This document shows positions 1 through 36,991 of a DNA stretch of 36,991 bases, piece after piece. The translations under genes were made by a program, and so were the position numbers. Where the stretch lies: IMG/VR virus record IMGVR_UViG_3300026512_000036, positions 1-36,991 of that record; one strand, 5' to 3'. Below the pieces are notes generated by a model. That model was not told where the DNA came from. It did no database searches and saw only the letters and a program-made list of their open reading frames with translations. This DNA comes from a virus. Within the stretch, counting starts at the first letter, position 1. Each line of letters starts with the position of its first letter.

Positions 1-722
1 GTAAATCTACATATTTGTTAAATTTTCTATGGAGAGCATTACAATGGCATTCGCATAAACAATTTATATACGTTACATTAGAAAATATAGTTCCAGAAAC
101 ATTGTTAAGATTGGCTTGTATTAATGAGCAAAGAAACGTTTTAGCTAATGCAATGGAATCAAAAGCTGTTCTCAAAGAAGAACTTGTTGATGCGTTAAAC
201 AATGTCACAAAGAAATTTTCGCAAAGAGAGAACAGAGTTCAAGTTTTGTATTACGATAGTAGCACGACTATCGATACAATTATCAATGACTTAAGATCAG
301 CTGCACAAGAAAAACCAGATTTAGCAGCTATATACTATGACTACTTAAATGTTATGGCAGTTACTAAAGAAGACAAAAGAGCATTTTTAGGAGAAGTCAC
401 TAGAAGACTAAAAGATCTTGCAGTTGAATTACAAGTTCCTGTTATTACTGCTGCACAGTTAAATAGAGCAGCATATGATCTTGATACTGGTAGACAATTA
501 TCCTTAAGTCAAATGGGTGAAGCTATGTTAATAGTAGAGAATAGTGATGTTGTGTTATTAACAGCTAATGAATCCAAAAACAGAAATCCTGATGCTAAAA
601 AAGACGAACAATTTGCAGCATTGAAAATTGGCAAATCCAGATATGCCAAAGAGAAACTATTCACAGTGACATATAATAGAGAAACTTATACAGTATTGAA
701 TATGCAAGACTATATGTTCTAA
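1..722 (+). CDS. DnaB-like replicative DNA helicase, C-terminal ATPase domain (5' end outside window)
   Basis: Hexameric replicative helicase that unwinds DNA at the phage fork using ATP. The frame is open to the left edge: base 3 onward reads K-S-T-Y-L-L-N-F, and the first two bases (gt) could end a Gly codon, so the window starts inside a Walker A GKST motif. The first possible start codon (TTG at 15) is therefore an internal Leu, not the start. Downstream are a DnaB-type segment (FIYVTLENIVPETLLRLA, matching the helicase 'SLEM' region), a Walker B strand (LAAIYYDYLNVM), the motif VPVITAAQLNRAAYD typical of the DnaB H3/H4 region, and a basic KIGKSRYAKEK segment where DnaB has its arginine finger. 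The gene ends with TAA at 720-722. It is the only replication gene in the window; structural genes start 69 bases later. The family call is strong; the missing N-terminus is a window effect. Confidence 0.88.
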   Translation, partial: KSTYLLNFLWRALQWHSHKQFIYVTLENIVPETLLRLACINEQRNVLANAMESKAVLKEELVDALNNVTKKFSQRENRVQVLYYDSSTTIDTIINDLRSAAQEKPDLAAIYYDYLNVMAVTKEDKRAFLGEVTRRLKDLAVELQVPVITAAQLNRAAYDLDTGRQLSLSQMGEAMLIVENSDVVLLTANESKNRNPDAKKDEQFAALKIGKSRYAKEKLFTVTYNRETYTVLNMQDYMF

Positions 723-791
723 AAAGATGATTTATGGTATTCTAGTCTTTTGATTGAACACAACAAAAAATAGTAGAACGAGGTCGTAAAC

Positions 792-2252
792 ATGGGCTTA
801 ACTGAAACTCAATGGAGAGCATTACAAGTCAGAAGTGTTGATCCATATTCTTCATACTTTTCTGACAATGTAAACAAACATACTCGAATTGTTAGCGGTG
901 GAGTCGATTGTATTGTCAGTGGATTAAGAGGAACTATAGATACTAACCAACATAATCTATGCAATATATCAGCAGGTGTATGTATAAAAGATGATGTAAT
1001 GTTGCAATTTACATCTACCGTAACTATAGATTCAACTGATACAGATTTTTATGCAGATAATACATTACCTACTGAATCTGGTGTTTATTACGTAGTAGTA
1101 AATTATCATTATCAAAAAGTAAAACCTGCTCCGTATGCCAAAATTTTACTATGTAAACCAGATCAATTTGATGAATCTTATCATTTGTTCTTGCATGCTG
1201 TAACTATAGACTATTATCCGGCATTAGATGCATATGCTTTCGTTAATGTATATGATTACGATCCAGATAATGTTGCAATTCAACGTGTATATCCTCTATT
1301 CATTGGACAACTAAAAGGTGTTCCTAATGGATTTGCATCATTAGATGAAACAGCTCATATACCTCCTGAACAATTATGGATAGACGATAATGATGTTAGT
1401 GCTAGAATATTATGGTCGTCACAAAAGATTTCTGATGAATTACATGATCTGGAAATACGTGCTACGACAAGTAGCTTATCTTCAGAATATGATACATATC
1501 AAGATTGGTTACAGAATAGCATTTTTCAATGCGTAGTTTGTGATACATTTATCGATACAGATTTAATAGATACTGCCAATACTAATGCTGATATAGATAC
1601 AGAAAATGGTCAAATTACAGGGTCAGCAGGTCAACAGTTTCAAACAATCAAATTAAACTCTTTTGCTGAGGATATATCACTTGATGCATGTGCGGTATCA
1701 TTTGAAGGAAGTGGTGATTTTGACGTATATGTATCAGCTGATGGTGGTCAAAATTGGGAGCAGTTAAATATTAACGAAAACAATATATCGGATAACCATG
1801 TATTTATTAATACTGGTGATGACTTAAGATTGAGATTTGTATTTCATTCCGATGGTGTAATATATAAATACGGCATCTTATTTGGACTTGATCCTGAAGT
1901 TGATGTAGTAGATACTATTGATGCTAGCAATATGATATCCTGGAATCCACCTGTTACAACATTAATTGCACAATCTGAATTAGAAGTATCTCGTATTGAT
2001 ATTCCAGCCGGAAGAATTATACAAATCAGGCGTGCAACATTGAGTAGAACTGATGGTCCATTAACAATTGATATCAAATTGCAAATATATAACGAAACAA
2101 CTCAAACTGTAATCAAAACAATAACAGGTGGGTGGTGGGAAGGAAATATTGTTATAGGTCCGTCTCAAACGATATCGTTCAAATTGATAAATGATGGCAA
2201 TGAAACTATGTCTATATGTACTAATATCACTGGCATTATATCTAATATCTAA
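792..2252 (+). CDS. Fibre or baseplate-appendage structural protein, multi-module
   Basis: Virion protein of 486 residues, exact role unknown. ATG is preceded by GAGG (positions 781-784). Residues ~30-170 form a beta-rich N-terminal region typical of baseplate-attached fibres. Residues ~178-196 (GFASLDETAHIPPEQL) match the short linker seen in many phage fibres (GLASLD...G..P..QL). Residues ~270-366 form a beta-sandwich with V.VSADGGQNW and LRLRFVFHSDG..YKYGILF; the same module recurs in the protein at 5560-6819. Residues ~385-486 form a further beta domain with an IDIPAGRIIQIR strand. No enzymatic motif or membrane segment is seen. It is the first gene of a co-directional structural run. Fibre or fibre-connector is an inference from composition and neighbours. 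Confidence 0.65.
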   Translation: MGLTETQWRALQVRSVDPYSSYFSDNVNKHTRIVSGGVDCIVSGLRGTIDTNQHNLCNISAGVCIKDDVMLQFTSTVTIDSTDTDFYADNTLPTESGVYYVVVNYHYQKVKPAPYAKILLCKPDQFDESYHLFLHAVTIDYYPALDAYAFVNVYDYDPDNVAIQRVYPLFIGQLKGVPNGFASLDETAHIPPEQLWIDDNDVSARILWSSQKISDELHDLEIRATTSSLSSEYDTYQDWLQNSIFQCVVCDTFIDTDLIDTANTNADIDTENGQITGSAGQQFQTIKLNSFAEDISLDACAVSFEGSGDFDVYVSADGGQNWEQLNINENNISDNHVFINTGDDLRLRFVFHSDGVIYKYGILFGLDPEVDVVDTIDASNMISWNPPVTTLIAQSELEVSRIDIPAGRIIQIRRATLSRTDGPLTIDIKLQIYNETTQTVIKTITGGWWEGNIVIGPSQTISFKLINDGNETMSICTNITGIISNI

Positions 2253-2263
2253 TTGAGACTATT

Positions 2264-2716
2264 ATGACACAAAATCAAAAAATTTCTATCAAGTATATAG
2301 AACCTGAAAAAGTATCTAGTTTAGACGATCTTAAAAATGGTAGGTTTAGACGTTCTCTAATCGTATGTAGATCTCTAGACTTGCCAAATTTAGTACTATC
2401 TGATGACGATGTTGTATATCTCACTGATAAAAATCAATTTTGTACGGTAAATGGCGATACGTTTGACAGTAATGTTGTATCATTTGTAACTGATGTCGTT
2501 GAGCTTTTCACATTAACCGAAGAAGATATAAACAATAAGTATGTGAATTTACATTACGTGCCTAATAACAATATAGCTTCTCTATACATTGATGGAGTTC
2601 TCATGTATCAAGGTAGAGACTATACAGTTACTAATACTAAGTTAGATTGGTCTATTGGTGATCTGTCTGATATTTTGGAAATTGGTGATACTATATTTGT
2701 TTCGTACAGGGTTTAA
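2264..2716 (+). CDS. Small structural protein with one copy of the recurrent module A
   Basis: Protein of 150 residues. The first ~75 residues are not recognised. Residues ~78-150 are one copy of the ~75-95-residue beta-rich unit here called module A: FTLTEEDINNKYVNLHY, then YIDGVLMYQGRDYTV, then ILEIGDTIFVSYRV at the very end. The closest partner in this window is the C-terminus of the protein at 14557-15720, which shares the T.DI.NKY.L opening and the (I/L)(I/L)E.GD..FV.Y.V ending. The ribosome-binding site is weak (GAGAC before ATG). It lies 11 bases after the previous gene and 3 bases before the next, so it is almost certainly in one operon. Probably a minor fibre or appendage subunit. 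Confidence 0.6.
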   Translation: MTQNQKISIKYIEPEKVSSLDDLKNGRFRRSLIVCRSLDLPNLVLSDDDVVYLTDKNQFCTVNGDTFDSNVVSFVTDVVELFTLTEEDINNKYVNLHYVPNNNIASLYIDGVLMYQGRDYTVTNTKLDWSIGDLSDILEIGDTIFVSYRV

Positions 2717-2719
2717 CAA

Positions 2720-4150
2720 ATGACAAAAATACGTGGTCAATTAATATTACACGATAAATTTCGTGGTCTTGATGTCCAAGATAAAAAGTTAATTATAAAG
2801 CTTTCTGATGGTTTAAAATTCGATTCTAATGGTGCAATTACATTAGATTCTACAGTAATTACTTCGTATGGAACACAACATATTACAGGTCAAAAGGTAT
2901 TTTTCGTAGCACCAATATTGGAAGGTGATGTTCTTACTGATAAAAGCATTATTCATAAGCAATATCTGGACGAATATATAGATCGTTATTTTTGGGGCAA
3001 GCCATTATTTACATATAATCAATGTATTGACGGTCATAATGGTGGTATATTACCTGCAGCCGTGTTAACTTTACTGGATAGCACTAACATATGTCAACAT
3101 AATAACTCTATTATTAGAGTTGAATATGTCCATATTGATACTACATATTATTTTGACATTATACTAACGTTAACACCATCCGCATCAAATCATGTTGACA
3201 TTTCTGACGTTCCTACCGAAGAAGAACTTGCCAATAGAATAGTTAATGCAATTCAAAACTATAGTAACGATAATAGTACTGCAGCTAACTTTAGCAATAA
3301 TTCATTTGCAACAGATAATCACGTATTCATACTATACAATGAAGTAGTTGAATTACAAAGTTTAAGAATTTTAGTATCGACATCTATAGATGAATATTGT
3401 AACATCGAAAATGCTACTGGTCATAATTTAGGCAAGAAACATGTCAATCTGACTAAATTCGTTTCTTATCCTCTTCAATTAGAAGGCAAAGCAGTTTTAT
3501 GGAATACATATCAGCTTAAATGGAACATATACGGTGTTGATCATATCGCTGATGAAAATTCACCTGGTGTTATTAAAGTAGGTGACGGCCTTACTGTAGA
3601 CAATAATGATAGACTTAAAATCGATACTGGTGATACGCTTACGTTAACGGGAACAACTCCGCATAAAAAATTAAACGTAAGTCCAAATATTGCTGGAGAC
3701 GGTTTAAATTTTGATAATAACCAGCTTAATGTCAATATAGACACTAGTAAAGGTTTAGACATAGACAACGATAAGTTACAGTTAAAGATAGCTGGTGATT
3801 TATTCTTTAGTGAAGAAGGTGAATTAACATATTTCGATATAAATGCTAAAGTACAAGTTGAAACGCATACTATTACATACGATGATATACAAAGAGGATA
3901 TTTTGAATTGACGTATAGACCTGTAAATCCTAAAGGTGTTATGATATGCGGTCTTGGTGGTATTCCACACTTAAATAAAAAGACTAATCCTAGTATAGTA
4001 GCCGACTATGATGTTTGTACTGAAGAAGGATATGAAAAACGAGTATATATCAAAAACGATAAATCAGTAGGTAATTACACATCATATGGTCTTAGTGAAG
4101 AATATCAAGAAGGTGACACAATTGTCATTTACTACCATTACGAGGAATAG
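2720..4150 (+). CDS. Fibre-like structural protein with shaft repeats and terminal module A
   Basis: Protein of 476 residues. The N-terminal part carries a fibre signature: THITGQKVF...PILEGDV..KQYLDEYI has the layout of the '.ITG.K.F..P.....A..K.YVD' segment of many tail fibres. Residues ~285-372 contain repeated shaft-like units (GLTVDNNDRLKID, GLNFDNNQLNVNI, GLDIDNDKLQLKI), each about 18-25 residues with a G-L-x-x-D-N-x-x-L-x-(V/I) pattern that usually forms trimeric beta shafts. The last ~95 residues are a module A copy (HTITYDDIQRGYFELTY to GDTIVIYYHYEE). It uses TAG as stop, which argues against stop-codon recoding. Trimeric fibre is inferred from the repeats. Confidence 0.68.
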   Translation: MTKIRGQLILHDKFRGLDVQDKKLIIKLSDGLKFDSNGAITLDSTVITSYGTQHITGQKVFFVAPILEGDVLTDKSIIHKQYLDEYIDRYFWGKPLFTYNQCIDGHNGGILPAAVLTLLDSTNICQHNNSIIRVEYVHIDTTYYFDIILTLTPSASNHVDISDVPTEEELANRIVNAIQNYSNDNSTAANFSNNSFATDNHVFILYNEVVELQSLRILVSTSIDEYCNIENATGHNLGKKHVNLTKFVSYPLQLEGKAVLWNTYQLKWNIYGVDHIADENSPGVIKVGDGLTVDNNDRLKIDTGDTLTLTGTTPHKKLNVSPNIAGDGLNFDNNQLNVNIDTSKGLDIDNDKLQLKIAGDLFFSEEGELTYFDINAKVQVETHTITYDDIQRGYFELTYRPVNPKGVMICGLGGIPHLNKKTNPSIVADYDVCTEEGYEKRVYIKNDKSVGNYTSYGLSEEYQEGDTIVIYYHYEE

Positions 4151-4154
4151 CTAA

Positions 4155-4832
4155 ATGAAAGCACTAATTACAAAAACGTTATCCAGAAAAACTTTTCTAA
4201 AGAAACCAAGTGATGTTGGTCAACCAACTTTACAAAGGTTTACATATAATCAAACCGTAACTACATTATCAGCATTATTTTTGCAACATGTTTATACCAT
4301 AACAGAAAATACATATAATGACGGCTATTTTATATTACCATATCCAGCATCAAGAAACGAAGATGTATTTATTTTAGTAGGTGGTGGACCAGTTTTAATT
4401 AACAAAACAAATAGTGCTTCAGATATTGTTGAATATCATTATACTGTGTTTGATAATCAATATATAGTTTTTAGAAATAACATTACAGTAAATGGACATA
4501 CAGTAACTGATTTAACAGAAGCTCTTCATGAAAATGATAAACTTATAGTATACTATTTATATCAGCACAATAATAACGTGCTAAATACATATGCCATACG
4601 ACTAAATGATACAATTTATGATAATGGCTACTTTCAACTTAAACAATCTACTAATAAGATTATAGCTGTTGTATCAGCTGGTCCATTTTTGACACAAAAT
4701 GTTCATTATAAGATTGTTGATGACTATTTTGTATTTAAAAACAATGTCGTTATAAATGGTCAAACTGTAACTGGTATAACCGAAACATTACAAGAATTTG
4801 ACATTTTAGTACTAATCGAATTTTATGCTTAA
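4155..4832 (+). CDS. Structural protein made of two tandem module A copies
   Basis: Protein of 225 residues. After a basic N-terminal ~30 residues (KTLSRKTFLKKPS) it is almost wholly two module A copies. Copy one, residues ~48-135, runs from YTITENTYNDGYFILPYP through the VGGGPVLIN strand to ALHENDKLIVYYLYQ. Copy two, residues ~140-225, runs from YAIRLNDTIYDNGYFQL through VSAGPFL to LQEFDILVLIEFYA. Both copies carry an internal (F/Y)(V/I)F(R/K)NN(I/V).(V/I)NG.TVT segment, so they are closer to each other than to the copies in 2264-2716 and suggest a recent duplication. No enzyme motif or membrane segment. Likely a virion surface or appendage protein; the function of the fold is unknown to me. 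Confidence 0.6.
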   Translation: MKALITKTLSRKTFLKKPSDVGQPTLQRFTYNQTVTTLSALFLQHVYTITENTYNDGYFILPYPASRNEDVFILVGGGPVLINKTNSASDIVEYHYTVFDNQYIVFRNNITVNGHTVTDLTEALHENDKLIVYYLYQHNNNVLNTYAIRLNDTIYDNGYFQLKQSTNKIIAVVSAGPFLTQNVHYKIVDDYFVFKNNVVINGQTVTGITETLQEFDILVLIEFYA

Positions 4833-4847
4833 ATGGAGAACTAACGT

Positions 4848-5537
4848 ATGATTCTCAAAAAGTTAAGTAAAACAGCATACAGAAAATTAGCAACAACTGC
4901 TGATACACGTCAAGTAGTTAATACTACATTAACTGGAGAATTCTCAGGATTATTTCCATTTCTTGCTACTGAACAGCGTAAAGTAACCCTTGATGAATAT
5001 AGTGCAGGTAAGTTAAGATTATTACATACACCAATATCCGTACAAGCTGTAACAATTATCACAGATAATCAAGTATTGATTAATCAGGATGCTACTGCTA
5101 CAACAGATAATGCAAACTTTAAAGTTGTGAATGATCTAGTCGGGTTTAAAAATAACGTTGACTTGTACGGTATAGTTACAGATAATTTAAATGAAGTTGT
5201 ACAAACTGATGATTTACTTACTATTGTATATCAATATAGCGTAGAGCAAAAGTATTATTCTTATACATTTGATATCGATAATACTGCTTATATGAATGGT
5301 TATGTCACATTACCAAAAGCAACAGCATTTCCAGAACATTGTATAGCGTTTATGAATAATGGTAGTATGCTATTAAACGCTTATCAAAGTTTCATTACTA
5401 ATGCTCAACCTGATTTTATAATTGTGCATGATAAGTTTGTATTCAAAAATAATGTAGATGTTGGATACTGTATAACTACTAACTTAAGCGAATTTATTCA
5501 AGACGGTGACACAATTACTGTAGTATTAATATACTAA
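4848..5537 (+). CDS. Structural protein made of two tandem module A copies, paralogue of the preceding gene
   Basis: Protein of 229 residues with the same architecture as the gene at 4155-4832: a short basic N-terminus (ILKKLSKTAYRKL), then two module A copies. Copy one (~residues 42-128) includes FKVVNDLVGFKNNVDLYG and ends VVQTDDLLTIVYQY. Copy two (~residues 135-229) starts YTFDIDNTAYMNGYVTLP, contains IVHDKFVFKNNVDVG and ends FIQDGDTITVVLIY. The shared FKNNV motif and the shared basic start make it a paralogue of its neighbour, produced by tandem gene duplication and divergence. SD GGAGA lies 9 bases before the ATG. Spacing of 15 bases from the upstream stop implies co-transcription. Role unknown; virion appendage inferred from context. 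Confidence 0.6.
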   Translation: MILKKLSKTAYRKLATTADTRQVVNTTLTGEFSGLFPFLATEQRKVTLDEYSAGKLRLLHTPISVQAVTIITDNQVLINQDATATTDNANFKVVNDLVGFKNNVDLYGIVTDNLNEVVQTDDLLTIVYQYSVEQKYYSYTFDIDNTAYMNGYVTLPKATAFPEHCIAFMNNGSMLLNAYQSFITNAQPDFIIVHDKFVFKNNVDVGYCITTNLSEFIQDGDTITVVLIY

Positions 5538-5559
5538 ATTTCTGAAGGAGAATTAAGTT

Positions 5560-6819
5560 ATGCCTTTAAAAATCACATCAAGATGGTTAGAATTAGATCC
5601 ATCAGTTACTGATGCGTTAACGGCAGACAAAATATACTACTCCGATAGCGAAACAATTGCCGATAAAATCTCAGAAAATAATACTCAAACTACGTTGTCC
5701 AGTCCTAACATAGACTCCTCAGTGCAGGATGGTGATTTCGTTTATATAGGAAGCGACGGTAAATACTATCCAGCTCTAGCAGATGGGACTGATAAAGAAA
5801 AAGTTGTCGGTATGTACGATGCGGATAACGATATAATTGTTACTACTGGTGTAGTTGAAGTATCTGTAACTGCTAACTATGGAGATTGGGTATACTTATC
5901 TGATACTAATGCCGGTAAATTACAGACTGAAGAGACTACTGTTAAAATTGGTTTAGCTCTTGGTAATAACAAAGTATTACTAGCGTCCATTTCAAGTGGT
6001 ATAGGTGGAGCTGGTGACGTTACTAAAGAAGATTTAACGTACTACTTTCTATTGGATGATAACCCATTTAATAAGATATACTACGATACATTCAAAACTG
6101 ATGATAACATAACAGTAGTGCAAGGTACTGCAGAATTTGATCGAGTAGATACTAAATTTGTTATATCAGATACTAGCACTCAAAGTTGTATATTTGAGAC
6201 TCCAAATGTACTTGATAATACAGATACATATTATAGATTTTTAGTACATGTAGAAGCATCTGTTAATTGTACAGTAGAGTATTCTACTGATGATGGATCA
6301 ACTTGGAACAGTTGCAATACAGATGAGCTTGTATTAGATTCAAGTGGCTTTACAAGTTTGAAATTTAAATTTACTTTTGATAATGATGGAGAATTCTACT
6401 CATTTGGAGTCTTGTATAACTATGATTTCAATCAATATACTTCTGATACTAGAATGTTTGAAACCTTAACTGTTGATCAGGATTACACCGCCCCTAAAGA
6501 AATTACAATTCCAAACGGATCTACTTATACTGCTAATAATAAGAGTTTAGAAATATATTTAAACAGAGCTAGATTGATTCCTACTATTGATTACGAAGAA
6601 GTCGACAGTAGAACTGTTAGATTCTTAGTAGATTTGAAACAAAATGATATAATAGTATTTACTGAAAAATATGGATATGTTGATACTTCTATAGATAATA
6701 AATCCAGATTAGATTACGAACATAATGATCAAGGTCAACATATATTTACAGACTTAACTACTGGAACTAAGTATAGATTAGCTGTAGATAATGGTAATAT
6801 CATTTTAATTGAACAGTAA
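5560..6819 (+). CDS. Mosaic fibre or appendage protein carrying modules B, C and A
   Basis: Protein of 419 residues that joins three modules found separately elsewhere in the window. Residues ~50-145 are module B (VQDGDFVYIGSDGKYYPA, VVGMYD, TTGVVEVSVTANYGDWVYLS, IGLALGNNKVLL), resembling DUF2190-like beta domains of phage structural proteins. Residues ~185-290 are module C (VEYSTDDGSTWNSC, LKFKFTFDNDGEFYSFGVLY), also in the gene at 792. Residues ~300-372 are module A (ETLTVDQDYTAPKEITIP, NDIIVFTEKYGYV). The last ~20 residues (GTKYRLAVDNGNIILIEQ) match a short C-terminal fibre motif common in phages. Strong SD (GAAGGAG). This is the last module A gene before the fibre cassette. A host-contact fibre is plausible but not proven. 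Confidence 0.65.
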   Translation: MPLKITSRWLELDPSVTDALTADKIYYSDSETIADKISENNTQTTLSSPNIDSSVQDGDFVYIGSDGKYYPALADGTDKEKVVGMYDADNDIIVTTGVVEVSVTANYGDWVYLSDTNAGKLQTEETTVKIGLALGNNKVLLASISSGIGGAGDVTKEDLTYYFLLDDNPFNKIYYDTFKTDDNITVVQGTAEFDRVDTKFVISDTSTQSCIFETPNVLDNTDTYYRFLVHVEASVNCTVEYSTDDGSTWNSCNTDELVLDSSGFTSLKFKFTFDNDGEFYSFGVLYNYDFNQYTSDTRMFETLTVDQDYTAPKEITIPNGSTYTANNKSLEIYLNRARLIPTIDYEEVDSRTVRFLVDLKQNDIIVFTEKYGYVDTSIDNKSRLDYEHNDQGQHIFTDLTTGTKYRLAVDNGNIILIEQ

Positions 6820-6839
6820 ATCTTAATGGAGGATAAAAT

Positions 6840-7244
6840 ATGGCAACTGGAGATATAAGAAGATTAATAGATATGATTAAAGATCAAGATGGTGAGGGTA
6901 GTGGGTTGGATGCTGATTTGTTAAGAGGGCTACCTGCTGATTTTACTTGTTCAAAAAACTCCAATGGTTACCAAAAACTACCAAGCGGGTTGATTATACA
7001 GTGGGGAAGGGGTACCATTTCAAGTCCTGCTTCTGGGAGTTATAACATAGTAACTGTTACATTTCCGATAACATTTCCTAATGGAATTTTGCGAGGATAT
7101 GTTTGTTTAGATGGGTATGGAGCCAATACTAAGTGGATGTGTATATTTTGTCAAAATTTTCAAACTAATTCAATGGATGTTGGTTTAGTTGTATCAGCAA
7201 ATGAAGTTGATAGATATTTTGACTGGATAGCAATAGGCTACTAA
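6840..7244 (+). CDS. Tail fibre with gp53-like receptor-binding tip domain
   Basis: Short fibre of 134 residues. Residues ~18-31 (EGSGLDADLLRGLP) are the linker common upstream of fibre tips. From ~residue 42 the sequence is a tail-fibre gp53-like C-terminal domain: NGYQKLPSGLIIQWGRG, VTFPITFPNGI and the closing F.WIAIGY, a trimeric tip that usually binds the receptor. It is much shorter than typical fibres and lacks an obvious baseplate-binding N-terminus, so it may be a tip attached to a separate shaft protein. The next gene is a fibre-assembly chaperone, the usual arrangement. Glycine codons include about five GGG in sixteen, unlike upstream structural genes that favour GGT. SD GGAGG is strong. 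Tip call is confident; the receptor is unknown. Confidence 0.82.
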   Translation: MATGDIRRLIDMIKDQDGEGSGLDADLLRGLPADFTCSKNSNGYQKLPSGLIIQWGRGTISSPASGSYNIVTVTFPITFPNGILRGYVCLDGYGANTKWMCIFCQNFQTNSMDVGLVVSANEVDRYFDWIAIGY

Positions 7245-7257
7245 AGGAGGCAAAGAT

Positions 7258-7779
7258 ATGAAATACGCAATTTTTGATGAACACGGATTCCCACAAGCCT
7301 TTTACTCGCCTGACATTCATGGAGACAAAATTCCAGCAGAGGCAATAGAAATAACAGACGAACAATGGCTTGAGTTTATCAATAATCAAGGTAGAAGAAG
7401 ATGGGATTTTGAAAAAAAAGAAGTCGTTCCTTATGTTCCATCTTCACCTCCTTTAGACGAACTTAAACAACAAAAACTTCGTCAACTTAAACAAGAACTA
7501 CAAGATTTCATTTATTCTCATTATGATCAAGGCACTCAAGCTAGTTTTACAGCTCTATACCAACAAGCAAAAGAACAAAATAATACTGACACTCTTTCTC
7601 AAATTCAGAAGGTATGGGATTGGATTAATTCAGTACTAGATTATTACTATTCAGTTAAAAATACTATTAAAAATGTTACTACACAAGATGAGTTAGACGG
7701 CATTACTTGGGATTGGTCAACGGTGGAAGAGACTGAGCATGTAGAATTACAAGATGTAATAAATATGTTAAATCAGTAA
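7258..7779 (+). CDS. Tail fibre assembly chaperone
   Basis: Protein of 173 residues that should help fold or trimerise the preceding fibre. The N-terminus has the family hallmark: KYAIFDEHGFPQAFYS, then IPAEAIEITDEQWLEFI and NNQGRRRWDF, as in tail fibre assembly proteins of many Gram-negative phages. The middle (~residues 75-90, LDELKQQKLRQLKQEL) is a predicted helix, followed by the DUF4376-type helical domain ending in VTTQDELDGITWDW. It lies 13 bases after the fibre with a perfect AAAGGAGG site. Chaperones of this family normally act on the fibre encoded immediately upstream. Family identification is strong; whether it also serves the next fibre is not known. Confidence 0.82.
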   Translation: MKYAIFDEHGFPQAFYSPDIHGDKIPAEAIEITDEQWLEFINNQGRRRWDFEKKEVVPYVPSSPPLDELKQQKLRQLKQELQDFIYSHYDQGTQASFTALYQQAKEQNNTDTLSQIQKVWDWINSVLDYYYSVKNTIKNVTTQDELDGITWDWSTVEETEHVELQDVINMLNQ

Positions 7780-7856
7780 ACATATCAATCAACTTTCTTG
7801 AGAATCTCGCCGTTTAACATCATTAACATTAAAATCAACTTTGGAGGAAATAAATT

Positions 7857-9245
7857 ATGCCAGCAATAACTAAATCTGGTAACGTTTTAACTAAGAAACC
7901 AACTAAAATAGAAAAAATCAATTCTGTTTCTGTTGAATATATCGTTAATCCTACTTATTTACTAGATAAAATAAAGCGAGTAGATGGAAAAGGTAGTGGA
8001 TTAGATGCTGATTTAGTAAGAGGAGATTATATTAACCCAAGAATGTTTAAGAATAGAATAATAAACGGCGATTTTTCTATTTGGCAAAGAGGAGAAGATT
8101 TCTTATTTGGAACTCCTGATTCATGGGCGGCTTCTACAAGCTATAGTGTAGGAGACATAGTTATACCTACCACTGCAAATGGTTTTTACTATGAGTGTAC
8201 TGTTGCTGGGACAAGTGGAAGTTCAGAACCAACTTGGCCTACTAGTGTCGGAGGTACAGTGACAGATGGAGATGTTACTTGGGAATGTAAGGGTGTGCAG
8301 TATAATGGTGGAGGTTATACTGCTGATAGATACTATTCAATGATCGGGAATACAGATGGTTATTTTATATCTAAAAGATCTATAATGAATAATTTAAATT
8401 CATTAAGAGTTGAGGCAATCAATCCTCCAACAAACTTAAGTGATACATCTATAAATAGATTTTGGACACCTTTTGAACAACGTTTTGAAGGAAATTATCT
8501 ATTTGATTTAATTCAAAAGAAATCAAAAGTTACTATTTCATTTCTATTCAAATCAAATGTATCAGGTAAATTTTCTGTTTTGTTAAGGAATAATACTAAT
8601 ACAGATAAATCAAGATCTTGGGGAATTGATACGTGGGCAACTTCTTTTAATTATCCTGGAGACGAAAGTGTTGTCAGATATACTTTTACAATACCTTTAG
8701 ATAATACATGGAATGGTGGAATTTTTAATGACGAAAATTTAGGCTTTAATATAATAATAGCAGGAATCAGTAATGCAAATATGGTAGCTTCTGAAGAGAA
8801 TAGTTGGATATCCGGAGATTATATATGTGCGCCTGATAGTGTTGATTGGACTGCAACTGTAGGCAACTATATAGAAATAGCACAACTTCAGTTAGAAGAA
8901 GGTGAAGTGGCAACTGATTTCGAGCATGTTCCTTATGATATACAGTTAATGAGGTGTATGAGATATTATGAAGAGGGTTGCGGGTTACTAAAATTAGCAG
9001 ATGGTCCTCAGTATACAGCCGGTAATTATCTTGGTGAGTGGATTTCTTTCAAAGTTCCAAAAAGAATTGTTCCTTCTGTTACTGAAAGTATCCTTCATTT
9101 TGCACAAAGATCTGACGGGACTTGGGAGGATGCGGGAGTTGAGTATATCTGTTGTGATGGTTATGCTACGTACGTTGTAACCCACTCTAATACGATTTCT
9201 TGGCTCATAAAGAGTGTTGTTTATAAAGCAGACGCCGAACTCTAA
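7857..9245 (+). CDS. Tail fibre with INGDFSIWQRG receptor-binding region and CBM-like insert
   Basis: Fibre of 462 residues. Residues ~37-58 (RVDGKGSGLDADLVRGDY) repeat the linker of the 6840 gene, suggesting both fibres dock or trimerise in the same way. Then comes NRIINGDFSIWQRGEDF, a signature of phage fibre distal domains. Residues ~88-144 (YSVGDIVIPTTANGFYYEC, SEPTWPTSVGGTVTDGDV, WECKG) are a small carbohydrate-binding-like module often found in phage fibres. The following ~200 residues form a jelly-roll-like region, closed by QLEEGEVATDFEHVPYDIQ and MRCMRYYEEG, the usual C-terminal element. SD GGAGG. It is followed by its own chaperone at 9261. Confidence is high for fibre; the sugar ligand is an inference. 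Confidence 0.85.
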   Translation: MPAITKSGNVLTKKPTKIEKINSVSVEYIVNPTYLLDKIKRVDGKGSGLDADLVRGDYINPRMFKNRIINGDFSIWQRGEDFLFGTPDSWAASTSYSVGDIVIPTTANGFYYECTVAGTSGSSEPTWPTSVGGTVTDGDVTWECKGVQYNGGGYTADRYYSMIGNTDGYFISKRSIMNNLNSLRVEAINPPTNLSDTSINRFWTPFEQRFEGNYLFDLIQKKSKVTISFLFKSNVSGKFSVLLRNNTNTDKSRSWGIDTWATSFNYPGDESVVRYTFTIPLDNTWNGGIFNDENLGFNIIIAGISNANMVASEENSWISGDYICAPDSVDWTATVGNYIEIAQLQLEEGEVATDFEHVPYDIQLMRCMRYYEEGCGLLKLADGPQYTAGNYLGEWISFKVPKRIVPSVTESILHFAQRSDGTWEDAGVEYICCDGYATYVVTHSNTISWLIKSVVYKADAEL

Positions 9246-9260
9246 AAAGGAGGAAAATAG

Positions 9261-9749
9261 ATGGCTAAATATAAACTTCAAGAAAATGGAGTTTTCGACC
9301 AAGAAAACAATATGTTTATCCCAAACGACCCTGCCAATCGTCATTGGCAGGAATACCAGAAATGGTTAGCTGAAGGTAATCAGCCAGACCCTATCTATAC
9401 GCTTGACGAACTTAAGCAACATAAAAAATCAGAAATCAAATCAGCTTTTCAAAAAGCTGTTAGTTCTGGTTTTATGTATTCTGAAATACTTCAAGCAGAT
9501 GTGAATTTTGGATATGAACATTTAAAAAATGTAGAAAACCTAATAGAAAACATGAAATCTAATAATCTTACAGAGATTCAATTTAGAATATATGATAATT
9601 CCTTTGTAACGGCTACTTTGGAACAGTTAGAGAATTTAAAATTTGAAATGATTCGATACGAAATAAATTTATATCAAAAGAAATGGGATTTAGAACAACA
9701 GATTGATGCAGCAGTATCTGAGGAAGAAATAAATCAAATTAATTGGTAG
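9261..9749 (+). CDS. Tail fibre assembly chaperone, DUF4376-like
   Basis: Protein of 162 residues, the second chaperone of the cassette. The N-terminus YKLQENGVFDQENNMFIP, then DPANRHWQEYQKWLAEGN is characteristic of DUF4376-type fibre assembly proteins. Residues ~50-65 (YTLDELKQHKKSEIKSAF) start the helical domain, which ends in VSEEEINQINW, parallel to the ending of the 7258 chaperone (TTQDELDGITW). It is 15 bases downstream of the 7857 fibre with SD AAAAGGAGG, and probably folds that fibre. The two chaperones share domain layout but are clearly diverged in sequence, as expected if each fibre-chaperone pair entered as a unit. Confidence 0.78.
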   Translation: MAKYKLQENGVFDQENNMFIPNDPANRHWQEYQKWLAEGNQPDPIYTLDELKQHKKSEIKSAFQKAVSSGFMYSEILQADVNFGYEHLKNVENLIENMKSNNLTEIQFRIYDNSFVTATLEQLENLKFEMIRYEINLYQKKWDLEQQIDAAVSEEEINQINW

Positions 9750-9775
9750 AAAAAAATCAATAAGGAGTGTAAAAT

Positions 9776-10183
9776 ATGTCAGGAAAATTAGATGAGAGAT
9801 TTATTGATATAAGTAGTTACAAACTACCAACACCAAATGTCTCAACCACCGATATTTACGAAAACGGCTCTGGAACTCATACAATTACTAATTACGACCC
9901 AGAAGCCACTTATGAAATCGTATCACATGATTCTCTTATAACAGATATTACAATAGAAAATGACAAGATTAATATTACTACTGGTGACATTACTGACGGC
10001 CAAGATCACGCCGTTTCATATATTCTACGAATTGGAAAAGGTGGTTATCTATATAACGAAACTACTGTAAGCTTTACTATTAAATATTTAAACCTAACCA
10101 GCGATGACGCTATTATCGTAGAAGATTCTACTTATATTGAAGATAGTTTTGATACAATTTATAACGGCGAATTAGCAGCATAA
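9776..10183 (+). CDS. Small beta-rich structural protein, Ig-like appearance
   Basis: Protein of 135 residues, not recognised. It contains alternating short strands (TYEIVSHDSLITDITIENDK, INITTGDITDGQDHAVSYIL, ETTVSFTIKYL) and a polar Thr/Ser/Asp-rich composition like an Ig-like or fibronectin-like surface domain. No signal peptide, membrane helix or catalytic motif. SD AAGGAG. It sits between a fibre chaperone and the 129-residue helical protein, inside the fibre cassette, with co-directional tight spacing. It is probably a fibre accessory or decoration protein; an adhesin-like decoration is a guess. Confidence 0.45.
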   Translation: MSGKLDERFIDISSYKLPTPNVSTTDIYENGSGTHTITNYDPEATYEIVSHDSLITDITIENDKINITTGDITDGQDHAVSYILRIGKGGYLYNETTVSFTIKYLNLTSDDAIIVEDSTYIEDSFDTIYNGELAA

Positions 10184-10197
10184 AGGAGAGATAAGAT

Positions 10198-10587
10198 ATG
10201 AAATATAAAGAAACAATAGAAAAACATGGATTCTTATTTAAGAGAAAATATAAGCAAGAATTAAATAGTATCTCAGATACTAAAAAGGGTAAAGTCAGAG
10301 AACGTATTAATTCTGAATTATTTGATATAGAAGATAGCCTTGCTGATACCACTAAAATGTTGTTTTTAGTTATAGCAATGCTGAAAAGATTATATGATGC
10401 TAATTTTGACATTAGTCAGCTATCTCAGGATGATAAAGATATAATAGAATACGCTTTAAGTAAATATTCTAATACTACTACCTGGCTTGATGTTAAATTT
10501 AATGAGGAAGGAATAGCTCTCATAGATAAACTTGCTGAGAGACAAAATAATTTAGCTAATATCATTAAGGAGGTATATAATGGCTAA
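10198..10587 (+). CDS. Small helical protein upstream of the LamG fibre, possible fibre accessory
   Basis: Protein of 129 residues, unknown family. It is mainly helical and charged (KYKETIEKHGFLFKRKYKQE, then KGKVRERINSELFDIEDSLA and LAERQNNLANIIKEV). One moderately hydrophobic stretch (TKMLFLVIAMLKRL, ~residues 62-75) is too short and too charged at the end for a clear membrane helix. Its last codons overlap the start of the 778-residue lectin protein by 8 bases, and its 3' end (TAAGGAGGT) supplies that gene's SD, so the two are translationally coupled. Chaperone or partner for that protein is an inference from the coupling. Confidence 0.5.
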   Translation: MKYKETIEKHGFLFKRKYKQELNSISDTKKGKVRERINSELFDIEDSLADTTKMLFLVIAMLKRLYDANFDISQLSQDDKDIIEYALSKYSNTTTWLDVKFNEEGIALIDKLAERQNNLANIIKEVYNG

Positions 10588-12916
10588 ATTTAGAGCTAAT
10601 ACTGATGATGCTTATATTTTAACTAATATACAAAATCAAGAAAGCGGAGATAGTGATTGGGCTAAATATCAAGTTGTAACTAAAGATAAGTCAAGATTAA
10701 TTTTACATAATAATACAACTAATAGTTTATTAAAAGTTAACAAATATGGATATGCTACACAAGTTCATGATGTATTTAATGATGGCAGTGCTGTTGCCAC
10801 TTATACCTTCGATGGCAATGCTAATGATTTAGGTGGGAATTATAATGGAACATGGAGTGGAACTGAACAGTATGACACTGGAGTGTTTGGACAATCAGCG
10901 AAGTTTGATGGGAATAGTGTTATAGTAATTGATTTTGGGTTCAAATTACAATGTCCTTTTGTGTATACAGGATGGTTTAAACCAAATAAGACAGGAAGTA
11001 CTCAACAAGTTGTTTTCGGATGGGATTATAGTGGTGTCTCTAGTAGTTCAGAATTTGATTATCATTTTATTACGGACGACGAGGGAAATACCTGGTCTCT
11101 AAACACTGGGGCACATGGATCAGAAAATAAAACTCCTTCAATACAAGTTCCAGACAACACTTGGGTATTTTTCTATGTTGAGTTCAAATCGTCTGGAACT
11201 AGATTGATTTTAAAAGATATAAGTGGAAATTTATTAGGAGATGTAAGTAAAAGTGTAAGTATAACTCAGTCAATGAGCACTAAAGTAGCTTTAGGTGCTT
11301 GGATTTATGATATCAATGCATCTGGATTTTATAATTATTTTGATGGTCTCATCGACCAACTTCGCATCTTCAACCGTGCTCTAACTGAAGATGAAGTTAC
11401 TTTCTTGTATCACGAAGGTCTTACTCATATTCGTAAACATGATCAACTTATAATCTATAACGCTACTGATGGTGCTAAAATTCACGAAGTTAATACTATA
11501 ACTTATAACGATACTGATAAAACTTATGATATTGATATTTCTAGTTTATCTCTAACAGAAGCTCCAACTAATGCACATCAACTAACCAAATCGGTAGATT
11601 TAACTGACAAGATTGATACTTCGACTACTACTGCTACAACTTTAGTATTACAGGATGCTTTAGAAAATCCAACTTTAGTTAAAAACGGTGAAACTTTAGT
11701 AATAGACGGTTATAAACTAGAGAATATAAATGTAACTAGAAGTTTATATGGTGGAAGTGTTAAATATATTGTAGATATTTCTGAATTAAATTTTTCTCTT
11801 GTACCATCAGAAGTAGTTTTAATTAAGCCACGAGTAGAAATTTCTGTTGGTGATGAAGATAAAGCTAATGCAGATGATTTGGTGTTGGATATTTTAGATT
11901 CAACCACCGCTTCAATAACTGTAGGATATTATGAAGGCAGTAAACGAACACGAATTAAAAATGCAGAAAAAATAGATACTGATACTGGATTAGATTTATC
12001 TCTAATAGAAGTAGTAGAGGAATATTTAGATCCAACTAAAGTTGATCCTTTTAATGATGGTAGCGAAGTTGCCTTTTATCAATTAGATGGAAATGCTAAC
12101 GATGCTCATAATCAATATAACGGAATCTGGAGTGGAACTGAACAGTATGATACTGGAGTATTTGGTCAAGCTGCGAAGTTTGATGGTAATTCTACAATTT
12201 CTTGCGGAACATTTAATTTTAATTCTAATACAGGTGTTGCATTTACAATGTGGGTTCAAGTTCTTGAAAGTAGTGATGGTAGAGGAACGTGGTTTGAATG
12301 TTATAATGGTTTGTCTAATTTAACATTTGGAGGGAGTACTCCTGCACAGGATTATGGAATATGGATTAGTGGTGGTGGTGGTGAATATTTTTGGACTTCT
12401 TATTTTAAAGGGAAGGGTATTTGGAGTTTTTATATATTAAATATTCTTAATGATGGTTCTCTATACTTATATATAGATAGCAACACTAAATTGAATACTG
12501 GATTAACACTAAGTAATTTTAGTGATGTCGATGTTCATATATCATGGAATAATAATGGAGCGTCATACTATGGAAAAGATATTCTCATCGATCAAGTACG
12601 CATCTTCAACCGAGCTTTAACTGAAAATGAAGTTAAATATCTCTATAATGAAGGTAAATATAAATTCAATCTTAATCTACAATCTGAACAATCTTCAGCA
12701 CCAACTAAAGCTATCATAAGGCCGACTATTCAAGACATATTAGAACTTGACCCAAATAATACTGCTTATGATAATACAAATGATTTAGTAAGTGTATATT
12801 ATCAACCTATCCAAAAAGGAAACGGATTCAGGAGTGTTCAAGTGAAATGGAATGCTCATAGACAAGGGGATGAAAATAACAGTTTAAGAGTAAATCTGTG
12901 GAAAAAGGTGGCTTAA
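10580..12916 (+). CDS. Large virion protein with two LamG/concanavalin-like lectin domains
   Basis: Protein of 778 residues. Two LamG-like (concanavalin A-like) domains are visible. Domain one is ~residues 68-280, opening DGSAVATYTFDGNANDLGG and closing IDQLRIFNRALTEDEV..LYHEG. Domain two is ~residues 492-695, opening DGSEVAFYQLDGNANDAH and closing IDQVRIFNRALTENEV..LYNEG. Both contain WSGTEQYDTGVFGQ.AKFDGN, nearly identical also at DNA level, so the domains arose by internal duplication. Between them is a beta-rich region (~285-490). Such domains usually bind glycans, and in phages are found on fibres or capsid decorations. Translation is coupled to the preceding gene. It ends the cassette; a possible weak terminator follows. 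Lectin fold is confident; the ligand and position on the virion are inferred. Confidence 0.8.
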   Translation: MAKFRANTDDAYILTNIQNQESGDSDWAKYQVVTKDKSRLILHNNTTNSLLKVNKYGYATQVHDVFNDGSAVATYTFDGNANDLGGNYNGTWSGTEQYDTGVFGQSAKFDGNSVIVIDFGFKLQCPFVYTGWFKPNKTGSTQQVVFGWDYSGVSSSSEFDYHFITDDEGNTWSLNTGAHGSENKTPSIQVPDNTWVFFYVEFKSSGTRLILKDISGNLLGDVSKSVSITQSMSTKVALGAWIYDINASGFYNYFDGLIDQLRIFNRALTEDEVTFLYHEGLTHIRKHDQLIIYNATDGAKIHEVNTITYNDTDKTYDIDISSLSLTEAPTNAHQLTKSVDLTDKIDTSTTTATTLVLQDALENPTLVKNGETLVIDGYKLENINVTRSLYGGSVKYIVDISELNFSLVPSEVVLIKPRVEISVGDEDKANADDLVLDILDSTTASITVGYYEGSKRTRIKNAEKIDTDTGLDLSLIEVVEEYLDPTKVDPFNDGSEVAFYQLDGNANDAHNQYNGIWSGTEQYDTGVFGQAAKFDGNSTISCGTFNFNSNTGVAFTMWVQVLESSDGRGTWFECYNGLSNLTFGGSTPAQDYGIWISGGGGEYFWTSYFKGKGIWSFYILNILNDGSLYLYIDSNTKLNTGLTLSNFSDVDVHISWNNNGASYYGKDILIDQVRIFNRALTENEVKYLYNEGKYKFNLNLQSEQSSAPTKAIIRPTIQDILELDPNNTAYDNTNDLVSVYYQPIQKGNGFRSVQVKWNAHRQGDENNSLRVNLWKKVA
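10781..10918 (+). repeat. LamG domain repeat, copy 1 (opening segment)
   Basis: This segment encodes the start of the first LamG-like domain of the 778-residue protein. It is a direct DNA repeat of 12056-12193. The best-conserved stretch starts tggagtggaactgaacagta and continues through the codons for YDTGVFGQ. A second pair of similar segments encodes the domain ends (about 11341-11399 and 12575-12635, core cgcatcttcaaccg). The repeats give a substrate for recombination that could delete or add a lectin domain. Confidence 0.8.
12056..12193 (+). repeat. LamG domain repeat, copy 2 (opening segment)
   Basis: Second copy of the repeat at 10781-10918, encoding the opening of the second LamG-like domain in the same frame. 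The two copies differ mainly at third codon positions and in a few residues (NDLGGNYNG against NDAHNQYNG), which points to duplication followed by divergence under protein-level selection. Confidence 0.8.
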
Positions 12917-12941
12917 AGAACATAGATAATATATTAAATAC

Positions 12942-12966
12942 TTCTGCCTAAAGGTGGAGTTTTCTC
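12942..12966 (+). terminator. Possible weak intrinsic terminator after the fibre cassette
   Basis: A 7-bp stem (ttctgcc, loop taaa, ggtggag) with three G-U wobbles is followed by ttttctctatatt. It lies 25 bases after the stop of the 778-residue gene, in a 95-base gap before the next gene. The stem is weak and the T run short, so it may only reduce read-through. Confidence 0.35.
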
Positions 12967-13011
12967 TATATTACATTTTGGGCAAAAATAATCGAAACTA
13001 GGAGAAATTTG

Positions 13012-13539
13012 GTGAATATTTTAATCTCAATTCTATTTCTATTATTTACGCCTATTATTTACTTCGCCGAAGGCATAGTTATATTTCCAATTGGCCTATT
13101 AATAGTATTTCCGTGCCTAATGCTTTACAAATTATTGGCTAAAAAATCTTTTTACGAATTAGATAAAGTATTTACATCAACCCCTTTCCCTCTAAATATT
13201 ATTTTATCTTTCTGGACAAATTCAAGAGAACCAATGCCAGCAGGTGGTAAAAGAGATTTGTGGAAAGATAAACCTGAATGGTATAGGTATCTAAGGTGGC
13301 ACCTTAGAAACCCAATGTCAGATTTTACGCATTTTGTTATAGGATATTACCAGTATAAAGATAAGGCTGTAATTACTAAAATTTATAAAAACAAACATTT
13401 GAAACCGGAGATTAAAAAAGTTCCAAAGTTTCCTTATGTTTTTCCTAGGCTTGATGTTTATTTATTTGGGTATCATCTTTGTATAGGATATAGAGATAGA
13501 GGTTGTCTGAATTTGAGTCTTAAGAAGGTAGAGGATTAA
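13012..13539 (+). CDS. Phage membrane protein, function unknown (resembles DUF7338-type proteins)
   Basis: Protein of 175 residues. GTG at 13012 is chosen as start because AGGAG at 13000-13004 is 7 bases upstream; an adjacent TTG at 13009 would be too close. The N-terminus has two closely spaced hydrophobic segments (~residues 2-20, ILISILFLLFTPIIYFA, and ~23-43, IVIFPIGLLIVFPCLMLY), so it should be inserted in a membrane. The C-terminal soluble part includes WYRYLRWHLRNPMSDFTHFVIG, a W..RNP..(N/D)FT..VIG pattern I associate with a small family of uncharacterised phage proteins, and an aromatic-rich tail. The DUF1353 gene follows after only 3 bases, so the pair probably works together or is co-expressed. 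A role in lysis or at the cell envelope is possible but unproven. Confidence 0.55.
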   Translation: MNILISILFLLFTPIIYFAEGIVIFPIGLLIVFPCLMLYKLLAKKSFYELDKVFTSTPFPLNIILSFWTNSREPMPAGGKRDLWKDKPEWYRYLRWHLRNPMSDFTHFVIGYYQYKDKAVITKIYKNKHLKPEIKKVPKFPYVFPRLDVYLFGYHLCIGYRDRGCLNLSLKKVED

Positions 13540-13542
13540 TTT

Positions 13543-13956
13543 ATGTCTTTTATAGGAGAATTAGTAGTCAAACCACTACCACCAAGAATTGTCAAAAAGA
13601 AGCTTTTTGGTATTATCTCGTACAAAAAGACTATACTCGAATGGATTGTATATGAAGAATTTGGATACAATGACGAACAACTTGATATAACAGTAATTGT
13701 CCCATCTGGATCTACTACTGATTTTGCATCTATACCAAGAATATTCTGGTCGATACTACCTCCTTGGGGTAGATATGGATGGGCAGCAGTTATTCATGAT
13801 TACTTGTATAGACATGGTCTATACGCCAGACCTATTGCTGACTTGATATTTCTTCATGCTATGGAAGAATTAAATGTTGCTAAATGGAAGCGAGTTACTA
13901 TGTTCAATGCCGTTAGGTGGTTTGGAGCATCCGCCTATCAAAGTCAATCTGACTAG
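13543..13956 (+). CDS. DUF1353 family phage protein
   Basis: Protein of 137 residues, about the normal length for DUF1353. The family core is intact: VPSGSTTDFASIPR at residues 53-66, then FWSILPPWGRYG, AAVIHDYLYR at 81-90 (HDYLY is the hallmark), RPIADLIFLHAM at 96-107, and VRWFGASAY near the end. DUF1353 proteins are widespread in phages of Gram-negative bacteria, often near fibre or lysis genes; their biochemical role is not established. It is preceded by a membrane protein whose stop lies 3 bases upstream. Its TAG stop overlaps a GTG that begins a 28-codon frame. Family call is strong, function unknown. Confidence 0.85.
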   Translation: MSFIGELVVKPLPPRIVKKKLFGIISYKKTILEWIVYEEFGYNDEQLDITVIVPSGSTTDFASIPRIFWSILPPWGRYGWAAVIHDYLYRHGLYARPIADLIFLHAMEELNVAKWKRVTMFNAVRWFGASAYQSQSD

Positions 13957-14042
13957 TGCCAATTTTTGAACACACAAAAAAAAAAGATAGGAAATTTATC
14001 AAAAGTCTTCGGAGAAAACCTAGAAGCTTGTCTCCAAGGTAG
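13956..14042 (+). CDS. Possible 28-residue basic peptide overlapping the DUF1353 stop
   Basis: A GTG overlaps the last base of the DUF1353 stop (tagtg) and opens 28 codons rich in Lys and Arg (MPIFEHTKKKDRKFIK, then SLRRKPRSLSPR), ending at TAG. Ten consecutive A at 13976-13985 encode the lysines and could cause polymerase or ribosome slippage. There is no separate SD, so translation would depend on re-initiation after DUF1353. It could equally be non-coding leader for the broken gene that follows. Confidence 0.25.
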   Translation: MPIFEHTKKKDRKFIKSLRRKPRSLSPR

Positions 14043-14048
14043 TTGACT

Positions 14049-14202
14049 ATGAAGATTGATTTCATAACAGCACTGAGTATGGAAGTTAAACAGTACATTC
14101 AAAGATAAACAGTTGACTATTGATGAATTGTATGATACTATTGGTGCTGTTATTGAGAAACTAAATGTAAAAGATCAAGTTATTTTCGAAAAGGACAAAT
14201 AA
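14049..14202 (+). pseudogene. Small gene broken by a single-base frameshift
   Basis: From ATG 14049 the frame reads MKIDFITALSMEVKQYIQR and stops at TAA 14106-14108. The next frame (+1) continues without a start codon as KDKQLTIDELYDTIGAVIEK, then LNVKDQVIFEKDK, stopping at 14200-14202. Removing one base near 14098-14100 (att c aaa gat) would give one ~50-residue protein with a smooth join (Y-I-K-D-K-Q-L). An AAGG lies 9 bases before the ATG. The slip point has no good re-pairing heptamer, so a recent indel or a sequencing error is more likely than programmed frameshifting. Function unknown; the product would be small, acidic and helical. Confidence 0.55.
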
Positions 14203-14203
14203 C

Positions 14204-14536
14204 GTGGAATCATTAAGCCCCGATATTCTCAAAGTTATCAATCTTATTGATGCTAAAATTCTCACTCTGCTAATTAAGATTTTTGCTGCTGGTTTAATAT
14301 GCTTAGTACTCAAAAATGTAGCAGAAAGTATTTATTCGTACTTTGAATTCAGATCAAACAAATACGTATGCATTGGGCGTAAAGTTGATGTTGATGGATT
14401 TCAAGGTGTTATAGTCGATATTTCACCAAGATTTATTATCATAACTAACAATAAAGAAACTAAACTTATCGTGACATCATTATGGAAGAATCACAATTGG
14501 TCCTTCCACAATAACATAATCAATTCGCAAAATTAA
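14204..14536 (+). CDS. Small membrane protein with MscS-like beta domain
   Basis: Protein of 110 residues with a GTG start one base after the preceding stop. Residues ~18-38 (KILTLLIKIFAAGLICLVL) form one membrane helix. Residues ~55-95 (VCIGRKVDVDGFQGVIVDIS, then PRFIIITNNKETKLIV) resemble the beta domain of small mechanosensitive channels, where bacterial proteins read .IGD.V...G..G.V..I..R.T.. followed by V.VPN. Only one helix is present instead of the three or more of true MscS, so it cannot form a standard channel alone. It could be a mini-MscS, a holin-like partner for the M15 peptidase 1.2 kb downstream, or an unrelated SH3-like barrel. The similarity is seen by eye only. Confidence 0.5.
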   Translation: MESLSPDILKVINLIDAKILTLLIKIFAAGLICLVLKNVAESIYSYFEFRSNKYVCIGRKVDVDGFQGVIVDISPRFIIITNNKETKLIVTSLWKNHNWSFHNNIINSQN

Positions 14537-14556
14537 CACTTATAAGAGGAGTTAAA

Positions 14557-15720
14557 ATGAGTACACAACTTGTTGCAAGATGGATTTTAAAAGATCCTTA
14601 TTCTCTTGAAGCAGATCCGGTCTCAAAAGCGTTAAGAGTATTTATTAATGAATCTGATGCGCTTGAAAGAACTGCTAATGGTATTCAAGTAAAATCTGGT
14701 GGTATTACTAATGATCACTTAGCTGGATCTATTAGTGATGACAAGTTAGCAAGTCAGTACATTTTTGCTGATGGTAGTAGGCCATTTACCGGTAACCAGT
14801 CCATGAATGGTTACAAACTAACTAATCTGGCCAATCCTACTGATGTACAGGATGCTGCTACTAAAAGTTACGTAGATAGTGCTATTGCCGGACTTAAATG
14901 GCGTGATCCAGTAGACTACTCTATATCCTATGTACTAGATACATCTGGTGCTACACCAACTGGTGCTGCTAGCAATGGTGAACATTGCTTAAATACTGCT
15001 GATAACAAATTGTTCACATACAACAATGGATGGGATTCTGGAACTGATGTTCCAGTAGGTCAGAGGTTTTTGTTTAATGAAGATGGTTCTGACACATCCG
15101 GTAATTCTGGAACATATACAGCTGACAATAAAATATATGGACTAACAGATTCTGGCTGGGTTACTGAAACTCCTGTTAATTCCTGGGCATTATTCCGTCG
15201 TGAAGACGAAATGGGTTTTGTATACGATGGTGATACAAATAGATGGATTCAGTTTACCGGTACTGGTCAAATTGCTGCTGGTAATGGTTTATACAAGGAA
15301 GGTAACGTACTACATGTAGGTGCTGGTAATGGTATCCAAGTATTGTCTGATTCCGTTCAATTAACAGCATTGACAAGTGACTGGGATCTTGGTGGAACTC
15401 ATACTATTATCAATGTACCAGATCCAACTAATGCACAAGATGTAGCTACTAAGAACTATGTAGATAATGCTGTAAATGCTATTCATGACCCAAGATCTTA
15501 TACATATACTATTACTAGTACTGATATCACAAATAAGTACTTCACATTACCAGAGACACCAGATAATGGTGATTTAGTACATATGGTAATTGAAGGAGCT
15601 CCTAGTCTCACTAATGGGTCTTCTTTTGCTGTAGTAGATAATAAAATTAGTTGGGACGGTTATGATCTGGACGGACTTATTGAAGCTGGAGATAAAGTGT
15701 TTGTAAGATACTACGTATAA
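14557..15720 (+). CDS. Tail fibre or fibre-connector with DUF2793-like insert and terminal module A
   Basis: Protein of 387 residues. Residues ~46-70 (ITNDHLAGSISDDKL) and ~72-113 (GSRPFTGNQSMNGYKL, NLANPTDVQDAATKSYVD) are textbook fibre-shaft motifs. The latter recurs at ~275-305 (WDLGGTHTIINVPDPTNAQD, ATKNYVD). Between them, ~114-240, is a DUF2793-like segment (KWRDPVDY, NGEHCLNTADNKLFTYNNGW, VPVGQRFLF, GFVYDGDTNRWIQF). The last ~75 residues are module A (YTYTITSTDITNKYFTLP to IEAGDKVFVRYYV). GGT dominates its glycine codons (roughly 25 of 36), as in 792-6819 and unlike the 6840-12916 cassette. It is probably a long fibre or its baseplate-proximal connector. Confidence 0.75.
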   Translation: MSTQLVARWILKDPYSLEADPVSKALRVFINESDALERTANGIQVKSGGITNDHLAGSISDDKLASQYIFADGSRPFTGNQSMNGYKLTNLANPTDVQDAATKSYVDSAIAGLKWRDPVDYSISYVLDTSGATPTGAASNGEHCLNTADNKLFTYNNGWDSGTDVPVGQRFLFNEDGSDTSGNSGTYTADNKIYGLTDSGWVTETPVNSWALFRREDEMGFVYDGDTNRWIQFTGTGQIAAGNGLYKEGNVLHVGAGNGIQVLSDSVQLTALTSDWDLGGTHTIINVPDPTNAQDVATKNYVDNAVNAIHDPRSYTYTITSTDITNKYFTLPETPDNGDLVHMVIEGAPSLTNGSSFAVVDNKISWDGYDLDGLIEAGDKVFVRYYV

Positions 15721-15733
15721 CATTAAACATAAT

Positions 15734-15764
15734 GTGTCACTGGTCTATTTTGGATCAGTGACAC
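15734..15764 (+). promoter_or_regulatory. Strong intergenic hairpin upstream of the M15 peptidase
   Basis: Perfect 9-bp inverted repeat gtgtcactg / cagtgacac (15734-15742 and 15756-15764), extended inward by three more pairs including one G-U, with a 7-nt loop. There is no T run after it (tgtctaaaaagg follows), so it is not a standard intrinsic terminator. It may protect or process the mRNA between the fibre and peptidase genes, or give partial termination. Confidence 0.6.
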
Positions 15765-15788
15765 TGTCTAAAAAGGAGTGTTTTTGTT

Positions 15789-16244
15789 ATGGTAGACTGG
15801 TCTAGGGTTAAACATTTTTCACCAACTGAATGGAAGAAAGATCCAACTAAAGTCAGTCCTGACTTAGTGTATGCTGCTGATGAAGTTCGTGATATAGCTG
15901 GTAAATACTATCCTGGTGTTAAATTTATCATTCACGTAGCATGGGACGATGGTGGTCATAGTTCCAAATCTTATCATTATACTGGATTAGCTGTCGACTT
16001 TCATTTTTCAGTGCCACATAATATTGTATTTCCATATATTGAACAATTTGCTTTGTTAAATAGCATGCGTGTATTTGGTGGTATCGGATTTTATCCATTT
16101 TGGAATCATCCAGGATGGCACATTGATCTGAGAGACAGAAAGCCATCACTATATTGGACACGAATACATGGTAAATACATATACACATTTCCTGATGTTG
16201 TAAAAGCTATTGTCAATAAAGATAAAGAACTGGGGCATATTTAA
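15789..16244 (+). CDS. M15-type zinc peptidase (cell-wall hydrolase)
   Basis: Protein of 151 residues, the usual size for a single-domain M15 peptidase (peptidase_M15_3-like D,D/L,D-peptidase that cuts peptidoglycan peptides). Zinc ligands are visible: H63 and D70 in SYHYTGLAVDFHF (H-x(6)-D), and H111 in PGWHIDL (the W-H motif). The N-terminal HFSPTEW segment is also typical. There is no signal peptide or separate cell-wall-binding domain. Its neighbours are a fibre upstream and a PAAR spike tip 2 bases downstream, so it could be a virion-carried peptidase acting at entry instead of, or as well as, the lysis endolysin. SD AAAAGGAG is strong. Catalytic family is confident; timing is inferred. 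Confidence 0.85.
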   Translation: MVDWSRVKHFSPTEWKKDPTKVSPDLVYAADEVRDIAGKYYPGVKFIIHVAWDDGGHSSKSYHYTGLAVDFHFSVPHNIVFPYIEQFALLNSMRVFGGIGFYPFWNHPGWHIDLRDRKPSLYWTRIHGKYIYTFPDVVKAIVNKDKELGHI

Positions 16245-16246
16245 CT

Positions 16247-16555
16247 ATGAGATCTGCTAGTACTACTGGTGATATTGGTGTCGGTATTTGCTGTTGTCAT
16301 GATGATCCAAAATGTATTCCTATGACAGGAATTATCGTCAGTGGTTCTACTGATACATATATCGAAAATATATCAGCGGCTAGAACAGGTGATATAGTTG
16401 TAGGTATATGTGGTCATATTGGTATACTAATTGGTGGTTCTAGTAACATTGTTATCGATAACAATAGATATAAGATAGGAGTTGGTGATGTATTTGTAGG
16501 TTGCTTTAATGGAATTATTGCCACAGGAAAAGGTTCCACTATTATTTCTGATTAG
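16247..16555 (+). CDS. PAAR-like spike tip protein
   Basis: Protein of 102 residues. It is rich in Gly, Ile and Ser, with three beta repeats of the PAAR type: STTGDIGVGICCCHDDPKC, AARTGDIVVGICGHIGIL and GVGDVFVGCFNGIIATG, the last followed by a short G.GS.I... strand. PAAR proteins cap the central spike of contractile tails (as T4 gp5.4) and sharpen the tip. Cys and His residues near the N-terminus (C14-C16, H18, C23) and C54/H56 could bind the tip metal ion. It starts 2 bases after the peptidase stop. No cytotoxic extension is present. Fold call is good; the exact metal ligands are a guess. Confidence 0.82.
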   Translation: MRSASTTGDIGVGICCCHDDPKCIPMTGIIVSGSTDTYIENISAARTGDIVVGICGHIGILIGGSSNIVIDNNRYKIGVGDVFVGCFNGIIATGKGSTIISD

Positions 16556-16565
16556 GAGTTAATGT

Positions 16566-16817
16566 ATGGCAGTCACTAACGATCTAGGATTCGCTGCATA
16601 TTTAATCGTTAAAAAGAATATGAAACTAGTTGATCATCCGATAAAAGATAAAGCGTTTAAGTTCAAATTTGACGTACCTGATGATGAATTAAACTTGCTA
16701 TACTTAGAGTACGTAAGTACTGACTTTTGTAAATTTGATCAAACTGTAAAATGGTTACGTAAATTACTAAATAAACACCACTCACAACATAAGGGTTCAT
16801 ATGTTTACGACAAGTAA
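16566..16817 (+). CDS. Small protein, DUF5659-like
   Basis: Protein of 83 residues. The pattern DLGFAAYLIVKKNMKLVDHP, then FKFKFDVPDDELNLLYLEYV, then FDQTVKWLRKLLNK resembles the DUF5659 group of phage proteins, which have a short beta hairpin followed by helices, but the match is by eye. Its 3' end overlaps the next gene by 17 bases, so translation is coupled. It lies between the PAAR tip and two module B proteins. Function unknown. Confidence 0.5.
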   Translation: MAVTNDLGFAAYLIVKKNMKLVDHPIKDKAFKFKFDVPDDELNLLYLEYVSTDFCKFDQTVKWLRKLLNKHHSQHKGSYVYDK

Positions 16818-17475
16818 TCTTCCGTTTTCTAGATTTATTACTCTATTAGATACACCCAGTGATTACGAAGATGGTAAGCTTTTAGTTCTTGATGCAGCTT
16901 CCAAACAATTAAAAGCATATCATCCATACGAAATACCATTCTTAGAGCAAGCTGTTATTAGCGGATTCAAAGAAGGATTTGAAGAAAGTTCTACAATACA
17001 ACTAGAAACATCGGATAAAATTAAACTTGGTGTTAAGTCACACTCAATTACATCGGATCACATTCAATCTGAAAATGAAGCGTTTGATAACGCTATATTG
17101 ATACATAAAGACAATAGGCTATACTGGTCGTATCCTTCTAATCAAGTTATTGAACTAGAAGCAAAAGAAGATATACAATTTTTACAACCAGTTTCTAGCA
17201 CTGGATATGTAGCATCATATAATCAACCTGTAACTAATCAAGCCATTGGAATAGCTTTGCATGATTGTCAAGCAAATTTTCCTATTCTAGTCTTAGTTAC
17301 TGGTAAACTTATATCGACATCATGGTCATGGCCAAGTGGTACAAACATTTATTTGGGAAATAAAGTGCTTACAAATATAGCACCAACTAGTAGCAATTTA
17401 TTTGTTCAAAAAATGGGCATAATGATAACACCAAATACATTATTACTAAATATTAAACAACCAATTTTGTTATAG
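16801..17475 (+). CDS. Structural protein ending in module B
   Basis: Protein of 224 residues. The N-terminal half (~1-120) is unrecognised, with a strand-rich, fibre-like region (LDTPSDYEDGKLLVLDAAS, then ILIHKDNRLYWSYPS). The C-terminal ~100 residues are module B: LQPVSSTGYVASYNQPVTNQ, AIGIALHDCQA, LVTGKLISTSWSWPSGTNIY, and the ending LLLNIKQPILL. The same layout, including the final (I/L)(L/D)I.(Q/R)PI(L/I)L, occurs in the next gene and internally in the gene at 5560. It overlaps the upstream gene by 17 bases. Probably a minor tail or appendage subunit. Confidence 0.55.
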   Translation: MFTTSNLPFSRFITLLDTPSDYEDGKLLVLDAASKQLKAYHPYEIPFLEQAVISGFKEGFEESSTIQLETSDKIKLGVKSHSITSDHIQSENEAFDNAILIHKDNRLYWSYPSNQVIELEAKEDIQFLQPVSSTGYVASYNQPVTNQAIGIALHDCQANFPILVLVTGKLISTSWSWPSGTNIYLGNKVLTNIAPTSSNLFVQKMGIMITPNTLLLNIKQPILL

Positions 17476-17487
17476 AGGAGCTAAGAT

Positions 17488-17958
17488 ATGGCACTTAGAA
17501 AACCTTTAGTTTTAATTGACGGTAACATTGCTCAACTACCAGCAAGTGACACATTAGATGCATCAGTAATCGCTATTGATGTTATTCAAATGACGAATGG
17601 TGAATCAACTACTACTGTAGCCGGTCAACCGGTCTACATATCTGGTGCTGATACATTCAAACTAGGACAGGCAAATTCTCTTAATACATCAAAAGTAATA
17701 GGTTTGTTAAGAGAAGACATTACAGCTGGAAGTGCTGGGATGGTTCAGCTAGATGGTATTTTAGAGTTATCAGATTGGACTGCAGTAACTGGTAATAGTA
17801 CATTGACACCTGGTGCTAGCTATTATCTAGCACCAGATAACATTGGTATGTTAACAGAAACACCTCCATCTGCTTCTGGTCAATATCTTGTGTATATAGG
17901 TAAAGCAATTTCTACTACTGCTATCAACCTCGATATAGCCAGACCCATTATTCTATAA
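17488..17958 (+). CDS. Module B structural protein (DUF2190-like)
   Basis: Protein of 156 residues that is essentially one module B with a short N-terminal strand (MALRKPLVLIDGNIAQLPAS). Core motifs are AGQPVYISGADTFKLGQA, KVIGLLREDITAGSAG, VQLDGILELSDWTAV, TPGASYYLAPDNIGML and YIGKAISTTAINLDI, ending RPIIL. This arrangement (quality of being 'set on' a value, with repeated V.G...) is widespread in phage structural proteins and resembles head or tail decoration domains. GGAG SD. It is the closest relative in the window of the C-terminal part of 16801-17475, from which it probably duplicated. Exact virion position unknown. Confidence 0.6.
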   Translation: MALRKPLVLIDGNIAQLPASDTLDASVIAIDVIQMTNGESTTTVAGQPVYISGADTFKLGQANSLNTSKVIGLLREDITAGSAGMVQLDGILELSDWTAVTGNSTLTPGASYYLAPDNIGMLTETPPSASGQYLVYIGKAISTTAINLDIARPIIL

Positions 17959-18032
17959 TATAACATAGCACCCTGTTTTCCGTTCCTTGTTGCCCGTTAG
18001 CACTTCACTAAAATTTATACGGAGCTTTATTA

Positions 18033-19055
18033 ATGCTAATACGGCCATTATATCTTGACAATGACTTAATAGCAGTATGTGATGAATCCGATGTTTTAAA
18101 TTGTCACATTGATTGGGCAAACATAATTAATAAACCTCCCATCGTGCTATGCCATTTCACTATTCCACCAATTCTCTGTGATAATTCCAAATATGATTAT
18201 CCTACAATACCAAATATTACAGGTACAATTGCTTTCGATAAATTTAGTCTTATACAAAAATACATAGACGTTACGTCAACTATAAATATAAGCAATGCGA
18301 CGTATGTATTTGACACTGTAGATCATGGCCAATTATTGCCTTCTAACTGGTATTCGTTATTCTTAGTAAACGATAACGGAACTGTATTACCTAGATTAAC
18401 TACATTAGCTAGAGTCAATTCTAGTCAAATTTCTAACGGACATACTATAGTTACATTAGGTGAACATTTACAACCATCTAATACAATTACAACCTCTGAC
18501 ATAGGATGGACTGTAGATATCTATGCACAACATAATGGTCTTGCTATTATTCTGAGTGGTGCATCAATACATAGTGTCAGTACTATTATTAGTAACTCAA
18601 CTTCTGATAATGCTCAAATAGTATTAGATCAAGAAATATCACTTAATCAAGGAGATTGGATCTGTGTATCTCCAATGGGTTATATTGAATATACTCTAGT
18701 TGGTAGTGCTTTTTACAAAGATAATGAATTTTTATCATTTATTCAATCTTACTGTACTGCTATCTATCTTGCTGAAGTATTGCTATGGCATGGCAGAACT
18801 AACAATTACATCGAACTAGATGCTAATCTAATTTCACCATTAGCTACATATATATTGGATATTTCTTGTATATCTAACTACCAAATATGGAAAGTATCGT
18901 TTTCTGTAAACGGTGTTGACCAAATTAGATATGTACGGAATTATAGATACGAAAGTGACGGATTAGCATTTCTACCACTAACAGAAAATAAGTCTATTTT
19001 TGTAGATACTAATAATACAATTATAGATATACACGTTGGAGGATTTACATACTAA
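18033..19055 (+). CDS. Structural protein of unknown family
   Basis: Protein of 340 residues, not recognised. It begins MLIRPLYLDNDLIAVCDESD and then CHIDWANIINKPP, the latter like the short 'W..I.NKP' fibre-linker motif found before tip domains. The rest is beta-rich and polar, without membrane helices. The last codon overlaps the first of the next gene (taatg), so they are translated together. It follows a 74-base gap with no clear promoter or terminator. Unlike module A and B proteins it has no internal repeat that I can see. A fibre or appendage role is inferred from the linker and context. Confidence 0.5.
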   Translation: MLIRPLYLDNDLIAVCDESDVLNCHIDWANIINKPPIVLCHFTIPPILCDNSKYDYPTIPNITGTIAFDKFSLIQKYIDVTSTINISNATYVFDTVDHGQLLPSNWYSLFLVNDNGTVLPRLTTLARVNSSQISNGHTIVTLGEHLQPSNTITTSDIGWTVDIYAQHNGLAIILSGASIHSVSTIISNSTSDNAQIVLDQEISLNQGDWICVSPMGYIEYTLVGSAFYKDNEFLSFIQSYCTAIYLAEVLLWHGRTNNYIELDANLISPLATYILDISCISNYQIWKVSFSVNGVDQIRYVRNYRYESDGLAFLPLTENKSIFVDTNNTIIDIHVGGFTY

Positions 19056-19660
19056 TGGCAGTAAGATGTATTTTTGATACAGAGACTGGTGAATTGGTTG
19101 AATTTAATACTCAACGTGAACCTACTGATAACGAACTTGTAGCGTATTGGGGTAGTATATCATATCCGTCAAACGGTCTAGTATATGATGTGTCAACCAA
19201 TACAGTACGAGAACGTACTAACGAAGAAGCACACAACGATAACGTTATAATAAACGATCGTATATGTACTGTATATCCGAGATTACAAGTTATACGACCA
19301 CGTCATGTAACTAAACTTATGTTTGTTAATAACCCAGATTGTCCATACTTAGATGCGTCATCAACCATACGATTACCAGCAGGCTATTGGAGTTTGCAAG
19401 GGACACTGACATTACTAGGCTTGCATTCTGTAAAATACTGTAGTATTACGTGGTGCATAAACGGTAAAGCAGCATATGTTAAAACGTTTGGAGGATTAGT
19501 ATTTCATCATTACGGTGTATATTCACTAGAATTTTCACACATTATACATGTAGAACATGATGATTCTAAAATAGATGTATGGATTTCATGTGATAAATAT
19601 GTTCGATTAACATATGATCCAACACATAATGTTATAACGTTTTATTATCTTATGTCATGA
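19055..19660 (+). CDS. Unknown virion-associated protein
   Basis: Protein of 201 residues starting at an ATG that shares its A with the upstream TAA. Residues 1-55 (CIFDTETGELVEFNTQREPT, SISYPSNGLVYDVSTNTV) resemble the N-terminal beta unit of fibre-associated chaperones, where a short 'F D . . T G E' hairpin is common. The remainder is a compact beta-rich domain (IRLPAGYWSLQGTLTLLGL, YSLEFSHIIHV). There is no recognisable catalytic motif. The next gene, 7 bases later, is a DUF4376-like chaperone-type protein, so 18033, 19055 and 19668 may form a fibre-plus-accessories unit. Confidence 0.45.
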   Translation: MAVRCIFDTETGELVEFNTQREPTDNELVAYWGSISYPSNGLVYDVSTNTVRERTNEEAHNDNVIINDRICTVYPRLQVIRPRHVTKLMFVNNPDCPYLDASSTIRLPAGYWSLQGTLTLLGLHSVKYCSITWCINGKAAYVKTFGGLVFHHYGVYSLEFSHIIHVEHDDSKIDVWISCDKYVRLTYDPTHNVITFYYLMS

Positions 19661-19667
19661 GGTTGTT

Positions 19668-20183
19668 ATGATATATTTAGTAGACAAAAATACATATAAT
19701 GTAATAGGTGTACTTGTTGATACAGATAACTATGACACATCAAACTTTATTACAGTGGAAAGTAATATAGAAGCACCGTTACATGAACTAAAATATGATA
19801 CCGAAACTAATACAATATATCAAATAGCTTCTGATGATATATTAGAATTGGCACGTGATACTAAACTGGATGAACTCAAGTCTCAAATACAAGCAAGATT
19901 TTCAATATTTGGTGATGTTATTGCTGATATCGTAAAAGGCATAAAACTCATAATGAAATTAGTACTAACTACTGATGATACTATAAAAGCTGACTTATCC
20001 GCTTACTTGAATAACATACTATCACAATTAGAACAATTATATTCAGACGATTACTGTAAACAGTGCCTTCAACATTATCTAAATGAATTGCTTGAAGATT
20101 TGCCCAAATATTATAACGCTAAACAAGCAGTTCTTAACGCGACAACAGAAGACGAAATTTGGTCTGTGGAGTTAGAAGAGTGA
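19668..20183 (+). CDS. Fibre-assembly chaperone-like protein
   Basis: Protein of 171 residues. Layout parallels the two cassette chaperones: an N-terminal beta hairpin (YLVDKNTYNVIGVLVDTDNY), a middle segment LHELKYDTETNTIYQIAS, then a helical half starting LARDTKLDELKSQIQARF and ending YYNAKQAVLNATTEDEIWSV, which matches the ending of the 7258 protein (YYYSVKNTIKNVTTQDEL). Sequence identity is low, and there is no N-terminal 'EI.DEQW' motif. If it is a chaperone, its client is probably the protein at 18033 or 19055. Its TGA overlaps the GTG start of the next gene (gtga). Confidence 0.5.
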   Translation: MIYLVDKNTYNVIGVLVDTDNYDTSNFITVESNIEAPLHELKYDTETNTIYQIASDDILELARDTKLDELKSQIQARFSIFGDVIADIVKGIKLIMKLVLTTDDTIKADLSAYLNNILSQLEQLYSDDYCKQCLQHYLNELLEDLPKYYNAKQAVLNATTEDEIWSVELEE

Positions 20184-20854
20184 TAAAGTTACAATCATGG
20201 TTATCAAATAACAATATTTCACTTAGTACGATAATAGCACCAGACTTTGACTATAGTTGGTACAAATTCGTAAGCTCTCAACAGTGTACTATTGTCGAAA
20301 CAACAATACCGTATTCTCCTATTGACAAGAGTTTATGTCATCCACAATCAATATGTTTAGCACTTTTATATCCAGAAGAATTTGACTGGAATACTGATAT
20401 TTTATTCGGATATGTTGAATCTACAGATTCTGATGTTCATAATAAATTAAGTTATAAATTATCGATATATGCAAATCCAATTATCTTATGGCCAAATTCT
20501 AACGATATAAACTGTGATGACATTAACTTATGGAACGTAACTAATGATGATATAACCTTGCTCAATGCACTCAAACAACTTTACACCAACAATAATGTCA
20601 CGTTACCGGATTATGATTCACTCAATACAGTACTATCTAAACTAATCTGGATATTCTTAAACTATTGCATCAATGGAGACGTAAATATAGATAACTTAAG
20701 CGAACTGACACCACAAACGCTTTTAGAACTAGCATATCAAATTAAAGTATGTCATCATATATATGAGAGCGTTATAGTATCATCAACTACTATAGAGACA
20801 AGCTCTATAGTATCCTTAGCGGAGGATTATGAATACAACAGATTTATTCTTTAA
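20180..20854 (+). CDS. Unknown structural-region protein
   Basis: Protein of 224 residues. GTG at 20180 is chosen because GGAG at 20168-20171 is 8 bases upstream and the start overlaps the previous TGA; an earlier in-frame TTG at 20159 lacks a site. The N-terminus reads MIKLQSWLSNNNISLSTIIA and the C-terminal half is helical (LLNALKQLYTNNNVTLPDY, VLSKLIWIFLNYCINGDV). Cys residues are scattered without a zinc pattern. The 3' end overlaps the next gene by 26 bases and holds a 10-bp hairpin just before that gene's SD. Family and function not recognised. Confidence 0.5.
   Translation: MIKLQSWLSNNNISLSTIIAPDFDYSWYKFVSSQQCTIVETTIPYSPIDKSLCHPQSICLALLYPEEFDWNTDILFGYVESTDSDVHNKLSYKLSIYANPIILWPNSNDINCDDINLWNVTNDDITLLNALKQLYTNNNVTLPDYDSLNTVLSKLIWIFLNYCINGDVNIDNLSELTPQTLLELAYQIKVCHHIYESVIVSSTTIETSSIVSLAEDYEYNRFIL
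20788..20814 (+). promoter_or_regulatory. Hairpin with conserved 3' tail before the 707-residue baseplate gene
   Basis: 10-bp stem tactatagag / ctctatagta (20788-20797 and 20803-20812), loop acaag, followed by tccttagcggagg and the ATG at 20829. A near copy, actatagaaacgagctctat then agtattcttaac, lies before the membrane-protein gene at 26754. The tail shared by both is agtatycttarc. It lies inside the coding end of the upstream gene. Its position just before the SD suggests translational control or RNA processing. Confidence 0.55.
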
Positions 20855-22952
20855 CATCATTAAGTATTACGCTACTAATGACGACACATTATTGAGTGAT
20901 AAAGTACGTTCTATAGCAAACGAACAGCTTGATATTGCTTCACAGTTTTTTGCAAAATTTGTCCAACTACCTGCTTTTACTGGATATGACAGCGATAATT
21001 TGTTTGACTTTGTACTTCATTGGTATGCTGCAGCTAGAACAATTATAACTTTACATAAAAACATTAGCGATCCATACACACTAGATGACGAAAGTATTAA
21101 TGAATATATTAAATCAATGGGATTTATATATCCTGAATATATTCCTGCTAATAATAAACCTACATTTTTGTTAGAATTAGCTAACTTATACAAAATTAAA
21201 GGATCTCCACAAGCGTTAATTAAGCTACTACACTTTTTAAATTATACGGATGTAAGATTACTTGAATTCTGGTTAGTAGCAGATGAGAGTGTAGATAGCC
21301 TTACATATGATATAGATTTCAACTATGATGATCCTATATTACCAAAACAGCTATTGTTTATCGGTAAACAAGTTGAACGAATGCTCACTGATCATCCACT
21401 GGAAATTAGATATACGTATAAACAGTTTAAAGAAAAATTTAAAGATGCTCATTGGTTTCTAAACGAACAACAAATTCAGCATTTAAATGCAGATTTAAAA
21501 CTTAGCCTGCCATCGTTAACACCATTTTTCGGATTATTTAATTGTCAATATCTTACAAAATGGTTTGAAACATATGCTATAATTAGCAGACTTATTAAGC
21601 AAGAATATCAACAATACATAGATACTGGTACTGTATATCGAGTACATTTACTAAGACCATTTGGAAAAATTTCGTTGCTAGAATGTGTGTTGGCATTATG
21701 GTGGGCATTCTACGTACAATTTGAATTCATAGATCCTGTAACAAATGAATTAGATGCAGAAAAATTTGCTACTTTAGTATCTGATGAACAAAAAGCACAT
21801 TTATGTTACGTAGTAGATATAGCAAATCAATTGGATAAAGATACATTTGTTGACGATTTTAATAGTGTCTTTAGATCCAAACCAAAAACTCGAAGCGAAT
21901 TGCGTGCAAAATTACAAGAGTATAAAGACAAGTTTCTACATAAATGGAACTATAGCATACTACCTAATCCACAAGATATTAGAACATTACTAGAGACACT
22001 GAATCCAGATTTATTTAACTGGTTGTACAATCAACATACAGACAATTTAAAACATACAATTAATGAACTATGGAGTGTATTAGATTTCATTACTGGTTCA
22101 TTGGACTTAGCATTATCAACATTCTCTAATACATTTGTCTTTGAAGGTACAGATATTTATACAGTAATTAATTTCTTTAAACCAATATATACAAGACTCA
22201 TTAATGTTGCATACTTGATTAAAATATCCACTACATTCGATCATGAAGTAATAGATGATAACGTACACATGACCATCTATCAATATGCTATGACTCAGTT
22301 TGAGAGACATAGGAATTTTATTTACGATAGTACTGATATATACGATGCACTACAATACTTAATTTTTACTGATATAGATGAGCATATTCATCAAACATTT
22401 AACGAATATGTATCAGCTGAATACGACAATTATGACGAAAATGGTAAATTTGATACTCGTCATACAATTATAACCATGATGAGTATAAGGCCATATCTAT
22501 ACGTTAATACACATGTTTTATTGAACGATGAATTTTATGCATTAATTAAACAGTATATCCCAGACGGTTTAGCTACTGATTTTGTCAACTTTGATGAGAG
22601 TGGATATTTTGATCACAATAGAGCACTTAGTATTAACGATATAGTGCAGACTAAATTAACTACAGTACTTAATGATTCCGGATTTGTTGCATTAAATGGT
22701 GTAGATTTTGATAAAAATGGAGTATTCGATAGTCCAAAAACTACGATATACTATGACACACTACTTACTGATATTAAGGTTATAGCACCCCTATTGTCAA
22801 CCATACTAGACAAATGTCACAATCATATTACAAATTCCATGCTTAGTGGGCTTGGCAATGATGCTGAACATGTTGATTTTGATAAAGGAGGTGTATTTGA
22901 CTCAATGAGACATAGTTACATATATGACGGTCTCGAAATTTCTTTCAGATAA
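20829..22952 (+). CDS. Large putative baseplate protein with FD..G.FD repeats
   Basis: Protein of 707 residues. The N-terminal ~150 residues include LLELANLYKIKGSPQALIKL, then LHFLNYTDVRLLEFWL, similar in layout to baseplate wedge/gpI-like proteins, where a 'KGT...A...LL..LG' helix pair is followed by an E-W strand. The middle is long and mostly helical. The C-terminal part carries four short repeats: YDENGKFD (~residue 538), FDESGYFD (~588), FDKNGVFD (~626) and FDKGGVFD (~683). They look like acidic calcium-binding loops but do not fit the EF-hand spacing exactly. A hairpin precedes the SD. Baseplate call is inferred from the N-terminal pattern and from the sheath being nearby. Confidence 0.5.
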   Translation: MNTTDLFFNIIKYYATNDDTLLSDKVRSIANEQLDIASQFFAKFVQLPAFTGYDSDNLFDFVLHWYAAARTIITLHKNISDPYTLDDESINEYIKSMGFIYPEYIPANNKPTFLLELANLYKIKGSPQALIKLLHFLNYTDVRLLEFWLVADESVDSLTYDIDFNYDDPILPKQLLFIGKQVERMLTDHPLEIRYTYKQFKEKFKDAHWFLNEQQIQHLNADLKLSLPSLTPFFGLFNCQYLTKWFETYAIISRLIKQEYQQYIDTGTVYRVHLLRPFGKISLLECVLALWWAFYVQFEFIDPVTNELDAEKFATLVSDEQKAHLCYVVDIANQLDKDTFVDDFNSVFRSKPKTRSELRAKLQEYKDKFLHKWNYSILPNPQDIRTLLETLNPDLFNWLYNQHTDNLKHTINELWSVLDFITGSLDLALSTFSNTFVFEGTDIYTVINFFKPIYTRLINVAYLIKISTTFDHEVIDDNVHMTIYQYAMTQFERHRNFIYDSTDIYDALQYLIFTDIDEHIHQTFNEYVSAEYDNYDENGKFDTRHTIITMMSIRPYLYVNTHVLLNDEFYALIKQYIPDGLATDFVNFDESGYFDHNRALSINDIVQTKLTTVLNDSGFVALNGVDFDKNGVFDSPKTTIYYDTLLTDIKVIAPLLSTILDKCHNHITNSMLSGLGNDAEHVDFDKGGVFDSMRHSYIYDGLEISFR

Positions 22953-22962
22953 GGAGTACGAT

Positions 22963-23565
22963 ATGATCATATTAGACTCAGTTTGTAAACTCAGAGATGC
23001 TGTATCCTTTACCAAACCAAAAGGATACGTACAAATATTCGAACATAATAAACGCACAAACTGTTTCAAATTACTAAATGGTGGTAACAATCATATTGTT
23101 TACACAGGTCGTGAATGGCTTCCACAACGTGTATTTAATGTAAACAGAGATCCTGCTATTCATGCTAATGAATGGAGTGTGTACTGGTTTGGTCTTGGAA
23201 CTGGTGGTGCTACTATGGATGATCCATTCAATCCATTAGAAGTACAACTTACTGATGAAGAGCTTGTCAACCCAATTGTTATTGATGCATCTAATCCAAC
23301 ATATGCTGATGGTGGTAAAAAAGCTCCATTTGATGATGTTCAAATTTTGCAAGATCCAGATGAAAACAATAAATATCTGCTAGCACAAATTGACATTACC
23401 ATTACAGCAGCAACTGGAGATAAAGTTAATGAATGCGGCTTATATATAAGTGAATCACATGAACCTACAGCAACTACGTTTGTATTATTTGCGAGATATA
23501 CATTTTCTACAATAGAACTTACAGACGATAGAGATATTTTATTTAGATGGAAAGTATGGTTTTAA
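22963..23565 (+). CDS. Virion structural protein of the large-myovirus type
   Basis: Protein of 200 residues. ATG at 22963 is preferred over an in-frame ATG 39 bases earlier because AAGGAG at 22951-22956 is 6 bases upstream and the earlier codon lies in the previous gene. Motifs are REWLPQRVFNVNRDP, VYWFGLGTGGATMDDPFNP, LTDEELVNPI, KAPFDDVQILQDPDENNKYL and a closing FVLFARYTFSTIELTDDRD then LFRWKVWF. This ending (LFARVTF..I.....R.L.F.W...F) is frequent in structural proteins of large contractile phages. It is located just before the sheath, so it is probably a tail or baseplate component. Precise role unknown. Confidence 0.68.
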   Translation: MIILDSVCKLRDAVSFTKPKGYVQIFEHNKRTNCFKLLNGGNNHIVYTGREWLPQRVFNVNRDPAIHANEWSVYWFGLGTGGATMDDPFNPLEVQLTDEELVNPIVIDASNPTYADGGKKAPFDDVQILQDPDENNKYLLAQIDITITAATGDKVNECGLYISESHEPTATTFVLFARYTFSTIELTDDRDILFRWKVWF

Positions 23566-23644
23566 TGTGTTCAATTTGCTGCAACTACTATATATAGCAA
23601 GTCTTATGTATTTGATACACACACAAAATTGATAGGAGGATATT
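23566..23644 (+). promoter_or_regulatory. Structured leader of the tail sheath gene
   Basis: 79-base gap holding an imperfect long stem (tgtgttcaa near 23567 with ttgatacacaca near 23610-23622), inside which ttgct/agcaa can pair. An AT-rich tatatata lies in the middle, and the SD AGGAGG precedes the sheath ATG. It could hold the promoter for sheath, a high-dose gene, but no consensus can be assigned. Confidence 0.35.
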
Positions 23645-25498
23645 ATGGCTATACATATTGTTCCAGGAGTTTACTCCACGATAGTCGATTTATCGACTTA
23701 TGTACAACAAGTACCATCAACTATAGGATTTGTCGCATTCTTAAGTGACTATGGCGAAGATAATAAATTAAAGTTTAAATCTAGTCAAGAAGAGTTATTT
23801 AAAGAATACGGTAAGCCAAATATTAATACCTATGGTAAAGAGTTTGGACAAGGTTTATACATTGCTAATAATTTCATTGTACAATCTGGAAGTGAATATG
23901 TAATGAGAGTTCTCCCTGAAGATGCTACATATGCTAACTTGAAATTTTACATTGATTCCAACAATTTACTTAAACTGGAGGCTGATACCAATATCAATTC
24001 TGTTGAAGAAATTGGGACAAGATTAGTTGATCCTTCAAAGAAAGTCATATACATTATTGTTCCTATTGGGCGTGGTGATGCATATAATGAATTTTCCGTA
24101 AACATTACACCTTCTCTCACTGATAGTGAAGCATATGTTTTAGACGTATATAGAAAAACAGCTGATGGTGATGACGTAATATCAGAGTCTTTTACTGTCA
24201 GCTTTAATCCTACTAAAACTGATTCGTCTGGTGAATCAATGTTTATTGTAGATGTACTTAAAAGATATAGTCAATATCTCAGAATTTACGTAAACGAAAC
24301 TAATTTATCTGAACTTAATACATTAGCTACTGAAACAGTAATTGATTATACTGATACACCTCCCTCCAGTCCATCCGCTAACGATAAATACTTAGTTGCT
24401 GATGGTGCTACTGGTGATTGGCAAAATCATGATGGTGAAATAGCTATTTATGACGGATCTACATGGACATTTAGTAGTCCAGCACAAGGTATGGTCGTAA
24501 AAGTAGAAGCTACTGATACTAGATACTATTATACTGGTGATGTATGGCAAGTATTTGAACCATATTCTTGTGTATATACATCAACATCTTCAGATAATCA
24601 TAGCTATAAGAAACTTGGTAATGGTAGTGTAGGTTCATTACTAAATTCTGATGGAACAGTTAATGCAACAGTTGCTACTCAAATTTTAGCACAAGCATAT
24701 AGTGGTCTTATTGATGACTTAGTAGTTGACAAAGATAAAGTATATTTTAACATGGTATGGGATGCTGGATATCCTACTGAAGTTAAAAACAGTATTGTGG
24801 ATCTAGTTAGCAATTTAAGGAGAGACTGTTTCGGATTTGTAGATAACGGAGATAATCCAACTGCAGAAGCTGCTCTACAAAAACGAAAAACTGATCATGC
24901 ATGGAATACACCATACGCAGCATTATACGAACAATATACAGAAGTATATGATGAATTTACAGGACGTGATATATGGGTAAGTCCTATGTATCATATGTCT
25001 ACAATAGTTCCAAAATTAGATCGTACAGGTGAAATATGGTTTGCTCCAGCTGGTTTAAATAATGCTGTTATTGATTGTAAAAGAATGCGTTATAATCCAA
25101 AAGAAGGTCATAAAGAGCAATTCTATCTGAACAGAATAAACTACTTTGTTGAATTCAATGTTGGTATATGTGTATGGCAAGATCTGACAATGCAGGTTAA
25201 GTCTTCTAAACTGGAAAATATTCCAGTTGTTCGTATGGTTCTTTATGCACAAAGAGCGTTAGACCGCTTTTGTAAATTTTATATTTATGATCAAGCTGAT
25301 GAGATTACATTTGATAATATCAAATCTGAAATAATCACGTTCTTATCTGATTTAAAAAGACGTAGAGCTCTAAAATCTTTTGATGTAAAAGTATATCAAA
25401 CTCCATATGATGTAAAGACTAAAACTATTAGAGTTGATGTAATACTTGAACCAATTCTGCCAATTGAAAAGATTGAACTTACATTCTTTATTAAATAA
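23645..25498 (+). CDS. Tail sheath protein with a DUF2793-like insert
   Basis: Contractile sheath subunit of 617 residues. The start is typical: IHIVPGVYSTIVDLSTYV, then STIGFVAFLSDYGED and ..LFKEYGKPN. A central cassette has RKTDHAWNTPYAALY, WVSPMYHMSTIVPKLD and GEIWFAPAGLNNAVIDC. The C-terminus is the interlocking-strand domain (LVKS-type 'QRALDRFCKFYIYDQADEI', FLSDLKRRRALKSFDVKVY, ILPIEKIELTFFIK). Residues ~232-306 are an inserted DUF2793-like module (TPPSSPSANDKYLVADGAT, WQNHDGEIAIYDGSTW, RYYYTGDVW), a unit common in fibres, which probably protrudes from the sheath surface. SD AGGAGG. Sheath is certain by family hallmarks; the outward position of the insert is inferred. Confidence 0.92.
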   Translation: MAIHIVPGVYSTIVDLSTYVQQVPSTIGFVAFLSDYGEDNKLKFKSSQEELFKEYGKPNINTYGKEFGQGLYIANNFIVQSGSEYVMRVLPEDATYANLKFYIDSNNLLKLEADTNINSVEEIGTRLVDPSKKVIYIIVPIGRGDAYNEFSVNITPSLTDSEAYVLDVYRKTADGDDVISESFTVSFNPTKTDSSGESMFIVDVLKRYSQYLRIYVNETNLSELNTLATETVIDYTDTPPSSPSANDKYLVADGATGDWQNHDGEIAIYDGSTWTFSSPAQGMVVKVEATDTRYYYTGDVWQVFEPYSCVYTSTSSDNHSYKKLGNGSVGSLLNSDGTVNATVATQILAQAYSGLIDDLVVDKDKVYFNMVWDAGYPTEVKNSIVDLVSNLRRDCFGFVDNGDNPTAEAALQKRKTDHAWNTPYAALYEQYTEVYDEFTGRDIWVSPMYHMSTIVPKLDRTGEIWFAPAGLNNAVIDCKRMRYNPKEGHKEQFYLNRINYFVEFNVGICVWQDLTMQVKSSKLENIPVVRMVLYAQRALDRFCKFYIYDQADEITFDNIKSEIITFLSDLKRRRALKSFDVKVYQTPYDVKTKTIRVDVILEPILPIEKIELTFFIK

Positions 25499-25559
25499 CA
25501 ACAATCAACTGCTATTAGAGATATAGCTTTGTTAGTATTCTTTAGCGAAGAAGGAGAAC

Positions 25560-26705
25560 ATGAGATCATTACAGCTGCTACAGTCAGTAATATCGACAGT
25601 CGCAAAAGTAGTATTTGCGACTGCCGTATTTTTTGGTGCTGCATTTAGTATGTATGCCGTCAAATCACTGATGCCCACAACTGTTAATGTAACAGTTAAA
25701 ATGAAAACACCAGATCATCAAATAAAAGCTGTGACTCATAAATATCTTACAGTTGCAATTGTAAACTCATATAATTACAAACATATTTGTGCAAAACCTC
25801 AAGTTGACGGATTTGTTCATCAACTTCATGAATATGAATTGCATAGTAACATTCGATTCACAATCATTACTTATTACCTAGAGTCAAAACTTAAAAACAC
25901 AACAAAATTCCTAATACAGAAACAAGCTAATGTAATTTTAAAAGATATTGCTACTTTAAGTCCAGATTACATATTCACAACTGACGATAATGCATTTCTA
26001 TACGTTGGGTTACCTTTAATAACTCAGCACAAACATGTATATTTTTCCGGTATAAATTTTCCGTTTAAATACTATAAACAATTCCTGACTGAAGACGCAT
26101 TAAATTATGTATCAGGAGTTGAAGAATATATTCATCTAGATAAGTTATTTACTCTTCTTGATCATACTAATATCACAGTTACTAATGCATATATACTAGC
26201 AGATAGTGAAACTCATGGTAGTACTACTAACAAAGCTATACTAAATAATGTCCTTGAACAGCTCTCTGCACGTCGTTTTCAAACGTCAATATATCACATT
26301 TCGACTACAACAGAGTTAGTACAAACTTTGAAACGACTTAATCAGCAAAACCTTGGTTTATTATTTATTGTTACACAGAGGGTTTTTGATCCAGCTAACA
26401 GGAAATATATTGATTTACTTGATACAAGCACTATTGTAAGCGAAGTAAATAAAAAACATATTGAAATATCCTTTAATCCTATACTTGCACAACGAGCTCA
26501 TATTTGTTTAACAATTTCTCCGAATTTTTACGACATGGGTAAACATGCAGCTAATCTTATGATACAGGACTTGACCAAATCAGTTATTACACATCGTATT
26601 GAACAAACGACAACAATATTAAGTTGTTCATTTGATCGACTACAGCATCTTGGTGTTGAAGACATTTACTTGAATAACATAAATTTATTCGATAAAGTGT
26701 TTTAA
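25560..26705 (+). CDS. Membrane-anchored periplasmic-binding-protein-like protein (ABC_sub_bind-like)
   Basis: Protein of 381 residues. Residues ~11-35 (VISTVAKVVFATAVFFGAAF) form a signal-anchor or signal peptide, so the bulk should face the periplasm. The rest has the layout of ABC-transporter substrate-binding proteins of the type-1 periplasmic fold (PF04392-like): an opening TVAIVNSYNYKH strand, KQANVILKDIATLSPDYIFT, YVGLPLITQHKHVYFSGIN, NAYILADSETHGSTT.K, TTTELVQTLKRLNQQNLGLL, and HICLTISPNFYDMGKHAANL near the C-terminus, then HLGVEDIYL. No permease or ATPase is in the window, so transport is unlikely. It lies between sheath and tube genes with two other small membrane proteins. Fold by eye is good; role (sensing, exclusion, surface decoy) is unknown. 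Confidence 0.65.
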   Translation: MRSLQLLQSVISTVAKVVFATAVFFGAAFSMYAVKSLMPTTVNVTVKMKTPDHQIKAVTHKYLTVAIVNSYNYKHICAKPQVDGFVHQLHEYELHSNIRFTIITYYLESKLKNTTKFLIQKQANVILKDIATLSPDYIFTTDDNAFLYVGLPLITQHKHVYFSGINFPFKYYKQFLTEDALNYVSGVEEYIHLDKLFTLLDHTNITVTNAYILADSETHGSTTNKAILNNVLEQLSARRFQTSIYHISTTTELVQTLKRLNQQNLGLLFIVTQRVFDPANRKYIDLLDTSTIVSEVNKKHIEISFNPILAQRAHICLTISPNFYDMGKHAANLMIQDLTKSVITHRIEQTTTILSCSFDRLQHLGVEDIYLNNINLFDKVF

Positions 26706-26711
26706 CGATTA

Positions 26712-26740
26712 ACTATAGAAACGAGCTCTATAGTATTCTT
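26712..26740 (+). promoter_or_regulatory. Hairpin with conserved 3' tail before the 109-residue membrane protein
   Basis: 8-bp stem actataga / tctatagt (26712-26719 and 26727-26734), loop aacgagc, followed by attcttaacaaggagcaac and ATG 26754. It matches the element at 20788-20814 in stem, spacing and tail (agtatycttarc). A weaker relative (gctat/atagc, tail ttagtattctttagc) precedes the 25560 gene. The element lies in a 48-base gap, so here it is not constrained by coding. Confidence 0.55.
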
Positions 26741-26753
26741 AACAAGGAGCAAC

Positions 26754-27083
26754 ATGAAGAGCATATTCGATTTACTATGCGACGATTGGAAAACAATGTT
26801 CCAAGCCTTGCTAATACTGATTGTATTTATAACCTTAGCAGTCAGTACTATTCATTCCATAAAAACAGATTTACAGTGTATTACAATTTCTAAATCGGCA
26901 AGTGCCACTAGTTTAGATGAAGGACAGTACATAATTAAAAGAGCTAAACAAATTATCGTAGAAAATAAAAACGGAAAGACCATAGGATTTATATTTTCGT
27001 CGCCATGCCTTGTAAATTTATATGTAGAGAAAACTACAAACAATAACTTAATCTTCAAATTTATTGTCGTCAAATCTCAATGA
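26754..27083 (+). CDS. Small single-pass membrane protein
   Basis: Protein of 109 residues, unknown family. Residues ~16-37 (MFQALLILIVFITLAVSTI) form one clear membrane helix after a short acidic N-terminus (SIFDLLCDDWK), giving an N-in topology with ~70 residues outside. The outer part is a compact strand-rich domain (QYIIKRAKQIIVENKNGKT, IGFIFSSPCLVNLYV). It is flanked by the periplasmic-binding-like gene and a membrane coiled-coil gene, each with its own SD; a conserved hairpin lies before its ATG. Partner in the same complex is inferred from the three-gene neighbourhood. Confidence 0.6.
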   Translation: MKSIFDLLCDDWKTMFQALLILIVFITLAVSTIHSIKTDLQCITISKSASATSLDEGQYIIKRAKQIIVENKNGKTIGFIFSSPCLVNLYVEKTTNNNLIFKFIVVKSQ

Positions 27084-27101
27084 ATCAAAACAGAGTCAAA
27101 T

Positions 27102-27455
27102 ATGGAAAACTTAATCTTATCAAATGTCTCATTAGTTAAATTAGTATCAATTCTCTTACTAGCATGTGCAATACTGCTAGTAATCACATTTACTGTAACA
27201 CGTAATAATAAAGCATTATCTGATATATTATCTGACGAACTAACAGACTTTCGTAATAAACTTTTAGAGCTCGAAACATCAATAACAACTGCAAAAGAAA
27301 AACTAAATTCAATTTTCACAACTCAACAGGAAAATAGATCAGAAATTAAGACTATAATATCTGATTTAAATGATACAAATAAAGAACTTCATGAACTTTG
27401 TTCAAAGTTAGATTTATTTGTTAAGTTCTTTTCAAATTCACGTAAAGGAGAGTAA
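27102..27455 (+). CDS. Membrane protein with C-terminal coiled coil
   Basis: Protein of 117 residues. Residues ~9-32 (VSLVKLVSILLLACAILLVI) form one membrane helix; residues ~37-110 are strongly helical with heptad-like leucines (LSDELTDFRNKLLELETSIT, KEKLNSIFTTQQENRSEI, DLNDTNKELHELCSKLDL). The layout (N-terminal helix, long coiled coil) is like inner-membrane spanins, but no lipoprotein partner (LxxC signal) is seen nearby, so a spanin call is weak. The stop overlaps the tube ATG (taatg), so expression is tied to the tube gene. Function unknown. Confidence 0.6.
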   Translation: MENLILSNVSLVKLVSILLLACAILLVITFTVTRNNKALSDILSDELTDFRNKLLELETSITTAKEKLNSIFTTQQENRSEIKTIISDLNDTNKELHELCSKLDLFVKFFSNSRKGE

Positions 27456-28159
27456 TGATTATGGTAGGTAACAACTCTTGGAAAGAATTACTTAATAACA
27501 GGTTTAATAGACATTTTGGTGGTACTAAACATGGTGTAGCGGATAGATACATATCTGGTTACTTTTGGGTATACTGGACTGATTTGCCACCAAAATTACA
27601 AGAATATTGTGGCTTGTCATTAACTGACATATCTAAAGTATTAACAGCATCATGCTCAGCAGTAACAACCATTCCAGCTGTTACTATTAACAAAGCCACT
27701 GCTCCTGGTCTTGGTGGTGTAAACTATTCATATCCAAGTAATGTAGATATTGGAAATGAATTTGCCACCAGACACGACGAGTTTAGTGGATTACCAATTT
27801 ACCGTATATTGCATGGATGGACCAAAATGATTAGAGATATGAGAGGTGGTACATCCAATTTAACAGGTGATGACTATACTAAGTCACAATATAGCTCTAC
27901 TATATTTTATTGGACAACCAAACCAGATGGTTTAACAATTGAATATTGTGCATGTTATGCTGGATGCTTTCCAAATAGACCTAATGAAGATGCTTTTGCA
28001 CATGATGTTGGTACTAATGATCTAGTGTCTCTTGAAACATCTTGGAATGTTGATGTTCCATATGAAATGGAAGACTGGGTTATTCAAAAATGTACATCAC
28101 TAGCTAACTCCATTTTTGCTGATAGAAATACAATTTATCAACGACGCGAGGGTGTATAA
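27455..28159 (+). CDS. Probable tail tube protein
   Basis: Protein of 234 residues (or 232 from the ATG at 27461, which has a 10-base SD spacing against 4 for the first ATG). Recognisable tube-like elements are TINKATAPGLGGVNYSYPSN, NEFATRHDEFSGLPIYRIL, HGWTKMIRDMRGG and a final region VPYEMEDWVIQKCTSLAN. These match the layout of gp19-like tubes of large contractile phages (P...V..G..F..R.DE..GLPI..I...W....RD). It follows the sheath, separated by three membrane genes, which is unusual because sheath and tube are normally adjacent. Tube is favoured; another tail-structural role cannot be excluded. Confidence 0.68.
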   Translation: MIMVGNNSWKELLNNRFNRHFGGTKHGVADRYISGYFWVYWTDLPPKLQEYCGLSLTDISKVLTASCSAVTTIPAVTINKATAPGLGGVNYSYPSNVDIGNEFATRHDEFSGLPIYRILHGWTKMIRDMRGGTSNLTGDDYTKSQYSSTIFYWTTKPDGLTIEYCACYAGCFPNRPNEDAFAHDVGTNDLVSLETSWNVDVPYEMEDWVIQKCTSLANSIFADRNTIYQRREGV

Positions 28160-28353
28160 CACCAACTCGTGTATTAAGTACATATCAGACATAACGTACC
28201 TCCCTTTCTTTTTGCACAAGTCGGTAACAGCTGTCATGTTGCTGACTTGTGCGCACTTCTTTCTATCCTGCCACATATCATGCCATACATTTCTTCTAAG
28301 CATTTGATCCACTAACACATAAAAAACATTAACTCGTAAAAGGAGGTGTTTAC
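28160..28353 (+). promoter_or_regulatory. 194-base structured leader: strong hairpin and anti-Shine-Dalgarno
   Basis: No gene supported here. At 28214-28252 lies a 16-bp hairpin: gcacaagtc / gacttgtgc perfect, then ggt/gct with two G-U pairs, then aaca/tgtt, loop gctgtca. Upstream, gtacctccctttc (28196-28208) contains acctcc at 28198-28203, complementary to ggaggt at 28342-28347 in the SD (aaaaggaggt). With flanking wobbles and one bulged C it gives about 11 pairs. The hairpin lies between the two partners and would bring them together, so the SD can be hidden. Regulation of the downstream gp26-like gene is inferred. Confidence 0.6.
28214..28252 (+). promoter_or_regulatory. 16-bp RNA hairpin in the leader of the gp26-like gene
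   Basis: The longest near-perfect inverted repeat I found in the window. It has no T run after it (gcacttctttc), and the run of T before it excludes a minus-strand terminator. It does not fold as a tRNA (no acceptor, D or T arms). Confidence 0.7.
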
Positions 28354-29145
28354 ATGTTACCAAATTTCAGTTACCCCGTTTATACTGTTGTATGTCCACA
28401 GTCCAAGTACACTTATGACGTAAGATGTTTAGTTGTTGGAGACGAAGATAGATTACTACAATCTTCTACATTTGCATATAGTGTACTAGATAATATCAAC
28501 AAAGTTATTTGGAGTTGTATTGTTAATAAACCCGATCACATTACAGACTTTAATGCATTTTTAGCTAATACTACACAAAAAGATAGAGATGCCTTTGTAT
28601 ATTCTATACTGCAAGCCTCAGATGAAGACAAACAAGTAATAGATGTTACATGTGCATATTGTGGAACTAAACAAACGGTTGAAGTGAGCCTAGAATCGTG
28701 TTTTAATGCAAACATATATCCTGGTGAACCTGGTGAAATGATTAACAATGTTGTTGATGTTAATGTAGAGCTAAAAAATCATATCGTTAATGCTAAGCTT
28801 AAAGTTCCAACATTAGCTAAAGAAAAAGAAATATTTTATCATTTTGGTCAAAGAAATTTACCATTACATGTTCTAACATTATTACTACATATATCTGAAT
28901 TAAACATTATCGATAAAAAGACAGATAAACCTGTTCAAGAAGCAAAGATACTTCCAGATATTGAAGCAACATTAGTGCCATTGCCTCATAAGGTAAGACG
29001 TAAATTGACTAAAGCAATTTCTGATAATTTTGCACAGTATGGCATGAATCTGCAATATAAATTTTTCTGTTCAAAACCAGATTGTGGCAAAGAAAATATT
29101 CATGAATTAGATGTAACAGACTTGCTTTTTCGCACCATTATCTGA
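28354..29145 (+). CDS. gp26-like baseplate/tail-assembly protein with zinc ribbon
   Basis: Protein of 263 residues resembling the T4 baseplate-protein family (PF12322, T4 gp26-like): YTVVCPQSKYTYDVRCLVVG, a helix NINKVIWSCIVNKPDHITDF, TQKDRDAFVYSILQASDEDK. C100 and C103 (CAYC) with C239 and C244 (CSKPDC) could form a zinc site; such ribbons are frequent in this family. The frame ends at TGA 29143-29145, but a coding frame continues in +1 without a start, suggesting a frameshifted longer product. The SD AAAAGGAGGT is very strong yet may be masked by the leader. T4 gp26 works in hub assembly; a chaperone role for the pair is inferred. Confidence 0.68.
   Translation: MLPNFSYPVYTVVCPQSKYTYDVRCLVVGDEDRLLQSSTFAYSVLDNINKVIWSCIVNKPDHITDFNAFLANTTQKDRDAFVYSILQASDEDKQVIDVTCAYCGTKQTVEVSLESCFNANIYPGEPGEMINNVVDVNVELKNHIVNAKLKVPTLAKEKEIFYHFGQRNLPLHVLTLLLHISELNIIDKKTDKPVQEAKILPDIEATLVPLPHKVRRKLTKAISDNFAQYGMNLQYKFFCSKPDCGKENIHELDVTDLLFRTII
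29125..29133 (+). other. Candidate +1 programmed frameshift site (CTT TTT CGC)
   Basis: Zero-frame codons are CTT TTT CGC. With TTT in the P site and the CGC codon in the A site, the Phe tRNA can slip one base forward and pair with TTC, as UUU and UUC share one tRNA. The next codon is then GCA, in the frame that runs to TAA 29336-29338. The zero-frame stop lies only 12 bases beyond. The +1 frame is closed upstream at TAA 29114-29116, so slippage must occur in the short window between. Confidence 0.5.
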
Positions 29146-29338
29146 TCCTGAAGCTAGAGACAAGTTTGAAAGAGATAGATGCATGAACATCATGTTCATG
29201 ATGCAAGAACTGCATCAATCATATGAATCTATACTAGCAATGCCTGTATACAGATTTAAACGAATTATTGACTTAAAACTTAAACAGCTTGAAAAGCTAA
29301 ATAAGAAACTTGAAGAGATCACAAAAGACATGTCTTAA
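29132..29338 (+). CDS. +1-frame extension of the gp26-like protein (or separate 51-residue ORF from 29183)
   Basis: The +1 frame reads APLSDPEARDKFERDRCMNI, then MFMMQELHQSYESILAMPVY, RFKRIIDLKLKQLEKLNK, KLEEITKDMS. It looks like real protein (amphipathic, charged helices) already before its first ATG at 29183, and has no ATG, GTG or TTG between the closing TAA and that ATG, so start by frameshift from the upstream gene is the simplest reading; the fusion would be ~327 residues. Alternatively the ATG at 29183 starts a 51-residue protein with a weak SD (agag). Small helical C-terminal extensions made by frameshifting are known for tail-assembly chaperones (lambda gpG/gpGT, a -1 shift). Equivalence here is inferred. 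Confidence 0.55.
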   Translation, partial: APLSDPEARDKFERDRCMNIMFMMQELHQSYESILAMPVYRFKRIIDLKLKQLEKLNKKLEEITKDMS

Positions 29339-29343
29339 AGCTA

Positions 29344-29417
29344 TTATTCGATGTCTATATAGTCTATTTATTCAAACAACATGAACATTTGCATATGCTC
29401 GGTTATTCAATGGAGAG
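29344..29417 (+). repeat. 74-nt leader repeat (plus copy), upstream of gp25-like gene
   Basis: Matches the reverse complement of 35788-35862. Block 1 ttattcgatgtctatatag (29344-29362) is identical in both; then an 8-nt variable part; block 2 ttcaaacaaca (29371-29381) identical; two mismatches; block 3 of 34 nt (29384-29417) identical, including the palindrome gcatatgc, then ctcggttattcaatggagag. The last bases (ggagag) are the SD of the 29424 gene. See also the minus copy. Confidence 0.85.
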
Positions 29418-29423
29418 ATTATC

Positions 29424-29864
29424 ATGGCCATTAAAATAGCAGGATATGATCCTGATAGACTTTTTGCTAAAAACGATAAAATAATCGGATATGATAGAAA
29501 AATTGTACAAAATGATTTTAAGCAATTGTACGGTAAAGAAGTAGTTTTACAATGCGCTAATTCTATATTGTCCACTCCAAGAGGAGTTCGATTAAAAGAT
29601 TGTTCATTCGGCAGTGAGCTTTATAAATACGTATATAGTCCTTGTGACGAAGAAACTGCACAAGCTATTAGAGAAGAAATTATTAGATCCTTTGAAGAAC
29701 AAGATGAACGGTTAAAAGTGAAATTCGTTACCGTCTTATTTCATGGTGCTAATAAAGGATTTACGGTAAATGTGTCGTTAGCATTACCAAGTGGCAAAAA
29801 ATACGAAACTCAAGTTGTTATTACTCCAGAAACATTCACGTTTCTTAAGTCTGTAGGGAGCTAG
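29424..29864 (+). CDS. gp25-like baseplate wedge protein
   Basis: Protein of 146 residues, near T4 gp25 length. It has the GPW/gp25 family pattern: CANSILSTPRGVRLKDCSFG, then SELYKYVYSPCDEETAQAIR and EEIIRSFEEQDERLKVKFVT (the family shows L.T..G.R...P.FG..L...L..P.D......I...I...I...EPR). gp25 joins the wedge to the sheath start and triggers sheath contraction. Its leader is the 74-nt repeat shared with a minus-strand hub-like gene. Next comes the 210-residue protein, then a gp6/J-like wedge, similar to the T4 order gp25-gp6-gp53. Identification is confident. Confidence 0.85.
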   Translation: MAIKIAGYDPDRLFAKNDKIIGYDRKIVQNDFKQLYGKEVVLQCANSILSTPRGVRLKDCSFGSELYKYVYSPCDEETAQAIREEIIRSFEEQDERLKVKFVTVLFHGANKGFTVNVSLALPSGKKYETQVVITPETFTFLKSVGS

Positions 29865-29868
29865 AATT

Positions 29869-30501
29869 ATGGAATCGTATAGCAGATTTTTCGAATATAT
29901 GAAACAGTCTAATAAATTAGTATACGATTACTATGCTTCACATGCACAGTCCTGTCTATGTATATACTTCAATATTAACAAAGAACAAAGCATATATGAT
30001 AACGATAAACTTGATGGTGGAAGCTATGAATTCTATGGTTCTGCCAGCGGTATAAGATATACAAAAATCATGCTATTACCAGTGTACTTTGTAGAACCAA
30101 TTCAGCCAACATATAGTGCTGAAGAACGTGGTTATATACATGAAACTACAAGTTCAATTGTTATACCATCATCCTATAACATTATTCCATATGAACATGA
30201 TCTAGTATATTTTCCATCAGAGCTTAATCCCTCAACTAAATATCCTGTTTACGAGGTTATAGGTATAGAGAAATCTACTGATACTCAAGTCACCATGTGG
30301 AAATGTAACATTCGAAGTGCACGAACAAGTTATAACGTAATTGACGACCAAGTTGTCGAAACAAAAGTATGGTTCGAACCAACAAAGACAATTTTATCTG
30401 CAGAATCGGCATTAAATGCTTACAAACTCATGGACATTAAAACACGCAATATAGAGCAACTTAAAGGATACTATCATGTATCGGGACTTTTTATTTCTTG
30501 A
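29869..30501 (+). CDS. Baseplate-region structural protein, unknown family
   Basis: Protein of 210 residues, not recognised. Beta-rich (SYEFYGSASGIRYTKIMLLP, HDLVYFPSELNPSTKYPVYE, VIGIEKSTDTQVTMWKCNIR) with a helical C-terminus (ALNAYKLMDIKTRNIEQLK). The 'DLVYFP...YPVYEV.GI...' segment resembles small baseplate/neck adaptor proteins that describe a stop edge, but this is weak. It begins 4 bases after gp25 and overlaps the next gene by 26 bases, so it belongs to the wedge operon. A wedge or neck adaptor is the best guess. Confidence 0.5.
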   Translation: MESYSRFFEYMKQSNKLVYDYYASHAQSCLCIYFNINKEQSIYDNDKLDGGSYEFYGSASGIRYTKIMLLPVYFVEPIQPTYSAEERGYIHETTSSIVIPSSYNIIPYEHDLVYFPSELNPSTKYPVYEVIGIEKSTDTQVTMWKCNIRSARTSYNVIDDQVVETKVWFEPTKTILSAESALNAYKLMDIKTRNIEQLKGYYHVSGLFIS

Positions 30502-30679
30502 ACGGAAACTAAGTCCATTTTATATCAAGCATTATATAACATCACTATACGACTATGACAATAAAATGCCATATATCCTTGGTCATATGCTCAAGCGGCT
30601 AACACAAATAGCATCATATGCTAATACTCAATTAATACCACACTTCGATAAGGGAGTATTTCATGTCACAACTAAGTGA
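30476..30679 (+). CDS. Small 67-residue protein between wedge genes
   Basis: Protein of 67 residues: MYRDFLFLERKLSPFYIKHY, then MPYILGHMLKRLTQIASYAN. Overlaps the preceding gene by 26 bases and the following by 17, and has AAAGGA before its ATG. The tight double overlap and intact frame support it as real. Basic and aromatic-rich, no signal or membrane helix. Possibly a small baseplate or assembly factor; no family recognised. Confidence 0.5.
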   Translation: MYRDFLFLERKLSPFYIKHYITSLYDYDNKMPYILGHMLKRLTQIASYANTQLIPHFDKGVFHVTTK

Positions 30680-33191
30680 TAAAGTCAAAGTATTTACTTC
30701 ATACGATAATATCAGACTTCAAGTCATAGACTTATTGTTATCGGATTTAGGGCTATCTGAAACTGATTTACATAGAGGCACATTTGTCTCTTACATGATA
30801 GATATGTTATCGTTCCTAACTAGCAATCTTATGTTCTATAGTGGTATGTCATATCAAGAAGCTTTCATGACATTAGCACAGCTTCCTGAATCCGTATATA
30901 ACTTGTCTGCATTCTTGGGCTATAAACCGCAAAATGCAAGACCATGTGAATGTGATGTGCTAATACAAATACCATTAGGTGATATATCTGATGCTGTCAC
31001 TATAGCATTTCAACAAGATCATGCGTTTAATGCTGGAGATATTAAATACAGATTAAAATATAAAGTAGAAGTCACAATAGATAATGCAAACAATCATTAT
31101 TCTGTTACAGTTATTGATCCTAATAATGGTGTCATATATAATTTACCGTACATCATCCAAAATAATAAACTTACATTTACCGTATCAACTGTTCAACAAG
31201 ATAAACTAGAATTTAATATCGTATCGAATCCAATAAAACAAATATATACATTCAGCAGATATCCAATTGATTTTGAACATCAATTAGCAGATGTAGAAGT
31301 CTACGTCAATGATGAACCTTGGAATCAATTTGATTCTGTATACTTAATGAGAGCATCTGATCCAGGATATGTAGTAAGAACTACTGAAACTGGTGCCATA
31401 ATAATGTTTGGTAACGGTATTTTTGGTAAGCAACCACCACCGTCAAGTTCAATTAAAGTGATAGCATATGTCACATTGGGTGAAGATGGTAAAATTGTAG
31501 CTGGTGCTATTAAACGTGGTGATAGAATATACTACGATACTCCACAAGGTCGTAAACAATTGTTGTATGAATGTACAAATCCGTCATCTTCAATTGGTGG
31601 TCAAAATATAGAAAGTATTGATGATGTCAGACATAACGCATTAATTAATATGCAAGCACAAAAAAGATTAGTTAGTAGATATGATTATTCGAACTTTGCA
31701 ACTATTACAAAATTTCCATTTCATGATACAATATCCATTCTGAAAAGATCTGACTTGAAATGTAATGAAGTAGCTCTATATTCAATCTTTAACTTTAACA
31801 ATGATATCGTTCCTACACGTACTATTTTAGTTAGCGGTAAACTAAGTGATATGCATTTAATGCCGTTAACAGAATTAACATATGATGGAGAAACGTATTA
31901 CAACTTATTTGAGTACAGTCCTCAAATCAATAGCAAATTTGTAATGACGTACTACTATGCTAATTCTGTGATGTTTGTACCTACTGTTGTAAATAGTGCA
32001 TTACAGCAAGATGATATTGTCGTTACAAAAGGGTATATTAACGTTGACACAAGTACTCAGATTGCAACAATTGAACTATACGTGCAAGTTGATGACTTGT
32101 CCAATTATGAAACTGTACTACGAATTAAAAAAGATGATTTTGACATATCATACACTATGAATAATCAAGAAGTACAGAATGTTAAGAAATTTTACATTAG
32201 TATTCCTCTTCATGAAATACCATCATCAACATTACAATTTTATTTCATAATACGAAACGTAAATACTGATGTTCAAGTTTACTATTTAAGCACACAACAA
32301 ATCGTCAAACAATCATTAGAAGAAGTTTGTTTTTCAAACTTTGTATGGTTAACTGATAATGCTTATATCACAGAAGAAGACGAAATTTTATATCCTGTTC
32401 CTGTTGTCAAAAAAGATTGGTATGACAATTTATTAGAAGAAGAACGAAGTGCATTCAATACATCACTCATAAACAAATTTGTCAGTCAGTCAGCGTCAAT
32501 TTATAGAATGACTAATTCAGCGGTTAATATTCAGTTTGGTAACACATATGGTAAGCTAACAAATATGGAGCATAATAAAACATCATTCAATGTTCGAACA
32601 ATGTCATTACTAGAACCTCCTAACGACGTTACTGTAAATGATACATTTGTCGTAGCAGCATTTGGTGATAAAATAATAGATACATCAAATCCATGGTATG
32701 GTCAAGAAAAAAAGATTGCTAAATGCATTAACGATAATCCAGTTGAATGGTCATTCATTGACCCTTCACTATCCACCATCGTACTAAATAATGAAGACGA
32801 TAAGAAGTATATATGGAATGGTGATAAATGGTTTGATGTAACGTCATTACAGCTACCGTTAACTATAGAACTAGAAGTATTTACAGATCCACAATATCAA
32901 AGTTCTGGTAACATAGCCACTGAAGTTAAAAATATACTATATGACTATTTCTCTAGTCAGTTCGGTTTATTGAAACCATTATTTAGAGCAGAGCTTATTC
33001 GTATAGCACAATCAGTTCCAGGTGTTGTTTACTGTAGAGTAAATAAACCAGAATTTGATATATTCTTCAATTTTAAAATTAGTGATTTATCGGCTGATAA
33101 ATTATTTGAATTTGTTCCAGACTACATATACTTTACACCGGATAACATTCACATCATAACAAATGTATATTCAGCATCAGTAGAGGAATAA
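30663..33191 (+). CDS. Baseplate wedge protein, gp6/J-like, with a DUF2793-like insert
   Basis: Protein of 842 residues. The N-terminus matches T4 gp6-like wedges (LHRGTFVSYMIDMLSFLTSN, LMFYSGMSYQEAFMTLAQLP, ESVYNLSAFLGYKPQNARP). Around residues 247-275 is IIMFGNGIFGKQPPPSSSI, the baseplate-J signature G.G..G..P..G. and V.Y....G. Residues ~650-728 are a DUF2793-like module (LLEPPNDVTVNDTFVV, then CINDNPVEWSFID and KYIWNGDKWFDV), like those in the sheath and in the 14557 fibre. The C-terminus (IRIAQSVPGVVYCRVNKPE) has the gp6/J VPGV motif. It is expected to dimerise and form the wedge ring. Confident family; the insert is a match by eye. Confidence 0.82.
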   Translation: MSQLSDKVKVFTSYDNIRLQVIDLLLSDLGLSETDLHRGTFVSYMIDMLSFLTSNLMFYSGMSYQEAFMTLAQLPESVYNLSAFLGYKPQNARPCECDVLIQIPLGDISDAVTIAFQQDHAFNAGDIKYRLKYKVEVTIDNANNHYSVTVIDPNNGVIYNLPYIIQNNKLTFTVSTVQQDKLEFNIVSNPIKQIYTFSRYPIDFEHQLADVEVYVNDEPWNQFDSVYLMRASDPGYVVRTTETGAIIMFGNGIFGKQPPPSSSIKVIAYVTLGEDGKIVAGAIKRGDRIYYDTPQGRKQLLYECTNPSSSIGGQNIESIDDVRHNALINMQAQKRLVSRYDYSNFATITKFPFHDTISILKRSDLKCNEVALYSIFNFNNDIVPTRTILVSGKLSDMHLMPLTELTYDGETYYNLFEYSPQINSKFVMTYYYANSVMFVPTVVNSALQQDDIVVTKGYINVDTSTQIATIELYVQVDDLSNYETVLRIKKDDFDISYTMNNQEVQNVKKFYISIPLHEIPSSTLQFYFIIRNVNTDVQVYYLSTQQIVKQSLEEVCFSNFVWLTDNAYITEEDEILYPVPVVKKDWYDNLLEEERSAFNTSLINKFVSQSASIYRMTNSAVNIQFGNTYGKLTNMEHNKTSFNVRTMSLLEPPNDVTVNDTFVVAAFGDKIIDTSNPWYGQEKKIAKCINDNPVEWSFIDPSLSTIVLNNEDDKKYIWNGDKWFDVTSLQLPLTIELEVFTDPQYQSSGNIATEVKNILYDYFSSQFGLLKPLFRAELIRIAQSVPGVVYCRVNKPEFDIFFNFKISDLSADKLFEFVPDYIYFTPDNIHIITNVYSASVEE

Positions 33192-33195
33192 TTAC

Positions 33196-34095
33196 ATGAA
33201 CGAGCTTCATAAAACGTTACAGTTCATATTCTTGAGAGAATTACCACAGTTATCTGATATTTGTTATTATCCATCTATGAATCAATATCTTCCTAAACTA
33301 AGGAAAGTTGTAGATGAAACAGATGTTACGTTCAAAAAAGACTTCAAAATGTTGAAGAATGAAGTCACTGCTATATTGTTACATATAATTCAGACTAGTA
33401 ACGATATCGATATTTTACTGCTTGCATATAAAGTACTTACGTTGCATATATACGGAATTTTAATGCGAAAATTTATTAGATTTTGTGATAAGGCACGATT
33501 AAGAATGGCATTAGATAAGTTACATGGTAAGCATTTGTTCAAACGGATGGGCATAGAAAAGGCATTGTTATATACAGCGGAGAGAATATACAAACGATAT
33601 GAAAAAGCAAGAACGGAAGAAGAAGTCATAAAAATGTTTCTTGAGCTAAGGACAGCATTAGCTCAAATGATCAGAGCATTAGCTAGACGATATTATGCAC
33701 TAACACCTGAAGACATAAAACAACATGAAGAACAACTCAATAGAAAGTTAGCACCTATAATTGTTAAAAGCATTCAACACCAAACTTTTCCACAATGTCT
33801 AGAATATGCAGTCACTAATATGTCACCAATCAATGTTCAAGATGTTGTTTACTGTATTAAACAACTGCAGTCAAATTCCATTCAGCTGCAAGACTTCTTT
33901 ATTTTACTATTATCGGGTGTCACAAAAAAGACACAATTATGTTCAGTACTATGGCAAAAAAGCAGACTTAAATTGATTACAAACAAATCAGCATTATATA
34001 CATATTTACATAACATATTTAAACATAGTAATATTAACTTATATATCGCTCTCACCAAATATTATCTTTGCGTAATTAAACAACTGTTCTGTTAG
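33196..34095 (+). CDS. Helical protein of unknown function
   Basis: Protein of 299 residues, strongly helical and basic in the middle (RKFIRFCDKARLRMALDKLH, ERIYKRYEKARTEEEVIKMF, MIRALARRYYALTPEDIKQH). No membrane segment or catalytic motif. Its last 20 bases overlap the 3' end of the minus-strand gene (34076-35758), so the two operons converge. It begins 5 bases after the J-like gene. It might be a baseplate or tail-assembly protein, or a scaffold; no family recognised. Confidence 0.55.
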   Translation: MNELHKTLQFIFLRELPQLSDICYYPSMNQYLPKLRKVVDETDVTFKKDFKMLKNEVTAILLHIIQTSNDIDILLLAYKVLTLHIYGILMRKFIRFCDKARLRMALDKLHGKHLFKRMGIEKALLYTAERIYKRYEKARTEEEVIKMFLELRTALAQMIRALARRYYALTPEDIKQHEEQLNRKLAPIIVKSIQHQTFPQCLEYAVTNMSPINVQDVVYCIKQLQSNSIQLQDFFILLLSGVTKKTQLCSVLWQKSRLKLITNKSALYTYLHNIFKHSNINLYIALTKYYLCVIKQLFC

Positions 34096-35758
34096 ACGCC
34101 CTGCCCAAGACTCTCCTCTCTGATTCATCCAATCCATAATCCGCTAATACATTAGCAGATGCGTTTACATCGTTATCTGTGATATTTGGATAATCCTCCC
34201 GTAATCTTAGTGCTAATTTTGGACGCAATGAATTAGCTACATCACGTCTAGCATATGGCCTGAGTGTAGATGGATCTAAGTGAGCTAATGATGCTCTAAT
34301 GGCATCATCAGGATTTGGTTGTGATAATGATCGTGTTGATATATCACGCAAACTTCTATTTAAAAACCTACTATCTGTTGGATTATTCATAAGTATATTT
34401 GCTAGTTGGCTATTACTTTGTCTGTTTACAATAGTTCGTGTTTGTAATTGCTCCAGCAGCGGAGAAGTTCTGGACGAACCTGTCGTTAACTCTGCTAGTA
34501 AAGACCTGCTTCTTAATAAACTAAGACCACGCTCATAGTCTCTAAGTAACGACTGTGTATGAGAACTCTGTAACATATTGTGCATGTCATTAACTAAATC
34601 ACTATCTGGATTGTTAATACTTTCAGGAAGATTGTTCTGTAAATATGAATTGAATTGTTGCATATTTAAAGTTGTGCTAGCTTGAGCTACATCAGTTGGC
34701 AAAGTTGTTGTAGGTGTTGCTGGCTGATTAGATGGAGTTGGTGGTGTCAATGTAGCTAATTTAAACTCAAATCCTTTTACTTCTCTTGGTGTTGCCATTG
34801 TAGCTAAATAGTCTACAATATTCGTTTGTTGTCCATTACCACCTAGCATAGTACTAAATAAATCTATTAACGTAATACGAACATCAACAATTGCAGGAAT
34901 TTGATTAAAGGCTATTGCTATTGTGTCACCACCTTTTATGACTGCTATATCTGCAAATGCACCATATTTCAGTTTAAATAATCCAGGTGCATATGCTTTG
35001 CAAAAGAATGGCCAATCATATGTAAATCCATCATCACTGTATGGTACTACAAATAGTAACAATGTGGCTAATGGTGTAATAACATGCTTAAACGTAGAAT
35101 TAACGTCTCCTGGATTAGGATTGTATAATCTAATAGTAAACGAATATGAAGTTGAATAATTAGAGTCTCTCCATACTTTTGGAAATTCTATTTTATGACC
35201 CTGGAATAAATTAGCTATAGCTCTAGTAGATTGATTACCACCCATAGCTTGTTCTAGCGCAGCACCAGCACTAGTGACTTGCCCAGCTATACCTAATAAC
35301 GTGTCAAGAAAAAAGCCACCACCTTTTTGCTTAGCATTTTGCTTCATTTGTTGAATTTTTGCATTTAATTCTTCGATATTACGAATGCCCATAATTTGTC
35401 TCAATTCATTTATACCACCACCCACAGCATTTGTGATTCTACTAACAAATGATTCATCGTATTGATTAGTAAATTGCTCCGATATTGGTGTATCAACGAT
35501 AGCATGTATCTGAATTGGCCATGATATACTAGGAGGACTACCAGCTCCACATTCTGAAGCAACTTGACCAAGAACGCTATTTAATCGAGTATTAAATTGA
35601 GCAGTAGCATCTCGTAATGTATATAATTGAGGACCTGTTTGTGTATTAGGAACACATGCATTGACCTGTATTGTGTAAAATGAACTGTCCATTATATCTT
35701 GATAAATGGATTCATCACCATTTACTTTAGATGGTGCTGGAACTCCTATTTTATACAT
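34076..35758 (-). CDS. Putative tail hub or tube-initiator structural protein (minus strand)
   Basis: Protein of 560 residues on the minus strand. Residues ~195-315 contain PKVWRDSNYSTSYSFTIRLY, NPNPGDVNSTFKHVITPLAT, then FKLKYGAFADIAVIKGGD and VDVRITLIDLFSTML. This is a layout seen in hub or tail-terminus proteins of large contractile phages, where a 'V.V...F..L' strand closes a beta domain. Before it is a Gly-rich helical segment (KQKGGGFFLDTLLGIAGQV). After ~residue 340 come a P/T-rich linker (LTPPTPSNQPATPTTTLP) and a helical, low-complexity C-terminus. Its leader carries the minus copy of the 75-nt repeat. It follows the tape-measure-like gene. Hub or gp48/54-like is inferred, not shown. 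Confidence 0.5.
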   Translation of the reverse strand: MYKIGVPAPSKVNGDESIYQDIMDSSFYTIQVNACVPNTQTGPQLYTLRDATAQFNTRLNSVLGQVASECGAGSPPSISWPIQIHAIVDTPISEQFTNQYDESFVSRITNAVGGGINELRQIMGIRNIEELNAKIQQMKQNAKQKGGGFFLDTLLGIAGQVTSAGAALEQAMGGNQSTRAIANLFQGHKIEFPKVWRDSNYSTSYSFTIRLYNPNPGDVNSTFKHVITPLATLLLFVVPYSDDGFTYDWPFFCKAYAPGLFKLKYGAFADIAVIKGGDTIAIAFNQIPAIVDVRITLIDLFSTMLGGNGQQTNIVDYLATMATPREVKGFEFKLATLTPPTPSNQPATPTTTLPTDVAQASTTLNMQQFNSYLQNNLPESINNPDSDLVNDMHNMLQSSHTQSLLRDYERGLSLLRSRSLLAELTTGSSRTSPLLEQLQTRTIVNRQSNSQLANILMNNPTDSRFLNRSLRDISTRSLSQPNPDDAIRASLAHLDPSTLRPYARRDVANSLRPKLALRLREDYPNITDNDVNASANVLADYGLDESERRVLGRASNRTVV

Positions 35759-35787
35759 AACTACACCCTCTCTTTAAAAATTCGACC

Positions 35788-35862
35788 CTCTCCATTGAAT
35801 AACCGAGCATATGCAAATGTTTTTGTTGTTTGAATATAATTATCTATATAGACATCGAATAA
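35788..35862 (-). repeat. 75-nt leader repeat (minus copy), upstream of the hub-like gene
   Basis: Reverse complement of the 29344-29417 element with the same block order and only the middle 8-9 nt and two bases different. On this strand an additional 8-bp pair, cgagcata (35876-35869) with tatgctcg (35811-35804), brackets most of the repeat; the first arm lies just upstream of the repeat and is absent from the plus copy. The element sits between the stop of the tape-measure-like gene (35879) and the hub gene start (35758), in a 120-base gap. Likely a shared promoter or RNA control element. Confidence 0.85.
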
Positions 35863-35878
35863 CAGTCTTATGCTCGTT

Positions 35879-36991
35879 TTAAATATCAGCATGAAAAGGA
35901 CTTGATCCTCTATGAACAACAGTAGATCCACCGTTTTGAGCAACATTTGCTACACTTGGTGCATTTACTATAGTAGCCGCTACTGTATTTACAGTTTGTT
36001 GCATCTGTTGCATAGATTTTTGTGCTGTAGTCTTTAAATGCCTAGCAGACTGAGCTAATGCTTTACTTGTCTTAGCTTGCATTTCAGTTTCTGGTTTCGG
36101 CTGTTCAGTTGCTTTCTTAGTTTCTTCTGCATTTGGTTGCAAATATGATACATGTCGTCTTACAACTTGTTCTATACCGTTCGGTAAAACTTTAGCTAAT
36201 GTATTGAGAGCAACTGATGCACCTTTACCTACAATTGGAATTTTAGTTATTGGAGACAATATCTTGAATAGTATAATAAATGGAGATGCAGCTAAAAATA
36301 GTAACGCTTTCTTGATAGCTCTAGCAACATCTTTCATTTTATCTATGATAACTTTAAATACTTCTCGTACTGGTTCCGTAATGTCTTTGATTTTATTGAC
36401 GAACTTAGTAAACTTTTCTGACAAACCCTTGCCCATAGATTTAAATTTTTCATATACAGATTTCGATATATCACCAATCTTAATCATTATATCAAGACTA
36501 CCACGTATAACTTTGTCCATAAAAGTTTGTGACTCATCAACTTTCTTCAGTAAACCCTTCTTTTCCATTTCAAGCTCTTCTTTTCGAGTCTGAATGGATT
36601 CCTTTACAGTTCTATAAAATGTTACAAGTGTTTTAGCTGGATCCCACCATCCTAAAAATGCTCGTTTTAGCGTTCCTGACTTGCTTAATTTCTTCTCCCA
36701 TTCTTTAGTTAATTCTTCATGAGTGATAGATTTGTATCCACTCCAAGCCATAATTGGAGCAGAAATAAGACCAGGTACTGCTGCAAACTTACCAACTTTA
36801 CCGACTAATCTAGCAGCTCCAGCAACTACTTTAGCAATACCTTTGCCTCCAAGTTTAGCTACACCACCTACAGCTTTAGCAGCTAATTTTAATGGTCCAC
36901 CAATCAGTCTAGCTAACTTACCTGTAATTCCTTCCGCTTCAGCAACTCCTTTACCCCATCCAGTAACAGCTTGACCAGCAGTAGCTAGACC
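35879..36991 (-). CDS. Probable tape-measure or internal tail protein, C-terminal part (5' end outside window)
   Basis: The frame is open to the right edge, giving at least 370 residues. An internal ATG at 36751 is not taken as start because the coding pattern continues upstream (VVAGAARLVGKVGKFAAVP, GGVAKLGGKGIAKV). This N-terminal visible region is Ala/Gly/Lys-rich, and a hydrophobic segment (LLFLAASPFIILFKI) follows at about residues 225-245, then GKGASVALNTLAKVLP. Helical charged regions (KDITEPVREVFKVIIDKM, FKSMGKGLSEKFTKFVNK) and a Gln/Thr/Met-rich C-terminus (TAQKSMQQMQQTVNTVAA) fit a tape-measure C-terminus. It precedes the hub-like gene, a normal position for a tape measure. Other internal virion proteins are possible. 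Confidence 0.5.
   Translation of the reverse strand, partial: GLATAGQAVTGWGKGVAEAEGITGKLARLIGGPLKLAAKAVGGVAKLGGKGIAKVVAGAARLVGKVGKFAAVPGLISAPIMAWSGYKSITHEELTKEWEKKLSKSGTLKRAFLGWWDPAKTLVTFYRTVKESIQTRKEELEMEKKGLLKKVDESQTFMDKVIRGSLDIMIKIGDISKSVYEKFKSMGKGLSEKFTKFVNKIKDITEPVREVFKVIIDKMKDVARAIKKALLFLAASPFIILFKILSPITKIPIVGKGASVALNTLAKVLPNGIEQVVRRHVSYLQPNAEETKKATEQPKPETEMQAKTSKALAQSARHLKTTAQKSMQQMQQTVNTVAATIVNAPSVANVAQNGGSTVVHRGSSPFHADI

Follow-up and report, generated by a model that had tools for sequence, protein, structure and literature searches.

Two near-identical leaders before baseplate wedge and hub-like genes of an AR9-related phage as a probable duplicated late promoter

Our analysis of a 36,991-nt stretch of DNA from an uncultured giant-phage relative (the window) revealed a non-coding leader that occurs twice, on opposite strands, upstream of two tail genes. 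Sequence comparison suggests, with a probability of roughly two in three, that both copies represent a duplicated late promoter together with the start of its 5′ UTR. Switches of this kind have been described in phage AR9, and the occurrence of two near-identical extended copies is unusual.

Copy A (29344..29417, plus strand, 74 nt) is flanked by a small ORF on one side and a gp25-like baseplate wedge gene on the other (29424..29864, plus; PF04965, E 9.9e-7; phrog_43, E 1.3e-11). Copy B (35788..35862, minus strand) lies between a tape-measure-like gene truncated at the contig end to its C-terminal portion (35879..36991, minus; phrog_4070, E 2.3e-6) and a hub-like virion structural gene (34076..35758, minus; phrog_20401, E 5e-24), which is homologous, by tblastn and synteny, to the gene after the tape-measure-like gene in phages BpSp and S6. 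The aligned copies were 91% identical over 78 nt, and shuffled sequences gave 0 chance matches for the 3′ block of the leader; the identity is far beyond chance and confirms the near-identity seen in an earlier note on this DNA. That note had described three shared exact blocks of 19, 11 and 34 nt. Their order and the two outer blocks (TTATTCGATGTCTATATAG, 19 nt; AACATTTGCATATGCTCGGTTATTCAATGGAGAG, 34 nt) stand, and the middle block (TATTCAAACAACA) is 13 nt long. Both copies had been said to end at or beside the SD; this holds for the plus copy alone, because on the minus strand the shared GGAGAG precedes the hub ATG by about 30 nt and this ATG has an SD of its own. The copies form inverted repeats 6.4 kb apart, and the two units downstream, previously taken for divergent operons, are convergent, since they run toward each other with overlapping 3′ ends (33196-34095 and 34076-35758). 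Further copies before other structural genes would, according to the note, have supported a promoter or regulon; the 37-kb window contained no third or intermediate copy, and a weight-matrix scan of it found no weaker copy near the two in score.

The leader is kept in relatives of the phage. The IMG/VR contig L003 (93% identical over 14.6 kb) carries both copies, and the IMG/VR contig L007 (82% identical) carries the copy before the gp25-like gene and stops inside the hub gene. Since these independent contigs carry the leader, an assembly duplication, once raised as an alternative, is excluded. The comparison comprised five copies from three genomes, all of them phage fragments. From -26 to +20 of the predicted transcription start, a core was defined (29369..29414, plus, in copy A; 35791..35836, minus, in copy B) in which 38 of 46 columns were invariant among the five copies. 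The core of L007 copy A was identical to that of window copy A at 43 of 46 positions (93%) and to that of window copy B at 45 of 46; L003 copy A was more diverged (41/46). Fourfold-degenerate sites in six compared genes were 56-73% identical between the window and L007. The core has therefore been better preserved than silent sites, indicating selection or conversion between the copies, in agreement with the earlier view that the leader is under selection or was recently copied.

The 34-nt block opens with AACA-TTTGCA-TA. The consensus of AR9 late promoters is AACA-(6N)-TA/G, the final base of which is the transcription start (PMC5312081), and the block fits this consensus. AACA-N6-TA was present in all five leader copies, with the spacer TTTGCA in each except L003 copy A, which has CTTCCA. 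The motif at 29384..29395 (plus) lies at -40 from the ATG of the wedge gene and places the predicted start at A29395; that at 35810..35821 (minus) lies 63 nt from AACA to the hub ATG and places it at A35810. AR9 late promoters likewise have this motif and spacing 30-60 nt before structural genes. The polymerase footprints published for AR9 extend from -35 to +20 on the template strand and from -29 to +17 on the non-template strand (PMC9209446), and the leader core is close to them in span; the two phages also share related sheath, hub and post-sheath genes. The spacer here is less AT-rich than those of AR9, and recognition by a polymerase is a prediction. Since the motif occurred by chance in 6-11% of single shuffled leaders, the match alone constitutes moderate evidence. 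The case for a promoter is built on the match taken together with kinship, position and the extent of conservation.

Kinship was apparent in searches with the sheath, hub, post-sheath and DnaB genes, which placed the phage near AR9, PBS1, BpSp, phiR1-37, S6 and the uncultured phage G002 (268 kb); these relatives were the first or among the best matches for the four genes. Uracil-DNA and two polymerases have been listed for members of this group, and several of the best sheath relatives are uracil-DNA phages (PMC7598289). Each of the six records of 150 kb or longer with a hub homologue encoded an RNA polymerase beta-like protein. We counted AACA-N6-T[AG], in the sense orientation, in the intergenic DNA upstream of genes called by a simple script, and compared the counts with those expected from the genome-wide rate. 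The motif was enriched 2.7- to 10-fold in seven related phages, with observed versus expected counts of 78 vs 15 in AR9, 59 vs 9.6 in phiR1-37, 62 vs 10.4 in BpSp, 22 vs 5.3 in S6 (140 kb), 20 vs 7.4 in G002, 12 vs 2.6 in G004 and 6 vs 0.6 in G005, and its distribution peaked 30-59 nt before the start codon. G003, which matches the window in the hub gene only, showed no enrichment (8 vs 5.9). In AR9, 34 of 48 hand-chosen virion genes had the motif within 150 nt upstream, compared with 11% of random 150-nt windows. The motif was absent from the gap between tape measure and hub genes in S6 and from the 150 nt scanned upstream of the AR9 hub orthologue, which follows a 17-nt gap. The transcriptome study of phiR1-37 gave no late promoter consensus (PMC5312081); despite this, the motif was about sixfold enriched upstream of its genes. 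These sequence counts point to the AR9 late motif as a general feature of the clade, phiR1-37 included.

We therefore agree with the earlier suggestion of a phage-specific late promoter, given the motif in every copy, its enrichment across the clade and the footprint-like core. Both leaders would be copies of one late-promoter cassette serving a non-virion RNA polymerase that the phage itself would encode; the bases recognised would be AACA at -11 to -8 and T/A at -1/+1. Transcripts starting at the two predicted positions would have 5′ UTRs of 29 nt (29395..29423, plus, with the SD GGAG) and 52 nt; the plus transcript would read gp25 and its wedge neighbours and the minus transcript the hub-like gene, toward each other. 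We infer that transcription from both would be late and that wedge and hub would be co-regulated. The identity from -51 to +23 would have arisen when the promoter region was duplicated or copied, and the part contacted by the polymerase (-26 to +20) would be maintained by selection or conversion between the copies. Several observations count against a late promoter. The motif is short, and in its exactly spaced form it precedes few other genes of the window: counting copies A and B, upstream intergenic DNA had 5 instances against 1.5 expected, while AACA alone is in excess there (23 vs 9.8). No polymerase gene was found in the 37-kb window, and the gp25-like and gp6-like genes match cyanophages and T4-like phages, not AR9.

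The extent of the shared leader is unusual. AR9 late promoters share the short motif only, whereas the two copies here share 74 nt; among late-motif leaders of relatives the best pair had 54 of 80 positions in common and the mean was about 32 of 80, compared with 65 of 80 without gaps for the L003 pair. Late leaders of relatives are thus alike in little beyond the motif, so the polymerase alone need not explain the 74 shared nucleotides. In the relatives examined we saw no late leader that was both extended and duplicated. phiR1-37 and G002 have repeated upstream leaders; those inspected mostly contain terminator-like hairpins and AT-rich motifs, and none has the late motif. In G002 the repeated upstream leaders are long, up to about 130 nt, with 74-80% identity.

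Comparison with phiKZ raises the possibility, which we consider rather improbable, that the leader is an extended sequence-specific late promoter (-26 to +20, with a conserved downstream element) combining the AR9 AACA-N6-TA with the phiKZ TATG, the duplication of which would equalise the transcription output of wedge and hub. Late promoters of phiKZ carry T-3 A T G+1, and four of the five leader copies have TATG where transcription is predicted to start. Late promoter activity in phiKZ requires downstream DNA (PMC4666361); the downstream DNA of the leaders here is likewise conserved. Unlike in phiKZ, TATG is not strictly kept, since L003 copy B has TATA, whereas AACA-N6-TA is. TATG was also not enriched upstream of the genes of the window, and we rejected it as the defining signal.

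It is unlikely that the leader is an intergenic repeat of mobile or recombinogenic nature, or an inversion pair, that stands before the two genes by chance and has no promoter role. The inverted arrangement of the copies would fit such a repeat, and both the relatives and the same phages have repeated upstream leaders, in the latter case a hairpin. However, the place and orientation of the leader are identical in all genomes where they are visible, each copy directly precedes a gene, and conservation exceeds that of silent sites. Pattern searches of IMG/VR and GTDB found no viral contig with the leader beyond L003 and L007, and a near-identity DNA search of phages gave no match. Two GTDB pattern matches were discarded as leader copies; they come from bacterial contigs unrelated to the window. 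In T4-type phages, mobile regulatory cassettes are repeated non-coding promoter stem-loops that precede genes. The leaders here are likewise repeated, non-coding and placed before genes, but they have no conserved stem and number only two. A mobile or inversion repeat may be the origin of the second copy of the leader.

Somewhat less likely again is a structured 5′ leader RNA, acting in translational control or like a riboswitch, that couples wedge and hub synthesis. The first 20 nt or so of the predicted UTR are indeed conserved, a motif has been predicted in AR9 late UTRs (PMC5312081), and a small hairpin can form upstream both in L007 and in L003 copy A. Single leaders, however, folded no better than shuffles (z-scores 0.44, -0.74, 0.60 and -0.65), RNAalifold found no conserved fold and no compensatory change in any of 11 pairs of the five-copy alignment, and Rfam gave no match to the leader above the gathering threshold. 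The two structural elements proposed earlier are not conserved: the palindrome GCATATGC is replaced by CCATATGC in L003 copy A and by GCATATAC in L003 copy B, and the minus copy's outer stem of 8 bp is disrupted in L003 copy B (TATACTCG), and the A copies lack its left arm. These results argue against a translation-control RNA. Least likely of all is that TATATAG in the first block, which occurs at -39 to -33 in four of five copies, serves another promoter (early virion-polymerase, T4-like late or host sigma-70), because L003 copy A has CTCTTTAG at this position, which also led us to reject an early promoter there, no sigma-70-like match uses TATATAG, the AR9 early motif differs (PMC5312081), and the best-conserved part of the leader lies downstream.

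Other features of the window were also observed. A second family of repeated leaders, the hairpin ACTATAGAGACAAGCTCTATAGT, lies shortly before genes at 20789-20811 and 26712-26734, and in L007 at 5239-5259 and 5409-5430 (minus), in a segment of L007 with no alignment to the window. The region 28354-29338 contains a candidate programmed +1 frameshift at ATC-TGA-TCC (UGA at 29143-29145), which would fuse a T4_baseplate-like ORF with a 3′ extension; in L003 and L007 the +1-frame peptide before the first ATG of the extension is conserved, most of its changes being conservative. The T4_baseplate-like gene is preceded by a 194-nt gap, which contains a strong terminator-like hairpin of 17 pairs (28213-28253). 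The tail sheath protein (23645-25498) has a DUF2793 domain ahead of its sheath parts, and the ORF at 10580-12916 has internal repeats (10768-12655) about 1.2-1.3 kb apart, suggesting a duplicated domain.

This study also bears on promoter choice in giant phages. The late promoters that these phages read with their own multisubunit polymerases have been defined by very short motifs, and the missing specificity in phiKZ is unexplained. A promoter copied near-intact within one genome and kept in relatives shows which bases are conserved beyond the short motif. If the extended form of the promoter is true, it would show the contribution of downstream DNA to promoter choice by the non-virion polymerase.
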